Origin: Rhodospirillaceae bacterium
Lineage (GTDB): Bacteria; Pseudomonadota; Alphaproteobacteria; MPNO01; UBA2964
DNA: 64,000 nucleotides
Assembly: GCA_002720855.1 (NCBI GenBank)
Contig: PBIN01000014.1
Span: forward strand, 124,001-188,000
Direction of reading: 5' to 3'
Shown: positions 1-64,000 of the stretch, piece by piece
How the letters are laid out: each line of letters starts with the position of its first letter
How positions within the stretch are numbered: the first letter of the stretch is position 1
The notes under the pieces: generated by a model
What the model saw: only the letters and a program-made list of their open reading frames with translations
Database searches by the model: none
What the model was told of the DNA's origin: nothing
Program-made: the position numbers and the translations under genes

Positions 1-2
1 AC

Positions 3-1430
3 ATCATTGATGAGGTTCATATGTTGTCTTCGAGCGCGTTCAATGCGCTCCTTAAGACGCTGGAAGAACCGCCGGAGCACGTAAAGTTCATTTTCGCAAC
101 AACGGAGACACGCAAAGTTCCCGTGACGGTCTTATCGCGCTGCCAAAGGTTTGATCTCAGGCGCGTTGATGCGGAAAAACTGATTGCCCATTTCAATACA
201 GTCGCGGAACAGGAGGCAGCAAAAGTTTCTGAAGGGGCGATGGCCTTGATTGCCCGAGCTGCAGATGGCTCGGTACGGGATGGATTGTCGTTACTTGATC
301 AGGCGATCGCGCATGCGGGAATTGCGGCAGGAGGCGAAGTTTCTGAGGAAGCTGTCCGGGAAATGCTCGGATTGGCGGATGGTGGGCTGATTTATGACTT
401 GTTTGAAGCCGCGATGGGCGGTTCCGTCGAAGACGCGCTCAATTTATTCAATCAACTTTATGATGCGGGCGCTGACCCCGCGATTGTCTTAGAGGATTTG
501 CTTCAGCTCACCCACTGGCTAACACGTATTAAGCTCTCACCTGCTGCAGCCGAAGGCCAGGGCATATCTCAGATGGACCGCGAAAGGGGAATTTCGCTCT
601 CTGAGTCTTTGTCTATCCCAAGTCTGGGACGCACATGGCAACTACTGCTCAAAGGCCTGAAAGAGGTTCAAAGCCTTCCCTCTTCGGCGCAGGCGGCGGA
701 AATGGTGCTGATCCGTCTGGCCTATATGTCAGATTTACCCAACCCGGCGGACTTGGTCCGAACCCTTAAAAATAATTCCGTACCGGCGGAGCCATCGAAG
801 CCAGCCGCTGCCCAAACTGTTACTGAATCAGAGCCGACATCAGGCCTGTTTCAGGAAGCGCCACCTTCTCCAGATAACGGTGGCGCGAGAATGGTTGGCG
901 GAATGGGGCCAAATGATCCGGTAACGCAACCGAGTACACAACCAGAACTCACGCCAACGCCGCAGTCTCTTGCAGATCAAGACCCTTCCGTCCATGCGGC
1001 AAACTTGATCCAGAATTTTGAGCAGATTGTAGGATTGTTTGAAGAACATCGCGAAGCAATCCTGCATGCCACGTTGGTTACCCACGTTCATCTCGTACGG
1101 TTTGAAGTGGGTCACATTGCGATACGTCTGGAACCCGAAGCTCCCTCTGATCTGGCAACACGCGTCAGCAGACTGCTTAGCGAGTGGACGCAGGAGCAGT
1201 GGCTGGTCAGCATTTCTGATGAGGTTGGCGATCCTACAATTGCCGAACAGCGTGACGCCGCTGAAGCCGCTCGCGTCGGCCGGGCGACCAGTCACCCTCT
1301 CGTTCAAGCTGCAATAAAAACGTTTCCGGGTGCCACTGTTGAAACTGTTACTGAACGAACGCCGGACGAGTTTACGGAAGCTGTTGACGAAGACCGTGCA
1401 GATGGCGAAATCGAAGAGGCTGAAACATGA
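3..1430 (+). CDS. dnaX: DNA polymerase III subunit gamma/tau, 5' end missing
   Basis: This is the clamp-loader ATPase subunit of the replicative polymerase. The reading frame is open from the window edge; the first codons give the DEVH Walker B box, followed by the sensor-1 region (ATTE) and the SRC arginine-finger motif near residue 46. About the first 110 residues (P-loop and zinc module) therefore lie upstream of the window. After domain III comes a Pro/Ala/Thr-rich linker (about residues 255-325) and a tau-like C-terminal domain, so full-length tau is encoded. I see no run of A residues in the linker that would support programmed frameshifting to gamma. The stop codon overlaps the ybaB start (ATGA), and dnaX-ybaB-recR is a widespread order. 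Confidence 0.95.
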   Translation: MIDEVHMLSSSAFNALLKTLEEPPEHVKFIFATTETRKVPVTVLSRCQRFDLRRVDAEKLIAHFNTVAEQEAAKVSEGAMALIARAADGSVRDGLSLLDQAIAHAGIAAGGEVSEEAVREMLGLADGGLIYDLFEAAMGGSVEDALNLFNQLYDAGADPAIVLEDLLQLTHWLTRIKLSPAAAEGQGISQMDRERGISLSESLSIPSLGRTWQLLLKGLKEVQSLPSSAQAAEMVLIRLAYMSDLPNPADLVRTLKNNSVPAEPSKPAAAQTVTESEPTSGLFQEAPPSPDNGGARMVGGMGPNDPVTQPSTQPELTPTPQSLADQDPSVHAANLIQNFEQIVGLFEEHREAILHATLVTHVHLVRFEVGHIAIRLEPEAPSDLATRVSRLLSEWTQEQWLVSISDEVGDPTIAEQRDAAEAARVGRATSHPLVQAAIKTFPGATVETVTERTPDEFTEAVDEDRADGEIEEAET

Positions 1431-1750
1431 AAAATCTAGGCCAGATGATGAAGCAGGCCCAAGAAATGCAAACCAAAATGCAGGAGATGCAGGAAAAGCT
1501 TGTCGAGCTGGAAATCTCTGGAGCATCAGGCGGGGGGATGGTCACTGTTACCCTTAACGGGAAGGGCGAAATGCAACGTCTGCATATCGATCCCTCGTTG
1601 TTTAATTCCAATGATGCTGAGGTGGTGGAGGATTTAATTATTGCTGCTTTCTCAGACGCGAAAGCCAAGCTTGAAGTCCGTGTCTCGGAGGAAATGTCCA
1701 AAATCACCGGCGGTCTCAATTTGCCGCCCGGCCTCAACCTGCCAATTTAA
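1427..1750 (+). CDS. ybaB: YbaB/EbfC family nucleoid-associated protein
   Basis: This is a small dimeric DNA-binding protein of 107 residues, the normal family length. The N-terminal half is a Met/Gln/Glu-rich helix (many MQ and MQE steps), followed by the SGASGGGMV segment typical of YbaB and a C-terminal Gly/Pro-rich tail. The family binds DNA and is associated with nucleoid structure and with RecR. The start ATG overlaps the dnaX stop by four bases, indicating translational coupling. recR follows 37 bases downstream. Confidence 0.93.
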   Translation: MKNLGQMMKQAQEMQTKMQEMQEKLVELEISGASGGGMVTVTLNGKGEMQRLHIDPSLFNSNDAEVVEDLIIAAFSDAKAKLEVRVSEEMSKITGGLNLPPGLNLPI

Positions 1751-1787
1751 ATTCCATGATTTGTGTTGACCGTCGGGGTGCTTATTG

Positions 1788-2381
1788 ATGGCAGCTGGCG
1801 CTATAGATCGGCTTATACAGTTGTTTGCGCGGTTGCCGGGCCTCGGTCCACGGTCCGCGCGTCGGGCAGTTTTGTACCTGATAAAACGCCGCGAAAGCCT
1901 CATGCTGCCATTGGCGCAAGCCCTCAGCGATGCTGCAGCCGCGATGAAAAATTGCGATACGTGCGGCAATGTCGACGTCTCCAACCCTTGTTCGGTTTGC
2001 GCAGATGCACGGCGGGACACGTCTCTCATTTGCGTTGTTGAAGATGTGGCTGATCTTTGGGCGTTGGAGAGAACAGCGTCTTTTAACGGTCAATACCATG
2101 TACTTGGTGGCACGTTATCAGCCCTCGATGGCATTGGACCGGAGGACTTGTTAATTGCCGGTCTCGTTACACGTGCTGGAGAAGAAAAAGTTACAGAAAT
2201 TATTTTGGCGACATCGGCAACGGTTGACGGACAAACGACCGCTCATTATGTGGCTGAAAGGCTCGCGAATTGCGATGTCAAAATTTCTCGCCTTGCGCAT
2301 GGCGTGCCGGTTGGTGGCGAACTGGATTATCTGGATGATGGTACATTGTCGGCGGCACTCAAGGCACGCCGTGTTATTTAA
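1788..2381 (+). CDS. recR: Recombination mediator RecR
   Basis: RecR acts with RecF and RecO to load RecA at single-stranded gaps. The protein has an N-terminal helix-hairpin-helix ([11 protein letters not shown], about residues 16-26), a four-cysteine zinc finger (CDTC...CSVC, about residues 56-70) and a Toprim domain ([12 protein letters not shown] onward), followed by a C-terminal Walker B-like GGELDYLD segment. Length is 197-198 residues, as expected. A TTG directly precedes the ATG at 1788; I prefer the ATG because the GGGGTG purine stretch at 1775-1780 is well spaced for it. It is the last gene of the dnaX-ybaB-recR group. Confidence 0.95.
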
Positions 2382-2406
2382 TTCTTGAACTATCGGGTCA
2401 ACGACT

Positions 2407-3057
2407 ATGATCACTTGCATTCCTGAGCTGCTTTCGCCGGAAGAGGCCGCACGTTTACGCGCACTTGCCAGAAATGCCGAATTCGAAAGCGGAACCGCGA
2501 CGGCCGGTAAAAAAATTCACGACATTAAAAACAATCTCCAAATGAAAGAAGGTTCAGCGGGTTTACAAGAAGTTCATCAGATATTGGGAGCGGCCTTGAA
2601 GGCGAATGAGCTATTTCAAAGCGTTGCACTGCCTAAGGTTATTTTTCCTCCCACGCTGAGCCGCTACAACGATGGCATGACCTACGGCAATCATGTTGAT
2701 GCGGCAATTATGGGAAATATGCGTGTCGATATTTCGATCACGATCTTCTTGAACGACCCTGAAAGCTACGACGGCGGGGCACTAATGCTGGACAGTGGCG
2801 CTGGCGATCAAGAGGTCAAATTACCTGCCGGCCACGCAGTTACTTACCCCACCGGCGTTTTTCATCGCGTGTCTCCGGTCACACGCGGCGAGCGACTCGC
2901 GGCGGTAACCTGGATTCAAAGCGCGGTCAGAAGCGCGGAACAACGCGCTGTTCTTCATGATTTACGGACGGTGATCGACACGATTAACGACGAAGAAACC
3001 ACACCATTGCTGGTAAAAACGCGGGCCAACCTTTTGCGAATGTGGACAGATATTTAG
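2407..3057 (+). CDS. PKHD-type Fe(II)/2-oxoglutarate hydroxylase (YbiX/PiuC family)
   Basis: This is a 216-residue protein matching the YbiX/PiuC group of Fe(II)- and 2-oxoglutarate-dependent dioxygenases. The iron-binding HxD pair is visible in GNHVDAA (about residues 97-103), the distal histidine lies in VFHRVSPV (about residue 158), and the 2-oxoglutarate-binding arginine follows in TRGERLA. PiuC relatives often accompany TonB-dependent iron receptors, but no such receptor is present here. It lies 25 bases after recR on the same strand and converges on nupC with two bases between stops. The substrate is unknown. Confidence 0.88.
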   Translation: MITCIPELLSPEEAARLRALARNAEFESGTATAGKKIHDIKNNLQMKEGSAGLQEVHQILGAALKANELFQSVALPKVIFPPTLSRYNDGMTYGNHVDAAIMGNMRVDISITIFLNDPESYDGGALMLDSGAGDQEVKLPAGHAVTYPTGVFHRVSPVTRGERLAAVTWIQSAVRSAEQRAVLHDLRTVIDTINDEETTPLLVKTRANLLRMWTDI

Positions 3058-3059
3058 CG

Positions 3060-4298
3060 CTAGAGAATGAGGCCGACGAGAGAGGCGGTCAGGCAGGTTG
3101 CAAGTACGCCAGCTAAGATTGAGCGTAGACCAAGGCTAACGATTTCGGTTCGACGTTCCGGTGCCATAGCGCCAAGCCCGCCAATCATAATTCCCAAACT
3201 CTGGAAATTCGCGAAGCCACAGAGCGCGTAGGTCATAATAAGTTTGCTATGGCTACTGAGCTCGGATTCTGAAATTTGCGCCATGTTGAGATATGCCAAA
3301 AACTCATTCAGCACGATTTTGGTGCCGAGAAGGCTGCCTGCGGTTCCAGCCTCAGACCACGGTATACCAATCAGCCATGCCACAGGGGCCATAACGTAGC
3401 CAAGTATTCCCTGTAGTGAAATCGACTTGCCCTGCCAATCAGGCAGCAGGCCCAACCCGGCATTGACTAAGGCCACCAGCGCAACGACAACGATCAGCAT
3501 CGCGCAAATATTGAGCAGAAGAGTCAACCCATCGAGAGTTCCCTTCGTCAGGGCATCCATCGAATTGTGATAGGGGTTCTCAAGATTGATAGACGAATTA
3601 TCATCATCGCTAGCGGGTGGGATCATCAGCCTCGCGATGATGATAGCGGCGGGAGCGTTCAAAATAGACGCTGTAAGCAGGTGGCCGATTGGATCGGCAA
3701 TAACGCCCTTGAGGAAGGTTGCGTACAGGACCATCACCGTACCGGCGATAGTTGCCATGCCAGCCGCCATAATGACAAATAGATCGCTTCGGCTTGCTTT
3801 AGCGAGATAAGGTTTAACCAGCAGCGGCGCTTCAACCATGCCCACAAACACATTTGCTGCAGTGCTGACGCCGGCAGTGCCGCCGACACCAAGTGTTTTT
3901 CGGAGACACCAGGCAAAACCTCGAACGATCGCAGGCAAAATTCGCCAGTAATAAAGCAGAGCTGAAATCGCACTGATTACAAGCACCAGCGGCAGAGCCT
4001 GGAACGCTAAAATGAAGGTGCTGCTACCCTGTTTGATTTCAAAGGGCGCGTTACCACCACCTATGTACCCGAGTAAGAAGGATGTTCCTTGCTGGGTTGC
4101 CGATTGCAAGGCAGTAACGATTGCATTTAACGCGAGAAATGAATCGCGGATGAGGGGCAACTTTAAAAGAATGATCGCCAGGGTAATTTGCAGCGCAAGA
4201 CCGGTCGCGACGGTTTTTACCGGGATCTCACGACGGTTTTCGCTTACCAACCAAGCGCAGAAAAGAAGAAAAATAACCCCAATTATTGCCTGAATGAT
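3060..4298 (-). CDS. nupC: Concentrative nucleoside transporter (CNT/NupC family)
   Basis: This is an inner-membrane, cation-coupled nucleoside importer of the CNT family. It has many hydrophobic helices and family motifs such as GTKIVLNEFLAYL (a nucleoside-binding segment), ALCGFANFQSLGIMIGG and NVFVGMVEAPLLVKPYL. The first TTG in the frame (4250) begins in the middle of the conserved first helix. The frame runs on upstream without an ATG through residues reading IIQAIIGVIFLLFCAWLVSENRR, which is the usual CNT N-terminus. A strong AGGAGAG ribosome-binding site at 4302-4308 points to initiation at ATC (4296-4298) or ATT (4293-4295). rmuC ends 11 bases upstream, so the two are probably co-transcribed. 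Confidence 0.9.
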   Translation of the reverse strand: MIQAIIGVIFLLFCAWLVSENRREIPVKTVATGLALQITLAIILLKLPLIRDSFLALNAIVTALQSATQQGTSFLLGYIGGGNAPFEIKQGSSTFILAFQALPLVLVISAISALLYYWRILPAIVRGFAWCLRKTLGVGGTAGVSTAANVFVGMVEAPLLVKPYLAKASRSDLFVIMAAGMATIAGTVMVLYATFLKGVIADPIGHLLTASILNAPAAIIIARLMIPPASDDDNSSINLENPYHNSMDALTKGTLDGLTLLLNICAMLIVVVALVALVNAGLGLLPDWQGKSISLQGILGYVMAPVAWLIGIPWSEAGTAGSLLGTKIVLNEFLAYLNMAQISESELSSHSKLIMTYALCGFANFQSLGIMIGGLGAMAPERRTEIVSLGLRSILAGVLATCLTASLVGLIL

Positions 4299-4309
4299 TT
4301 TCTCTCCTG

Positions 4310-5434
4310 TTATTCGCCGATGCGGTGAATTCTGGCGCCGCCTTCGGTTGATGCTAGCTCTAAAGAATCTGTTTCCTGGCCCTCTTCGCCGAGTTCGATA
4401 TCGGTAATGCGTTCGCCGCGCTTTGAAACCTTCTCGGCGGAAATGCGAATTTCCCGCAAGTCGTTTTCTGCCTGGCCAAAGTGTTTCTCCAAATTTGCGA
4501 CCCGCTGATCAAGGCGGGCAACGTCGCCGAGCATTGTCATCACTTCATTCTGTATCACGCTCGCCTGCTCTTGCATTTGCGCGTCCTTAAGGATCGCGCG
4601 GACTGTATTGAGCGTTGCCATCAAAGTTGTCGGCGACACGATCCAAACCTTTTTGGAATAAGAATGCTCAACCACTTTGGCAAAATTCGCGTGCAACTCC
4701 GCATATACCGCTTCCGACGGCAGGAACATCAGAGCGGATTCCGCAGTTTCGCCGGGCACGATATAGCGTTCCGCGATGTCGTTTACATGTTTGTTTACGT
4801 CGATGATCAGTTGCCGCCCCGCAGCGACCTCTGCAACTTCACCAGTAGCTTCCGTCAGTGCCCGGTAACTCTCCAGAGGAAACTTGGCATCGATGACGAT
4901 AGAGCCAGGCGGATTGGGTAATCTGATCAGGCAATCAGCGCGCTTTCCATTGCCTAAAGTCGCCTGAAACGAAAATGCTGATGGCGGTAGAGCGCTTTGC
5001 ACTAGATCTTGGAGTTGAATTTCACCGAAAGCGCCGCGAGCCTGTTTATTAGACAGGACATCTTGTAAGCCAACGACCTGACTGGACAGTTCTGTAATAT
5101 TTTTTTGTGCAGCATCAATAACGGCCAGGCGTTCTTGCAGCTTGGTCATCGTCTCACCGGTTTTCGTTGAGCTTTGCTGCAGATTTTCACCAATTCGACG
5201 CGACAGATCGGCAAGTCGTTCCTCCAAGGTTTTGCTCAAAGCACGTTCCTGTGCCTGCAGTCTTTCGGAGAATTGTGCTTGCTGGGCAGCATTGGATTCC
5301 GCCATCTGGGTGAGACGTCCGATTAGTTCCGATTGTTGGTCCGCAGGCCCGGATTTGTTCTTCAAAAGGACAACAACCAAGGCGGCAGCAAGAACTGCTG
5401 CAACGATGACAGTAGTAAATAAAATCAAATCCAT
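4310..5434 (-). CDS. rmuC: DNA recombination protein RmuC
   Basis: RmuC limits DNA inversions at short inverted repeats and has a core nuclease-like fold. The protein has an N-terminal membrane helix (about residues 3-25), then a Gln/Glu/Ala-rich coiled coil to about residue 130, then the RmuC domain with the conserved RGAFGEIQLQDLV and VIDAKFPLESY segments, the latter carrying a DxK pair. The length of 374 residues fits the shorter alphaproteobacterial forms. An in-frame TTG lies two codons upstream of the ATG I chose. It is transcribed toward nupC, whose ribosome-binding site abuts the rmuC stop. Confidence 0.93.
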   Translation of the reverse strand: MDLILFTTVIVAAVLAAALVVVLLKNKSGPADQQSELIGRLTQMAESNAAQQAQFSERLQAQERALSKTLEERLADLSRRIGENLQQSSTKTGETMTKLQERLAVIDAAQKNITELSSQVVGLQDVLSNKQARGAFGEIQLQDLVQSALPPSAFSFQATLGNGKRADCLIRLPNPPGSIVIDAKFPLESYRALTEATGEVAEVAAGRQLIIDVNKHVNDIAERYIVPGETAESALMFLPSEAVYAELHANFAKVVEHSYSKKVWIVSPTTLMATLNTVRAILKDAQMQEQASVIQNEVMTMLGDVARLDQRVANLEKHFGQAENDLREIRISAEKVSKRGERITDIELGEEGQETDSLELASTEGGARIHRIGE

Positions 5435-5606
5435 AACCAACAGGCGTTGTGTTTCGGTCGCGAATTTTATGCGTTTGTTTCGCTATAATATCACGTGTTT
5501 GCCCGAATCAATGTGGTACTCAAACTCTTGTTCCGTTCTTGACCTAGTGTACAGTTCGGCCTACCAAACTCGCTCTTTTTCAAAAAAATAGATAACCCAT
5601 CACGGA

Positions 5607-6125
5607 ATGTCAGTTCTCCCAATCATAATAGCGCCAGATCCCATGCTCAAAAAACTGTGCGTGCCAGTGGACGCCGTCAATGACGAGATTCGGACTCTGA
5701 TGGACGATATGCTGGAGACGATGTATGCGGCGCCGGGCGTCGGCCTTGCCGCACCCCAGGTCTCCATCCTTAAGCGGGTGATTGTTATCGACACGTCTCG
5801 CCGGGAAGCCGAACCCGAGCCCATGCAAATGGCCAATCCGGAAATTATTGAGGCATCGGAAGAACTCGCGACGTACGACGAAGGCTGCCTTTCATTTCCT
5901 GACCAATACGCTGAGGTCGAACGGCCCGCGAGAGTGCGGGCCCGCTATATCGATTATGACAATCAAGTCCAGGAAATTGAGGCTGAGGGGCTCCTCTCAA
6001 CCTGCATACAGCACGAGATTGATCACCTTGACGGCAAGTTGTTCATCGACCGCATTTCAGCACTAAAGCGCAATATGATCATGCGAAAGATGAAAAAACT
6101 CAAAAAATCCAAGGCGATGGCGTAG
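5607..6125 (+). CDS. def: Peptide deformylase
   Basis: This enzyme removes the formyl group from the initiating methionine of new proteins. All three catalytic motifs are intact: GVGLAAPQ (about residues 47-54), EGCLSFP (about 94-100) with the metal-binding cysteine, and QHEIDHLDG (about 136-144) with the two metal histidines and catalytic glutamate. The length of 172 residues is normal. fmt starts five bases after the stop, pairing the formyl-adding and formyl-removing enzymes, and truA follows; the three are probably one operon. Confidence 0.97.
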   Translation: MSVLPIIIAPDPMLKKLCVPVDAVNDEIRTLMDDMLETMYAAPGVGLAAPQVSILKRVIVIDTSRREAEPEPMQMANPEIIEASEELATYDEGCLSFPDQYAEVERPARVRARYIDYDNQVQEIEAEGLLSTCIQHEIDHLDGKLFIDRISALKRNMIMRKMKKLKKSKAMA

Positions 6126-6130
6126 GCGCC

Positions 6131-7078
6131 ATGACCACAATGAGACTGGTGTTTATGGGCACGCCCGAAATTGCCGTGCCAGCGCTCGCAGCACTCATTG
6201 GGGAAGAACACGAAGTAGTCTGCGTTTACAGTCAGCCGCCGAGACCCGCCGGCAGGGGGCATCGCGTTACTGCCTCTGCGGTGCACACATTTGCAGACGA
6301 AAACGGAATTGATGTTCGGACTCCTGAAAATTTTAAAAGTCAGGCTTCGGTCACAGAATTCGCTGCTCTGGACGCTGATATTGCCGTCGTAATGGCGTAC
6401 GGCCTTATTTTGCCTCAACCAATACTCACTGCACCCCGTTTGGGCTGTGTAAATATCCATGCGTCCCTTTTGCCGCGATGGCGCGGGGCCGCTCCTATCC
6501 AGCGCGCCATAATGGCAGGCGATACTGAAACCGGTGTAACCATCATGCAGATGGATGAAGGCCTCGATACAGGGGAAATACTGTTGCAGGAGAAGATATC
6601 CATAGATCAACAGACCAACGCCCAAATTCTCCATGATCAGCTCGCCGAACTTGGCGCTAGCACAATTACACGTGCTTTAACTTCACTGAGCGAAGGTAGT
6701 GTTCAACCTATTGCGCAGCCGGACGAGGGCGCAGTCTATGCAAAAAAAATTGGTCGGAGTGATGGACATATCGACTGGAGTAAGCCTGCCGTTGAAATTG
6801 AGCGAACCGTACGTGCCCTCAATCCCTGGCCCGGTACCTGGTTTAACCATCAGGGGGAACGAATTCGTATTCTGGCTGCGGATATTCACAACGGGCATGG
6901 CATCCCGGGAACAGTACTGGATGACAACGCTGCGATCGCATGTGGTGACGGCGCAATCAGGCCGCGCGTAATGCAACGGCCAGGCAAAGCGGCGACGGAA
7001 ACAGAATCGTTTTTGCGGGGTTACGATCTACCTGCCGGCACGGTTTTGGATTCGCCTCTTGCGAATAAAAGCCAATGA
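6131..7078 (+). CDS. fmt: Methionyl-tRNA formyltransferase
   Basis: This enzyme formylates initiator Met-tRNA using 10-formyl-tetrahydrofolate. The N-terminal formyltransferase domain shows the [15 protein letters not shown] start, the folate-site segment [10 protein letters not shown], the catalytic [17 protein letters not shown] motif (Asn and His; about residues 109-124) and the MDEGLDTG loop. The C-terminal OB-like domain begins near residue 205. The length of 315 is typical. The last four bases overlap the truA start, as ATGA. Confidence 0.97.
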
Positions 7079-7827
7079 CCCGCTATTATTTGAAAATTGA
7101 ATATGACGGGACGGATTTCGTTGGATGGCAACGACAGGATAATGGCCCATCCATTCAGGAAGAGATTGAAAAGGCAGTAACAGGCTTCTGCGGTGAAACC
7201 GTTGTGGTTCAGGGTGCTGGACGTACCGATGCTGGTGTTCATGCGCTGGGTCAGGTTGCCCATGTCGATATTGAGCGTGATACCGATAGCGATACTGTAC
7301 GCGATGCGCTTAATGCGCATTTGCGACCCAATCCAATTTCGATCCTGGAAGTTTCGCAAGTTTCGCAAGATTTTCATGCCCGATTTTCGGCGCAGTCACG
7401 ATCTTATCTTTACCGAATTGTTAATCGGCGTGCGCCCTTAGCGACCGAGCGGCACTTCGCCTGGCACATTGGTATCCCTCTCGATGCCGATACTATGCAT
7501 CAGGCTGCGCAAAGACTAATCGGAAAACACGATTTTTCTACTTTCCGGGCCAGCATTTGCCAGGCGAAGTCACCAGTTAAAACCCTTACGTCACTTGATA
7601 TAACCCGGCGCGGTGAGGAAATAGAAATTCAGGCGACTGCTCCGTCATTCTTGCACCACCAGGTCCGTAATTTTGTTGGAACGTTGAAATTGGTGGGTGA
7701 AGGAAAATGGACAACAGAAGATGTCGGCGACGCGCTGGCAGCTTGTGATCGGACAAAAGGAGGGCCAACTGCGCCACCGGAAGGGCTGTATTTAACGGAA
7801 GTTAGCTATCCTCCGAACATACTTTGA
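7075..7827 (+). CDS. truA: tRNA pseudouridine(38-40) synthase TruA
   Basis: TruA converts uridines 38-40 of the anticodon stem to pseudouridine. The catalytic aspartate lies in [15 protein letters not shown] (about residues 50-64), the RSYLYRI strand follows, and the C-terminal [13 protein letters not shown] motif is intact. Length is 250 residues. The start is coupled to fmt through an ATGA overlap. The 3' end overlaps the convergent membrane-protein gene on the minus strand by 22 bases. Confidence 0.97.
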
Positions 7828-8396
7828 CCGGCCAACAATCTGCCTGTGCAAATTTCGATGACAATACCTGTCGCCAGATCCATTACGACAATGCCGAATG
7901 CGCCAATACCGGGGATCATGAGGGCGACTCGGACAATAAAGCCCTGATATATCAATACAAAAACATAGGCTGCGAATGTTACAAATGGGGAAATGTTCTT
8001 TGGAATAACTCCCGATGCAGATAAGATGGTCACAAGCAATAACAGAAGAATTTGAAGCAGCCTCGCCCAATTATAAGCCGCAATATATCGGCAAAATTGT
8101 TCCTCCCGGTCGATTAACCTGCAGACGTAAAACATTATGAAAGGAAGCAGGAACCAGCCGGCAACGTAGCCGGAGGTGCGAATAATAATGGCTGAAAGGT
8201 GTCCTACAGCGACTGGGATCTCAGGCGCAAACATCATGACCAACGCGATAAAGGCCGGTAACGCCAGAATCGCAGCCCAGTATGATCGCCAGAATGCGCT
8301 GACGGTATTCTCGAAAAGTAATAAGCCGTCAGGATTGAAACGCGCCAGCATCCAGGCGCCAAAAACCGAACGGCTGACCTCGCGAAGGTCGATCAT
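7806..8396 (-). CDS. Predicted multi-pass membrane protein of unknown function
   Basis: I do not recognise this 196-residue protein. It has about four to five hydrophobic helices (around residues 38-60, 75-90, 112-128, 135-155 and 160-180) separated by short charged loops, with no visible catalytic motif. Its start overlaps the dapE stop by four bases (ATGA), so it is translationally coupled to dapD-dapE. Its 3' end overlaps convergent truA by 22 bases, a compact arrangement supporting a real gene. A link to cell-envelope or diaminopimelate metabolism is inferred only from position. Confidence 0.8.
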
Positions 8397-9547
8397 TCTT
8401 CGAAATAGCCTTCGAGTACCATTTCGTATATGTCGGTGAGCTGTTCCATATCAGACAAATGGGCACATTCATCCACTTTATGCATCGTCTGGCTTATAAG
8501 TCCGAACTCTGCGATGGGACAAAAATCCTTGATAAATCGTGCATCGGATGTGCCGCCCGTTGTACTTAGGTCAGGTTTCTGACCAGTTGCCTTTTCAACC
8601 GCGCCAGAAAGTAATTCGCTGAGCCTGCCAGGTGGTGTCAAAAATGCCTCTCCGGTTATATGGAAATCGACGTCGTAATCTCCGCCAACAGAATCGAATT
8701 TTTCTCTCAACCAGGAAATCAGAGTTTCACTGGTATGCAGATCGTTGAAGCGAATATTGAAAGCCGCTTTAGCCTCGCCTGGAATAACGTTGGTTGCGGT
8801 GTTGCCCACATCAACGGTCGTCAACTGTAGGTTCGAGGGTTGAAAATGATCTGTTCCCTCATCCAGTGATTCAGAGGTTATCGCATCAAGCATCGCGACA
8901 AGTCGTGGCAAAGGATTGTCCGCCAGGTGCGGGTAGGCGGTGTGACCCTGCATGCCATGTACGGTCAACCAGCCCGAGATGGACCCACGGCGTCCAATTT
9001 TAACCATTTCGCCGAGCTTGGTGGGGTTTGTCGGTTCGCCAACGATACAGGCATCCAGTGTTTCATCGCGTTCCTTCATCCACTCCAAAACTTTGCGCGT
9101 ACCGTTAATAGAAGGGCCTTCCTCATCACCGGTTATCAGCAAACTTATCGATCCGTTAAAGTCACCGGACCGTTTTTCGAGAAAGCGTGACATGCCGGCG
9201 ACAAAACAGGCGATACCGCCTTTCATATCAGTGGCTCCGCGACCATAGAGCACACCGTCGATCACTTCGCCGCCAAATGGATCAACAGTCCAACCTGCTT
9301 CATTGCCGACCGGGACGACGTCAGTATGTCCGGCATAGCAGAAGTTAGGTTCGTCGCTACCGAGCCGTGCGTAGAGGTTTTCTACGTCGGGTGTACCTTC
9401 TTCGGAAAAGGTCATGCGGTGGCATGTGAAGCCAAGAGATTCCAGCGCCGCTTGCAATACACCCAACGCCCCTTCATCGGCTGGCGTTACGCTCGGGCAG
9501 CGGATCAGCGCCTGCGCGAGTTCGAGAGCATCGACGGTATTAGTCAA
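8393..9547 (-). CDS. dapE: Succinyl-diaminopimelate desuccinylase
   Basis: This M20-family metallohydrolase removes succinate from N-succinyl-LL-diaminopimelate in the lysine and peptidoglycan-precursor pathway. Visible metal-site motifs are YAGHTDVVP (His and Asp, about residues 70-78), [10 protein letters not shown] (bridging Asp, about 104-110), [12 protein letters not shown] (catalytic Glu and metal Glu) and the terminal MHKVDE histidine. The length of 384 is normal. It overlaps dapD upstream and the membrane protein downstream by four bases each, so the three are one translational unit. Confidence 0.97.
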
Positions 9548-10398
9548 TCGCGTAACAAGTCGTTTATTGAGGTTCGGGATCGAGTTTTTTCGTCTACCCT
9601 TTTTACAATCACCGCACAGTATAGATTCGGCCCTGGCGAGCCGTCTGGCAGGTCCTTGCCTGCAATTGAACCGGGGACGACGACTGAATAAGCGGGGACG
9701 GTACCCATATGAATTTCTCCGGTGGCCCGATCGATAATCTTGGTAGAAGCGCCAAGAAATACACCCATGGACAACACCGCACCATCCTCAACAATGACAC
9801 CTTCTGCAACTTCAGAACGGGCTCCGACAAAGCAGTTGTCCCCGATGATAACCGGCTCTGCCTGCAAGGGCTCGAGAACACCTCCAATGCCCGCGCCGCC
9901 GGAAATATGACAATTCTTTCCAATTTGAGCGCAGGAGCCCACTGTTGCCCATGTGTCAACCATTGTGCCGGAATCGACGTAGGCACCAATATTGACGAAG
10001 CTCGGCATCAGTACGACGCCCGGCGCAATATACGACCCGCGTCGGACAGTACAGTTTGGTACAGCGCGAAAGCCGGCATCCCGAAAGCGTGCATCATCCC
10101 AGCCGGAAAATTTTGAAGCCACTTTATCAAACCAGGGAGCTTCGCCGCGTACCGGGTCGGTCGGACCCCCAGGCATCGGTACGTTGTCGAAGAGACGGAA
10201 TGAAAGCAGAACGGCCTTTTTGAGCCATTGTTCAACCTGCCAGCTACCGTCCGATTTATGAGCGACGCGAAACTCGCCAGAATCCAGCCCATCGAGCGAA
10301 GCCTCAATAGCATCGCGCACGGAACCGGTTGTTTCGGGCGAGACGCTGTCCCGATCTTCCCAGGCTTGATCAATTGTTGCTTGAAGGTCGCTGCTCAT
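9544..10398 (-). CDS. dapD: Tetrahydrodipicolinate N-succinyltransferase
   Basis: DapD transfers succinyl from succinyl-CoA to tetrahydrodipicolinate, the step before DapC and DapE. The central part is a left-handed beta-helix built from hexapeptide repeats ([46 protein letters not shown]), as expected for this acyltransferase family. The length of 284 is typical. It is the first gene of the dapD-dapE-membrane protein unit. A pyrimidine nucleotidase gene on the same strand ends 98 bases upstream. Confidence 0.97.
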
Positions 10399-10496
10399 TT
10401 TTTCTACCTTTTCCCGCTCGAAAGCTGTCGTTGATTTTGGGCTCCCGCACCATAGTTACAGCCGCCTTCCTGTCAACTCCGGCAGGAGATGCGAGA

Positions 10497-11186
10497 CTAT
10501 GCCTGCGACGTTTCCAGGACGGAGGCAACCCAACTTTGCAGGTCTTCAACTACCAAGTCGATATAACTTTCAATTTCAATATCTTGAGCCCAGTCTGCAT
10601 TGGATTTTTTCCAAACTGTTTTCATGCCAAGTTCTGCTGCAGGCTCAAGATTGCGGACGATATCGTCAATCATCACAGCCCGCCCCGGGTCAATTGAATA
10701 AATGTCACATAGAACCTGATAGCTTTCGATTGCCGGTTTTGGAATATAATTTGCTGCCTGGATATCGAAAATTACCTCAAAAACATCGGGTTCGAATCCC
10801 ATTCGATCAAGCACCAGCTTGGCATGATGGGCCGAGGCGTTTGTATAGATGATCTTGCGCCCTTTAAGATTTGCAATTTCTGTGCCCAGTGCGGGGTTTG
10901 GATCGACCTCATTGAGGTCCATCGGCGTCATTTCCTCAAAATACTGTGCAGGATCAAGACCGTCATGGATCATCAGGCCGCGCAATGTGAGGCCGTATTT
11001 TCTAAAATACGATTTTTGGACTTGATGCGCTTCTTCGCGCGTAATTCCCAAATACTTGGCCACAAAACCACCCATATGTTCGTCAATATGGGCGAGCAAT
11101 CGCTTGGTTACGGGGTATAGGGTGTTATCGAGATCAAAAATCCAGGTTTCAATCTCATCAAAAGGCAATTGTTTCGGGTCGTTCAT
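10497..11186 (-). CDS. HAD-family pyrimidine 5'-nucleotidase
   Basis: This 229-residue HAD hydrolase carries motif I FDLDNTLYP (nucleophile Asp and second Asp, about residues 17-25), motif II YTNAS (about 113-117), the lysine of motif III in IPKPAIE, and motif IV MIDDIVRNL. The DLDNTLYP form is typical of the yeast Sdt1-like pyrimidine nucleotidase group. In many alphaproteobacteria this gene sits beside dapD, as here. It probably dephosphorylates pyrimidine nucleoside monophosphates; the exact substrate is inferred from family. Confidence 0.9.
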   Translation of the reverse strand: MNDPKQLPFDEIETWIFDLDNTLYPVTKRLLAHIDEHMGGFVAKYLGITREEAHQVQKSYFRKYGLTLRGLMIHDGLDPAQYFEEMTPMDLNEVDPNPALGTEIANLKGRKIIYTNASAHHAKLVLDRMGFEPDVFEVIFDIQAANYIPKPAIESYQVLCDIYSIDPGRAVMIDDIVRNLEPAAELGMKTVWKKSNADWAQDIEIESYIDLVVEDLQSWVASVLETSQA

Positions 11187-11318
11187 GCGATGTCTTTTTG
11201 GCAGGACAAGATCTGAAGGGTCGTCGTTTTATTGTCTCAGGACAACGATTCGTTAAGTCCCATTCCTTACTATCATGGCGTTTCAATTTTCGCGTCAAAA
11301 TTCGCGCACAGGTAACTC

Positions 11319-13061
11319 ATGGCGGTAACTGATTTACAGCAGGGAGGCGTTTCGGGCTACGTCGAATCTCTGCGTCGCGACCGCGACCGTTTTGTTGCCC
11401 TGGCGTTTTGCGCCTCCGACATACTCGTCGAAATTAACGCGGGTCAGGAAATTTCATTCGCTGCAGGCGCCACACAATCGCTCGTTGGGCAGGATCCCGA
11501 GGCACTTACTGGGATGTCTTTTATGGAATTTGTCCATCCTGACAACCAATTGCTCGTAAAAGAACTACTGGCAAATATGTCACCTGGCACGTGGTTGGAT
11601 CCTGTTCAGATATTTCTTTCGGGTATGTCGGGTTCAATGCTGTCCGTGACCATGACGGGATACCATCTGCCTGATATGCCGGGGCACCATTATTTCGCGT
11701 TCCGACTCAATAATTCCACATCCTCGCTGGATGTCTCCGGCAACGCCGAGCGGGATGTCGATACCGGGTTACTTAAAAAAGAAGCATTTGCGGAGCTCGC
11801 CAGCCGTCAAATTCAAGAAGCGAATAGTCGGGGCGAGCAGCTCAAACTGACGATGATCCATACCGAAGATCTCGACGAATTTCGGGACGGGTTGGACCAC
11901 GAGAGTTCAGAAAACCTCATGCGTTCGATGGGCGCGTGCTTGCAGGCCAGTTCGACCGCCGGTCAGACTGCCGGCCAACTGGATAATGGTGCTTTCGGTT
12001 TATTGCATGACGATGATTTTGATGTTTCGAAAATCACCGGCAGGATCGAAGAAATTTTTCAAACAGCCGATCCACAAGGAGTTGGAATTCCCGTCAAGAC
12101 CGGCACAGTTGACGCAGACATAGGTGATCTTAGCGACGCGGACTCAGTCAGAGTAATGCTTTACACAGTGAATCGTTTCTGTGACGGGCGAGGCGAAGAA
12201 TTCGACATGAGCAGCCTGTCCCGCAATCTTGAAGATTTAACAAGGGAAAATTCCGTAACACTTTCCAGGTTTCGTGACATCACGGACAACGGAAAATTCG
12301 ATGTTGCATTCCAGCCGATAGTTTCCCTCTTTGACGGTGCACTCCATCACTATGAGGCATTAGCCCGGTTTGACGGGAAAATCGAAGATTCTCCCTATAA
12401 GCTTATTACCTTTGCGGAAAATACCGGCATTATCGCGGATTTTGATTTGGCAATGTGCGCGCGCGTACTTAGCTGGTTGCAGGAGTGCAAGAAGCGCGGT
12501 GACGACTATTCGGTTGCTATAAATGTTTCCGGAGAATCATTGGCGAACACTGCATTTATAGCCGCTCTGCATGATCAGCTGGAGCGCGCTAAATCTGTTC
12601 GGCAAAAGTTGCTTTTCGAAATCACCGAGTCCGCAAACATAGAAGATTTGGGCGCGGCAAATCGCTTTATTCAGGGATTACGGAAGGTGGGCCACAAAGT
12701 GTGCCTGGACGACTTTGGTGCCGGTGCCGCCGCTCTGCGATACTTGCATGCGCTAGAGGTCGATATTGTCAAAATCGACGGACAATATGTGCGGAGTGCC
12801 GGGCGCAATGATCGTAATCGCGCCTTTCTCAAAGCAGTCACCGGTCTATGTCATGATCTTGGAATCGCAACCATTGCCGAAATGGTTGAGGACGAGTCTT
12901 GCGCCGACATGTTGCGGGCCTGCAATGTACGGTTTGGTCAAGGTTATCTATTCGGAAAATCGAGTTTTGCCATAGGAAATTCGTCGGAAGCTTCCGACGC
13001 GACAATTGTAACTGTTCAGCAACAATGGCGATTACAGGGCCGTTTTCCGTCCACACATTGA
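11319..13061 (+). CDS. PAS / degenerate GGDEF / EAL cyclic-di-GMP phosphodiesterase
   Basis: This is a cytoplasmic signalling protein of 580 residues. It has an N-terminal PAS-like domain (about 20-140), a GGDEF-like region without the signature (about 145-290, where the GGDEF site reads as QLDNGAFGLL) and a C-terminal EAL domain (about 325-565). The EAL residues look complete: EAL in YEALARF, Asn in INVSGE, Glu in FEITES, the DDFGAG loop, Lys in VKIDG, Glu in AEMVED and Gln in FGQGYLFG. I predict an active c-di-GMP phosphodiesterase whose GGDEF part is only regulatory. No membrane helix is evident. A GGDEF protein gene follows 34 bases downstream. Confidence 0.92.
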   Translation: MAVTDLQQGGVSGYVESLRRDRDRFVALAFCASDILVEINAGQEISFAAGATQSLVGQDPEALTGMSFMEFVHPDNQLLVKELLANMSPGTWLDPVQIFLSGMSGSMLSVTMTGYHLPDMPGHHYFAFRLNNSTSSLDVSGNAERDVDTGLLKKEAFAELASRQIQEANSRGEQLKLTMIHTEDLDEFRDGLDHESSENLMRSMGACLQASSTAGQTAGQLDNGAFGLLHDDDFDVSKITGRIEEIFQTADPQGVGIPVKTGTVDADIGDLSDADSVRVMLYTVNRFCDGRGEEFDMSSLSRNLEDLTRENSVTLSRFRDITDNGKFDVAFQPIVSLFDGALHHYEALARFDGKIEDSPYKLITFAENTGIIADFDLAMCARVLSWLQECKKRGDDYSVAINVSGESLANTAFIAALHDQLERAKSVRQKLLFEITESANIEDLGAANRFIQGLRKVGHKVCLDDFGAGAAALRYLHALEVDIVKIDGQYVRSAGRNDRNRAFLKAVTGLCHDLGIATIAEMVEDESCADMLRACNVRFGQGYLFGKSSFAIGNSSEASDATIVTVQQQWRLQGRFPSTH

Positions 13062-13095
13062 ACCAAAACGATTTAGGACTATTCGCATCTTAAAC

Positions 13096-14823
13096 ATGCC
13101 GTCTTTCCTTTCAAAATTGTCCCGAGGGCCAGGGTCGGCGCGCGATTTCTTTAGGACAATCGCGGAAACAAGCGACGACTTTGATGCATACGAGGCACCC
13201 GTCGCAATTATGGATTTATCCGGCGACCTGGTTTTTGCGAACGATATGGCGCGCAAAGCGATAGGCGCGCTCGATCTCAGGGAAAGGGCGGTGATTAAAA
13301 AAGAGCTGGCTGAAGTCAATTCGGCCAAATCAGTGAAAAATATTGAGGTTACATGCGATCAGAAGAGTCCGGTCAGTGACCAGGTTGAACGACAGACCTA
13401 CGAACTCCAATTTCTGCCTTTGGGTCTGGATGATCTGTTTTTTGTTCTTGGTAGAAACATCGCCTTCGAAAAATCCTTTAGGCGTGCGCTCACCGACTCG
13501 CGTCAACGCTACAAGGATCTCGTAGAGATTTGTGGAGATTTCTGCTGGGAAACAGATGACAAGGGAATGTTCGTCTTTGTTTCGCCGTCGGGCGCGCTTG
13601 GCTATGAAGCGGAGCAGCTTGTCGGGTCGAAGGCGATCGATTTTATTGATCAGCAAAGTGTTGGAGCGTCTCCCTTCTCTGCGACCTCTCAGGTGTCTGA
13701 TGTTGATGTTTGGTTTCGGCGGGCCGATGAAAAGCTCGCCTGTCTATTGGTGTCAGCGCGTCCGCTGTTGAATGCCGATGGTCGATATCAGGGCGCGCGC
13801 GGCGTATGTCGTGACGTAACGGCGGAGCGGGAGAACGAAAGAGAATTGGCCCGGGTACAAATTCGTGAAAAGCTGATTGCACACATCAATCAGACCATCC
13901 GCGATACAGTCGAGCCTTCATCAATGTTGGATACGGCTGTTCGAATTATCGCACAATCCATAAATGCTGAAGGGTGTCAAATTCTGCGAACAGACCAGGA
14001 TGGCGGGTTTCATCAAGCTGCGTGGTTTGGCAATACAATGCCGGAAAATCTGGCTATCTCCGCTGCGCTGGCACAAATTCAAACCGACAACCGTATTTTT
14101 TGTGGTAATCACGATGGTTTCGCTTTTTTGGCGGTCGCTACGTCCTGCCAGCAGGAAACCAATGGCGCCATCGTCCTGTGGCGAAATTCGGTAGACGCCG
14201 AATGGGCCGTAGAGGATAGAGACTTACTCGTTGATGTCTCCGTCCATATGGGAATAGCACTTCAACAAATTTACTATCAACTCGAGCTTGAAACATTGTC
14301 GCGCACAGATCCCCTAACGGGTTTGCTTAACAGGCGTGCTTTTACCGGAGAGCTTGAAAATCGGGTTGAGCGTGCAGCCGAAACAGGCTCACAGGGCGCT
14401 CTCATCTATATTGATCTCGATAACTTCAAGCCAGTGAATGATATTCTGGGGTATCAAAAAGGCGACGAAGCGCTTGTTGTTGTTTCAAAAATGCTAACCG
14501 AAGCGACCCGGGCTGGCGATCTTATCGCACGGCTCGGCGGCGATGAGTTCGCCCTTTGGCTGGACCGTACCGACGAAAGTGCAGCCACTCTGCGTGCACA
14601 GGAAATGCTTCAATCTTCGAAATGTTTAAAGCCCTATTCTGGCGACCCAGAACGACCACTTGGTATTTCACTGGGAATCGCCATTCACAGTTCAGTTACG
14701 GGAGAGAGCGTTGAAGAACTGACGACGCGCGCCGACAATGCAATGTATGACGTCAAGCACAATGGGAAGGCCGGATACGCCGTTGCTGACCAGAATTTGA
14801 ACCATAATCGACAGGCGATATAA
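13096..14823 (+). CDS. PAS-GAF-GGDEF diguanylate cyclase
   Basis: This 575-residue cytoplasmic protein has a PAS-like region (about 25-120), a second PAS domain with C-terminal PAC segment (about 135-250, ending ARGVCRDVTAERE), a GAF-like domain (about 270-405) and a GGDEF domain (about 410-565). The cyclase signature reads ARLGGDEFALW and is preceded by the inhibitory-site RxxD (RAGD) at the canonical five-residue spacing. I therefore predict an active, product-inhibited diguanylate cyclase. With the EAL protein upstream, the locus encodes both synthesis and breakdown of c-di-GMP. Confidence 0.93.
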   Translation: MPSFLSKLSRGPGSARDFFRTIAETSDDFDAYEAPVAIMDLSGDLVFANDMARKAIGALDLRERAVIKKELAEVNSAKSVKNIEVTCDQKSPVSDQVERQTYELQFLPLGLDDLFFVLGRNIAFEKSFRRALTDSRQRYKDLVEICGDFCWETDDKGMFVFVSPSGALGYEAEQLVGSKAIDFIDQQSVGASPFSATSQVSDVDVWFRRADEKLACLLVSARPLLNADGRYQGARGVCRDVTAERENERELARVQIREKLIAHINQTIRDTVEPSSMLDTAVRIIAQSINAEGCQILRTDQDGGFHQAAWFGNTMPENLAISAALAQIQTDNRIFCGNHDGFAFLAVATSCQQETNGAIVLWRNSVDAEWAVEDRDLLVDVSVHMGIALQQIYYQLELETLSRTDPLTGLLNRRAFTGELENRVERAAETGSQGALIYIDLDNFKPVNDILGYQKGDEALVVVSKMLTEATRAGDLIARLGGDEFALWLDRTDESAATLRAQEMLQSSKCLKPYSGDPERPLGISLGIAIHSSVTGESVEELTTRADNAMYDVKHNGKAGYAVADQNLNHNRQAI

Positions 14824-14825
14824 AG

Positions 14826-16112
14826 ATGAGCGGATTACTTTCTAGGCTGTTGGGGCGCGCTAGGGCGGGAACCGGTAAGATCGATTATGAGCGGGCGAAA
14901 GAACTCGCCGCCAATGAGTCGGCTGCCGAACGGGGGGCTCTGGCGGCGCGAACCGATGTGGAACCTGAAATTCTCTATTTTCTCGCCGAGGATAGTGACG
15001 TCAATGTTCGTCGAGCTGTTGCGTCGAATACTGCAGCACCGGTGCATGTTGGTTCATTGCTGGCTGAAGACGATGATGAAGACGTTCGTTGCAATCTGGC
15101 GCAACGAATAGGCCAACTCGCGCCACAACTCGATCCATCGGCGCGCGAAAGGGTTGGGCATATCGTTGGTGACGTACTTGAAACGCTTGCCAGAGATCAG
15201 CTTCCCCGTGTGCGCCAGATACTGGCAGAGGAACTAAAGGACTCTGATGTGGTCCCGATCTCAGTCGTAGATCGGTTGGCGCGGGATAAGGATATGCTTG
15301 TTTCTGCACCAATATTGGAATTTTCGCCGTTGCTCGACGACGACACTCTTCTCGATATAATTCAGGGTGCACCCGAAAGTGATGCGTTAGCCGCTATATC
15401 CAGCCGTGGTAACTTGTCTGAATCAGTGTCGGAAGCGGTTGTTGCCAGTGACGATGAACAGGCTGTCGCGGCGCTCCTTTCCAACCAAAGTGCCCAAATT
15501 CGCGAAGAAACATTAGATGTTTTGGTCGAAAACGCGCCATCCAAACCGAGCTGGCACAAGCCGTTGGCCCGGCGTCCGGCACTTTCGCAAACGGCAATAA
15601 GGCGATTGTCTGAGTTCGTTGCCTCCAACCTTTTACGAGATCTGGAACGGCGGCGTGATATTGATTCCGATACTGCAATGGCCATCAATGACGCGATGAA
15701 AAAACGTCTCATTGAGGAAGAGACTGAGGATGTTGATGAGAACATAGAAGAAGGTGAAGATCGTGAACTCGCTGATGAAAAAGCCAAACGGCTTTATGAG
15801 GCCGGTGAGCTAGATGAAGAAAGCATTATTGCGGCACTCAATCGCGGCGAAAGAGGCTTCGTAACTGAAGCACTGGCCTTAATGGGGGAGATTCCGGTCA
15901 TTGTGGTAAGCAAGGCAGTTGCAATGAATAGTGCAAAGGGTATGACCGCGGTTGCCTGGAAAGCTGGGTTATCCATGAATTCCGCCGTAGAGCTGCAGCT
16001 CAGACTGGCACGGGTTGAACCCTCAAAGGCCGTGCATCCAAGGCCCGGCCGGGAGTTTCCGATGAGCGATGAAGATATGCTCTGGCAGATAAATTTTTTC
16101 GGCGGACAATAG
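14826..16112 (+). CDS. DUF2336 domain protein (alphaproteobacterial, HEAT-like)
   Basis: This 428-residue protein fits the DUF2336 family, a mostly alphaproteobacterial group of alpha-helical, HEAT-like proteins of unsettled function. Repeated helical units with runs such as LAEDSDVNVRRAVASN and LAEDDDEDVRCNLAQR are visible from about residue 45 to 250. A very acidic stretch (about 300-325) is followed by a C-terminal part containing MSDEDMLWQINFFGG. The start is two bases after the GGDEF stop. DUF2336 genes are often found near signal-transduction genes, so a partner role in c-di-GMP signalling is a reasonable inference from context. Confidence 0.85.
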   Translation: MSGLLSRLLGRARAGTGKIDYERAKELAANESAAERGALAARTDVEPEILYFLAEDSDVNVRRAVASNTAAPVHVGSLLAEDDDEDVRCNLAQRIGQLAPQLDPSARERVGHIVGDVLETLARDQLPRVRQILAEELKDSDVVPISVVDRLARDKDMLVSAPILEFSPLLDDDTLLDIIQGAPESDALAAISSRGNLSESVSEAVVASDDEQAVAALLSNQSAQIREETLDVLVENAPSKPSWHKPLARRPALSQTAIRRLSEFVASNLLRDLERRRDIDSDTAMAINDAMKKRLIEEETEDVDENIEEGEDRELADEKAKRLYEAGELDEESIIAALNRGERGFVTEALALMGEIPVIVVSKAVAMNSAKGMTAVAWKAGLSMNSAVELQLRLARVEPSKAVHPRPGREFPMSDEDMLWQINFFGGQ

Positions 16113-16181
16113 CCAGACTGGCAAACCGATTGTGAACGGCCTAATTTGAACAATCTAGGCTGTTAAATTTCCGGTTTCGCT

Positions 16182-16960
16182 TTGTCTGGCACTGAAAATA
16201 TTTCTGAAAGAGATGACTCGGCTTCCATGCCAGATGGTGCTGCGCGCCTGCGGGTCGAGCAATTGATCAAGTCCTATCGCTTGGGTGAAGAAAGCATCGA
16301 TGTTTTGCGGGGGCTCAGCCTATCGGTTTCGGCTGGCGAGATCGTCTCGATAATGGGACCAAGCGGTTCAGGGAAAACAACACTTCTCAATTGTATCTCT
16401 GGAATCGATTCGCCTGACGCCGGAGATGTATCGATTACTCATCCGAAAAAGCGCGAACAAATTTGCGACGCCATGATATCGGTATGGTGTTTCAGTTCTT
16501 CAATCTTGTGCCAACGCTGACGGTCCGTGAAAATGTTGCATTGCCTTTTTTGATTGCGCGCAATGCGAACGCTGAAACGGATAGCCGCGTCGAGGCGCTC
16601 ATGGAAAGAGTTGGTATTGCTAAGCGTTCGGAACACCGCCCATACCAGCTATCCGGCGGTGAGATGCAATTGGCATCCATAGCGCGAGCGCTTGCGCATC
16701 ATCCGGCGGCAATATTGGCGGATGAGCCAACCGGCAACGTTAATCCGGCTGTTGGTCGGTCAATTATGGACACGTTGCGCGATGTCGCAAAATCGGAAGA
16801 GACCGCGGTTCTTCTGGTTACCCATAGCCCTGAACATGCCGCTTGGTCAGATCGTGTGTGTTTTCTCAAGGATGGAGTGATCGCTGGAGAATGTATTCAA
16901 GAGGGCAAATCCGATGATGCACGCGCTATTCACGAAGCTCTTCTGAATCTGGGCATCTAG
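16182..16960 (+). pseudogene. MacB/LolD-type ABC transporter ATPase, frameshifted
   Basis: Two reading frames together encode one ATPase. The first (from TTG 16182 or ATG 16227) contains Walker A GPSGSGKTT and reads correctly to about 16430. The second, shifted frame is correct from about 16430-16441, where it reads SSEKARTNLRRHDIGMVFQ (Q-loop), and continues with LSGGEMQ, Walker B ILADEPTGN and the VTHS H-loop to 16960. The segment between the Walker A domain and SEKART is also a few residues shorter than usual, so the change looks like a small deletion with loss of frame. The LSGGE helix is unusual too (QLASIARAL rather than the common QRVAIARAL). Either a real mutation or an assembly error is possible. 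The FtsX permease partner downstream is intact. Confidence 0.85.
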
Positions 16961-16971
16961 GGCAGAGAAGA

Positions 16972-19128
16972 ATGTTGTCCACCCTCGGATTAGCCGGACT
17001 TCTTGCATGGCGCAGCCTGCGGCATCATCGCGTGGTGGCAATCGCGACCGTACTCGGTGTTGCAATCGGCATGACTGTCGTCTGCGCAGTACTCATTGTC
17101 GACAACAATACGAGAGCTGTGGCAATAGCCAATCCGATCGAAGAAGCCACAGGAGGAAACAAGGCCGAACCCAATGTGCTGTCGCGGCAATATCTCGGGA
17201 TTCCGGCCATTAGCATCGCACCTCGAATCGAAAGTATTAAATTTGAACGCAGCGGCGAAGAGGTTAGCAGTGGGCTGGTGCCCTCCCAGCGAGGTCAGGG
17301 GAGGTTGGCAAACAATAAAAAGACGCTGGCGGCACAAGGCGAAGAGGACTATGTCGCGATGCGCCTTGCCGTGCGACTCTCTTCCTTACTGACGTTTCTG
17401 GTGGGCGCCGTCATCGTATTTTTTACGATGCGTTTTTCAGTTGCCGCGCGGGCCCGGGAGTTTTGTTTACTTCTGTGTCTCGGGGAAAGTCGCGCCGGCG
17501 TAGCGATCTCTTTGTTATTGGAAGCCGCAATACTGGGCATTCTAGGAACTATTGTGGGACTTTTGCTTTCGATGCCAGCGGGTCGCATGCTTTTGGCGGA
17601 AGGAATATCCACGACGGGCCAGAGGCCGGTTGGAAGTGCAATCATCCCGTGGCCCGAATTACTGGCAATGACCGGGGTCAGCGTGATGATTGCGTTGCTT
17701 GGCGTGGCCGGGCCGGTGCGTTCCATTTTTCGAATGGAAATTGCCCAAGTGTTGCAGCCGGGTTTTCTCAGTGAAGACGCGCAAGGTAGAGATCTAAAAC
17801 CGACCGGACTTTGGTGGCTCCTGCCACCGGCAATCGCTGCGGCTTATGTTCTTGGAAGGCCCTTTCTCATCTCCTGGCTGTCCGTCGTCCATTTTTTTCT
17901 TTTCGAAGCCGCTTTTGTGACAATATTGGCGGCAGCAACGCTGTGGTGGGTTACGCCTTTGCTGCGTGGCACCATTCGTATCTTCGAAAGTGCAATCAAA
18001 CCCATCCTGCCGCTTGAAGCATTGTTGACAGGCAGAAGAATGCGGCTGGCGGTAAAGCAGATTGGCTTCGCCGTCATTGGAATTGTGTTGGTGTTTTCAA
18101 TGCTTACCGCATTGCATGACATTACCCGTTCGCTTAAAGACGAGATTGCACGGTGGAGTCAGGTTGCGCTCGTCCCGTACATTTTTTACGAGCGCACGTC
18201 GGTGCCGTCCGAACCAGAGGCCTTTAAAGACCTGATTGAGTTGAATGAACTGGTGTTCTATCGACTGTCTCAAAAGCTACCCGGTGCTTTGCCGATGCGG
18301 CTCGTAAAGTCAGATGATGTAAATCCTGTGCGTGAGGCCGTTGGTCGTCCACTTCTTTTACCGGGTACCGTCATATTTTCAAAAACGCTCGCCGCACGGT
18401 TCGATCTAACGATCGGCGATAAGATCATCATCGCTCAAAAAGAAAAGACGCATCGATTTGAATTGATTGATGTCGCGGACGATCTCGGATTCTATTCAGA
18501 AGACGGGAAATATATCGACCTTAGGTCCTATGCGATCTTTAGCGATGGCAATCCGCTATTCGAAGGTAATCTGGAACGAACGTTAGGCCTTTATGGCGTC
18601 GCCCAGTTTAAGGACGGGTCTTTGCCGCTATATCGTCCGATACGTAATGATGCCTTATACCCCTATTACCTGAGAACAAGATTTGGATTGGTGAGCGGGT
18701 ATCTACAGACGAAGGAGATCGACCGTGATTTCCTGATATTTGATTTCATCCTGGTCATGACGATTATTCTCGCAACAATTGGTGTTGCGAATACTTTGTT
18801 GATTCAAGTTCATGGCCGTGAGCGCGAGTTTTCCGTTCTGAGAACCATCGGTATGGACAAATTTCAGGTCATCAAAATGCTTGTTGCTGAGGGGCTAATT
18901 GTCGGATTTGTTGGCGCACTCCTCGCGGCGGTTGTCGGCAATATTTTGGGGGCGGTGAGCGTTTCTTTTCTAGATCATTTTACGCTTTTTGATTACCGCT
19001 TCCTGATATCGATTTATGCGACGGGGGTTATTTCTTTGATTTGTATTGTTACCTGTCTGATCGCGTCTATATATCCCGCGGTTGTTGCCGCACGAACATC
19101 TTCCGCCGAGTCCCTGCATTACGAATGA
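16972..19128 (+). CDS. FtsX/MacB-like ABC transporter permease
   Basis: This 718-residue inner-membrane protein has about eight to ten hydrophobic helices and two FtsX-type units. The second is very clear near the C-terminus, with EREFSVLRTIGMDKFQVIKMLVAEG and the final membrane helix. A large soluble, probably periplasmic segment lies at about residues 390-580. Such proteins move lipoproteins, lipids or peptides, or act as mechanotransmitters, together with an ATPase like the one encoded just upstream. The start ATG is 11 bases after that gene. The substrate cannot be told from sequence. Confidence 0.9.
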   Translation: MLSTLGLAGLLAWRSLRHHRVVAIATVLGVAIGMTVVCAVLIVDNNTRAVAIANPIEEATGGNKAEPNVLSRQYLGIPAISIAPRIESIKFERSGEEVSSGLVPSQRGQGRLANNKKTLAAQGEEDYVAMRLAVRLSSLLTFLVGAVIVFFTMRFSVAARAREFCLLLCLGESRAGVAISLLLEAAILGILGTIVGLLLSMPAGRMLLAEGISTTGQRPVGSAIIPWPELLAMTGVSVMIALLGVAGPVRSIFRMEIAQVLQPGFLSEDAQGRDLKPTGLWWLLPPAIAAAYVLGRPFLISWLSVVHFFLFEAAFVTILAAATLWWVTPLLRGTIRIFESAIKPILPLEALLTGRRMRLAVKQIGFAVIGIVLVFSMLTALHDITRSLKDEIARWSQVALVPYIFYERTSVPSEPEAFKDLIELNELVFYRLSQKLPGALPMRLVKSDDVNPVREAVGRPLLLPGTVIFSKTLAARFDLTIGDKIIIAQKEKTHRFELIDVADDLGFYSEDGKYIDLRSYAIFSDGNPLFEGNLERTLGLYGVAQFKDGSLPLYRPIRNDALYPYYLRTRFGLVSGYLQTKEIDRDFLIFDFILVMTIILATIGVANTLLIQVHGREREFSVLRTIGMDKFQVIKMLVAEGLIVGFVGALLAAVVGNILGAVSVSFLDHFTLFDYRFLISIYATGVISLICIVTCLIASIYPAVVAARTSSAESLHYE

Positions 19129-19136
19129 CGCACGCT

Positions 19137-19835
19137 TCAAATTAATAAACCCAACGAAGAGAGTGCAGGCAGAAGGTCGTCAAAGTGGGAAATAACCGCG
19201 TCTGCTTTCAGTTCTTCGGGCTGTAAGGCCGTATAACCAAAATCGACAACAACAATGGGGATGCCGGCATTGCGCGCGGCGCCAACATCGGTTTCGCTGT
19301 CACCGACCATAAATGTATGCTCCGGACGCCGCTGGGTTCTCTCTATAACGGCCAGCAAATGTCCGGCCTCTGGTTTCCGAACCGGCAAGACATCGCCACC
19401 AATGACGGCCTCGCCAAAGTAATGCGCAATATCAAACCCCGAAATTACCTGTTCAGTCATCGCTTGCGGTTTGTTGGTACAGACACCCATCGCGATGTTG
19501 CTTTCGTTTAGCGTCGCAAGGGCATCTTCTACGCCTGGGAACGTATTCGAGCGCAGTGTGGGCTCATCACCGTAATAGGTGAGAAAGCGTTCGAATCCCG
19601 CATCGATACGGTCTTTCTCTGCCGTAACATTGCGTTTGTTAAAGGCGAGCTCAATGAGATTCCGGGCTCCGCCGCCTATCATTAGCCGCGTTTCCTCTCG
19701 CTCAAGTGACTGCAAGGACTCCTCTTCGAGCACCCGGTTGAGAGCGAATTGGAGATCCGGCAACGTATCGACCAACGTACCGTCGAGATCGAAGATTACG
19801 GCCTGCTGTGATGCCGTCAGTTTGGTTTCGGACAT
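19137..19835 (-). CDS. gph: Phosphoglycolate phosphatase (HAD family)
   Basis: This is a 232-residue HAD phosphatase. Motif I reads IFDLDGTLVDTLPDL (about residues 14-28), motif II CTNKP (about 119-123), and motif III/IV follow with KPEAGH and MVGDSETDVGAARNAG. This arrangement matches Gph, which removes phosphate from 2-phosphoglycolate arising from DNA repair or oxygenation reactions. It is the last gene of the rpmH operon, 15 bases after argB, and converges on the ABC permease with an 8-base gap. Confidence 0.88.
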   Translation of the reverse strand: MSETKLTASQQAVIFDLDGTLVDTLPDLQFALNRVLEEESLQSLEREETRLMIGGGARNLIELAFNKRNVTAEKDRIDAGFERFLTYYGDEPTLRSNTFPGVEDALATLNESNIAMGVCTNKPQAMTEQVISGFDIAHYFGEAVIGGDVLPVRKPEAGHLLAVIERTQRRPEHTFMVGDSETDVGAARNAGIPIVVVDFGYTALQPEELKADAVISHFDDLLPALSSLGLLI

Positions 19836-19850
19836 CGCCAGCGTTTGCCC

Positions 19851-20798
19851 CTAGCGCTTTTTCGCACGTTTTGGTTTTTGCCGAATAAGGGTGCCAACAC
19901 CATGTTCCGTGAATATCTCAAGGATAAGGGCATGAGGGACACGGCCATCAAGAATAACCGCCGCCTCGACGCCGCCTTTTACCGCGTCCAGACATGTTTC
20001 TGTCTTGGGGATCATACCGCCCTTAATTGTGCCGTTCCGAATATTGCTCCGTCCCTGGGACGCTGACATCTCGGCGATCAGTTTCCCCTTTTTGTCGAGA
20101 ACACCTTTGACGTCGGTAAGCATGAGAAGACGTTCAGCACCGACAGCAGCCGCAATTGCCCCAGCCGCAGTATCCGCATTTATATTAAAGGTCTCGCCTT
20201 TGGGCCCAACGCCCAACGGAGCGATTACCGGAATGATATCGGATGAGGCAAGTTCATCCAGGACTTCCGCATTGACCGCCACAGGATCGCCGACGAAACC
20301 AAGGTCAACGACCTTTTCGATATTCGAATCCGGATCCCGTTTCTTGCGTCTTAACTTACGTGCGCGAATGAGGTTGCCATCCTTGCCTGACAAGCCAATC
20401 GCTGTGCCCCCTGCTTCGTTGATTGCGCCGACAACCTGTTTGTTAATGCTACCGGACAATACCATTTCAACGACTTCGACCGTCGCAGCGTCGGTCACCC
20501 TGAGGCCGTCGATAAAGGAGCTTTTTATTTTTAGCCGCTCAAGCATCTCCCCAATCTGCGGTCCACCCCCATGAACCACAATCGGATTGATGCCGACCTG
20601 CTTAAGCAAAACGATATCGCGGGCGAACAGCTGGGAGAGTTCAGGGTTGCCCATGGCATGGCCACCATATTTGACGACAAAGGTTTTCCCCGCGTAGGCG
20701 CGCATGTAGGGCAGCGCCTCTGAGAGGGTCCGGGCCTTCTCAAGCCACTTATCCTGAGCGCCTTTGCCGCCTGATTTTTTGATCTTCGTTGTCGCCAT
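19851..20798 (-). CDS. argB: Acetylglutamate kinase
   Basis: ArgB phosphorylates N-acetylglutamate in arginine synthesis. The protein shows the phosphate-binding [10 protein letters not shown] (about residues 42-51), the substrate loop [13 protein letters not shown] (about 74-86) and the ATP-binding LTDVKGVLD segment with IKGGMIPK near the C-terminus. Length is 315 residues with a short basic N-terminal extension and a Lys/Arg-rich tail. argD and argF are in a separate cluster at 53.4 kb, so the arginine genes are split. It lies between engB and gph in the minus-strand operon. Confidence 0.97.
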
Positions 20799-20828
20799 TG
20801 TACTAATGCCCCTTAAACGCGCGGCACC

Positions 20829-21491
20829 TTATCGGAATTGATGGGGCGCTGCCAGCACAGCGAGCGACGCCCTGAGTTCGGCGATACCTACTCCTTTTCG
20901 GGCGCTGGTTGCAATGATGTCGGGATGAGCCGCGGGATGTTTTTTTCGCAGGGCATCAAAAGTTTCTGAAAAGGTCACCAAAGCCGCTTTCGATACTTTG
21001 TCGGACTTGGTCAAAACGATTTGATAGACTACGGCCGCATCATCCAGCTCATTCATTAGCGTTTCATCGGATTCCTTCAGACCATGACGCCCGTCGATCA
21101 AAAGGCATAGACGATGCAACGTCGCCCGGCCTTTAAGGTAATCATGCATAAGCGCAGTCCAGTCCCGAATACGCGATTTCGATGCGCGTGCATATCCATA
21201 CCCTGGCATATCGACCAACGTCATGCGGTCAGCCAAATTAAAAAAGTTGAGTTGCTGAGTGCGTCCCGGGGTCCGTGACGTTCGAGCCAGCGAGGTCTGG
21301 CCCGTTAACGCGTTTATGAGACTCGACTTTCCGACGTTGGAACGTCCGGCGAAGGCTATCTCGGGAAGATCAGGCGATGGAAGGTTTTCCAGCGATGTTG
21401 CACCGGCAAAAAACTGGCAGCTACCGGCAAAGAATTTTCTGCCGAACTCAATTTTCTCGTGATCGGGATTTTCGTCCGAATCCTGTGCCAT
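20829..21491 (-). CDS. engB: Ribosome biogenesis GTP-binding protein EngB/YsxC
   Basis: This GTPase is needed for assembly of the large ribosomal subunit. P-loop GRSNVGKSSLINAL, switch II DMPGYGYA and the TKSDKVS base-recognition motif are all present. The open frame extends upstream to 21575 and would overlap yidC, but the ATG at 21491 gives the usual N-terminus and is preceded by GGGACAGGGAC as a ribosome-binding region, so I chose it (about 220 residues). It follows yidC by 31 bases. Confidence 0.96.
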   Translation of the reverse strand: MAQDSDENPDHEKIEFGRKFFAGSCQFFAGATSLENLPSPDLPEIAFAGRSNVGKSSLINALTGQTSLARTSRTPGRTQQLNFFNLADRMTLVDMPGYGYARASKSRIRDWTALMHDYLKGRATLHRLCLLIDGRHGLKESDETLMNELDDAAVVYQIVLTKSDKVSKAALVTFSETFDALRKKHPAAHPDIIATSARKGVGIAELRASLAVLAAPHQFR

Positions 21492-21522
21492 GTCCCTGTC
21501 CCAATTCGGGACGCCGGGCGGA

Positions 21523-23334
21523 TCAAGGGTTAACCTTGACCCCCATGCGCCGCATGATGACCCATTGCTGAGCAATCGACAGAATGTTGTTCCACGCCCA
21601 GTAGATCACAAGCCCAGCGGGGAAACGCGCGAGCATTATCGTGAAGATAAATGGCAGGAACATAAAGATCTTCGCCTGCATGGGGTCAGCTGGTGCCGGG
21701 TTGAGTTTTTGCTGCAGATACATGGTTACACCCATGAGAATCGGCCATATTCCGATCAACATTAGTTCCGGCGGGTTCCACGGTATAAGTCCGAACAAGT
21801 TGAAAAGTGACGTCGGGTCGGGGGCGGATAGATCCTGAATCCAGCCATAAAACGGCGCGTGCCGCATTTCAATTGAAACGAATAAAACCTTATAGAGGGC
21901 GAAGAAAACCGGAATTTGAATGAGCATCGGGAAACAGCCGGCAGCCGGATTCACTTTTTCATTCTTGTAGAGCTGCATCATAGCTTCATTCATTTTCGCC
22001 CGGTCGTTTTGATGCCGGTCACGAATTTTGGTCATCTTCGGTTGTAATTGTTTGAGCTTGCTCATAGCCCTGTAGGACTTATTTGCAAGAGGGAAGAAGG
22101 CGAGCTTGATGATGACGGTTAGCAGGAGAATGGCCAGGCCGTAATTGCCTAAATAGTTGGCAAACCAAAGCAGGACGTAAAAAATCGGTTTGGTCAAAAA
22201 ATAGAACCAACCAAAATCAATCGCGAGATCGAATCTGGAAATGCCAAGATTTTCCTCATATGAATCGAGAAGCTTGACTTCCTTGGCACCGGCAAAAAGG
22301 CGATTGCTGACGGATGCAGTGCCGCCTGCGGGAATTGCGAGCGCGTCCCCGAGAAAATCAACCTGATACTTGTCCATACGGGCTTGCAGGTTGTGGCGGA
22401 AATTTGTTTGCACATTGGCTTTTTGATTGGGAATAAGCGCTGTCAGCCAATATTTGTCGGTTATACCGATCCAACCGCCGTTGCTGCGCTGACTGATATT
22501 TTTTTGATCCTGAATATCGTCGTAATCGATCTCTTTGAGCTGTCCATCAAAAACACCTAGTAATCCTTCATGCAGAATGAAAAAACCAAGAGTTTCAGGA
22601 GTGCCGGTGCGCGAAATGAGGCCATAGGGGAAGAGCGATATTGTCTTGTTGCCGCTGTTCACAACGGATTGCGTCACCGAGAACATGTAGTTCTCGTCTA
22701 GCGAAATTGTTCGGGTAAACTTTAACCCCTGGCCGTTGTCCCAACGAAGCTCAAGCGGTTGATTTGGCGAAAGGGTGGTCTGGTTTGTTGACCAAACCGT
22801 CTCAGGTGTTGGCAACTTGATGTTCGGTTCGTTCGAAACCCAACCAAATTGGGCATAGTAGGGGTTCTTGGTGCCTGTCGGGGATAGCAATGTTATCTCG
22901 GGACTGTTGGCATCCAGTGTTTCCCGGTAGTTGGTGAAAATCAGGTCATCGATCTGTCCACCCTTTAATTGAACAGAACCAACAAGGCGGTCGGAGCGAA
23001 TTTGCACTCGCGGTTCCCGTTTCAGGATAGCGGTTCGCGTAGGACCCGCAGGTTTTATTGGAACACCAACGACCGGCGCCGTCGGAACCTGTGCACCACT
23101 TCCTGGCACGCGTGGTACCGCGGTTGGTTGAGTTGGTGCCGGAACAGTCGCCCCGGTTCCCGTTGTTGGTTTTTGACCAAGAACGGCCGCGGGTTTGTTT
23201 TGTTCGGCTGCCAGTTGCGCTGCCTTTCGGGCCGCCATCTCTTTCTCGATTCGAGGCCCCTCATAAAGAAACTGCCAACCAAGCAAGATGGTTACAGAGG
23301 CAACGACGGCCATTATGAGATTGCGCTGTTCCAT
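21523..23334 (-). CDS. yidC: Membrane protein insertase YidC
   Basis: YidC inserts and folds inner-membrane proteins, alone or with SecYEG. The 603-residue protein has the N-terminal signal-anchor helix (about residues 7-24), a Pro/Ala/Gly-rich spacer, the large periplasmic P1 beta-domain (about 90-365) and the conserved five-helix core from about residue 365 with NYGLAILLLTVIIKLAFFPL, KMTKIRDRHQNDR and NPAAGCFPMLIQIPVFFALYK split over its first helices. A Gram-negative form, preceded by yidD and rnpA in the standard order. Confidence 0.98.
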   Translation of the reverse strand: MEQRNLIMAVVASVTILLGWQFLYEGPRIEKEMAARKAAQLAAEQNKPAAVLGQKPTTGTGATVPAPTQPTAVPRVPGSGAQVPTAPVVGVPIKPAGPTRTAILKREPRVQIRSDRLVGSVQLKGGQIDDLIFTNYRETLDANSPEITLLSPTGTKNPYYAQFGWVSNEPNIKLPTPETVWSTNQTTLSPNQPLELRWDNGQGLKFTRTISLDENYMFSVTQSVVNSGNKTISLFPYGLISRTGTPETLGFFILHEGLLGVFDGQLKEIDYDDIQDQKNISQRSNGGWIGITDKYWLTALIPNQKANVQTNFRHNLQARMDKYQVDFLGDALAIPAGGTASVSNRLFAGAKEVKLLDSYEENLGISRFDLAIDFGWFYFLTKPIFYVLLWFANYLGNYGLAILLLTVIIKLAFFPLANKSYRAMSKLKQLQPKMTKIRDRHQNDRAKMNEAMMQLYKNEKVNPAAGCFPMLIQIPVFFALYKVLFVSIEMRHAPFYGWIQDLSAPDPTSLFNLFGLIPWNPPELMLIGIWPILMGVTMYLQQKLNPAPADPMQAKIFMFLPFIFTIMLARFPAGLVIYWAWNNILSIAQQWVIMRRMGVKVNP

Positions 23335-23339
23335 GATTT

Positions 23340-23603
23340 TTATTTTGCTTTCGTATAAGTGTTTTCGTGAATTTCAGGAACAGGGTCATAGCCCGATCCG
23401 CCCCAGGGATGACAACGCCCAATACGCTTAGTGGCTAGCCAGCCGCCCCGAAAAACGCCAAATCGCGTCACCGCATCCGCGGCATAATGAGAACAAGACG
23501 GAGCGTAGCGGCAACTCGCGGGAAAAAGGGGTGATATCAGAAGTTGATATATCCGTATAAAGGCCCGAACAGTTTTTCGCACGAGAGTGGAAAGCAGTTT
23601 CAT
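23340..23603 (-). CDS. yidD: Membrane protein insertion efficiency factor YidD
   Basis: This small, 87-residue protein is the YidD factor that assists YidC-dependent insertion. The family pattern is clear: [22 protein letters not shown], then the CSHYAADAV segment, [30 protein letters not shown]. It has conserved cysteines and an N-terminal amphipathic helix. It starts 3 bases after rnpA and ends 5 bases before yidC. Confidence 0.96.
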
Positions 23604-23606
23604 TCT

Positions 23607-24011
23607 TTAATTGTGCTCCCTATGAGCAGGCATATCGTCATCATCGTTTTTCCGCCATTTTCCAAGCTTTCGCAACGCTTCTTGCAAATCACCGACCAAG
23701 GCTTCGAATTTTCGTTCCGGTGTCGCTGCTCGCCCGATAATTACGTAATCATGTCCCTCTGCCGCGTGATCTTTTATCACGACATTTGCCGCAGCGCGAA
23801 GTCGTCTCCTCGCACGATTGCGGATAACTGAATTTCCGACCTTGCGACTGACGGTAAATCCAATGCGGATATTGTCCATTTTTTCGCGTTGTTCAAGAGG
23901 TTCATGGCTGTAGGCTTGGAGGACAAGTCCCGGCATTGCACACTTTGTTCCGCCGCGCGTAACGCGAAGAAAGTCGTGGCGACGTTTCAGGCGCTGAGGC
24001 GCCTCTGACAT
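23607..24011 (-). CDS. rnpA: Ribonuclease P protein component
   Basis: This is the protein subunit of RNase P, which matures tRNA 5' ends together with the rnpB RNA (not in this window). The signature SRKVGNSVIRNRARRRLRAA is present at about residues 54-73, preceded by LKRRHDFLRV near the N-terminus. The length of 134 residues includes a basic and acidic tail. It starts 3 bases after rpmH, the nearly universal order. Confidence 0.95.
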   Translation of the reverse strand: MSEAPQRLKRRHDFLRVTRGGTKCAMPGLVLQAYSHEPLEQREKMDNIRIGFTVSRKVGNSVIRNRARRRLRAAANVVIKDHAAEGHDYVIIGRAATPERKFEALVGDLQEALRKLGKWRKNDDDDMPAHREHN

Positions 24012-24014
24012 CGC

Positions 24015-24149
24015 TTAAGCAGACAGACGTTTGCGGCCCCGGGCGCGGCGGGTGGCTAAGACCCGGCGACCGCCAACGGTGGCTTTACGGGCACGAAACC
24101 CATGACGACGTTTGCGAACGAGAACGCTCGGTTGATATGTGCGCTTCAC
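24015..24149 (-). CDS. rpmH: 50S ribosomal protein L34
   Basis: This is a 44-residue, strongly basic protein translated from GTG at 24147-24149. It begins [20 protein letters not shown], followed by the conserved Lys/Thr/Arg-rich helix ([24 protein letters not shown] in two halves), exactly the L34 pattern and length. It is the first gene of the minus-strand operon rpmH-rnpA-yidD-yidC-engB-argB-gph. A consensus promoter lies 42-70 bases upstream. dnaA is not next to rpmH here, as in other alphaproteobacteria. Confidence 0.98.
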
Positions 24150-24190
24150 GATAGAACTCCACAGATAGGAGACTGTTTAAAAGAGGAGGC

Positions 24191-24219
24191 TGTATAAGGT
24201 TTTGGCGCGATTAAGTCAA
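24191..24219 (-). promoter_or_regulatory. Sigma-70 promoter of the rpmH operon
   Basis: On the minus strand TTGACT (24214-24219) is followed after exactly 17 bases by TATACA (24191-24196). Transcription would start near 24184, about 35 bases before the rpmH GTG. This is the only strong promoter-like pair in the rpmH/TVP38 divergent region. Confidence 0.75.
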
Positions 24220-24323
24220 ATCCTCGAGCGACATAAATTAATGCGTGTTCACGTTTAGTTTAGGACCAGTTGATTGGTTGAGACCCTCTCGGTGACTAGA
24301 TCAGGGGGGAACGACTGTGGTAC

Positions 24324-25151
24324 ATGCTGATGGACAAAGAAATTGTGGGGCTCACCGGACAAGCGCAAAGCTTATATTCGGTGCATAGCGTTTCGGAGGA
24401 AAATAGGTTAAGTGACCAAACTCAAGGCGATTCCGCAAGCGAAAAAAAAGGTTTTTCGATTTCCAAGCTGATTCCAATTGTAGTCTTGGTAGCGGGATTG
24501 ATTGCCTTCTTTGTTTTTGACCTGAATCAATATCTTTCTTTAGAGGCGCTCAAGGAGAACCGCGAGACGTTGACCAAATGGGTGGCTGACACAGGTGTTG
24601 TGGCATGGCTCATCTATGCGGGCATTTACGCCGTTGTAACCGCATTCTCTGTCCCTGGTGGCGCAATTATGACCATCGCCGGCGGGTTTTTATTTGGGCC
24701 GTGGCTCGGTGGAACCTTAACCGTCATCGGTGCGACGTTAGGCGCGACAGGAGTCTTTTTGGCGGCACGCTATGCGTTGGCTGATTTGTTGCGCGAAAAA
24801 GCGGGAACGGCTATCTCCAAAATGGAAGAGGGTTTTAAGGAGGATGCTCTTAGCTATCTTCTGTTCCTAAGACTAATTCCGGCTTTCCCATTCTGGCTCG
24901 TCAATTTGGTTCCCGCATTCCTGAATGTCTCGATCTCCGTATACGTAATCGGGACCGCGATTGGAATTATCCCTGGCACTTTCGTCTATGCCTTTGTAGG
25001 TGATGGATTCGGCGCCCTTCTTGAGGCTGGAGAAGACATTAACCTCGGCATCATTTTTGAACCGCGGTTCCTGGCACCAATCGTCGGCCTCGGCGTTCTT
25101 GCGCTCCTGCCAGTGGCCTACAAGAAGTACAAAAGCCGCTCGGCGTCATAA
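24324..25151 (+). CDS. TVP38/TMEM64 (SNARE-associated/VTT domain) membrane protein
   Basis: This 275-residue inner-membrane protein belongs to the DedA-like VTT superfamily. After a hydrophilic N-terminal stretch of about 45 residues there are about six hydrophobic helices. The VTT core is visible in FSVPGGAIMTIAGGFLFGPW and in LLFLRLIPAFPFWLVNLVPAF, with the GxxxG-rich GTLTVIGATLGATG between them. Relatives have lipid-scramblase-like activity. The next gene, 24 bases downstream, is a flavin disulfide reductase; this pairing recurs in proteobacteria and suggests a common operon. Confidence 0.88.
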   Translation: MLMDKEIVGLTGQAQSLYSVHSVSEENRLSDQTQGDSASEKKGFSISKLIPIVVLVAGLIAFFVFDLNQYLSLEALKENRETLTKWVADTGVVAWLIYAGIYAVVTAFSVPGGAIMTIAGGFLFGPWLGGTLTVIGATLGATGVFLAARYALADLLREKAGTAISKMEEGFKEDALSYLLFLRLIPAFPFWLVNLVPAFLNVSISVYVIGTAIGIIPGTFVYAFVGDGFGALLEAGEDINLGIIFEPRFLAPIVGLGVLALLPVAYKKYKSRSAS

Positions 25152-25175
25152 CCAAAACCTTCGATGGAGAATTCC

Positions 25176-26600
25176 ATGTCTGAACAGATCGAAACCGATG
25201 TGTGCGTCATTGGCGCCGGTTCCGGTGGACTTTCTTTCGCGGCAGGCGCGGCGCAAATGGGCGCTGACGTCGTGCTTCTTGAGAAAGGTGAGATGGGAGG
25301 GGATTGTCTGAATTATGGTTGTGTTCCTTCAAAAGCGCTCATTGCGGCCGGCCATGCGGCCTATGCCGTGCGGTCAGCCCAGCGATTTGGCGTCAATGCA
25401 GGAGAGCCTCAAATCGAACACAGTGAAGTCCGCGACCACGTAAAAGGGGTCATTGCGGGGATTGCGCCACATGATTCTCAAGAGCGATTTGAGAGCCTCG
25501 GCGTTCGTGTTATTCGCGAACATGGAAGGTTTATTGATCCACGGACCGTCGAGGCGGGCGATTACAAGATTTCTGCGAAACGAATTATAATTGCAACCGG
25601 ATCGGCACCCGCAATTCCGCCCATACCTGGTCTCGATTCTGTACCTTTCTTTACCAATGAGACGATATTTGATCACGGTGAAGCTATGGAACATCTGCTC
25701 GTGATCGGCGGCGGACCCATTGGGCTGGAACTCGCGCAGGCACACAGAAGGCTTGGCGCTAAAGTTACTGTTATCGAGGGACTGAAGGCATTAGGCAATG
25801 ACGATCCAGATCTTGCTGCCGTGGTGATCGACCGGCTAAAAAATGAAGGTCTGGAAATACACGAAGGTGCCTTGGTAAAGAGTATCTCTGGCGGTGCGGG
25901 GGCGATTGAGATCGATGCCGAACAGGACGGAGCGGCATTAAAGTTTGAAGGGTCACATTTGCTATTGGCGGTCGGGCGTACGCCAAATATTTTTGATTTA
26001 AATCTCGAAGCGGCGGGTATAGAGCCGGGCAAGGCCGGTATCCCTATCAATGCGCGGATGCAAACGACCAATAAACGCGTCTTTGCAATTGGTGACGCTG
26101 CCGAAGGGTACAAGTTTACTCACGTAGCCGGGTATCACGCTGGCATAGTCATACGGAACATTCTGTTTCGTCTTCCTGCAAAGACGGATTACACCGCTGT
26201 TCCATGGGTTACCTATACCTCACCCGAATTGGCGCAGGTTGGCCTCACTGAAGCTGCCGCCCGCGAAAAATTTGGCGACATCAAAGTTTTGGAAGCTAAG
26301 TTTGCAGACAATGACCGTGCGCGTGCGGAAAAGGAAACGGAGGGACAACTTAAGGTCATTACAACGGCAAAAGGCGTCATCGTTGGTGCAAGCATGGTTG
26401 GCGAAAAGGCTGGGGAAGTAATCCAAAGCTGGTGCTTGCCCATCTCGAAAAAAATGAAGATTAAAGATGTTGCGGGCCTCATTCTGCCCTATCCTACGCT
26501 TGGAGAAATTAATAAGCGCGCCGCAGGTTCGTACTATACGCCCTCTTTATTTAGCGAACGCACCAGAAAGATAGTCCGATTCCTGTTGTCACTAGGCTAG
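25176..26600 (+). CDS. FAD-dependent pyridine nucleotide-disulfide oxidoreductase (MerA/Lpd-like)
   Basis: This 474-residue protein belongs to the dihydrolipoamide dehydrogenase/mercuric reductase family. FAD-binding GAGSGGL is near residue 13, the redox-active disulfide is GGDCLNYGCVPSKAL (about 42-56), the NAD(P)-binding fold has VIGGGPIGLELAQ, and FAIGDAAEG precedes the dimer interface domain. It lacks the heavy-metal domain and terminal Cys pair of true MerA. The C-terminus reads LPYPTLGEINKRAAG without the HxxxxE dyad (HPH..E) of Lpd, so it is neither a standard Lpd nor MerA. The ATG at 25176 is preferred over 25164 because GGAG sits six bases before it. Confidence 0.88.
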   Translation: MSEQIETDVCVIGAGSGGLSFAAGAAQMGADVVLLEKGEMGGDCLNYGCVPSKALIAAGHAAYAVRSAQRFGVNAGEPQIEHSEVRDHVKGVIAGIAPHDSQERFESLGVRVIREHGRFIDPRTVEAGDYKISAKRIIIATGSAPAIPPIPGLDSVPFFTNETIFDHGEAMEHLLVIGGGPIGLELAQAHRRLGAKVTVIEGLKALGNDDPDLAAVVIDRLKNEGLEIHEGALVKSISGGAGAIEIDAEQDGAALKFEGSHLLLAVGRTPNIFDLNLEAAGIEPGKAGIPINARMQTTNKRVFAIGDAAEGYKFTHVAGYHAGIVIRNILFRLPAKTDYTAVPWVTYTSPELAQVGLTEAAAREKFGDIKVLEAKFADNDRARAEKETEGQLKVITTAKGVIVGASMVGEKAGEVIQSWCLPISKKMKIKDVAGLILPYPTLGEINKRAAGSYYTPSLFSERTRKIVRFLLSLG

Positions 26601-26820
26601 ACCCTCCATAAATCAATCAATTCTGCTCTCTCTAACGTCAAACTCACAACAAGTTGAAAGATGGTGAACCCCTAAGTGGTTGGTCTCTTGATTTGGCATG
26701 ACTATGTAGATAGCGCGGGATTTATGTGCCGCCGAGACAATTGTGTTTAGGTTGCCGCACTCCGCCGCCAGGTTACGTTTCTGTCTGGTGCCGATAAATT
26801 TTTTTGGACGGGAGATTCCA

Positions 26821-27045
26821 ATGATTATCAAGAAAACTGCTACAGTCCTTAGCGTGGCTGCTCTTGCCGCTGCTGCAACCGCTATGCCGGCTGCTGCTGC
26901 AGACGTCAGCAAGTCCAGCAACGTCCAGCTTGCTGCTTGTAACCCCTGTGCCGCAAAGCGCGGTTGTAATCCTTGTGCCGCCAAGCGTGGCTGCAATCCC
27001 TGTGCTGCAAAACGTGGCTGCAATCCCTGCGCTGCCAAGAAATAG
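26821..27045 (+). CDS. Secreted Cys-repeat peptide (four CNPCAAK units)
   Basis: This is a 74-residue precursor starting with a typical Sec signal peptide (MIIKK, hydrophobic Ala/Val run, cleavage expected after AAA near residue 27). The mature part is about 47 residues and ends in four tandem units of CNPCAAKRG, giving eight cysteines as four CxxC pairs separated by Lys/Arg. The spacing suggests metal binding or disulfide chemistry in the periplasm; neither is proven. The start ATG has GGGAG eight bases upstream, and a rho-independent terminator follows the stop, so it is probably a monocistronic, abundantly expressed gene. I know of Ala/Lys/Cys-rich repeats of this type in other alphaproteobacteria but of no assigned function. 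Confidence 0.85.
   Translation: MIIKKTATVLSVAALAAAATAMPAAAADVSKSSNVQLAACNPCAAKRGCNPCAAKRGCNPCAAKRGCNPCAAKK
26938..27042 (+). repeat. Four tandem 27-base coding repeats
   Basis: Units begin at 26938, 26965, 26992 and 27019 (the last lacks three bases). They encode identical CNPCAAK(R/K) peptides, yet the DNA copies differ at several third positions (for example TGT/TGC, AAC/AAT, GCC/GCT/GCA, AAG/AAA). Synonymous drift with a fixed protein sequence indicates selection on the peptide rather than a recent slippage expansion. Confidence 0.9.
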
Positions 27046-27068
27046 TAGCTAGTCAGTTTTTGACGGAT

Positions 27069-27105
27069 AACGCCGCTTGGCAAGCTGTCGAGCGGCGTTT
27101 TCTTT
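27069..27105 (+). terminator. Rho-independent terminator after the Cys-repeat gene
   Basis: AACGCCGCT (27069-27077) pairs with AGCGGCGTT (27091-27099), giving a nine-base stem closed by a 13-base loop and followed by TTCTTT. CGGATAA at 27064-27070 can also meet TTATCCG at 27104-27110 to extend the structure. It lies 24 bases after the stop codon at 27045. Confidence 0.85.
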
Positions 27106-27183
27106 ATCCGCCGAAAACGACCGTTATAAATTGACTGTCATCTTCTTTGCCGCAATGCGTCTGAAGTCTGTATAGTGACGCTG

Positions 27184-28617
27184 ATGGCGTCAGAAAATTC
27201 ACATAACTCCAAGAAAGGCGTGGGTTTATCCGCCCGGTTGCTCTTGCTCACGATATTTTTCGTGATGCTGAGTGAGGTGTTTATCTATGCGCCATCTATC
27301 GGACGCTACCGGGTAGTTTATTTCCAGGAACGCATAGCTGCAGCGCATCTCGCGAGTCTCGCGCTGGAGGTCCCATCAGACAATCTGGTTAGTAAAAAAC
27401 TCCAAAGAGAATTGCTCGATCATGCGAGGTCATATGGCATTGTGCTCAAACGGCCAGCAAGTAAATCGCTCATGCTTTCTGACGACATGCCGCTACAGAT
27501 TGATGCGACATTCCGCATGGACGAAGGGAGTTTTATGGGTCTTATCGGTGCCGCTTTTGACATTCTTCTTAGTGACGGCAGCCGAACCTTCAGAATTATT
27601 GGGCAGTCGCCCAAGGATCGCAATGTTGTGGTTGAAACGGTTATCGCCGAAAGGCCGTTGAGAGATGCGATGATAGATTACTCATTGAATATTCTCGGTC
27701 TTTCAATTGTTATCTCCTTGATGACTGCGGTTCTGGTCTACGCCAGTTTGCAATGGTTGTTTGTCCGTCCGATGCGATCTTTGACGGCGGCCATGGTTTC
27801 CTTCCGTCGCGCGCCGGAAGACGCAACACGATTGGTGAAACCCGGTACCCGCACCGATGAACTTGGTGTTGCTGAACGGGAACTCTCTGGGATGCAACGT
27901 GGATTGCGCGCTGCCTTGATGCAAAAAACGCGATTGGCTGCGCTTGGCACAGCGGTGACAAAGATTAACCACGATCTCCGTAATATTCTGGCGACGGCGC
28001 AGCTTGTTTCTGATCATCTGGAAGTCACTGAAGATCCGAACGTAAAACGCGTTGCGCCGACGTTGATGGGTGCCATCGATCGTGCTGTTACCCTTTGTTC
28101 CAAAACCCTCAGATTCGTTCAGGAGGGCGCTACAGAACTGGATGTAACGCGGTTTGGACTTGCGCCACTTCTTGACGAATTATCGGATGCAGCGTCTACC
28201 ATCGGCGATGGCAGCGCCGTGCTGGATAGCCGTGTCGATGCACGACTGAAACTTTATGCCGACCGGGACCAGATGTACCGGGTGCTGCTTAATCTTGCCC
28301 GCAATGCATTTGAAGCCGGGGCATCCCGTGTCACTGTCCGCGCCCATTCAGAAGTCGGACAGGTCATCATAGAGGTTGCCGATAACGGCCCAGGTCTGCC
28401 TGATCGTGTTCGAAGCGAACTGTTTCAACCCTTCGCTCGTTCGACACGGGCTGGCGGGTCCGGACTGGGCTTGTCAATTGCGCGCGATCTGATGCGCGGG
28501 CACGGCGGCGATATTGGATTGATACGCAGTTCAGAAGAGGGCACAACATTTCGTCTCAACTTGCCGGTCGAGCATGGACAGGGTGAGCGGCCAACACCGA
28601 CTCTTGTCCACGGGTAA
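27184..28617 (+). CDS. Membrane-bound sensor histidine kinase (orphan)
   Basis: This is a two-component sensor of about 477 residues. Two membrane helices (about residues 15-35 and 160-185) bracket a periplasmic sensor region of about 120 residues, then a HAMP-like segment. The phosphoacceptor His lies in KINHDLRNILATAQ (about residue 263). The ATPase domain shows the N box LLNLARNAFEAG, the G1 box ADNGPGLP and the G2 box GGSGLGLSIARDL. No response regulator gene is in the window. ATG at 27184 is chosen over GTG at 27175. Upstream lies the terminator of the Cys-repeat gene, so it is a separate transcript. Confidence 0.92.
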   Translation: MASENSHNSKKGVGLSARLLLLTIFFVMLSEVFIYAPSIGRYRVVYFQERIAAAHLASLALEVPSDNLVSKKLQRELLDHARSYGIVLKRPASKSLMLSDDMPLQIDATFRMDEGSFMGLIGAAFDILLSDGSRTFRIIGQSPKDRNVVVETVIAERPLRDAMIDYSLNILGLSIVISLMTAVLVYASLQWLFVRPMRSLTAAMVSFRRAPEDATRLVKPGTRTDELGVAERELSGMQRGLRAALMQKTRLAALGTAVTKINHDLRNILATAQLVSDHLEVTEDPNVKRVAPTLMGAIDRAVTLCSKTLRFVQEGATELDVTRFGLAPLLDELSDAASTIGDGSAVLDSRVDARLKLYADRDQMYRVLLNLARNAFEAGASRVTVRAHSEVGQVIIEVADNGPGLPDRVRSELFQPFARSTRAGGSGLGLSIARDLMRGHGGDIGLIRSSEEGTTFRLNLPVEHGQGERPTPTLVHG

Positions 28618-28716
28618 GAACGGCACTGGTCAATTCTTCTGACGTTAAGTAAGTTACGGTTAATCACCGATACGGTATACAAAAGGTGACGTCGCTTTGT
28701 TGTATGAGGTTCTACG

Positions 28717-28896
28717 ATGAAACAGTTGGGTAATTGGATCATGGGCGCTAGCACAGCGGTAATGGCCGTGGGCGGCTTGTTTGTCGCTGCGAATACCGGC
28801 CATGGCGTTGCCTATTATGGTGGGCTGCTCTTTTTCCTGTTCGCCGTTTTATTTGTTTTTCATCTGATCCGCGTCAGTTTCGATCACGACGCTTAG
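28717..28896 (+). CDS. Small two-helix membrane protein
   Basis: This 59-residue ORF starts with ATG at 28717 and ends with TAG at 28894-28896. The sequence has an early hydrophobic helix (about residues 8-26, with a GLFVAA core) and a second (about 33-52, GGLLFFLFAVLFVFHLIRV), ending in a charged tail. I do not recognise a family. It fills the gap between the kinase and the lyase on the same strand with normal composition. A TATACA -10-like box at 28676-28681 lies 36 bases upstream. It is short, so the call rests on its clean membrane pattern and position. Confidence 0.6.
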   Translation: MKQLGNWIMGASTAVMAVGGLFVAANTGHGVAYYGGLLFFLFAVLFVFHLIRVSFDHDA

Positions 28897-28930
28897 GTCG
28901 AAATCGGCAATATTTTGATTGGGTTCAGAT

Positions 28931-29794
28931 ATGCAATCCAAAGCAGATAAACTTCGCGCGCTCTTGGCCAAGCCAGACATTTTGGTAACGCCAGCCTGCT
29001 ACGATGCTTTTTCCGCCCGGCTTATTGAGCGCGCAGGATTTGAACTAAGTTTTATGAGCGGCTTCGCGGTGTCTGCGGCACGTCTCGGGTTGCCCGATAC
29101 CGGGCTTATTTCGTATGGCGAGATGCTTGAGCAAGGCCGTAATATTTGCAACGCCGTGTCTATCCCGGTGATTGGCGATGGCGATACCGGGTATGGCAAT
29201 GCACTAAATGTAAAAAGAACGGTGCAAGGCTATGCACAGGCAGGTTTCGGCTGCGTCATGATCGAAGATCAGGTTGCTCCGAAAAGATGTGGTCATACCC
29301 GCGGCAAACTGGTCGTGAATCGCGAGGAGGCTGTCGGCCGAGTTCAGGCAGCTGTCGATGCCCGGGATGAGGGTGCTGATATTCTTATTATGGCGCGCAC
29401 CGATGCCCGAGCGACAGACGGGTTTGAGGAAGCAATGTGGCGGATAAAAGCCTTTGCCGATGAGGGCGCCGATATATTGTTCCTGGAGGCCCCAGAAAGC
29501 GAAGAAGAAATGCGCGGGTTTTGTGATGGGGTTCCCGGTCACAAGATGGCGAACCTCGTGGAACAAGGCGACACACCCCTTCTTCCGCCTAATGTTCTTC
29601 AGGAAATGGGCTTTAAAGTAGTTTTATATCCGCTGACCATGATCAAGGCGGCGATGGCAGCGATGGAAGATGCGCTGCAGGCGCTCAGTCTCGGACAAAC
29701 GCCTGAAGCACTGGCTGAGTTCGCCCATTTGCGGGAAGTCGTCGGCTTCGACGATTATTACGAAGCGGAGAAAAAGTACGCTGCGGGCGAATAA
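28931..29794 (+). CDS. Isocitrate lyase/PEP mutase superfamily protein (oxaloacetate decarboxylase-like)
   Basis: This 287-residue TIM-barrel enzyme belongs to the PEP mutase/isocitrate lyase superfamily. Metal- and substrate-binding motifs are GDGDTGYGNA (about residues 74-83), EDQVAPKRCGHTRGK (about 105-119, the loop with the family's KxCGH cysteine) and ARTDAR (about 149-154). FLEAPES follows. This pattern fits 2-methylisocitrate lyase-like or oxaloacetate decarboxylase-like members; it is too short for true isocitrate lyase. No propionate genes are nearby to decide. I chose ATG 28931 over TTG 28919. Confidence 0.85.
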   Translation: MQSKADKLRALLAKPDILVTPACYDAFSARLIERAGFELSFMSGFAVSAARLGLPDTGLISYGEMLEQGRNICNAVSIPVIGDGDTGYGNALNVKRTVQGYAQAGFGCVMIEDQVAPKRCGHTRGKLVVNREEAVGRVQAAVDARDEGADILIMARTDARATDGFEEAMWRIKAFADEGADILFLEAPESEEEMRGFCDGVPGHKMANLVEQGDTPLLPPNVLQEMGFKVVLYPLTMIKAAMAAMEDALQALSLGQTPEALAEFAHLREVVGFDDYYEAEKKYAAGE

Positions 29795-29810
29795 CCGTTA
29801 ATCGGTTAAC

Positions 29811-30431
29811 TTAACCCAACCCTGTCATCACAAATTCTTTAAAAGCTGTGCGCGACTGCAGAGCGGCGTACCATCGTTCCAAATTTGGTAACGGTTTGCG
29901 GTCGATCCCCTCGAGCGTTAACCAGCGATAAGCATAGATCCCAACGGGGATATCCCCCATCGTAAATCTATCCCCAGCCACAAAGGGCGTATTCGCGAGA
30001 TAGTGATCCAATATTTCCAAATTTGACTGTGTCGTTTCGATGGATTTATTGATTGCGTCCCAGTTGCGATCTTCTGGTTTGTCGCGAATTAGGCCATGAA
30101 ACAGGCCGGTAAATCCTGGTCCGAGGGTTGAGAGCTGCCAGTCCATCCATCGCTCAGCGTTGCCACGTTCCTGCAGATTCTCGGGATATAAGGATCCAAA
30201 ACCCTGTTTTGCAGAAATCATGCGAACGATTGCATTGGATTCCCACAAAATGAAATCCCCGTCGATCAATACAGGAACCCTTCTATTGGGGTTCAGTTCG
30301 TGGAAAGCATCGGTATTTACGACGCCAAACTCACGGCCGGCATCTTCCCGTTCATATGCGACGCCAAGTTCTGCGCAGCACCACAAAACTTTTTGGACAT
30401 TCGACGAGCTTTTACGCCCTATGATCTTCAT
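29811..30431 (-). CDS. Glutathione S-transferase family protein (copy 2)
   Basis: This is a 206-residue GST with an N-terminal thioredoxin fold (MKIIGRKSSSNVQKVLWCCAE, Ser-rich active-site loop), the glutathione-binding VPVLIDGDFILWESNAI segment (Glu-Ser pair) and an all-helical C-terminal domain containing FTMGDIPVG. It is clearly paralogous to the gene immediately upstream, with the same length and motif positions, four bases apart. The two most likely arose by tandem duplication. Substrate unknown. Confidence 0.9.
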   Translation of the reverse strand: MKIIGRKSSSNVQKVLWCCAELGVAYEREDAGREFGVVNTDAFHELNPNRRVPVLIDGDFILWESNAIVRMISAKQGFGSLYPENLQERGNAERWMDWQLSTLGPGFTGLFHGLIRDKPEDRNWDAINKSIETTQSNLEILDHYLANTPFVAGDRFTMGDIPVGIYAYRWLTLEGIDRKPLPNLERWYAALQSRTAFKEFVMTGLG

Positions 30432-30435
30432 GCGT

Positions 30436-31056
30436 TTACGCCATCGGGTTCATTACATGCTCCTGAAAAGCGGAGCGTTCGCATAATAGATCATACCAGC
30501 GCTGAACGTTGTGATAAGGCTCACGGTCGATTTCCATGTTGAACCAACGATAGGCGGTGATACCGAGGGGAATGTCACCCACGGTGAAATTGTCGCCACC
30601 CATATAAGTCGAATTTGCGAGATGGTTATCCATAATCGCGATGTTAGCCGTCAATTTCTGACGGGCGGATTCAATGGCGTCGAGATCCCTGTCTTCGGGC
30701 GCCGTCCGGACCATGCCCCAAAATACAGGAACCAAAGTCGGGCTAACTGTTGCGATTTGCCAATCCATCCAACGCTCTGCGTTGGCACGAATCTGAAGGT
30801 CATCGGGGCAAAGGGTACCCGCCGCATGCTTGGCTGCGAGATAGCGAATACATGAATTCGATTCCCATAATACGAATCCGTCATCGATAATCGTTGGAAC
30901 CCTGCCATTCGGATTAAGCGCCCGATACTCCGGCGTATCATTGCCGCCAAATGGGCCACCGAGATCTTCCCTCTCGAAGGGCAGCCCGATTTCGCTACAA
31001 ATCCATAAAACTTTTTGGACATTCGATGAGGTATCGCGTCCGATAATCTTCAACAT
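30436..31056 (-). CDS. Glutathione S-transferase family protein (copy 1)
   Basis: This is a 206-residue GST. The active-site region reads GRDTSSNVQKVLWICSE, the glutathione site VPTIIDDGFVLWESNS, and the helical domain FTVGDIPLGITAYRWF. It shares length and most motifs with the following gene, and the diverged second domain suggests different acceptor substrates. It lies 30 bases downstream of a VOC-fold gene on the same strand. The trio looks like a small detoxification operon. Confidence 0.9.
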   Translation of the reverse strand: MLKIIGRDTSSNVQKVLWICSEIGLPFEREDLGGPFGGNDTPEYRALNPNGRVPTIIDDGFVLWESNSCIRYLAAKHAAGTLCPDDLQIRANAERWMDWQIATVSPTLVPVFWGMVRTAPEDRDLDAIESARQKLTANIAIMDNHLANSTYMGGDNFTVGDIPLGITAYRWFNMEIDREPYHNVQRWYDLLCERSAFQEHVMNPMA

Positions 31057-31086
31057 TTTAAACTCCTAAAAGTATTCGCTTTTTCT

Positions 31087-31500
31087 TTAGGACGATTCTT
31101 CCGAAGGGCCTTTGAGTTCAACAAAATTTCCGTCGGGGTCCTGAAAATATACCGAAGGACCATATCCTTGGGCACCAAACCGTCGTCCGCTGCGCTCAAC
31201 CGCAACGCCGTGCTCCTCAAGATAGGCCACAATGGCGTCCTCATCAAATTTGCCCAGTGTAAGCGCAAAATGGTCTACGTTCCGTCCTGTTTCGGGAGGT
31301 CCATAGCCTGATCGCTGACCGATTTCGCTATCGATTGGGACCAGATCGATCATCGATTCACCGGCTTGATATTGGAACAGGCTGTCTGAGGTTCGTTTTT
31401 CCGGGCAACCCAGAATATCGCGATAGAAATGAATCGATCTTTCTATATCGGCTACCCGCAACACCACGTGATCAAGCTTGGTAATTTGGATGGGATTCAT
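31087..31500 (-). CDS. VOC-family protein (glyoxalase/bleomycin resistance fold)
   Basis: This 137-residue protein has the single-unit vicinal oxygen chelate fold: LDHVVLRVADIERSIHFYRDILG at the N-terminus (split by the metal-site His), DHFAL in the middle and VYFQDPDGNFVEL at the end with the terminal metal-site Glu. The motif set fits a metal-dependent lyase or glutathione-linked enzyme; fosfomycin-resistance-like proteins share it. ATG at 31498-31500 is preferred over GTG 31530 because GGAGG sits just upstream. The tandem GST genes follow, which supports a glutathione-linked role. Confidence 0.88.
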   Translation of the reverse strand: MNPIQITKLDHVVLRVADIERSIHFYRDILGCPEKRTSDSLFQYQAGESMIDLVPIDSEIGQRSGYGPPETGRNVDHFALTLGKFDEDAIVAYLEEHGVAVERSGRRFGAQGYGPSVYFQDPDGNFVELKGPSEESS

Positions 31501-31560
31501 CGCTTCCTCCACCTTCGCCCTTTTTAGCACTATACCACGCGCCCTCGGGCTTAGCAGTGA

Positions 31561-32466
31561 TCAGTCGTTCACCAGGTCATTTGCTTTTTTGAGGGCACTC
31601 TCCCGCCAGGTAATATAGTAGGTGGCTGCAAATATGACGGCCCCGCCGACCCATACCCAGACGACGGGCCATTCTGAATAAAGGAAAAACCCGCAAGCGG
31701 CGGCGATCGGAAGGCGCAGGAAATCGAAGGGCATTACAAAACTCGCATCGGCAGCGGCAAAGGCACGGATTATAAAGGCATGCGCCGAATAACCGAAAAC
31801 GCCCAGCGATATGATGGGAACTGTATCGGACCAATCCGGCGTTACCCAGACGTAGAAGGCAGGGATTGCCGAAACCGGTATAAATATCAATGACATATAG
31901 AGAAGAATCGCATTGGGCGAGTCTGTGTTGGATAACGCCTTGGTCGAAGTTTGCGATGCGGCATAGAAAATCGCAGACAGGACAACGGCAATCGTTCCGG
32001 TACTTAGTTCGACAAAGCCTGGGCGAATGATAATCAATGCCCCGGCAAAACCGAGTGCTGTTGCAATCCAGCGGTGTGCCCCGACACCTTCGCGCAGAAA
32101 AATCGCTGCCATAACGATAGTGAAGAGTGGGACTGTAAATTGTAGTGCCTGCAGATCAGCTAATGTCACCAGGGTGACGCCGATAAACCATCCAACATTT
32201 CCGAGGTAGTGAATGGTGTTGCGAAATATATGGAGCGGTAGACGTTTGGTTTGGATGTCTTCCCGTTTCTGGCGCAATGCCCAGGGAAGAATGATAAGGA
32301 AACTGATGACGCTCCTCAGAAATATCATCTGAAGAACGTTGAACTTGTCCTGAAGGTCTCTAATGACAATCGCCAGAAGAATCAGCGAGACACCGCCCAG
32401 CACCATCCAGATTGCACCGCGCGCGGTGTTAGGTAGAGCATTAAAACTTACAGATAAAAATTTCAT
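31561..32466 (-). CDS. EamA/DMT-family transporter
   Basis: This 301-residue inner-membrane protein has ten predicted helices in two EamA repeats of about 140 residues. Family features include the first-repeat LRSVISFLIILPW and the end-of-repeat FAGALIIIRPG, plus FDFLRLPIAAACGFFLYSEWP in the second repeat. Members export amino acids, drugs or other metabolites; the substrate is not readable from sequence. It lies between the VOC gene and ggt, all on the minus strand. Confidence 0.9.
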   Translation of the reverse strand: MKFLSVSFNALPNTARGAIWMVLGGVSLILLAIVIRDLQDKFNVLQMIFLRSVISFLIILPWALRQKREDIQTKRLPLHIFRNTIHYLGNVGWFIGVTLVTLADLQALQFTVPLFTIVMAAIFLREGVGAHRWIATALGFAGALIIIRPGFVELSTGTIAVVLSAIFYAASQTSTKALSNTDSPNAILLYMSLIFIPVSAIPAFYVWVTPDWSDTVPIISLGVFGYSAHAFIIRAFAAADASFVMPFDFLRLPIAAACGFFLYSEWPVVWVWVGGAVIFAATYYITWRESALKKANDLVND

Positions 32467-32490
32467 GAGGTGTTCGTTGAACGCTCGTGC

Positions 32491-34248
32491 TTAGTCGCCA
32501 ATGGCTTGGCCTTCCCGGCGCGGATCCGCACCCCCCTCATAACCGCCCGGCCGTACCCGAATGCCATGAAGTCCGCTGGTCTTACGTCGGATATGGATTT
32601 TGTGCCCCAATTTTCTAAGGGCTGGTGCAATCTTTTCTAACGCGGTCCCCTTCTCGAGCTCGGTTTTACGGTTCTTGTTTAGAAAATTTGGTAGTGAAAT
32701 GGCGTCTTGCATCGTCATTTCCCAGTCCAGGCTGGCAATGATCGCTTTGGCAACATAGCCAATGATGCTCGACCCCCCAGGCGAGCCGACTGCCATCACG
32801 AGTTTTCCTTTCCGGTCAGTGATGATAGTCGGCGACATTGAGCTCCGTGGTCGTTTTCCCGGCTGCGCTCTATTGGCTTTCGGTTTGCCGTTTAACCGGG
32901 GCACTGATGCAAAGTCAGTCAATTCGTCATTGAGCATGAAGCCACGCACCATAATGCGAGAACCGAATGCGGTGCCAATCGTCGTCGTCATCGATACGGC
33001 ATTGCCTGCGCTATCGATGACGCTGATATGGCTTGTCGAATTTGGCCGGTTATCTCCGTCGTCTGGTGCGAAAGAACGCGATGCGGTCTGTGCGGGAATT
33101 CCGGGGATGGCGGTGCCCATCGCCTTATCTGCAGAAATCATCGCTGCGCGAGCAGCCAGATAATTGTGATCGAGGAGGCCCGCAACGGGAACCTTTATGA
33201 AATCAGGGTCTCCGAGATAGTGGTTGCGGTCGGCAAAAGCGAGTTTGCTTGCTTCAGCGATCAAATGAACCGCTTGTTCAGAGCCCGGAGGCATTCGCGA
33301 TAAATCGAATTGCTCCAACATCGTCAATATTTGCGAGATAGCAATGCCGCCTGATGTTGGCGGCGGCATTCCGCAAATTTTCCACTGGCGGTATGGGGTG
33401 CATATAACGCCGCGTCTTTTTGCTTGATAGCCTGCAATATCCCCCATTGTCATTTTGGCCGGCAAATGATGGGTGCTTTGAACCGCCGCTGCGATATCTT
33501 GTGCAATAGGTCCACTATGAAAAGCATCGGCACCATTTCTGGCAATCTGACTGAGGGTTTGTCCTAGAGCTCGATTTTTAAGTTGCGTCCCGACAGGAAG
33601 GGGTTGGCCTTCGGAGGTGAAAAAGAACGTTCTTGTGGTTGGGAAATTTTTTAGGTGTCGATCGCGTTTGATCATTGCGTGCAAGCGTGGTGACACGGCG
33701 AAACCCGATTCCGCTATATTAATGGCCCGCTCAAATAGTGTCGCCCAGGGTAATTTTCCGTGGCGTTTATGGGCCAACTCCAGCATGCGCAGCAAGCCGG
33801 GAATGCCCACACCCTTGCCGCCCGCCATACGCTGTCGCCAGGGTATCTTCTTACCATTCTCATCGATGAAAAGAGTCTCAGTGGCTGACTTTGGCGCTGT
33901 TTCCCGCCCATCATATGCATCTATGGAGGAGACTTTGCCTGTTTTGCTGTTCTCTGGCGAGTAGTGCAGCAAGAACGCGCCGCCGCCGATTCCTGAACTC
34001 TGTGGTTCGACAAGTGTTAACACCATCTGCGCGGCAATCGTGGCATCTACTGCACTACCGCCCTGACGTAAAATATCTAAACCCGCTTTGACGGCGAGCG
34101 GATTTGCGGCTGCAACCATATGACGTTTCGCAGTGGGCGCACCGACATGAGTACAGCCTTGCAAAAGAAATGCCGCGAAGAGTGCGGATAGGCAGATCGC
34201 GGGTAATGACTTGCTTGTGCGAACAGAAATTTGGGTTTTTGGAACCAT
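32491..34248 (-). CDS. ggt: Gamma-glutamyltransferase, lipoprotein form
   Basis: This enzyme cleaves or transfers the gamma-glutamyl group of glutathione. The N-terminus is a lipoprotein signal with a lipobox ending LLQGC at about residue 31, so it should be anchored in the envelope. The large-subunit start AANPLAVKAGLDILRQGGSA and the glutamate-binding SGIGGGAF are present. The maturation site TSHISVID gives Thr as the new N-terminus of the small subunit, followed by GNAVSMTTT and the SPGGSSIIG oxyanion segment. The frame is open to 34362, but the ATG at 34246-34248 gives the signal peptide. It is divergent from panB. Confidence 0.93.
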   Translation of the reverse strand: MVPKTQISVRTSKSLPAICLSALFAAFLLQGCTHVGAPTAKRHMVAAANPLAVKAGLDILRQGGSAVDATIAAQMVLTLVEPQSSGIGGGAFLLHYSPENSKTGKVSSIDAYDGRETAPKSATETLFIDENGKKIPWRQRMAGGKGVGIPGLLRMLELAHKRHGKLPWATLFERAINIAESGFAVSPRLHAMIKRDRHLKNFPTTRTFFFTSEGQPLPVGTQLKNRALGQTLSQIARNGADAFHSGPIAQDIAAAVQSTHHLPAKMTMGDIAGYQAKRRGVICTPYRQWKICGMPPPTSGGIAISQILTMLEQFDLSRMPPGSEQAVHLIAEASKLAFADRNHYLGDPDFIKVPVAGLLDHNYLAARAAMISADKAMGTAIPGIPAQTASRSFAPDDGDNRPNSTSHISVIDSAGNAVSMTTTIGTAFGSRIMVRGFMLNDELTDFASVPRLNGKPKANRAQPGKRPRSSMSPTIITDRKGKLVMAVGSPGGSSIIGYVAKAIIASLDWEMTMQDAISLPNFLNKNRKTELEKGTALEKIAPALRKLGHKIHIRRKTSGLHGIRVRPGGYEGGADPRREGQAIGD

Positions 34249-34403
34249 GACCCCGTTTCTTTTATCTCGTAGTTTATTTATGAGGCATTGCGATGCACTC
34301 GCCAAGGAAATCCTTTCGCATAGGGGGATTTCCGGGTAAAAGCATGCCGGACAGGGGTGCAAACAAGCTTATGGTGCCCAAATCGTTATTCTGGAGACGT
34401 AAA

Positions 34404-35237
34404 TTGAGTGCGGCTGGCCGCAAAAATGGGCGCATCACAGTCCCCAAAATTCGCGAACGCAAAGGTGGCGATCCGATTGTTTCGTTGACTGCCTATAGCG
34501 CGCCTATGGCGTCTATTCTCGATCCGTATGTCGATTTATTCATCGTCGGGGATTCCGTTGGGATGGTTTTCTACGGAATGGAGTCGACGCTCGGTGTGAC
34601 TCTTGAAATGATGATTGGGCATGGAGCTGCTGTTGTACGCGGATCTGAAAAAGCCTGTGTTGTCGTTGATATGCCGTTCGGCAGTTACCACGAGTCTCAG
34701 TCTCAGGCGTTTCGCAATGCCGCAAAAGTAATGAAACGGACCGGTTGCGATGCAGTAAAACTGGAAGGCGGCGCTGAGATGGCCGAAACAATCACATTTC
34801 TGACTGAGCGTGGAATTCCTGTCATGGGCCATGTTGGTCTTATGCCGCAAAGCGTGAACAGTCTGGGTGGATACCGGGCTCGGGGTAGAGGCGAAGCCGA
34901 AGCCACTAAAATAATTTCAGACGCCAGAGCGGTATCTGATGCAGGTGCTTTCTCTATTGTTGTTGAGGGTGTCGTCGAACCTCTCGCACGCGATATTACA
35001 AATGCAATTTCTGTGCCCACGATCGGTATCGGCGCATCGGCGGAGTGTGATGGTCAGGTGTTGGTTACTGAAGATATGGTGGGTCTGTTTAATGACTTTA
35101 CGCCGAGTTTTGTAAAACGTTACGCTGATCTAGGCCCTGCGATTGCAAAGGCGGCCGCCGCCTATGGCCGCGATGTAAAAGCACGGCGTTTCCCTGCTGA
35201 TGAGCATTGTTTTAGGGTCAAAAACAATAATTCGTAA
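34404..35237 (+). CDS. panB: 3-methyl-2-oxobutanoate hydroxymethyltransferase
   Basis: PanB makes ketopantoate from 2-oxoisovalerate and methylenetetrahydrofolate, the first step of pantothenate synthesis. Motifs include [41 protein letters not shown] and [12 protein letters not shown]. An in-frame ATG occurs at 34293, but I prefer TTG at 34404-34406: GGAG (34393-34396) is seven bases before it and the protein then starts [15 protein letters not shown], the normal PanB N-terminus, at 277 residues. panC follows 35 bases downstream. Confidence 0.95.
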
Positions 35238-35272
35238 AATGCCTTTAAAGCGCGAAGTCTCGCAATCTATTA

Positions 35273-36121
35273 ATGACTGATTCAATTATTCGTAGCGTTG
35301 CTGATCTTCGGGAGATTGTTGCTGGATGGCGACAGGAAGGCAAACGGGTTGGACTTGTACCGACAATGGGCGCGATACATGCCGGTCATCTTAGTCTGGT
35401 TTCGATTGCAGCGAAGAACTGCGACAAAGTAATTGCGAGCGTATTTGTCAATCCGACGCAGTTTGGTGAAAATGAAGATTTGGACGCCTATCCGGTGGAC
35501 GAAGCAAAAGACGTCAGAAATCTTACCGATGCGGGTACTGATTTGGTTTTTTGTCCGGGCAAGGAAGAAATATATCCAAACGGCTTTTCGACTGTTATCT
35601 CTGTCTCCGGTCTGACCGCTGGCCTGTGTGGGCCTTTTCGGCCCGGACATTTTGATGGTGTGGCGACAGTTGTATCCAAACTGTTGTTGCAATGCCTGCC
35701 GGACATCGCCGTATTTGGCGAAAAGGATTATCAACAACTGCTCGTAATTCGCCAGCTTGTCAGTGACCTGAATATTCCGGTGGAGATCGTTGGGGCACCG
35801 ATAATTCGCGAAGATGATGGTTTGGCGATGTCCTCGCGGAACAGATATCTCTCGCCCGACGAAAGACGTGTTGCGCCTGAGTTTAATCGCGTATTAACCG
35901 ACGTTGCGGCGTTGATAAAGGCGAAACCTGACGAATGCCAAAATATTTGTCGTAATGCGCGTGAAGAGTTGCTCGAGCTTGGGTTTGCATCGGTAGACTA
36001 TGTTTCTGTATGCGATATCGAAACGCTGGAGCTTCTCAAAACCTATCGGCATCCCGCACGGGTATTCGGTGCTGCCTATCTGGGAGCGTCGCGCCTTATC
36101 GACAATTTGCCTGTCGATTAA
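35273..36121 (+). CDS. panC: Pantothenate synthetase
   Basis: PanC joins pantoate and beta-alanine using ATP. The class-defining motifs are VPTMGAIHAGHLSLV (with the HxGH-type nucleotide loop, about residues 29-43), FVNPTQFGENEDLDAYP, PGHFDGVATVV, FGEKDYQQL and DGLAMSSRNRYLS (KMSKS-like). The length of 282 is standard. It forms a two-gene operon with panB and converges on the minus-strand beta-helix protein, with 8 bases between stop codons. Confidence 0.97.
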   Translation: MTDSIIRSVADLREIVAGWRQEGKRVGLVPTMGAIHAGHLSLVSIAAKNCDKVIASVFVNPTQFGENEDLDAYPVDEAKDVRNLTDAGTDLVFCPGKEEIYPNGFSTVISVSGLTAGLCGPFRPGHFDGVATVVSKLLLQCLPDIAVFGEKDYQQLLVIRQLVSDLNIPVEIVGAPIIREDDGLAMSSRNRYLSPDERRVAPEFNRVLTDVAALIKAKPDECQNICRNAREELLELGFASVDYVSVCDIETLELLKTYRHPARVFGAAYLGASRLIDNLPVD

Positions 36122-36129
36122 TTCTGTAT

Positions 36130-37614
36130 CTAATTTCTCGGCGGTTGACACCGCCAGAATGAGCCATCGAACAGGCAGTCGATTATTCCTCCCTTTTTTG
36201 CCTTCCATTGGCGAACAGAACCTGCCCTTAAATTTCCCTTCGAAAAATTGAAGATCGTATTGTTGTCATTGATCGCAATGGTAAGCCGCGCACCGGGCCA
36301 ACCATTTCGGAGGTGAGTGATTACCGTTCTCCGACTATTTTCAGTGCGATATAGGTTTGAGAAGTGAACAGGAGGTTTGGTGTCCCCGTCAGCGAATTTA
36401 GTTTGGTCATTGTTGTAACGGGCGCTAACAAAAGCATCCCCCGAAATGTCTGCACGGACATATCTTGATCCTGCACCTTGAAAGATATAAGGGGACACAT
36501 CATTGGCGTCCTGGCCGCGCCACAAATTACCGTGGCTGATAAATTTCGCACTGCGCTGCGTGGTATTCATTCGGACGCGGGGCATTTTCTCCAGAGAATC
36601 TGTTCCAAACAGATTGTTCTTCAGGATAAGAGGTCCGGGGTTCTGTACATCGATTATAATTCCGTCAGGGGGAATGTTGCCTGAGGCGAAACGAATTCCT
36701 TGAATTAAGATAGGCCATCGTGCACCTGTCGGTCCGGCCGTGACGAGCAACCGCTTTGAATCCTCGAAATTTCCATTGATGATTGAAATATTGACATTCA
36801 CTGATCCGAGTAGGAAATCTGATACCGCGTTCCCGCCGCCACCGCCGCCGTACCAAGAAAAGGAGCCATGCTTGGTTCGGACACCTGCCAGTCCAAATCG
36901 GTTGCCACTGAAGGTGCATGAGTAGAAACGATTGGTATGGGATTGGGAGTGTTCAATGCTGTAGGCATAACCGTCATAGTTTCGAACCTGACAGCGAAGA
37001 AATTCATGAAAATCATTGTTGTTGTCGCCGCCGGGGCCCTTAGCAAGGCGAAATCCATTTGTTAGACCGCCTTTTTCTTTGCCATTTACGATGAGGCGCT
37101 GAAAGTGGTTTTGCGATGGCGCAAAGAATATGTCTGGCCCGTTCTCGGATTGGATGGCGGTGTATAACGGTTTGGCTGGTGTCGAGAGTATCTGGAAGTC
37201 GCTCATCAGAACGTCCCGCGCATCTCTCAGCAGGAACATTGGTGTATTGGATGGACCTGCCCAATGCAGCTGCGTTGCACCGACACTGACACCGGAAAAT
37301 TTCAGCCCCAAAACGTTTTCAATATGCAGCGTTTTGGTGACTTTGTATTTTCCTGCAGGCAGAAATACGCCGCCGCCACGGCGTTTCCCTACGATAGCAG
37401 CATCAATCGCTCCTTGAATGGCCGCAGTATCATCGTTGATGCCGTTTCCAAGGGCGGTAAAGGGCGCTTCACGCGGGTTTGTGTGCCCTAGTATTGGTCG
37501 GGGAACATAAGCGGGCGGGGTATTGTATTGGGCCGCGGCTATTCGCGGGACCGCTGCTGCAACGGGAGCTGTCATCAGGGCCCGGACAATCTCTCTTCGA
37601 TCCCAACTGTTCAT
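36130..37614 (-). CDS. Pectate-lyase-3 fold (right-handed beta-helix) protein with Tat-like signal
   Basis: This 494-residue secreted protein starts with NSWDRREIVRALMTAPVAAA, resembling a twin-arginine signal (RRE) followed by a hydrophobic stretch and AAA cleavage site. The mature part begins with the pectate-lyase-3/glycoside hydrolase 28-like segment: DDTAAIQGAIDAA, GGGVFLPAGKYKVTKTL, which forms the first coil of a beta-helix. A run of six glycines lies near residue 265. No catalytic residues can be assigned with confidence, and the natural polymer is unknown. GGAG precedes the chosen ATG; a GTG at 37632 is in frame upstream. Confidence 0.75.
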   Translation of the reverse strand: MNSWDRREIVRALMTAPVAAAVPRIAAAQYNTPPAYVPRPILGHTNPREAPFTALGNGINDDTAAIQGAIDAAIVGKRRGGGVFLPAGKYKVTKTLHIENVLGLKFSGVSVGATQLHWAGPSNTPMFLLRDARDVLMSDFQILSTPAKPLYTAIQSENGPDIFFAPSQNHFQRLIVNGKEKGGLTNGFRLAKGPGGDNNNDFHEFLRCQVRNYDGYAYSIEHSQSHTNRFYSCTFSGNRFGLAGVRTKHGSFSWYGGGGGGNAVSDFLLGSVNVNISIINGNFEDSKRLLVTAGPTGARWPILIQGIRFASGNIPPDGIIIDVQNPGPLILKNNLFGTDSLEKMPRVRMNTTQRSAKFISHGNLWRGQDANDVSPYIFQGAGSRYVRADISGDAFVSARYNNDQTKFADGDTKPPVHFSNLYRTENSRRTVITHLRNGWPGARLTIAINDNNTIFNFSKGNLRAGSVRQWKAKKGGIIDCLFDGSFWRCQPPRN

Positions 37615-37714
37615 CGCTACTACTCCAGACACAAAAAAGCCGGAAGCTACTTTATCGTCTCGATAGCGACCGGCCTAATTGAATCTTTTCCGGAAAATGT
37701 CCTCCGGGCAGCGT

Positions 37715-38896
37715 TTATCGTACGTAGAGATGAACCTCGTTCGAATTTGCGTCACGGCTGGTAATTGCCGAAAGCCTTACTCTTTGAAGCGGCAATCCCA
37801 TCTCTGAAAGGGATCTCAAGACCGTTTCGGCATTCCGTTTGGATTTGTTTGAAGCGACGGTAACCTGCGCGGCGCTTCCTTGCCCTGCAGCAACAGCCAC
37901 CAGATCAAAACCAGCCTGAGGACGGCGTTGGAGGACGCGGTTAACAGCTGTGTATAAGGCCTGCTGATAGGAGACGTTGGGGCGATCAAATCTGATTACG
38001 ACCAGAGGACGCCGACCCGCCGTTCCCAAAGAAGCGTTACCCGGGGTAGTTCCGGCGACCGGAGCAGCCGTAGCATAGGCACGGTTCGCTAAACTGTTTC
38101 CGAGCGATTCACCATTTTTGATTGCCAGTGATAACGCTGTCAGGTTGCTCCGTTCCGACGCGACATACGCAGTTTGACGATTAATGTCTTCACTCAATTC
38201 GTTGAGTAACCGATCAATCAAGACAACCGTCCGGTTGACCTCGTCTTCCAAAATCGCGAGCTGTTGGTGGTCAGCTTCGACGGCGCCGCTAAGACCATAG
38301 GCTGCACGTGTCGTTTCCAACAGATAGGCTGACATGGTGCTGGTGCCCGCAACGGAATTCGCCAAAGAATTCATCTGCGATACATCGCGATCAATATTGG
38401 ATAGCCCCGATTGTGCGATATTCCATTGATTGACCATGTAAGGATTGCCAGGTGTGGTGCCAACCTGAAGACGGGAATTTATCGAAGCAATCGCACTATG
38501 ATATGCAAGCGCGTGCTTACCGGTTTCGCCACGGATTGCTTGTAATGTGCTGTTCTGCCGCTGAATTTGTTGCCGCATCCGCTGTAGCTCACCGCGCAGC
38601 AAATTGACCTTCTGGCCAACGAAAGTTCCAGTTGATTGCCCCGGTGTAACTGCGGGTGGAACAAAATTTGTCGTCCCTAACGCAGGTGGCGCTCCAGCAC
38701 CGACAAGCGGCTGATTTCGTTTTTCTCCCTGTGACGGAGCAATTGGAATCGACTTTGCCGATTGCGTTGCAGCTGGGGCGGCGGAACTTGAGCTGTCACC
38801 AGTCAAGGAGGGCCACAGGGAATCCATTGAAAAAGAACAGGCCGACAATGCGACGGCTGAACATATGACGGTAGCGTGGGAAAGTAATCGGGCCAT
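37715..38896 (-). CDS. Coiled-coil lipoprotein with OmpA-like C-terminal region
   Basis: This 393-residue protein has a lipoprotein signal with lipobox ALSAC (Cys about residue 19), a low-complexity Ser/Ala/Pro linker (about 30-85), a helical region rich in Gln/Asn/Ser that is probably coiled coil (about 90-285), and a C-terminal alpha/beta domain of about 100 residues (VVIRFDRPNVSY to HLYVR) with the SNKSKRNAETVLRSLSEMGLP helix resembling OmpA-type domains. The open frame extends to 39172, but that part runs antisense across the tRNA-Arg gene; ATG 38894-38896 has GAGG eight bases upstream. Function unknown; an envelope structural role is likely. Confidence 0.78.
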   Translation of the reverse strand: MARLLSHATVICSAVALSACSFSMDSLWPSLTGDSSSSAAPAATQSAKSIPIAPSQGEKRNQPLVGAGAPPALGTTNFVPPAVTPGQSTGTFVGQKVNLLRGELQRMRQQIQRQNSTLQAIRGETGKHALAYHSAIASINSRLQVGTTPGNPYMVNQWNIAQSGLSNIDRDVSQMNSLANSVAGTSTMSAYLLETTRAAYGLSGAVEADHQQLAILEDEVNRTVVLIDRLLNELSEDINRQTAYVASERSNLTALSLAIKNGESLGNSLANRAYATAAPVAGTTPGNASLGTAGRRPLVVIRFDRPNVSYQQALYTAVNRVLQRRPQAGFDLVAVAAGQGSAAQVTVASNKSKRNAETVLRSLSEMGLPLQRVRLSAITSRDANSNEVHLYVR

Positions 38897-39055
38897 GAAG
38901 CGGGCCTCACCCGTAGTGAAGTTGAAATTCATTAATCTTCGACAAAACTCGTTGAATCGACTGTTATAATTTCTGCCAACCCATTGATTCGCGCAGATAT
39001 TACTCAATGCGTTATAGCTTAACAAGGTCAATTGCAAGGAATTCTGAAGACGATA

Positions 39056-39072
39056 TTGGCAACGCTTGCCAA
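39056..39072. promoter_or_regulatory. Perfect 7-3-7 inverted repeat, possible operator
   Basis: TTGGCAACGCTTGCCAA is a perfect inverted repeat with a three-base centre, located in the 248-base gap between the lipoprotein gene (minus) and tRNA-Arg (plus). A second perfect palindrome, AAATCGCGATTT, lies at 39124-39135, ten bases before the tRNA. No factor can be named. Confidence 0.4.
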
Positions 39073-39144
39073 TTAATTGCATTTTAAGTAACGTCCGCGC
39101 CTCTTCCGGGCTTTCAGGCCGGAAAATCGCGATTTGCGATATTA

Positions 39145-39221
39145 GCGCCCGTAGCTCAGCTGGATAGAGCACTAGACTACGAATCTAGGGGTCGGGAGTT
39201 CGAATCTTCCCGGGCGCGCCA
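39145..39221 (+). tRNA. tRNA-Arg (anticodon ACG)
   Basis: This is a 77-base tRNA. The acceptor stem GCGCCCG (39145-39151) pairs with CGGGCGC before the discriminator G and an encoded CCA. The D arm is GCTC...GAGC, and the anticodon stem CTAGA/TCTAG closes the loop CTACGAA, giving anticodon ACG (Arg, reading CGN after A34 deamination). The T arm is GGGAG-TTCGAAT-CTTCC. All arms are intact. Confidence 0.98.
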
Positions 39222-39245
39222 AATTTCTTTTGTTGGTTCGGGACA

Positions 39246-39298
39246 CCGGCACTCGTTTCATTCACTAGGTGACGAGTCGGTTGCCGGTATTTAATTTT
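39246..39298 (+). terminator. Probable terminator downstream of tRNA-Arg
   Basis: CCGGCACTCGT (39246-39256) can pair with ACGAGT (39272-39277) and GCCGG (39283-39287), leaving a five-base bulge, followed by TATTTAATTTT. It lies 25 bases after the tRNA and covers the GTG at 39269, which argues that the next protein starts later, at 39329. Confidence 0.5.
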
Positions 39299-39328
39299 CT
39301 CAGGTTTTCCACAAGGGATATATCCGAC

Positions 39329-40336
39329 ATGAACGATCAACCTGTCGCGGAGAGAAAGTCATCGACAAGACAGGTTGGTTTCGCGATTGCAAAAGGCGCT
39401 GTATCCCTCGCGTTAATCTACCTGCTGTTTCAAACCTATGACCTGCGGGATGCATTGGATCGTATCGCGCGTATCGATTTAGCTTACTTTTTTGCTGCTG
39501 CGGGTTTGCTTACGTCTTCGATCATGTTTGCGTCTTGGCGTTGGCGAATAATTATCGGTGCCCTTAGTAGCAGAATATCTTTTAAATCGACCTTTGGACT
39601 CGTCTGGATATCAGTGTTTTTCAATCAGGTGCTGCCGTCAAATTTGGGCGGCGATGCCGTAAGAATCTGGATGTTTTATAGGCGAGATGGATTGTTTAAA
39701 CGGGCGTTTGGCAGTGTTTTGCTGGATCGTGTTACGGCTCTAGTAGGACTCGCAATCCTTGTCCTAATCACCTTTCCTCTCGCGATCCAACTTATTGCCG
39801 ATTCAGTGATACTCACAATTTTGGGAATTCTCGTCGTGACCGTCTTTGTCGGTATGCTCGCTTTTCTGTGGCTTGATCGAATTATCGGAATTTGTGCGCG
39901 TTTTTTGCCCTCGAAACTCTTTGAATTGCTAGCAGGGTTGGCTGAAGATTCGCGTGTCGTTCTGGCGCCGCGCCGTTCGGGTATTCAGGTTCTTGGAATC
40001 TCAGTGGTCAATCATCTCGTTATTGTTTTGGTAATGTATGCGCTCGCTCAAAGCCTTTCAATTGGCGTGCAACTGGTTGATCTTGTGGTGCTGATCCCGC
40101 CTGTAGTTTTGGCTGCACTATTGCCAATTTCCTTTGCTGGTTGGGGGGTACGTGAGGGGGCAATGATTGGGATGTTGGGAACAATTGGCGTTACACCTGA
40201 AAACGCTCTTGCGCTATCGGTCGCATTCGGATTCTTGACTTTGATAGTGTCGTTGCCCGGTGCCCTTATCTGGTTCTTTTCTGGAAATCGGGTTTCCGCA
40301 ATGCAGGCAAATGTATCAACAAAGGACGATTTGTGA
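39329..40336 (+). CDS. Flippase-like membrane protein (AglD2/MprF-N, UPF0104)
   Basis: This 335-residue protein has about eight membrane helices and belongs to the lysylphosphatidylglycerol synthetase N-terminal/flippase-like family. Conserved signatures are ASWRWRIIIGAL, FFNQVLPSNLGGDAVR (the S-x-GG-D-x-R motif of this family), VLLDRVTALVGL and ISFAGWGVREGAM. It lacks the cytosolic aminoacyl-transferase domain of full MprF. Members flip or handle lipids and lipid-linked sugars; the substrate is unknown. An in-frame GTG at 39269 lies inside the tRNA terminator, so ATG 39329 is preferred. Confidence 0.85.
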   Translation: MNDQPVAERKSSTRQVGFAIAKGAVSLALIYLLFQTYDLRDALDRIARIDLAYFFAAAGLLTSSIMFASWRWRIIIGALSSRISFKSTFGLVWISVFFNQVLPSNLGGDAVRIWMFYRRDGLFKRAFGSVLLDRVTALVGLAILVLITFPLAIQLIADSVILTILGILVVTVFVGMLAFLWLDRIIGICARFLPSKLFELLAGLAEDSRVVLAPRRSGIQVLGISVVNHLVIVLVMYALAQSLSIGVQLVDLVVLIPPVVLAALLPISFAGWGVREGAMIGMLGTIGVTPENALALSVAFGFLTLIVSLPGALIWFFSGNRVSAMQANVSTKDDL

Positions 40337-40396
40337 CCGAAAACTTTATCTCGAAAATGCTCATTCTACGGCCGCCGCAATATGGGGAGACCTGAC

Positions 40397-40804
40397 ATGT
40401 CAGATATAGATTCGGTCTTATTTGCAAACGAAGCCTTTTATCGCGCCTTCGCGGACAAAGATCCCGACGCGATGGAGAAATTATGGTCAGATACAGTGCC
40501 GGTATGCTGTTTGCATCCAGGGTGGGGTCCGGTCTTTGACCGCGACGCTATTGTAAAAAGCTGGGCCGCAATTTTAAAAAATCCGGAATCCCCCGAAATT
40601 CGATGCCAGGAGCCGAAAGTACAAATCTATGGTGACGTTGCCAGTGTCATTTGCTTTGAAGAACTTCCCGGTGGCACCCTCATCGCGACGAATGTATTTC
40701 ATCGCGAAGGAAATCTATGGAAAATCATCCATCACCAGGCGGGTCCAACGTCGGCGGCTCCGAGCAACGTCTCCCAATCCAAAGAAACAGGGCCGCTCCA
40801 CTAA
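40397..40804 (+). CDS. SnoaL/NTF2-like family protein
   Basis: This 135-residue protein has the cone-like NTF2 fold typical of DUF4440/SnoaL-like proteins: FYRAFADKDPDAMEKLWSD at the N-terminus, then CLHPGWGPVFDRDAIVKSWAAIL, VQIYGDVASVICFEEL and the ending NLWKIIHHQAG. Such proteins are small binding proteins or weak isomerases; no catalytic set can be assigned. ATG 40397 has GGGGAG seven bases upstream. It converges on the CoxG-like gene with 11 bases between stops. Confidence 0.85.
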   Translation: MSDIDSVLFANEAFYRAFADKDPDAMEKLWSDTVPVCCLHPGWGPVFDRDAIVKSWAAILKNPESPEIRCQEPKVQIYGDVASVICFEELPGGTLIATNVFHREGNLWKIIHHQAGPTSAAPSNVSQSKETGPLH

Positions 40805-40815
40805 TTTTGGGCGAC

Positions 40816-41433
40816 TTATTTTTCTTTCATACCAAAGAGCCGCTTGATCGCGTTCCAGATCACACGCAGTCCCATGCCACCGACTTGAACTGGTGCCGCC
40901 GCCGGAGTTGGCGAGTCCGCTTCAGCAGGTGCACCTTTATCGTCAGACGGCTGCGATTCTTCTGCAGGAGCGGTGTTGTCAGAGCCGATCACGTTCTTTT
41001 CAAGATTTTCGGCAAATTGTCCGATTATTTGCTGTGATAAATCCTGAACCATTCCGACGCCGCGACCATATTGGGCGACAGCCCCCGAAAGCTGCAAGTC
41101 GGTATGAATAACGACTTTAGATCCGTTTTCACTGGGTTCCATATGAAAGGCGACGTTCGCATGAGCACCACCGCGTCCCTTGGCATCTGTGCCTTGGGCT
41201 TTGAGCTTCGCGCTGTGACCGGCGGCGTCCAGTTCTTCGAAATTCGTTTGGCCGTTAAAAGTTAGTGCCACCGGGCCAAGCTTGACCGAAATTTTACCCT
41301 TATAGGTTTTGTCATCGACTATTTCGGTTAGTTCTGCGCCGGGGACACATGGCGCAATGCGCTCGATATCCATAAGGATGTCCCAAGCTTGATCTACGGG
41401 AACCGGAACTTCGAATTCGTTGTCGAACTCCAC
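40816..41433 (-). CDS. CoxG-like SRPBCC family protein
   Basis: This 205-residue protein starts with GTG and matches the carbon monoxide dehydrogenase subunit G (CoxG) type of the START/SRPBCC fold: FEVPVPVDQAWDILMDIERIAPCVPGAEL, YKGKISVKLGPVAL and GRGVGMVQDLSQQIIGQFAENL. The tail (about 150-205) is acidic, Ala/Pro-rich, with a short hydrophobic end. CoxG helps tether or assemble molybdenum hydroxylases at the membrane. Two CoxL-like large-subunit genes lie 1.5 and 6.2 kb away on the same strand, so a working link is plausible. Confidence 0.85.
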   Translation of the reverse strand: MEFDNEFEVPVPVDQAWDILMDIERIAPCVPGAELTEIVDDKTYKGKISVKLGPVALTFNGQTNFEELDAAGHSAKLKAQGTDAKGRGGAHANVAFHMEPSENGSKVVIHTDLQLSGAVAQYGRGVGMVQDLSQQIIGQFAENLEKNVIGSDNTAPAEESQPSDDKGAPAEADSPTPAAAPVQVGGMGLRVIWNAIKRLFGMKEK

Positions 41434-41599
41434 TGTTTTATCCTTTCTATGACGAATAAATATGATTCAGATTTCAGAGGTTTATCTCACAGCTTAGACG
41501 TGTCGTCCATCCAGTGTGCATCGATGATTTATGTAGGACTTTCCTGTGCCGGGGGGAACAGGTTAATTTTAAAGCGGAGCAGAAAATTAATTTATCGAC

Positions 41600-42931
41600 A
41601 TGACGGATTTTCCCAAGGTTCAACAGGTTCAGACCGACTATCTGGAACAAATTATTCGTGATGCGGACGCCAGGACGATGGCCCTCATTTCGGGACTTGA
41701 TAGCGAACAGCTACTGGGCCCGCGCATGCGGATAGTTAATCCAATGCTGTGGGAGATCGGTCATATCGCCTGGTTTCATGAAAAATTTATCTTGCGGGAC
41801 CGTGATCACCAGCAGTCTGTAATGGAAAATTCGGATGTACTCTATGATTCTATGGCGGTGGCACATGCCACACGATGGGATCTGGATCTTCCTGATCTCG
41901 AAACAACGATCAGATATCGCGAGACAGTTCGCGAATTGATAATCGACCGTCTCGGGTCGAATGAAATGGCTTCTGTCGAGGATTCGTATTTTACGCAATT
42001 AACAGCGTTTCACGAAGATATGCATGACGAGGCCTTTACCTATACGCGCCAGACTCTGGGATATCCGGCACCGGAATTTATTGAACCGGTGCCGAAAGAC
42101 ATTGGGTCAGCCGGCCCATTTCCAGGAGATGTCGATATACCCGGCGGCATTCATATGTTGGGAGCCACTCCAAAAGCTCCATTCTTCATGGACAACGAGA
42201 AATGGGGCCAGGGCTACGAGGTAAAACCGTTTTCAATCTCCAAAGCGCCCGTAACCAATGCCGAGTTTGCCGAATTTGTCGAAGCCGACGGTTATAAAAG
42301 AGAAGATTTATGGACAAAGGCTGGGTGGCAATGGCGCGAATATGCCAAAGCGGAATGCCCTGTCTACTGGCAGAAGCTTGACGGTGATTGGCTGGTAAAG
42401 CGTTTCGATAGCGTTGAACCACTGCGTCCGCATGAGCCTGTAATCCATGTTTGCTGGTACGAGGCCCAGGCATGGTGCAATTGGGCTGCGCGCCGATTGC
42501 CATGGGAGGGTGAGTGGGAGGTCGCGGCATCCCGATCACCGCAATCCGGCGAAGATGTATTAAAGGGGCCCGAAACCCGTTTCCCCTGGGGGGACGACAT
42601 CCCAGGCCCTGACAAGGCAAATCTTGACGCGCGATTTGGTGGACCTGTTGATGTCGCAGCTTATCCTGATGGCGATAGCGCTTATGGTTGCCGCCAAATG
42701 ATTGGCAATGTCTGGGAATGGACCCAATCGGTTTTTGCACCGTTTGAGGGGTTTGTCCCAGATCCCTACAAAGATTACTCGGAACCGTGGTTTGACGGAA
42801 ACCATGCGGTATTGCGCGGTGGATCCTGGGCGACACGCAATCGTATCGTCTGGAACACCTTTCGGAATTTTTACCCTTGTGACAGGCGCGATGTTATAGC
42901 CGGTTTCCGGACCTGTGCTCTGGAGATTTAA
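41600..42931 (+). CDS. SenA/EgtB-like nonheme-iron chalcogen-transfer enzyme
   Basis: This 443-residue protein joins an N-terminal DinB-like four-helix domain to a C-terminal formylglycine-generating-enzyme fold, as in EgtB, OvoA and SenA. The three iron ligands are visible: His in IGHIAWFHEKF (about residue 54) and the HxxxH pair in AFHEDMHDEAF (about 138-142). The C-terminal domain shows GGIHMLGA, PVTNAEFAEF, RLPWEGEWEVAA, NVWEWTQSVF and VLRGGSWAT. The LYDSMAVAHATRWDLDLPD and RQTLGYPAPEF stretches resemble selenoneine synthase SenA more than classical EgtB. EgtD, SenB and SenC genes are not in the window, so the product is uncertain. Confidence 0.85.
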   Translation: MTDFPKVQQVQTDYLEQIIRDADARTMALISGLDSEQLLGPRMRIVNPMLWEIGHIAWFHEKFILRDRDHQQSVMENSDVLYDSMAVAHATRWDLDLPDLETTIRYRETVRELIIDRLGSNEMASVEDSYFTQLTAFHEDMHDEAFTYTRQTLGYPAPEFIEPVPKDIGSAGPFPGDVDIPGGIHMLGATPKAPFFMDNEKWGQGYEVKPFSISKAPVTNAEFAEFVEADGYKREDLWTKAGWQWREYAKAECPVYWQKLDGDWLVKRFDSVEPLRPHEPVIHVCWYEAQAWCNWAARRLPWEGEWEVAASRSPQSGEDVLKGPETRFPWGDDIPGPDKANLDARFGGPVDVAAYPDGDSAYGCRQMIGNVWEWTQSVFAPFEGFVPDPYKDYSEPWFDGNHAVLRGGSWATRNRIVWNTFRNFYPCDRRDVIAGFRTCALEI

Positions 42932-45265
42932 TCAGGCCGCCTCAATCTTCTGCGCCTGGTCGATTATTTCCCAGATTTTCATAGGTGTGGCAGGCATTGG
43001 GACGTCCTTTACGCCAAGTGGCCTAAGCGCATCAATGAGCGCGCTCTGTACACAGGGCAGAGCACCAACACAACCGGCTTCACCCGCGCCTTTTATTCCC
43101 AATGGATTGGTTGGTGACGGTACGCCGGCAGAGACGACCTCAATGAAACACATATCGTCTGCGCGCGGCATGCAGTAATCCAGAAAGGATGCTGTAAGAA
43201 GCTGGCCACTCTCACGGTCATAATTGAGATCTTCACAAATCGCCTGCCCCAGACCCTGACTGATACCGCCATGGATCTGACCTTTGAGCAAAAGCGGGTT
43301 GATTACTGTACCGACGTCATCGACAACTACATAAGAAATAAAATCAGTTTTTCCGGTTTCAGGGTCTATTTCCAATTCGCAAAAATGGCAGCCGTTCGGA
43401 AAGGTTGGTGCCTTTGGTTTAAATGCGGCATACGCCACTAACGTGGGTTCGATATCCGGCGGCAAAACCATGAGCGCATAGGCTGTCTGAGCCACTTCTT
43501 CGATCCGGACAGATTTGTCGGTTCCTGCGACGCAAAAAAGACCATCATCGAATGCAATGTCAGCTTCAGCAGCTTCAAGCATGTGGGCAGCTATTTTCTT
43601 GCCATGCTCGATTATTCGATCACTCGCCATTTGTAGGGCGGCTCCCCCGTTTCCGGCAGACCGGGAACCGAAAGTTCCCCGCCCATGCGCAACAACGTCG
43701 GTGTCTCCCTGAAGCAGGGTGATATTGTCCAGTTCGATCCCAAGTAATTCGTTGACGAGCTGCTTAAAAGTGACGTCATGGCCCTGGCCTTGTGCAAGCG
43801 TGCCCATAAGAATTGTGCAGTGGCCCGAGCCGTCAAATCGAATTTCAGCCGTTTCCTCAATCGGTGCCGCTGATTGTTCAATGCCGAATGCAACCCCGAT
43901 CCCACGGTATTTGCCACGGGACGCTGCTTCGGCGCGCCGTGCATCGAAGTTTTCGTAATCGGCGAGTTTCGTCGCTTTTTCGAGAATGTTCGGAAAATTT
44001 CCCGAATCATAGTTGAAAATTAACCCTGTCTGATAGGGCAGGGCGGCATCTGGAATCAGATTCCGGCGTCGCAACTCAACTCGGTCAATTCCCAATTCGT
44101 TAGCCGCCGTATCGATGGCTTTCTCAATGGCGAGGCTCGCTTCGGGACGACCGGCGCCGCGATAAGGGCCGGTCCAGTTGGTGTTCGTAAAGACGCCGGA
44201 TACAGATGTATAAATCGTTGGCGTTGTATAAACGCCCGCAAGTCCGCCTAGATTGTTGGTCGGTGAATGCGGTGTCATCGAACCGAGATATGCGCCCAAA
44301 TTGGCAATGGTATCGACTTTGAAGGCGAGAAAATTTCCGTCTTTATCAAGTGCCAATTCGGCATTGACGATATTGTCCCGGGCGTGCGTGTCGGACATAA
44401 GAGATTCTGATCTTTCCGCGGTCCAGCGGACGGGTCTTTCCAAAAGTTTCGATGCCCACAGAACCAGAATTTGATCGTGGTAAATATCGCCTTTCATTCC
44501 AAAGGCCCCACCCACGTCACCAGCGATTACCCGAATTTTCGATGGCGGCTGTTTTAAAATTGAGGCTACGAGATCGCGAATGCCATGGACGCTTTGCGTG
44601 CTGGTATAAAGAATGTAACGGTCACTTCTTCGGTCATACTCGCCGAGTGAGACCCGTGGCTCCATCGCATTTGCCGAAATGCGATTTATATAATATTCGA
44701 TCTTGGTCACATGATCGGCGGTCGAAAACGCCGCGTTTGTCTTTTCCTTGTCTCCCAACTCGAAAAAAAAGCACTCATTATCCGGGCATTCATCCCAAAC
44801 AGCGACGCCGCCTGAATCTGCGGCATCAGCAGTTGCGGTAACCGCTTCCAGGATTTCATAGTCAATTTCGATGAGTTCGGCTGCGGATTTGGCCTGTTCA
44901 AATGTTTCCGCTACGACAAAGGCAACCTCGTCGCCGATTAGCCGTACTCGTTCATGAGACAACGCTTCCCTTGGGGCGGGAAACATCGGTGATCCGTCGC
45001 GTTTCTGACGGGGGACCAAAACTGGGAAAGGACCAAAACCGGTTGCCTGCCAATCTTCTCCCGTAAGAACCAGTAGAACACCTGACGCGGCTTTCGCGTT
45101 ATCTGAATTGACAGACGTGATTTTCGCGTGGGCATGGGGTGAACGCAGGATATAGCCGTAGCACTGGTTCGCTAGCGTAAAATCATCACCATACTGGCCA
45201 CGGCCTTGCAACAACCTCGGGTCTTCAGTCCTCGGTACTGGTTGACCAACGCCAAACTCACCCAT
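42932..45265 (-). CDS. Molybdenum hydroxylase large subunit, CoxL form II-like (copy 1)
   Basis: This 777-residue protein belongs to the xanthine oxidase/CO dehydrogenase large-subunit family that binds molybdopterin. The N-terminus VGQPVPRTEDPRLLQGRGQY is typical; the active-site loop reads GPYRGAGRPEA (form II), not AYxCSFR of the true CO-oxidising form I, and the catalytic Glu is in IKGAGEAG near residue 725. The medium (FAD) and small (2Fe-2S) subunit genes are not present nearby. It converges on the SenA-like gene with no gap between stop codons. The substrate is not CO in all likelihood. Confidence 0.9.
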   Translation of the reverse strand: MGEFGVGQPVPRTEDPRLLQGRGQYGDDFTLANQCYGYILRSPHAHAKITSVNSDNAKAASGVLLVLTGEDWQATGFGPFPVLVPRQKRDGSPMFPAPREALSHERVRLIGDEVAFVVAETFEQAKSAAELIEIDYEILEAVTATADAADSGGVAVWDECPDNECFFFELGDKEKTNAAFSTADHVTKIEYYINRISANAMEPRVSLGEYDRRSDRYILYTSTQSVHGIRDLVASILKQPPSKIRVIAGDVGGAFGMKGDIYHDQILVLWASKLLERPVRWTAERSESLMSDTHARDNIVNAELALDKDGNFLAFKVDTIANLGAYLGSMTPHSPTNNLGGLAGVYTTPTIYTSVSGVFTNTNWTGPYRGAGRPEASLAIEKAIDTAANELGIDRVELRRRNLIPDAALPYQTGLIFNYDSGNFPNILEKATKLADYENFDARRAEAASRGKYRGIGVAFGIEQSAAPIEETAEIRFDGSGHCTILMGTLAQGQGHDVTFKQLVNELLGIELDNITLLQGDTDVVAHGRGTFGSRSAGNGGAALQMASDRIIEHGKKIAAHMLEAAEADIAFDDGLFCVAGTDKSVRIEEVAQTAYALMVLPPDIEPTLVAYAAFKPKAPTFPNGCHFCELEIDPETGKTDFISYVVVDDVGTVINPLLLKGQIHGGISQGLGQAICEDLNYDRESGQLLTASFLDYCMPRADDMCFIEVVSAGVPSPTNPLGIKGAGEAGCVGALPCVQSALIDALRPLGVKDVPMPATPMKIWEIIDQAQKIEAA

Positions 45266-45354
45266 CGAAAGATCTCCAGATCAACAAAATACGTTTGTAT
45301 ATTTTATCGACCCGATGAAGGCTTCGCTAGCGCGGGCTGTGGATTTGTCGAATG

Positions 45355-45384
45355 AAAAAGGACGGTTCGCTATAACCGCCCTTT
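45355..45384 (-). terminator. Rho-independent terminator after the anti-sigma gene
   Basis: On the minus strand AAAGGGCGGTT (45384-45374) pairs with AACCGTCCTTT (45367-45357), an 11-base stem with one G-T pair and a six-base loop, ending in a run of five T. It lies 66 bases after the anti-sigma stop and separates that transcript from the following large-subunit gene. Confidence 0.75.
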
Positions 45385-45449
45385 GCTCTTACCAGGATTT
45401 TTTGTTTTTAACCCTTCCCGATTAATTGCTTCGATTTCTCGTGCGCTTC

Positions 45450-46226
45450 CTAACGGCCTTGTAAATGGCCATGGACGATTTCGCCGAGTGCGACCAATTT
45501 TTGGCGATCTACTTTGCCGATTAATGCATAGGCGTAAGGCTTTTCAATCCAATAAAATGCTGAAACCCCACGATCTTCAACAATTCGAAAAGAGGTCTCT
45601 TTCTCATTTGCCGCGCTCCGCACATATAGTGTTAGGCGCTTTCGATCTGTGGTCTGAAACATAAACTGTGCAGCGGGTTTGCCATTATCGGCGACCAAAC
45701 GACCGCCCACGAGTTTATATCCTGCAGCATTCAGGTTCGGTGGATTTAAAGTCCGGCCAACGCGTTTCGAGAGCCATCGTACAAGGTGTTTTTCTTCCGC
45801 CTTCGCTTCGACAGCGTGGCGTCTTTCTTTCGTGAAGACGACGTGCGCACTGACGGCCTGGTTAACGAAACCGGTGTTGGCCGCTATTTGTTGAGGGGAT
45901 ACCCGTTCTTTGGCAACCCAGCCGCCGACAGCCCCAGCAGTTAACAGAACGATAGCGGCGGCAGCACGCATCCACGAACTGCTTGTCGGATTTTTGACCG
46001 GTGCGCGCGCGATCAGTTGTGTGAAACGTTCAGGTACGGATTCCGATAGAAAGTCGTTATGAAGTTCCTTGAGGCGATCTCGGTCTTCACGCAATGCTTG
46101 TAATCGTTTTTCCGCATTCGGATTTTCTGCAAGCCATGTAAGCAAAATCTCCTGGCTATCGGCATCGAGTTCGCCGTCCAGGAATGCGTTTAGTTCTGCG
46201 TCACCAAATTTCTTCATATCGCTCAC
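45450..46226 (-). CDS. Membrane anti-sigma factor
   Basis: This is a 258-residue, single-pass protein. The N-terminal cytoplasmic part (about 1-83) has the anti-sigma pattern DAELNAFLDGELDADSQEILLTWLAENP, the membrane helix follows (about 87-107, AAAAIVLLTAGAVGGWVA) and the periplasmic part (about 110-258) has no recognised domain. The zinc-binding HxxxCxxC motif is absent, as in non-ZAS members. The GTG start overlaps the stop of the ECF sigma gene by four bases, the standard arrangement for a cognate pair. Confidence 0.88.
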   Translation of the reverse strand: MSDMKKFGDAELNAFLDGELDADSQEILLTWLAENPNAEKRLQALREDRDRLKELHNDFLSESVPERFTQLIARAPVKNPTSSSWMRAAAAIVLLTAGAVGGWVAKERVSPQQIAANTGFVNQAVSAHVVFTKERRHAVEAKAEEKHLVRWLSKRVGRTLNPPNLNAAGYKLVGGRLVADNGKPAAQFMFQTTDRKRLTLYVRSAANEKETSFRIVEDRGVSAFYWIEKPYAYALIGKVDRQKLVALGEIVHGHLQGR

Positions 46227-46738
46227 GATCCGGATTCCTTTGAATCCTGATCAATACCTTCCATTAATTCTCTCAACCGACTGCGTCCTCTCGCGAGGCG
46301 CGACATGACAGTGCCGACTGGCACATCCAGCACCGATGCCGTTTCCGCGTAGCTAAAACCTTCAACGCCAACCAGTAGCACAACTGCTTTCTGATCCAGG
46401 GTGAGACGTTCGAGAGCTCGTTCCAAATCACGAATCAACAACCTGTCACCCTGTAAAGGAGGAATTGCCCCACGATGACTCTCTGCTACATCGTCAGCAT
46501 TGCCTGAGGATGGTGTCCTCCTTGCCTTAATGACGGCGTTGATATGCAGGTTGTGCATGATCGTAAACAACCAGGCTCGCAAATTAGTCCCCGGCTGAAA
46601 TAAATGAAGGCGTGACAGGGCCCGTTCCAGACTGTCCTGGACCAAATCATCAGCCGCAGTTGCGTCGCGCAGCAGGCTTAATGCGTATCGGCGAAAACGC
46701 GGGACTTCAGCAACAATGTCCTCTTTGATACCAGTCAG
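46223..46738 (-). CDS. ECF-type RNA polymerase sigma factor
   Basis: This is an extracytoplasmic-function sigma factor. Region 2 is clear (ADDLVQDSLERAL, then GTNLRAWLFTIMHN), as is region 4 (LTLDQKAVVLLVGVEGFSYAETASVLDVPVGTVMSRLARGR). The first TTG at 46645 falls inside region 2, so the gene must begin upstream. The frame is open and encodes VAEVPRFRRYALSLLRDATA, the normal start of region 2, but contains no ATG, GTG or TTG between 46645 and the SDR stop. CTG at 46736-46738, nine bases after AGGAG, is the best candidate, giving 171 residues. It lies 29 bases after the SDR gene. Confidence 0.85.
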   Translation of the reverse strand: MTGIKEDIVAEVPRFRRYALSLLRDATAADDLVQDSLERALSRLHLFQPGTNLRAWLFTIMHNLHINAVIKARRTPSSGNADDVAESHRGAIPPLQGDRLLIRDLERALERLTLDQKAVVLLVGVEGFSYAETASVLDVPVGTVMSRLARGRSRLRELMEGIDQDSKESGS

Positions 46739-46767
46739 CGCTCTTGTCTCCTGCTGCCCAAAAAAGC

Positions 46768-47616
46768 CTACTCGGCGTCGCGCAATTCAAAACCGGCGGG
46801 GCGCATCTGTGCCTTTGCCGCATCTGTCGGTTCGATCAAGGTATCCCATTTGTCCGCCTCGAAGCGCTGTCCGGTGAATCCATCTGAGGCGCTTGACGCG
46901 AGCCAAAGGACCGGCGGCCCCATCACTGCGGGATCAGCCGGTTCTTTTCCCGAATGGTGAGTGCCCGACTCTCGCCACTCGGTTGGCATGATATCCGTAT
47001 CCGCGGCACGGCCCGGGATCAAAACATTCGAGGTGATTCCCGTACCCTCAAGATCTTCCGCCCAGATTCTTGTTGCGGATTCCAGCGCCGTCTTGGACGG
47101 GCCATAAGGAAAGAAACCATTGCGCTGCATCGTGCCAATGCTTGTTGTTACATTAACAATGCGGCCCCATTTATTTTTTAGCATATGGGGTACGGCCATT
47201 GCCGCCATGTGAAATGGACCCATCGTATTGGTATCGAATGTCATTTGAACCTGGGCGATATCGGCTTCCCAGAATTTCGTACGATCGGTCATGAAGTTCT
47301 CGCTGAACGGGCGCATGCCCAGTCCCGCATTATTGACAACCATGTCTAATTGCCCAAATCGTTCGAGCGTCGCATCGATGATGCCAAGGCATTCGTCGGC
47401 GCTGCGCAAATCAGCTGCCATCGCATGAACGTCGCCGCCGCTATTGCCGATGACGCCCGCAACATCGGTTTCGATCAGCGGTATATCGTCGGCGATATGA
47501 CTTGGGGCAACGACTTTGGCACCAGCGGCGGTGAGTGCAAGTGTCATGGCGCGTCCCAAGCCCCGGCTGCCTCCGGTAACAATGCAGACTTTTCCGGCGA
47601 TGGTTGGGTCGGACAT
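46768..47616 (-). CDS. Short-chain dehydrogenase/reductase
   Basis: This 282-residue SDR oxidoreductase shows the cofactor motif TGGSRGLGRA (about residues 14-23), the structural VVNNAGLG, the catalytic Ser region NVTTSIGTM and the catalytic YxxxK in YGPSK. It probably uses NAD(P)H on an alcohol or ketone; the substrate is unknown. ATG 47616 has AAGGGGA just upstream; the open frame extends to 47685 but would overlap the preceding large-subunit gene. It lies between that gene and the ECF sigma gene, all on the same strand. Confidence 0.9.
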   Translation of the reverse strand: MSDPTIAGKVCIVTGGSRGLGRAMTLALTAAGAKVVAPSHIADDIPLIETDVAGVIGNSGGDVHAMAADLRSADECLGIIDATLERFGQLDMVVNNAGLGMRPFSENFMTDRTKFWEADIAQVQMTFDTNTMGPFHMAAMAVPHMLKNKWGRIVNVTTSIGTMQRNGFFPYGPSKTALESATRIWAEDLEGTGITSNVLIPGRAADTDIMPTEWRESGTHHSGKEPADPAVMGPPVLWLASSASDGFTGQRFEADKWDTLIEPTDAAKAQMRPAGFELRDAE

Positions 47617-47642
47617 CGTTTTCCCCTTGTTTCGGTTGACGT

Positions 47643-49979
47643 TTAGGCGGCGCGTGTAGCAGTGGCTTCTTGAATCGTTTGCCAAATTCTATGAGGCGTT
47701 GCTGGCATATCGATATGCGTCACCCCCAGCGGTTTGAGGGCGTCGACGACAGCGTTAATTGTTGCAGGTAAAGACCCTGTCGGTCCGGACTCTCCACCCC
47801 CCTTTGCACCTATTAGGTTTGAAGGCGTGGGTATTGGAGCGCTGATAATATCCATAAAACACATACCAGACGCCCGGGGTACGCAATAGTCCATCAAAGA
47901 CCCTGTCACAAGCTGCCCGGTCTCGTCATAGACGATGTCTTCCATCAATGCCTGCCCTACACCCTGAATGATCCCGCCATGCATCTGGGCTTTCAACAGG
48001 AGCGGATTAACAACAGTACCCACGTCATCGACGCATATATAATTGACAATTTCGGTAGTGCCGGTATCGGGATCGATTTCCAGTTCGCAGATTTGAACTC
48101 CAGTAGGCCAGTTCCAGTATTGTGGTGTAAATGTGCCGATCTCGTTGAGACCCGGTTCAATTTCTGCTGGGATAGCCGTTGGGCTGAATGCTGCTGCGGC
48201 AACATCCAAAATGGTCATCGAGCGATCGGTTCCCGCAACTGTAAATACGCCTTCTGCAAACTCAATATCGGTTTCTGCCGCTTCTAAAACGTGTGCAGCA
48301 ATCGTGGTCGCCTTTGCGATTGTCTTGTCGCAGGCAAGCGCTACGGCAGATCCGCCGATAGACATAGATCTCGAATTAAAGGTGCCGCGACCATAGGTAA
48401 CCAAATCGGTATCACCCTGGGCGTAACGGATAATAGATGGGTCAACGCCGAGCTTGTCACAGACAATTTGTTTAAAGACAGTCTCGTGACCTTGGCCGTG
48501 ACTGATCGTTCCCATGATCAAGGTTATTGTGCCCGAAGGATCGAAGCGTACGCTGCTGGACTCCAGATTGGGTGATGATGTCTTTTTTACTGTGTTGGAA
48601 ATCCCCAGCCCGCGCAACATTCCTCGGGTTGCTGCTTCGGAACGCCGGGCTTCAAAATTTTCATAATCGGACGCTTTTAACGCTTTTGTCATATTGCCCG
48701 GAAAATCACCCACGTCGTAGGTAAAGCCAAGCGCGTTGGTCCAGGGCATTTGATCTGGCGTAACGGAATTCTTCTGGCGGATTTCCGCCGGATCAATATC
48801 AAGTTTACGCGCGGCCAAATCCACTAGCCTTTCTAGAACGTAGGCGGCTTCAGGGGCGCCCGCACCGCGGTAGGGGTTGGTCGAGCAGTTATTCGTGAAG
48901 ATTCCGGTGACCTCCACGTGCACCGCCGGCGTTCGATAAATTCCGGCGAGTGTTCCGAGGTTGTTCGTTGGCGGGCGTGGTCCCCTGATCGCAAGATAGG
49001 CCCCCATACTGGCGAGCGTTCTGATTTTTAGCCCCAGGAAATGGCCTTCTTTATCCAGTGCCAAAGCGATATCAGTAATGTTGTCTCGCCCATGCGTGTC
49101 GGACATGAAACCTTCCGAACGGTCACAACGCCATTTCACCGGACGACCCACCAGACGAGAAGCCCAGAGAACCAGGGGGAGTTCGTTGTAAGTACCGCCT
49201 CGCATACCGAAACTGCCACCAACATCACCGGGTATAACGCGGACGCAGGTTTCAGGTATGTTGAAAATCTCGCGGGCGAGCTGATAGCGTAGTGGGTGTG
49301 GATTTTGCAGGCCGGTATATAGCGTGTATCGATCCTGCCGTTCATCGTAATCGCCGAGGCAACCGCGCGGTTCCATCGCGACAGCGGTGACACGATTAAC
49401 AACCATTTTCTGTTGGACGACGTGATCAGCTCGGTCAAATGCGGCCTCAACGGCTGCGGCATCACCTTTCTGCTCAAAAAAAGAAATATTGCTCGGACAG
49501 TCCGGCCAAACGAGGGGCGCTCCCGGCGCAATTGCACCTTCGACATCTGTCACTGATGGCAGAGGCTCGTAGTCAACCTCGATCAATTCACTTGCGTCGC
49601 GGGCCTGGGCCTGTGTTTCGGCAACGACGAAGGCCACATAGTCACCGACGAGGCGGGTTCGGTCTTTGACCAAGGCCGGCCACTTTGGGTGATACATCGG
49701 CGACCCGTCTTTTTGTTTCTTGACGGCATCTTCACAGGGCATGCCACCGTAGTTTTCTTTTGCCCAGTCCTCGCCGGTTAGAACTCGCAATACGCCCGGC
49801 GCTGCCTCTGCTGCCGAAGTGTCTATTGAGCGTATTTCTGCCATTGCAAAGGGAGAGCGCAATACATAGCCCCAGACTTGATGCCGTAAATTGACATCGT
49901 CGAGGAATTCTCCCCCACCAGTAAGGAGTCGTGGGTCTTCCTCTCTCAGCACAGACTGCCCTACGGCGAACTCACCCAT
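47643..49979 (-). CDS. Molybdenum hydroxylase large subunit, CoxL form II-like (copy 2)
   Basis: This 778-residue homologue of the gene at 42932-45265 has the same domain layout. Its N-terminus is VGQSVLREEDPRLLTGGGEF, the active-site loop NPYRGAGAPEA and the catalytic Glu in AKGGGESGPTG. The active-site loop differs from copy 1 (GAPE versus GRPE), so the two paralogues may have different substrates. Again no medium or small subunit genes are adjacent. It is the first gene of a probable SDR-ECF-anti-sigma transcript, and a perfect 17-base inverted repeat lies 33 bases upstream of its start. Confidence 0.9.
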   Translation of the reverse strand: MGEFAVGQSVLREEDPRLLTGGGEFLDDVNLRHQVWGYVLRSPFAMAEIRSIDTSAAEAAPGVLRVLTGEDWAKENYGGMPCEDAVKKQKDGSPMYHPKWPALVKDRTRLVGDYVAFVVAETQAQARDASELIEVDYEPLPSVTDVEGAIAPGAPLVWPDCPSNISFFEQKGDAAAVEAAFDRADHVVQQKMVVNRVTAVAMEPRGCLGDYDERQDRYTLYTGLQNPHPLRYQLAREIFNIPETCVRVIPGDVGGSFGMRGGTYNELPLVLWASRLVGRPVKWRCDRSEGFMSDTHGRDNITDIALALDKEGHFLGLKIRTLASMGAYLAIRGPRPPTNNLGTLAGIYRTPAVHVEVTGIFTNNCSTNPYRGAGAPEAAYVLERLVDLAARKLDIDPAEIRQKNSVTPDQMPWTNALGFTYDVGDFPGNMTKALKASDYENFEARRSEAATRGMLRGLGISNTVKKTSSPNLESSSVRFDPSGTITLIMGTISHGQGHETVFKQIVCDKLGVDPSIIRYAQGDTDLVTYGRGTFNSRSMSIGGSAVALACDKTIAKATTIAAHVLEAAETDIEFAEGVFTVAGTDRSMTILDVAAAAFSPTAIPAEIEPGLNEIGTFTPQYWNWPTGVQICELEIDPDTGTTEIVNYICVDDVGTVVNPLLLKAQMHGGIIQGVGQALMEDIVYDETGQLVTGSLMDYCVPRASGMCFMDIISAPIPTPSNLIGAKGGGESGPTGSLPATINAVVDALKPLGVTHIDMPATPHRIWQTIQEATATRAA

Positions 49980-50011
49980 TTCAATCTTCCATTACGCGTG
50001 TCGCTTCTTGT

Positions 50012-50028
50012 TTCCGATAATATCGGAA
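50012..50028. promoter_or_regulatory. Perfect 7-3-7 inverted repeat upstream of CoxL copy 2
   Basis: TTCCGATAATATCGGAA is a perfect inverted repeat of seven bases around a three-base centre. It lies between the divergent large-subunit gene (start 49979) and MscS gene (start 50171), closer to the former. It could be an operator or a transcript hairpin; there is no T tract for termination. Confidence 0.45.
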
Positions 50029-50170
50029 GCGCAAGATGGCAACAACGTTCTGACAGGCCCTGCGGAATTACAGATTCTTATGAACCGATGGTGTTGCATC
50101 CTTCAAGGGTATTATATGTTATGGCGCTGCACCGCCTTGCGCGGCCCGGTTGTAACTTTAAGATTTGTCG

Positions 50171-52483
50171 ATGAGACGTAAATTTATCCCCTTTGTTTTC
50201 TTGACGATATTCGGTTTCGCGATGGGTCATGCTGGGTTGGCGCTTTCTCAGGCGACTGCCGAACCACCTTCCCAATCAGCGTTAACGGCGCAAGAAGCAG
50301 AACTTCGATCTCTCGTCAAATCGCTCAAAAATGACGATGAAAGGAAAAAGCTGATCGGTCAGCTGGAACTGTTGCTAGCGGCTAAATCGAAAGGGAGCGA
50401 TCAAAAACCCGCTTCATCGGGAATAGGCGCACGCGCAATAGACTTCGTATCAGAACGCATGGAACAGCTTAGCAGCGAGATCGTCGCCGGAACTCGCGCG
50501 ATACTGGATCTCCCCAACATATTTAAGTGGGTATCAGCACAATTCAGTGATCCGCACCACCGAAGCAACTGGTTTGAAATTATATGGAAAGTGATTCTCT
50601 CCATTGCGGTCGGGTTTGCAGTCGAATGGGGTATGAGGATGCTCCTCGCGCGACCGCGGCGTGTGCTTGAGACGAAAGAAATAGACGGATTGTGGGTTCA
50701 GATCACAGCATTGCTGGCGAGAACGGCTTTAGACGTCGTACCCATCATCGGATTCGTCGCTGGCAGCTACGCCGTCTTGTGGCTTGCCGATCCGGGCATT
50801 GTCGCACGGGACGTGATAATTGCTCTTATAGTTGCCAATGTCGCCGTTCGGCTGATCATGGCAGTGGCGCGGATGATTTTGGCACCCGTGGCGGGCTCTT
50901 TGCGTTTGTTGCCAATTAGGGATGTTGATGCCAATTACCTATTTATATGGGTCCGTCGTTTAACGGATGTTTCGGTATATGGCTACGCCTTGGTCCGGGT
51001 ATCGCAGCTTCTCGGCCTGCCTGATGAGGGAGCAGAAACATTCCTCAAGATTGTGGGTCTATTCGTTTCTCTATTGTTGATCGTCTTTATTCTGCAAAAT
51101 CGCCTTTTGGTAGCCGGTTGGCTGCGCGGTTCAACAGAAGCAACCAGCTCAACACAGCTCTTTCGTGGTCGAGTGGCGGATATTTGGCACGTACCTGCCC
51201 TGATCTATGTCATCGCTATGTATGCTGTTTGGGCGCTATCTGTTGAGGATGGTTTCAGCAAACTTTTACAGTCGACCATTTTAACAATCGTAATATTTAT
51301 CGCGGCAAGGCTTATTCTTTCAGCAATAAATCGTGCCTCACACCGCATATTTTCCCTACGGCCTGAAGTGAAACAGCGTTATCCGGGTTTAGAAGTAAGG
51401 GCCAACAGGTACCAGCCTATTGTTGAAAAAGCGACTTCGATTGTTATTGGTGTTGTTGCGACATTTACAATTCTTGAAGCGTGGGGCCTGGATGCTTTTG
51501 ATTGGTTACGGACACCGTTTGGTCAAAGGGTTACTGGCAGTCTGATTACGATTGCATTGTTGTTGGTGATCGCCATTGCGATTTGGGAAATGACCAGTGC
51601 AATTGTTGAGCGTTCTTTGTCTCGCGGGGAAGGCGAGGTGTCCGCGCGAACGCGAACACTGTTGCCCTTGCTGCGGACCGCGATGTTAGTCGTACTCATT
51701 ACCATTGTGGTGATGGTCACGCTGTCGGAGCTTGGACTTAATATTGGGCCCCTGCTTGCCGGGGCCGGAGTGATCGGTCTGGCAATAGGTTTTGGTGCCC
51801 AGACACTGGTGAAGGATATCATTACCGGTTTGTTTATACTGATCGAGGACCATATTTCTGTCGGGGATGTCGTAAAAGTCGGCACCCATGCGGGAACCGT
51901 CGAGAAACTCACCTTGCGGACAATTCAGCTACGCGACGTCGGTGGCACAGTGCATGTTGTGCCTTTCAGTGCAGTGACGACGCTTGAAAATATGACTAAG
52001 GACTTCTCGCGCTATGTGTTCAATGTTGGCGTTGCCTACCGCGAAGATACTGATCATGTCATTGATGTATTGCGCGAACTTGGTGAAGAGCTATTGCAAG
52101 ATGATCAATACAAACCGTTTATTCTAGAACCGTTGGAAATTCTCGGCGTTGATAGTTTTGGTGACAACGCGGTGAACATTAAGGCGCGTATAACAACAGT
52201 GCCGGTCAAACAATGGAGTATTGGACGGGAATTCAATCGTCGTATGAAAAAACGGTTCGATGAGCTCGGTATCGAAATTCCGTTTCCACATCGCACGATT
52301 TACTTTGGTGAAGATTTGTCCGGTAATGCGCCGCCAGCGCGGATTGCCACCATTGACAATGATGCCTATCAGCTGGAACAGAGGAAAAGGCAGGACTACC
52401 AAGACGAAGCTGCTTCCAGGCGGCGTTCAACTGCGACACCAATGCCAGATACTGGTGGTTCAGATGCGCCCGATGGCGATTAA
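50171..52483 (+). CDS. Large MscS-family mechanosensitive channel
   Basis: This 770-residue channel protein starts with a cleavable signal peptide (about residues 1-26, GFAMGHAGLALSQA), then a periplasmic helical region with a Lys/Glu-rich coiled coil, and about ten membrane helices. The MscS core lies at about residues 505-715: the pore helix GLNIGPLLAGAGVIGLAIGFGAQTLVKD (split), then the beta domain FILIEDHISVGDVVKVG and HVVPFSAV. It opens under membrane tension and releases solutes in hypo-osmotic shock. The tail is polar and disordered. An in-frame TTG lies two codons upstream of the ATG used. Confidence 0.93.
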   Translation: MRRKFIPFVFLTIFGFAMGHAGLALSQATAEPPSQSALTAQEAELRSLVKSLKNDDERKKLIGQLELLLAAKSKGSDQKPASSGIGARAIDFVSERMEQLSSEIVAGTRAILDLPNIFKWVSAQFSDPHHRSNWFEIIWKVILSIAVGFAVEWGMRMLLARPRRVLETKEIDGLWVQITALLARTALDVVPIIGFVAGSYAVLWLADPGIVARDVIIALIVANVAVRLIMAVARMILAPVAGSLRLLPIRDVDANYLFIWVRRLTDVSVYGYALVRVSQLLGLPDEGAETFLKIVGLFVSLLLIVFILQNRLLVAGWLRGSTEATSSTQLFRGRVADIWHVPALIYVIAMYAVWALSVEDGFSKLLQSTILTIVIFIAARLILSAINRASHRIFSLRPEVKQRYPGLEVRANRYQPIVEKATSIVIGVVATFTILEAWGLDAFDWLRTPFGQRVTGSLITIALLLVIAIAIWEMTSAIVERSLSRGEGEVSARTRTLLPLLRTAMLVVLITIVVMVTLSELGLNIGPLLAGAGVIGLAIGFGAQTLVKDIITGLFILIEDHISVGDVVKVGTHAGTVEKLTLRTIQLRDVGGTVHVVPFSAVTTLENMTKDFSRYVFNVGVAYREDTDHVIDVLRELGEELLQDDQYKPFILEPLEILGVDSFGDNAVNIKARITTVPVKQWSIGREFNRRMKKRFDELGIEIPFPHRTIYFGEDLSGNAPPARIATIDNDAYQLEQRKRQDYQDEAASRRRSTATPMPDTGGSDAPDGD

Positions 52484-52499
52484 CCTGGTAACGACATAA

Positions 52500-53294
52500 A
52501 TGGGTATTGTTCCCCCTCGCGATATAGGCTCGTTCAATTGGCTTGGCGTTTGGACGCATATCAGCAAGGAAATTCACCGATTTCTTAAGGTAGGTTTGCA
52601 AACGCTCGCAGCGCCTGTTGTCACCACGTTGTTGTTTCTCGCGATCTTTACCTTGGCACTGGGACGCGCCGTTCAGGTGATTGGTGGCGTCCCTTTCGTA
52701 GAATTTTTGGCACCCGGACTGATCATTATGGCGATTATTCAAAATGCCTATGCAAACACGGTCAGCTCGGTAATGATCTCAAAAATCCAGGGCAATATTG
52801 TCGATATGCTGATGCCCCCCTTGTCGCCCGGGGAGTTTATTACCGGTTTTGTATTGGGTGGTGTGGCGCGCGGTGTTCTGGTTGCAATCTGCGTCGGGCT
52901 TGCGATTTGGATTTTTGTGCCACTAAAGATTCACAGTATCTGGCTGATCTTGTTTCACGCTTTTGCGGCTTCGTCCTTGTTGGCGATGATCGGATTACTC
53001 ACGGGAATCATTGCAGAGAAATTTGATCACCAGGCTTCGATAAGCAATTTCATCATAACGCCGCTCTCCTTTTTATCCGGAACTTTCTATTCGATCGAAC
53101 GGTTACCTGAATTTTGGCAATTTGTCGCTCTGGCAAACCCTTTCTTTTATATGATTGATGGTTTCCGTTACGGATTCATCGGCCACGCCGATGCGTCTTT
53201 AATGCTCGGTGCAGCTATCTTGCTCGCCTTAAATGTTGTTTTGTGGTTTGTGTGCTACTGGGCGGTTGCAACCGGTTATAAGCTCAAGAGCTAG
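52500..53294 (+). CDS. ABC-2 type transporter permease
   Basis: This 264-residue inner-membrane protein of the ABC-2 (NodJ/YadH-like) family has about six helices. Family features are FVEFLAPGLIIMAIIQNAY, the cytoplasmic KIQGNIVDMLMPPLSPGEF loop and FLSGTFYSIERLPEFWQFVALANPFFYMIDGFRYGF (split over the last helices). Its ATPase partner is not adjacent. Many alphaproteobacteria keep this permease next to argD-argF-hslO, so the arrangement is normal; the exported molecule is unknown. Confidence 0.92.
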   Translation: MGIVPPRDIGSFNWLGVWTHISKEIHRFLKVGLQTLAAPVVTTLLFLAIFTLALGRAVQVIGGVPFVEFLAPGLIIMAIIQNAYANTVSSVMISKIQGNIVDMLMPPLSPGEFITGFVLGGVARGVLVAICVGLAIWIFVPLKIHSIWLILFHAFAASSLLAMIGLLTGIIAEKFDHQASISNFIITPLSFLSGTFYSIERLPEFWQFVALANPFFYMIDGFRYGFIGHADASLMLGAAILLALNVVLWFVCYWAVATGYKLKS

Positions 53295-53344
53295 CCGCCC
53301 CAGGAATTTACGAATAAAATTTTCGACGGACGTGTCACCAATCG

Positions 53345-53373
53345 TTGACATTCCACAGACTGAAGCCTAATTC
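53345..53373 (+). promoter_or_regulatory. Sigma-70 promoter of argD-argF-hslO
   Basis: TTGACA (53345-53350) is followed after 17 bases by TAATTC (53368-53373), about 52 bases before the argD GTG. The -35 is a perfect match and the -10 keeps T1, A2 and A3-like composition, so this is a credible start for the three-gene operon. Confidence 0.65.
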
Positions 53374-53424
53374 TCGCGCCTTTCGCAGATTTAGCATGCT
53401 TCGCACAGCAGCGGGAGACGAGCA

Positions 53425-54597
53425 GTGACATCTGAGGTAATGCCAAGCTACGGCCGGGCCGATCTCGCCTTCGAACGGGGCGAAGGTGCTCACCTGTTTT
53501 CAACAGATGGAAAACGCTATCTCGACTTTGCCGCAGGCGTTGCCGTAAACGCCCTTGGTCATAACCACCCTCGGCTTGTTCAGGCATTGACAGAGCAGGG
53601 CGCAAAGCTTTGGCATGTATCGAACCTATATAAAATTCCTGAGCAGGAGGAATTGGCCAGCAGGCTCGTCTCAGCAAGTTTTGCGGACACTGCATTCTTT
53701 TGTAATTCCGGCGCCGAGGCAGTTGAGGCCGGATTAAAACTGGTCAGAAAATATCAGGCGGAAACGGGACATCCTGAGCGCTACAGAATTATATCGTTCG
53801 ACAGCAGTTTTCACGGCAGAACACTTTCGACGATCGCGGCGGCCAAAAATGCCGCGCACGTGGCGGGGTTTGGTCCGATGCCGGATGGATTTGACCAGGT
53901 TCCGTTTGGAAATCTCAACGAGCTTCGCAATGCGATTACATCCGAAACGGCTGGCATTATTGTTGAGCCAATTCAAGGTGAAGGCGGTATACGGCCGTCC
54001 AATTCGGAATTCCTTAAAGGGCTTCGAGAGGCATGTGACGAGTTTGGTCTGTTGCTGTTCTTTGATGAAGTTCAAACGGGTATTGGTCGGGCCGGTCAAC
54101 TATTTGCGTATCAGAATTTTGGTCTTGAGCCAGATGTGATGTCGCTTGCCAAGGGTCTCGGCGGCGGTTTCCCGGTAGGTGCTTGTTTGGCAACCGAAAA
54201 AGCCGCGGTGGGTATAACGCCCGGTACGCATGGCAGCACCTTCGGCGGTAATCCGCTGGCAATGGCTGTCGCCAACACAGTCCTGGACGTATTGCAGGAT
54301 GACGGCTTTTTGGCAGGGGTCCGCGAAATGGGCGAACTGCTATTTGCTAGGATGGTCAAGTTTTCCAGCGAAAACCCGGGTGCATTTGAAGATGTTAGAG
54401 GTGCTGGCATGATGATTGGCCTGAAATGCATTCCTCCGGCTGGCGAATTTGTGGCGGCATGCAGGGATGCGGGATTACTCACGGTGCCAGCCGGCGACAA
54501 CGTAATGCGCTTGCTCCCACCGCTCATTATTGATGAAACACATATTGCGGAATGTGTGGAGATAATGGGACAGGCCTGGAAGGCAGTGTCATCATGA
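53425..54597 (+). CDS. argD: Acetylornithine aminotransferase
   Basis: ArgD is a PLP enzyme converting N-acetylglutamate semialdehyde to N-acetylornithine, and can also act in diaminopimelate synthesis. Motifs include [34 protein letters not shown] and the PLP lysine in [14 protein letters not shown] (about residue 241), with TFGGNPLA following. The GTG start at 53425 has GGAG upstream. The last four bases overlap argF. Confidence 0.96.
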
Positions 54598-55496
54598 CCG
54601 AACTCAAACATTTTCTCGATCTTGATTTAATTGACGCAGTTGATCTCCGGCAGATGATCCAGCTCGGCGTGAATTTCAAAAACGGATCAGGCGAAAATGA
54701 GCCACTGGCCGGCAAGTCGTTGGCGATGATTTTTGAGAAACCGTCAACAAGAACGCGAGTGTCCTTTGAAGTTGGCATGAAGCAGCTCGGCGGCAAGACA
54801 ATCGTCCTAAATCACGATGATATGCAGATCGGACGGGGGGAAACGATTGCTGATACGGCGCGCGTTTTAAGTCGTTATGTCGACGCGATCATGTTGCGGA
54901 CCAATCATCCGGACAAATTGGAAGAGCTGGCACACCACGCAACTGTACCGGTGATCAATGCTCTAACGGATCGGTCGCACCCTTGCCAATTGATGGCAGA
55001 TGTCATGACTTTTGAGGAGCATCGAGGGTCTATTGCAGGCCGGAAAATTGCCTGGGTTGGCGACGGAAACAACATGGCCGTCACCTGGTTGCATGCCGCT
55101 ACCAAATTTAATTTCGAGCTTATTTTAGCCTGCCCTGAGGAGCTTTCCATTCCAAGGTCGGAAATTGATCGGGCTCTAGCCTCGGGAACGCAAGTAACCG
55201 AAACGACAGATCCCGCTGAGGCAGTATCAGGGGCTGATTGCGTCGTAACGGATACCTGGGTGTCGATGGGTGATCAACCAGGCGAACGGCGCCATCGTTT
55301 ATTGGAGCCCTATCGCGTGGATCAAGGGATTATGGAGAAAGCTTCGGCCGACGCTATTTTTATGCATTGCCTTCCTGCGCACCGGGGCGAAGAGGTTACT
55401 TCTGCAGTGCTGGAGGGCAAACAGTCTGTTGTGTGGGATGAAGCAGAAAACCGCTTGCATGCCCAGAAGGGTATTCTTGTTTGGTGTCTCGGGTGA
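54594..55496 (+). CDS. argF: Ornithine carbamoyltransferase
   Basis: ArgF makes citrulline from ornithine and carbamoyl phosphate. The carbamoyl-phosphate site is [12 protein letters not shown] (about residues 43-54), with [15 protein letters not shown] (about 136) and the ornithine-site [11 protein letters not shown] (about 261-271) all intact. Length is 300 residues. ATG 54594 overlaps the argD stop; the stop overlaps the hslO GTG as GTGA. Confidence 0.97.
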
Positions 55497-56449
55497 CCGG
55501 GATGACCGCGCTCGACAATGTCCTTCAACCTTTCCAGCTTGAAAATCATGCAGCCCAGGGTCGGCTAGTTCGGCTTGGCGATTCACTTCATCAAGTACTG
55601 ACCGCCCATGAATACCCGTCAGAGGTAGCAAATTTGTTGGGCGAATTGCAGGTCATTGCCGCTCTGATGTCGGGCACCTTGAAGTTTGAAGGTGTTTTAT
55701 CAATTCAAATAAAAGGCGACGGTCCGGTAAGCATGTTGTTGGTCGACGTTACAACCGACGGCGATATGCGTGGATACGCCAAATTCGACTCTGAAAAATT
55801 GGAAAAAGTTCTTGAGGACGGTGCGGCTGGGCCGCAACAAAATGTTCCAAAGTTTCTAGGTACCGGTTACTTCGCTCTAACGGTTGATCAAGGCCCCGAT
55901 ACGCATCCGTATCAGGGTGTGGTTCAATTAGAAGGCGCGACGCTTGCCGAATGTGCACATTCATATTTGCGCCAATCGGCTCAACTTGATGCCGCCGTGA
56001 AAGTCGTTGTCTCCGAGATCGAAAATGCTTCGGCGCCAAATTGGCGCGGCGGCGGTATTATGGTGCAAAAATCGGCGTTCTCCGGCTTCCAACTCATCGA
56101 TGGAGAGGCAACAGACGCCGATTTTGAGGATGCCTGGCGGCGCGCGGTTATCTTCCTCGGCAGTTGTACAAATGAAGAGTTGCTTGAGGCGGATTTGCAC
56201 CCGCATCAATTATTATTCCGTTTGTTTTCCGAAGACGGTGTGCGGGTTTTTGACCCCTCGAGTTTTGCGATGAAATGCCGCTGCTCGGCCGATCGGGTCC
56301 GCAATGTACTGGTATCTTTTCCGCGCGAAGAGGTAGAGTCTATGAAGGTCGGCAACGATGTGGTTGTGACGTGTGAGTTTTGTAATGTCGATTACAGATT
56401 TGACGCAGATGGCATCGACACCATTTTTAAGGAAGTGGATGCCCTTTAA
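55493..56449 (+). CDS. hslO: Redox-regulated chaperone Hsp33
   Basis: Hsp33 is a holdase activated by oxidation and unfolding. The N-terminal chaperone domain starts with [24 protein letters not shown]; the C-terminal zinc switch has CRC (about residue 260) and CEFC (about 296), the conserved CxC and CxxC pairs that bind zinc when reduced. GTG 55493 overlaps the argF stop (GTGA); ATG at 55502 is an alternative start. It forms an operon with argD and argF, a common alphaproteobacterial arrangement. Confidence 0.95.
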
Positions 56450-56485
56450 CAGGGTGTCGGACGAACTCAAGATCGGGGTTGTATC

Positions 56486-57073
56486 ATGAAGTATTTGAAA
56501 ATCCTGTGCATTACCTTTGTATCGACCGGACTACTGGCGGGTTGTGAGGCAACAGTTCAACCCAAACAATTTCCGGAGCTCAGATACACACATTTGCCGG
56601 CGATTTCATTGGCCGTCGGCAAGGTCGATGTCGTTCAAAAATATCAGTCCTCAACCCAAAAACCACATGTCGAATCGGAGTTTCCGGTTTTGCCGGCTAC
56701 CGCCGCGGGCAATTGGATACGGGACCGGATTTCCGCGGTGGGTGGACCCGATACAATTCGCGGAACGGTAACGAAGGCAAGTGTTGTGGAGGTACCGCTC
56801 AAACGCAGCTCGGGAATTCGCGGTGCTTTTACCAAAGATCAATCGGAGCGATATGACGCAACGCTTGCTGTGAAAATCGAGATATTCGACGCGAACGGAA
56901 AACTTCGCGGCACAGTTTCCTCCCAGGCGACAAGATCACAAACAGTATCGGAGGATATTTCTCTGGCAGACCGCGAGCAGGTCTGGTTCCGTATGACGGA
57001 AGCCATGATGAATGACCTCAACGGCTCACTGGAAAGACAAATTCGTGAGCATTTTCGCCAATGGCTGCGTTAG
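56486..57073 (+). CDS. Predicted lipoprotein of unknown function
   Basis: This 195-residue protein has a lipoprotein signal with lipobox LLAGC (Cys at residue 20). The mature part holds a mixed alpha/beta region; a basic N-terminal half (PVLPATAAGNWIRDRISAVGG) and strands VVEVPLKRSSGIRGAFTKDQSERYDATLAVKIEIFD follow, ending in an amphipathic helix (EQVWFRMTEAMMNDLNGSLERQIREHF). It resembles uncharacterised alphaproteobacterial lipoproteins. It overlaps the convergent trkH by four bases. Confidence 0.8.
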   Translation: MKYLKILCITFVSTGLLAGCEATVQPKQFPELRYTHLPAISLAVGKVDVVQKYQSSTQKPHVESEFPVLPATAAGNWIRDRISAVGGPDTIRGTVTKASVVEVPLKRSSGIRGAFTKDQSERYDATLAVKIEIFDANGKLRGTVSSQATRSQTVSEDISLADREQVWFRMTEAMMNDLNGSLERQIREHFRQWLR

Positions 57074-58518
57074 CGGCGCCAAAAGGACGGGACAAAGAGA
57101 ATAAGAATAGTAAAGAGTTCCAGCCGTCCCAAAATCATTCCCGCTGATAATACCCATTTGGCGGCATCGGAAAGAGAAGAAAAGTTTCCAGATGGCCCAA
57201 TAATGGGCCCCATTGCCGGTCCAACATTGCAGATAGCCGTTGCTGCTCCGGTAATTGCCGTCATGTAATCCAGCCCGAGTGCCCCCAAAGCCAGCGCAAT
57301 GACGGCAAAAGTTCCGATGAACAGGAAAAAGAAATTCATCACGGATTGGACAACGTCATCATCAATTGGCCGATGATTGTAGTGGGGCACGAAGATTCCG
57401 TGCGGTTGCAACAATCGTTGAAACTGTGAATGAACCGTCGCGAACAGGACCTGGAATCTGAATATCTTGATCCCGCACGCCGTAGAGCCAGCGCATCCGC
57501 CAACAAACATCAGTATAAATAAGACAACGATCGGGAAGGCGCCCCAACTTTGGTAATCCGCGGATGTGTATCCGGTCCCTGTCATAATCGAAACTGTATT
57601 GAACGCGCCAGTGACGGCTGCACTATCGAATGACATGTCGCGGGATGCCCAGAGCCACCAAATCACCGCACCCGACGCTATCGCCGCAATTGCTATAAAA
57701 CAGCGAACTTGCGGGTCCCGTACCAATGCGAATGACCCTTCACGTATCATGCGCAAATAAAGAAGGAATGGCATGGCGCCAACCAGCATGCCGATCGTAA
57801 TGAAAATTTCGATGGGAGCACTATTCCAGGCGCCCACAGATTGATCGGAGGAGGAATAACCGCCAGTGGCAATCGTCGTCATGGCGTGAATTATTGCCGG
57901 GAAGCGATCCATATCCAGTAACCAGAGACCAATGGACCAAATCGCTGTGAGACCGATATAGACGACTGTAATCCAGGCAGCAATCTGACCGGCACGTGGC
58001 AGAGCTTTTTCCTGCGTTTCAAATGCCTCAACTTTGAATAGCTGCATGCCACCAACCCGAAGCATGGGCAAAACCGCGATGGCCATGACAATAATTCCAA
58101 TACCACCAAGCCACTGCAGTAGCGCACGCCACAGCAATATGCCCTTGGGCGCCTGATCCAGTCCGGTCATAACGGTTGAGCCGGTTGTCGTGATGCCGGA
58201 CATCGCTTCGAAAAAGGCATCGGTGTAACTGAGCTTCACCTCCGAAAAGACAAATGGCAGCGCTGCAAACATTGTGATCGATAGCCAGCTTGCCGCCGTC
58301 AGAACAAAGGCCTGACGTATTGAAAGTTTTCGTATCGGTGCTTGATTGGTTAGAACTAGGACACCGCCGACAAAGAGCGTAAGCGTGCCCGCACCGGCAA
58401 AAATTTGCCAATCAGGATGTCCATTGACGAGGTCAACCGCAAATGGTGCCAGCATCGCTACTGCGATGGTGGTCAACAGAATACCGATGACGAAAAGTGC
58501 GGGTCTAAAATCGATCAT
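57070..58518 (-). CDS. trkH: Trk-type potassium uptake membrane subunit TrkH
   Basis: This is the K+-translocating subunit of the Trk system, with 482 residues and four pore-loop repeats. Each keeps the selectivity glycine: SGITTTGSTV (about residue 111), MTTIATGGYSSS (about 219), SIMTGTGYTSAD (about 313) and TAICNVGPAMGP (about 433). TrkA, the regulatory NAD-binding partner, is not in the window. It follows folE by 33 bases on the same strand. Confidence 0.95.
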   Translation of the reverse strand: MIDFRPALFVIGILLTTIAVAMLAPFAVDLVNGHPDWQIFAGAGTLTLFVGGVLVLTNQAPIRKLSIRQAFVLTAASWLSITMFAALPFVFSEVKLSYTDAFFEAMSGITTTGSTVMTGLDQAPKGILLWRALLQWLGGIGIIVMAIAVLPMLRVGGMQLFKVEAFETQEKALPRAGQIAAWITVVYIGLTAIWSIGLWLLDMDRFPAIIHAMTTIATGGYSSSDQSVGAWNSAPIEIFITIGMLVGAMPFLLYLRMIREGSFALVRDPQVRCFIAIAAIASGAVIWWLWASRDMSFDSAAVTGAFNTVSIMTGTGYTSADYQSWGAFPIVVLFILMFVGGCAGSTACGIKIFRFQVLFATVHSQFQRLLQPHGIFVPHYNHRPIDDDVVQSVMNFFFLFIGTFAVIALALGALGLDYMTAITGAATAICNVGPAMGPIIGPSGNFSSLSDAAKWVLSAGMILGRLELFTILILFVPSFWRR

Positions 58519-58551
58519 AGTGGGGTACCCCCACGATTGTGTCGTTCTTGA

Positions 58552-59193
58552 CTAATCTATGTGACCGGCGCCGGATGTCGGATTGCCGATGGCCGCCAAA
58601 AACTCACGGCGCGTCGAGGAATGTTCCCTAAAAGCACCAATCATCTGACTTGTGACCATTGTAAGCCCTGATTTGTGGATGCCACGCGTCGTCATGCACC
58701 CGTGCGAGGCTTCAATGACAACGCCAACACCTTTGGGCTGTAGGACGTTATTGAGAGTGTTAGCAATCTGCGCCGTCATCTTTTCCTGAATTTGTAGACG
58801 TTTGCCATAGGCATCTACCAGCCGTGCCAGTTTGCTTATACCAACAACGCGCCGGTCGGGCAGATATGCAACGTGCGCTTTCCCGATGATTGGCGCCAAA
58901 TGATGTTCGCAATGCGATTCAAAACGGACATTGCGGAGGACGACCATCTCGTCATAGCCCTCAACTTCTTCAAATGTCCGCGCGAGAATTTCTTCCGGAT
59001 TGACTTCATAACCCGAGAACCATTCGCCATACGCTTTTGCCACACGGCTTGGCGTATCGAGCAGTCCCTCGCGAGCAGGGTTATCGCCAGCCCAGCGCAA
59101 TAATGTGCGAACCGCTTCCTCAGCCTCTTCCTGTGTTGGCCGGTTGACCACCTCAACGGGGGTACTGCGCAAAGCGCTTTTTACAAATGCCAC
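58552..59193 (-). CDS. folE: GTP cyclohydrolase I
   Basis: FolE converts GTP to dihydroneopterin triphosphate, the first step of folate synthesis. The zinc ligands are visible in [21 protein letters not shown] (Cys, His) and in [12 protein letters not shown] (second Cys), with [11 protein letters not shown] between them. Length is 213 residues. GTG is the start (59191-59193), giving the usual N-terminus. The enzyme supplies folate that also supports the formyl donor used by Fmt. Confidence 0.96.
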
Positions 59194-59244
59194 GATATGG
59201 GTCCTTCCTGTTTAATCCCTGTTGTCCAGCTCATAGGCCGATAT

Positions 59245-59637
59245 TTAATTGAGTTGCCTCGCCTGATACGGGCTATCGAGCGAAAATGCAGGTATATCGA
59301 TGTCAAACCTTTCACCGGTATTGGTTTCCATCTCATAGGAACCAAACATTATACCGGAAGGCGTCGCCAGTGGCGTGCCGCTGGTATACTCAAAGGCTTC
59401 TCCTGGCTTAAGGGTTGGTTGCTCGCCGACAACCCCTTCGCCTTTCACCTCTTGCAACTGGCCACGCGCGTCCGTAATCCGCCAATGCCGGTTCAATAAC
59501 TGCACGGGTTCCATGCCGTCATTTTCGATCTTTACCTGATAGGCCCAAACGTAATGATCTTCATCGGGCGCCGACTGATCGTCTAAAAACACCGGTTCTA
59601 CGGTAACGCGAATGCTGCGCGTCGTTGCTTCATACAT
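59245..59637 (-). CDS. apaG: ApaG domain protein
   Basis: This is a 130-residue protein of the ApaG family, an immunoglobulin-like beta-sandwich of uncertain function once linked to cobalt and magnesium tolerance. The typical patterns are VWAYQVKIENDG, QLLNRHWRITDARG, VVGEQPTLKPGEAFEYTSG and GIMFGSYEM. It lies 51 bases upstream of folE on the same strand. Confidence 0.96.
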   Translation of the reverse strand: MYEATTRSIRVTVEPVFLDDQSAPDEDHYVWAYQVKIENDGMEPVQLLNRHWRITDARGQLQEVKGEGVVGEQPTLKPGEAFEYTSGTPLATPSGIMFGSYEMETNTGERFDIDIPAFSLDSPYQARQLN

Positions 59638-59753
59638 CTCCAGTCTCCGAGCGGTAAGACTGATTATACCGCTGGTTCAACTCAAATCCGGGCACACTCT
59701 ATATCCTAATGTCCTGACTTCAACCCGTATTACGATTGATTACGAAACGCCGC

Positions 59754-60947
59754 TTACACCTTTGCCAGCGCCTGGGCAATATCTTCTTTTAGGTCTTCCA
59801 CATCCTCCAGGCCAATTGAAAGCCGTACAAAACCGTCAGTAATGCCTAGTTGTGCACGCTCTTCCTCGGAAATTCTCTGGTGCGTGGTCGTCGCAGGGTG
59901 CGTCGTCAAACTCTTCGCATCACCAAGATTGTTGGAAATATCCACAAGCTGCAAGGCATTCATGAAACGGAAGGCGTTTTCCTTGTTGCCATCGAGATCG
60001 AGACAAACAACCGTACCGAAGTCGGACATTTGCGCCTTGGCGAGCTCGTGCTGTGGATGCGATTTCAGGCCCGGATATAAGACTCTCGTCGGCTTGGATT
60101 CTTCTGTCAGGAAGGAAGCAATTTCCGATGCATTGCGGCAGTGTTTTTCGACGCGCATCTCCAGAGTTTCCAATGCCTTTAGCAGGACCCAGGCATTGAA
60201 CGGGCTCATTGATGGGCCCGTGTGACGATAGAAGGGGTTCAATTTTTCGTTGACCCATTCTTCTGTTCCCAAAATGGCGCCACCCATGGTCCGGCCATGG
60301 CCGTCGATATGTTTCGTGGTCGAATATACAACGATATCGGCGCCCAGCTCCAAGGGGTGTTGCAATACCGGAGTAGCAAAAACATTGTCGACGATGACAA
60401 TTGCGCCAGCATTGTGAGCTAACCTGCAGACAGCCTGAACATCAATTATTTCCAATCCTGGGTTCGATGGCGTTTCGAAAAACATCGCTTTGGTCGGTTT
60501 ACTGAGCGCTTTTTCCCACTGGTCGAGATCTGCGCCATCGACAATCGTGGTCTCAACACCATAGCGCGGCAGAATTTCTGTCAGAACAAACTGGCAGGAG
60601 CCAAACAGGGCCCGCGACCCAACCACGTGATCTCCTGCACTGACATGGCAGGCCAACGCGGCGAACACGGCCGCCATTCCACTTGCTGTCGCGCGGCACG
60701 CTTCGGCACCTTCCAACAAACACATTCTATCCTGAAACATTTCATTGGTCGGATTGCCGTAGCGGGAATAGATAAACCGCTCGACCTCGTTTTTAAATGC
60801 TGCTTCCGCATCTTCCGCTCTTTCATATACGAATCCAGAGGTCATAAAGATCGCCTCATCGGTTTCGTCGAAGTGCGTGCGCTTTGTTCCGCCCCGAACG
60901 AGCTGGGTTTGCGGGCGCCAGTTTTTTTCCGTTTGTTCTATCGTCAT
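59754..60947 (-). CDS. metZ: O-succinylhomoserine sulfhydrylase
   Basis: MetZ is a PLP enzyme making homocysteine directly from O-succinylhomoserine and sulfide. The PLP lysine lies in VYSTTKHIDGHGRTMGG (about residue 209), with TASGMAAVFAAL, ETPSNPGLEIID and RLSIGLEDVEDL also intact. The length of 397 fits. ATG 60947 has GGAG six bases upstream; the frame extends a further seven codons. Transcription is probably controlled by the SAM-II riboswitch and terminator upstream, consistent with methionine/SAM feedback. Confidence 0.95.
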   Translation of the reverse strand: MTIEQTEKNWRPQTQLVRGGTKRTHFDETDEAIFMTSGFVYERAEDAEAAFKNEVERFIYSRYGNPTNEMFQDRMCLLEGAEACRATASGMAAVFAALACHVSAGDHVVGSRALFGSCQFVLTEILPRYGVETTIVDGADLDQWEKALSKPTKAMFFETPSNPGLEIIDVQAVCRLAHNAGAIVIVDNVFATPVLQHPLELGADIVVYSTTKHIDGHGRTMGGAILGTEEWVNEKLNPFYRHTGPSMSPFNAWVLLKALETLEMRVEKHCRNASEIASFLTEESKPTRVLYPGLKSHPQHELAKAQMSDFGTVVCLDLDGNKENAFRFMNALQLVDISNNLGDAKSLTTHPATTTHQRISEEERAQLGITDGFVRLSIGLEDVEDLKEDIAQALAKV

Positions 60948-61001
60948 CTCAGTCTCCTCACGGCGCATTCATTCTGGCTGCCGCCGCGTGAATGCCCAAA
61001 T

Positions 61002-61028
61002 AAAAAACCCCGACCGATTGGGTCAGGG
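61002..61028 (-). terminator. Riboswitch-controlled terminator of metZ
   Basis: On the minus strand CCCTGACC (61028-61021) pairs with GGTCGGGG (61015-61008) around a five-base loop, followed by six T (61007-61002). It lies between the SAM-II aptamer and the metZ start, so its formation would stop transcription before metZ. Confidence 0.88.
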
Positions 61029-61038
61029 CTATGACGGG

Positions 61039-61100
61039 CTCCGACCTTTTAGCGGTTTATTTAACGTGGTCGCAAGCCAGTCGGGCTCAAATCACCACAA
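61039..61100 (-). promoter_or_regulatory. SAM-II (metA-type) riboswitch aptamer
   Basis: The minus-strand RNA has the SAM-II arrangement: stem P1 GTGGT (61098-61094) with ACCAC, the conserved GATTTG, the TTGC segment, GTTAAA and GCTAAAAGG. Pseudoknot strand CCGAC (about 61084-61080) can pair with GTCGG (about 61045-61041). SAM-II aptamers in alphaproteobacteria sit before methionine genes such as metA and metZ, and here it precedes metZ. The promoter immediately upstream puts the transcript start within a few bases of P1. Confidence 0.88.
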
Positions 61101-61105
61101 GCGCG

Positions 61106-61134
61106 TTACTACTCCTGTGACGACAGGGCGTCAA
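61106..61134 (-). promoter_or_regulatory. Promoter of the metZ riboswitch transcript
   Basis: On the minus strand TTGACG (61134-61129) is followed after 17 bases by TAGTAA (61111-61106). The predicted start near 61099 coincides with P1 of the SAM-II aptamer. The spacer carries an inverted repeat, CCTGT-N4-ACAGG (61114-61127), which could be a protein operator. Confidence 0.6.
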
Positions 61135-61253
61135 GCGAATTGATCAACCGATTCTATCGGGAATGTGAAGACAGTAATGGAATCTGTCGCTGGAATTCTG
61201 TAAGCAAATAAATAGATAACCAATCAAACTTAAACCGGCGTGGGGAAAAGCGG

Positions 61254-62699
61254 GTGTCCAGCGAGAATTTACTGATTATTGCACCATGGGCGGTGTTGAT
61301 TATTTACTGCGGTATCGTTTGGCTTTGTAGCCCGCGCGGCGTGTCGGCAAGCCAGTTTTTTAAAGGAAGCGGAGATAGCGGCGCATCACCGGCACTCTGG
61401 GTTCTCGTCTTTAGCGCAGCCATATCGTGGATCTTTGCAAAGTCGATCGCCAACGCCGCCAACCTGGGGCAGGCCTTCGGTATTACCGGCAGCATTGGAT
61501 ATGCGACATATTATCTGAGTTTCGTGGTTGCTGCGGTGGCGATTTATTACATCCGCGTAAAGGGTGGCTTTGGCTCGCTGGCGAGTTTTCTGATTGGTAA
61601 ATATGGTGCGCTCTGCGCGCGGCTGTTCCTGATCGCCATAGGCATTCGTCTCTTTAACGAGGTGTGGTCTAACACCAAGGTGGCGGCGATGTATTTCGGC
61701 GAAGAAGGCAGCGGCGCATACTGGGTCGCTGCCATCGCAGTGACAGTCTTTACGATGTTCTACGCGTGGCGGGGTGGGTTGCGCAGTTCGCTTCTGACCG
61801 ACGCCGGTCAGATGTTGTTGGCTGCAGTACTGCTCGTCGTCATACTAATCGCAGTTTTCCCACCACTTATGGAACGTGGCTTGCCCGAAGTGCCCGATAC
61901 GGTGCATTGGGCCGGTGTTACCTTTATCGCTCTCGCTGCGGTACAGGTGCTGAGTTATCCGTTCCACGACCCGGTTCTCACGGATCGCGGCTTTCTCACC
62001 AAACCCGGCGTCATGGTCAAAGGATTCCTACTCGCTGGTTTGCTGAGCGGCATCTTTATATTGATGTTCAGTGCGGTTGGGCTTTTTGCTCGCGCCGAAG
62101 GATTGGAAGGCACCTCCACCGTCGCTGTTCCGATGGCCTTTGGTTTGCCGCTTCTTCTCGTGTTCAACGCCATTATGCTTACAAGCGCTGGCTCCACTCT
62201 CGATTCAACTTTTGCCAGTACAGCGAAACTGGCAGCAATTGACTGGCCCGACCGCCGTAGTGAGCCTGAGGCAGGCGAACGCTCGCTTGGACGTTGGGCG
62301 ATGATAACGATTGCCCTGTTTGGCAATTTACCGCTTTTGACCATCTATATGGGAGACGGGATCGGCCCCGCAATCATTGCGGCAACAACGATCAGCGGCA
62401 CCATGGTGATGGGGCTGGCGCCAATCTTCCTGCTTTCCTTCCTGCCGTCGGCCGGACCGGCGAGCTTCCATATGGCTTTCTGGCCGGGGCTTTTATTCGG
62501 TGTATTGATTACCGTGGAAAGCGCTACCGGTATGCAGATATTCCCGAGCTGGATTGATGTTGGCAGCGGCAAATATGCCGATGACCTCGGCGTCAACATT
62601 TATGGCTTGCTGATCTGCACAACGGGCTACATTCTGGGAGCGTTGATTTTTGGACGCCGAACATCGATGGCCACGGGCGGTTCCGCTACCGACGCTTAA
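61254..62699 (+). CDS. Sodium:solute symporter (SSS) family protein
   Basis: This 481-residue inner-membrane protein has about thirteen helices and belongs to the SSS family. Typical elements are the GxxWF-like ISWIFAKSIANAANLGQ near residue 55, GKYGALCARLFLIAIG, YAWRGGLRSSLLTDAGQ (the family TD-Q motif) and TSAGSTLDSTFASTAKL, which matches the sodium-site Ser/Thr cluster of this family. The imported solute is unknown. The GTG start has GGGGA eight bases upstream. It is divergent from metZ and overlaps the convergent ctaA by four bases. Confidence 0.9.
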   Translation: MSSENLLIIAPWAVLIIYCGIVWLCSPRGVSASQFFKGSGDSGASPALWVLVFSAAISWIFAKSIANAANLGQAFGITGSIGYATYYLSFVVAAVAIYYIRVKGGFGSLASFLIGKYGALCARLFLIAIGIRLFNEVWSNTKVAAMYFGEEGSGAYWVAAIAVTVFTMFYAWRGGLRSSLLTDAGQMLLAAVLLVVILIAVFPPLMERGLPEVPDTVHWAGVTFIALAAVQVLSYPFHDPVLTDRGFLTKPGVMVKGFLLAGLLSGIFILMFSAVGLFARAEGLEGTSTVAVPMAFGLPLLLVFNAIMLTSAGSTLDSTFASTAKLAAIDWPDRRSEPEAGERSLGRWAMITIALFGNLPLLTIYMGDGIGPAIIAATTISGTMVMGLAPIFLLSFLPSAGPASFHMAFWPGLLFGVLITVESATGMQIFPSWIDVGSGKYADDLGVNIYGLLICTTGYILGALIFGRRTSMATGGSATDA

Positions 62700-63829
62700 T
62701 CACCCAGCTGATATTTTAGCCAGATCGTGGCGGTGATAAGGACCAGCGCGCCAAACTGGTGGAGCATACCAAGCGCCAACGCGACTTCGGAAAGCAGTGT
62801 CGCGATGCCGAGACCGACCTGAAACAGGGCGAGCAGGGTAACGATACCGATTGCCCGCTGTGCCGCATTTCCGGTCTCAGGGCGTCTTGTCGTGAACCAA
62901 TATACGATGATCAGCGCAGCTGTACCGATTGCCAGAACCCGGTGGGTAAACTGAACGGTCGCGGTATTTTCAAAGAAATTGATCCACCACGGCGACATGT
63001 CTAACAAACCCTGGGGAACTACTTGCCCGTCCATTAGCGGGAATGTGTTATAGGCTCGCCCCGCATCCAGGCCGGCAACGAAGGCGCCCCAAATTACGGT
63101 GAACGCCGCGCAATAGAGAACAAGAACCGATCCTGACCGGGTCCATCCGCCTCCGGATTTTTGTGGCCGCGTTGTCAGGCAGGAGAGAGCGTACCAGAAA
63201 AGCAAACCGAAAATGACAAGCGCGAGGCCGAGATGAGCGGCGAGACGGTATTGGCTTACCGCAGGCTCATTGACCAGCCCGCTTTTGACCATATACCAGC
63301 CGAGCAGCCCCTGTGCCCCACCCAGCAGGAACAACACGCCAAACCGCCATGTGAGCGCTACCGGTATCATGCGCTTCATGACGAACCACAAGTAGGGCAG
63401 TAGAAATACGATTCCGATGAGCCGTCCCCACAGCCGGTGCAGATATTCCAGCCAGTAAATCGATTTGAAATCACTGACCGTCATCCAGAAATTTACCTTG
63501 GTGAATTCGGGGCTTTGTTTGTAAGCCGCAAACAGTGCCTGCCATTCAGCGTCGTTGAGCGGCGGCAATATACCCGTAACCGGCCGCCAATTGACAATCG
63601 ATAACCCGCTTTCGGTGAGACGTGTCGCGCCACCCAATAAAATCATCGCCGCGACCATGACGCAGCAGGCCAACAGCCAATACCCCACGATGGGAGCGAT
63701 TTGCTGGCCATAAGGCGGGGAAATCTCGGATTCAGGCGTCGAAATAATGTGTCTCGGTATTGTCAGGAACCAGTCGGTCTTCAATAGGCCACGAAACCGC
63801 GCCAAAGCAAGAAAAACCGCGTGTTTCAA
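62696..63829 (-). CDS. ctaA: Heme A synthase
   Basis: CtaA oxidises the C8 methyl of heme O to make heme A for cytochrome oxidase. The protein has eight helices and the four expected histidines: EYLHRLWGR and QFTHRVLAIG (the HR pairs) with AHLG and HQFGAL in between and after. GGATRLTESGLSIVNWRPVTG (split) at the N-terminal side is a family signature. No ATG begins the frame: the upstream end is a TTG at 63829 without a clear ribosome-binding site, and the usual N-terminus STPESEISPP lies 30 codons in, behind ATT. The true start is therefore unsure. Confidence 0.92.
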   Translation of the reverse strand: MKHAVFLALARFRGLLKTDWFLTIPRHIISTPESEISPPYGQQIAPIVGYWLLACCVMVAAMILLGGATRLTESGLSIVNWRPVTGILPPLNDAEWQALFAAYKQSPEFTKVNFWMTVSDFKSIYWLEYLHRLWGRLIGIVFLLPYLWFVMKRMIPVALTWRFGVLFLLGGAQGLLGWYMVKSGLVNEPAVSQYRLAAHLGLALVIFGLLFWYALSCLTTRPQKSGGGWTRSGSVLVLYCAAFTVIWGAFVAGLDAGRAYNTFPLMDGQVVPQGLLDMSPWWINFFENTATVQFTHRVLAIGTAALIIVYWFTTRRPETGNAAQRAIGIVTLLALFQVGLGIATLLSEVALALGMLHQFGALVLITATIWLKYQLGD

Positions 63830-63868
63830 ATTGCCGCAAATATTTCGGAAAAATCTATATGGCTGTTC

Positions 63869-63897
63869 TTGACACTTGCCGGGTGGAAGACTATATG
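63869..63897 (+). promoter_or_regulatory. Promoter of groES-groEL
   Basis: TTGACA (63869-63874) is followed after exactly 17 bases by TATATG (63892-63897), so the -35 is perfect and the -10 near-consensus. It lies directly before the CIRCE operator, as in other heat-shock operons repressed by HrcA. Confidence 0.85.
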
Positions 63898-63898
63898 T

Positions 63899-63925
63899 CT
63901 GGCACTCGCGAGGGGAGAGTGCTAG
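63899..63925 (+). promoter_or_regulatory. CIRCE operator (HrcA-binding site)
   Basis: CTGGCACTC, nine spacer bases, then GAGTGCTAG matches the CIRCE consensus TTAGCACTC-N9-GAGTGCTAA except at the outer bases. It overlaps the expected transcription start of groES. HrcA binding here would repress the operon at normal temperature. Confidence 0.93.
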
Positions 63926-63974
63926 TAAATTACAGAAACCCCCTATATTTCAACGACTAACAAGGAACGTGCAA

Positions 63975-64000
63975 ATGAAATTTCGGCCATTGCATGACCG
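63975..64000 (+). CDS. groES: Co-chaperonin GroES, first codons only
   Basis: The ATG at 63975 starts MKFRPLHDR, the standard GroES N-terminus, and the window ends after nine residues. AAGGAA lies eight bases before the ATG as ribosome-binding site. CIRCE and a consensus promoter are upstream, and groEL is expected downstream of the window. Confidence 0.93.

Follow-up and report, generated by a model that had tools for sequence, protein, structure and literature searches.

The SAM-II class of riboswitches was described in 2005 as an RNA with a stem, P1, and a pseudoknot, P2, that binds SAM; that report also covers compensatory mutants of P2, terminators in many members and a transcription start site generally located just before P1 (PMC1273637). 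According to a 2014 survey, the SAM_alpha regulon of Rhizobiales and Rhodobacterales has metY at its core (PMC4239095). For the metZ leader of Sinorhizobium meliloti, a 2022 study predicted SAM-induced intrinsic termination and reported that more SAM increases the level of the approximately 100-nt leader RNA and decreases that of metZ mRNA (PMC9373788). Here, we analyzed a metZ leader of a Rhodospirillaceae bacterium, located in a window of 64,000 nucleotides, i.e., the whole stretch of DNA under study. We consider it highly likely that metZ is repressed through transcription attenuation by a SAM-II riboswitch in this leader.

Layout of the metZ leader

The minus strand encodes, in the order of transcription, a SAM-II aptamer, an intrinsic terminator and metZ, with its ATG at 60947 (Table 1). 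The aptamer named in the original prediction was recovered by a covariance-model search with RF00521 (SAM_alpha) at 61108-61029 (-). The match covers the full model and scores 61.9 bits, where the gathering score is 36; its E-value for the 64,000-nt window is 1.7e-11. P1 is part of the Rfam consensus structure, and the P2 pairs covary among 67 metZ leaders. A search of the same genome with SAM_alpha at E 0.001 gave no second match, and a search with SAM_V gave none in this genome or in the controls.

Downstream of the aptamer is a methionine/SAM biosynthesis gene, as the match of its product to TIGR01325 indicates. We took ATG 60947 as the likely start of metZ, in preference to that of a longer frame, because homologues in related genomes begin at the same codon. 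A hairpin predicted between the terminator and the start codon, at 61000-60945 (-), takes in CCGTGAGGAG, which corresponds to the Shine-Dalgarno sequence, and similar folds are found in some leaders of the same genus. This predicted hairpin is possibly a second layer of control, or it may have arisen by chance. Divergently from metZ, positions 61254-62699 (+) contain a frame for a membrane-protein-like product of 481 aa, which had no match in Pfam or NCBIfam at E 0.001 and by eye resembles a solute symporter.

The putative promoter has a spacing of 17 nt between TTGACG and TAGTAA. Our promoter scan missed this region (61134-61106) because the -10 element is poor and fell below the threshold. 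As TTGAC is found at nearly the same place in 13 of 13 other leaders read from the same GTDB family, a transcription start near 61100, just before P1, is plausible. The promoter spacer contains an inverted repeat, CCTGT-cgtc-ACAGG, at 61127-61114 (-). We rejected this repeat, CCTGTcgtcACAGG, as a conserved operator: a 5-bp version with a different sequence is present in 2 of 14 leaders, and the others have none. The relative L008 carries TCCGC-gaca-GCGGA at that place.

Table 1. Features of the metZ leader and gene (positions in the window)
Feature	Position	Strand	Basis or remark
Putative -35 element, TTGACG	61129..61134	-	relatives have TTGAC at a similar distance from the aptamer
Putative -10 element, TAGTAA, weak (3 of 6)	61106..61111	-	position kept in relatives
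SAM-II (SAM_alpha) aptamer	61029..61108	-	Rfam RF00521, 61.9 bits, model 1-79/79
P1 5' strand, GTGGT	61094..61098	-	pairs with 61070-61066; Rfam consensus structure
P2 pseudoknot 5' strand, CCGACT, in aptamer loop	61079..61084	-	compensatory changes with 61046-61041; swap z -9.2
P1 3' strand, ACCAC	61066..61070	-	Rfam consensus structure
GGTCGG, P2 3' strand or predicted antiterminator 5' strand	61041..61046	-	swap test, strand sets, tree
GCCCTGACC, predicted antiterminator 3' strand or inner part of terminator 5' arm	61021..61029	-	
Intrinsic terminator hairpin, 10 bp, loop 61020-61016	61006..61030	-	pattern scan; about -16 kcal/mol
Terminator T tract, TTTTTT	61002..61007	-	sequence
Shine-Dalgarno-like GAGGAG	60954..60959	-	precedes ATG 60947; present in most relatives of the same genus
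metZ, O-succinylhomoserine sulfhydrylase, 397 aa	59754..60947	-	ATG 60947; TIGR01325, 576.8 bits (cut-off 510)

Alternative pairings and their covariation

The strings on which the original prediction was built all lie on the minus strand where it had located them, GGTCGG at 61046-61041, CCTGACC at 61027-61021 and GGTCGGGG at 61015-61008, with CCGAC at 61084-61080. GGTCGG can pair with CCGACT at 61084-61079, forming P2, or with CTGACC at 61026-61021, forming an antiterminator. In the latter, 61046-61038 faces 61029-61021 in six pairs (one of them G-U), an A-C mismatch and two more pairs, and the hairpin alone has a predicted energy of -10.0 kcal/mol. The segment 61030-61021 likewise has two partners, 61046-61038 in the antiterminator and 61015-61006 in the terminator. 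As befits a transcription-attenuating leader, the 5' arm of the terminator is thus able to pair with the switching strand of the aptamer. The initial description of three uses of one strand was inexact. The P2 3' strand has two uses, as does the terminator 5' arm, and the terminator pairing is not a third use of the GGTCGG at 61046, since the terminator 3' arm (61015-61006) contains a separate, second copy within GGTCGGGG.

Two further candidates were set aside. A match to anti-hemB over the terminator was regarded as a chance hairpin match (16.8 bits against a gathering score of 49.5). In the full-length minimum-energy fold, 61046-61033 is predicted to pair with approximately 61082 to 61068, a further use of GGTCGG that would break both P1 and P2. 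This pairing depends on the GGAGCC that follows the P2 strand and is absent from other lineages, and we took it to be an artefact of the prediction or a misfold of limited phylogenetic range.

The leader is shared by relatives. Within the same GTDB family, each of the 13 genomes searched has a SAM_alpha match above the cut-off; 25 of 27 genomes in the order have one, whereas the 14 control genomes have none. A motif scan of named genomes yielded 119 further stretches, mostly from Rhizobiales. A T-tailed hairpin follows the aptamer in 127 of the 145 SAM-II leaders read, and metZ is just downstream at about two-thirds of the SAM-II loci (98 hits).

All three pairings were analyzed in these leaders by a swap test, in which a leader's own strands are compared with those of other leaders (79 distinct leaders, 5000 permutations; the test ignores relatedness). 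Own strands paired better than swapped ones for P2 (-9.77 versus -7.48 kcal/mol, z -9.2), for the antiterminator (-10.51 versus -9.05 kcal/mol, z -6.1) and for the terminator (-15.97 versus -10.41 kcal/mol, z -14.3), and for each of them 0 of 5000 permutations did as well. Compensatory double changes were then counted on a metZ protein tree with 67 leaves. There were 8 in two pairs of P2, 5 in four pairs of the antiterminator, two of them on deep branches, and 15 in the three terminator pairs examined. All six antiterminator pairs are present in 49 of the 67 leaves, and 18 are without the full six in a fixed register; other stems are found in some lineages, i.e., Mesorhizobium and metA leaders.

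The metZ leaders with a simple stem fall into sets according to the P2 3' strand. With GGTCGG, the loop has CCGACC or CCGACT and the downstream site CTGACC, CCGACT or CCGATC; with GACCGG, both sites have CCGGTC; with GGCCGG, the loop has CCGGCC and the downstream site CCGGCC or CCGGCT; and with AACCGG, both have CCGGTT. Covariation of the three pairings, on which the first reading of the locus had staked its validity, is therefore present in all of them and least supported for the antiterminator. At the level of sequence, it provides strong backing for the P2 and terminator pairings; for the antiterminator, with few changes on the tree and a permutation test that takes no account of relatedness, the backing is modest. 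Our literature search found no paper that formally shows covariation between pseudoknot and antiterminator in metZ SAM-II leaders. We give roughly even chances to the idea that the double role of the P2 strand is ancient and covaries among the metZ SAM-II leaders of Alphaproteobacteria, which would make SAM-II a kinetic switch there.

Some relatives depart from this scheme. In L013, the P2 strands are changed to CCGATC/GATCGG, CTGATC is kept downstream and there is no recognisable terminator; this leader perhaps uses another mode of control. SAM_alpha-like matches just below the gathering score (28 to 34 bits) are present in genomes of the same order (L017:1348-1531 (-), L019:934-1577 (-), L033:1501-2230 (+), L015, L016, L020 and L034), and some are followed after approximately 40 to 600 nt by SAM_V-like matches (29 to 35 bits, gathering score 41). 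Their sequences suggest that such pairs are possibly divergent SAM-II/SAM-V tandems. Downstream of the L016 match is a distant relative of metZ (33% identity).

A model of the switch and its alternatives

In minimum-energy folds of the growing transcript without ligand, which leave out the energy of the pseudoknot, the antiterminator is present for every 3' end from 61021 to 61010; from 61008 onward, its place is taken by the terminator. The terminator is also present in the full-length fold without ligand. As the ligand-free full-length RNA is predicted to prefer the terminator, a model of the switch would need kinetic rather than equilibrium control. At low SAM concentrations, the newly made GGUCGG (61046-61041) would pair with 61029-61021 to form the antiterminator, and RNA polymerase would continue into metZ. 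At sufficient SAM concentrations, the aptamer would close and keep GGUCGG in the P2 pseudoknot, leaving 61030-61021 free to pair with 61015-61006; the resulting terminator would stop transcription after about 95 to 100 nt. This interplay of P2, antiterminator and terminator, with metZ as the controlled gene, had been proposed at the outset, and the pairings, their covariation and the TIGR01325 match all agree with it. We infer SAM binding and SAM-dependent termination from the SAM-II family (PMC1273637) and from the homologous metZ leader of S. meliloti (PMC9373788). Very probably, the present leader RNA senses SAM and then stops transcription.

Control might instead be exerted mainly on translation or RNA stability by a genuine aptamer, the terminator being a constitutive attenuator unaffected by SAM. 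A scheme of this kind has been put forward for the metA leader of S. meliloti, where the prediction was that SAM does not act on the terminator, and mRNAs were more stable under high SAM conditions (PMC9373788); moreover, the downstream part of the leader in the present genus may fold around the Shine-Dalgarno sequence. However, that sequence lies 82 nt past the P2 strand, so that P2 is unable to mask it directly, and the complementarity between the terminator 5' arm and the P2 3' strand is maintained in relatives, which a constitutive terminator does not need. We thus regard this scheme as improbable.

Fortuitous complementarity, i.e., a GC-rich terminator that repeats GGTCGG but is unrelated to the SAM-II aptamer before it, might be invoked since the stems of both P2 and the terminator are rich in G and C and strands exchanged between leaders still pair fairly well (mean of -9.05 kcal/mol). 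The swap tests and the changes on the tree argue against it, as do 2000 dinucleotide-preserving shuffles of the 93 nt that follow the P2 strand. A site with full complementarity to GGTCGG and, after it, a second GGTCGG occurred in 3 of the shuffles, and in 0 of 2000 together with a T run, making coincidence very hard to credit. Finally, in S. meliloti the leader RNAs greatly outnumber the mRNAs, and a role in trans was raised for them (PMC9373788), but a SAM-dependent terminated RNA of approximately 100 nt acting in trans as the main product, with control of metZ as secondary, has no known target and the switch itself accounts for the conservation, so that we give this idea almost no weight.

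Comparison with described SAM-II leaders

For the transcription-terminating expression platform of SAM-II, predictions far outnumber tests, and the metZ leader, being compact, would serve well as a template to assay SAM-II by single-round transcription. Attenuation by a SAM-II aptamer, our preferred reading, adds one well-formed and comparatively supported example of the class and does not change the field's picture.

The leader resembles SAM-II (RF00521) in P1, the P2 pseudoknot and the conserved core GATTTG...GGCTTGC...GCTAAA, as well as in a start, here a predicted one, a few nucleotides before P1, a terminator between P2 and the gene, and a methionine gene downstream (PMC1273637). It differs in its P2, which is CCGACT/GGUCGG with one G-U pair, and the antiterminator pairing described here is not spelled out in the part of the paper available. 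With the S. meliloti metZ leader (RZ sRNA), it shares the gene, a predicted SAM-induced termination and a leader RNA of approximately 100 nt (PMC9373788). The two differ in lineage, and Rhizobium metZ leaders use GACCGG/CCGGTC in contrast with GGTCGG/CTGACC here. The class and the attenuation mechanism were thus already described; what is new is the genome, together with the alternative pairings kept across relatives.
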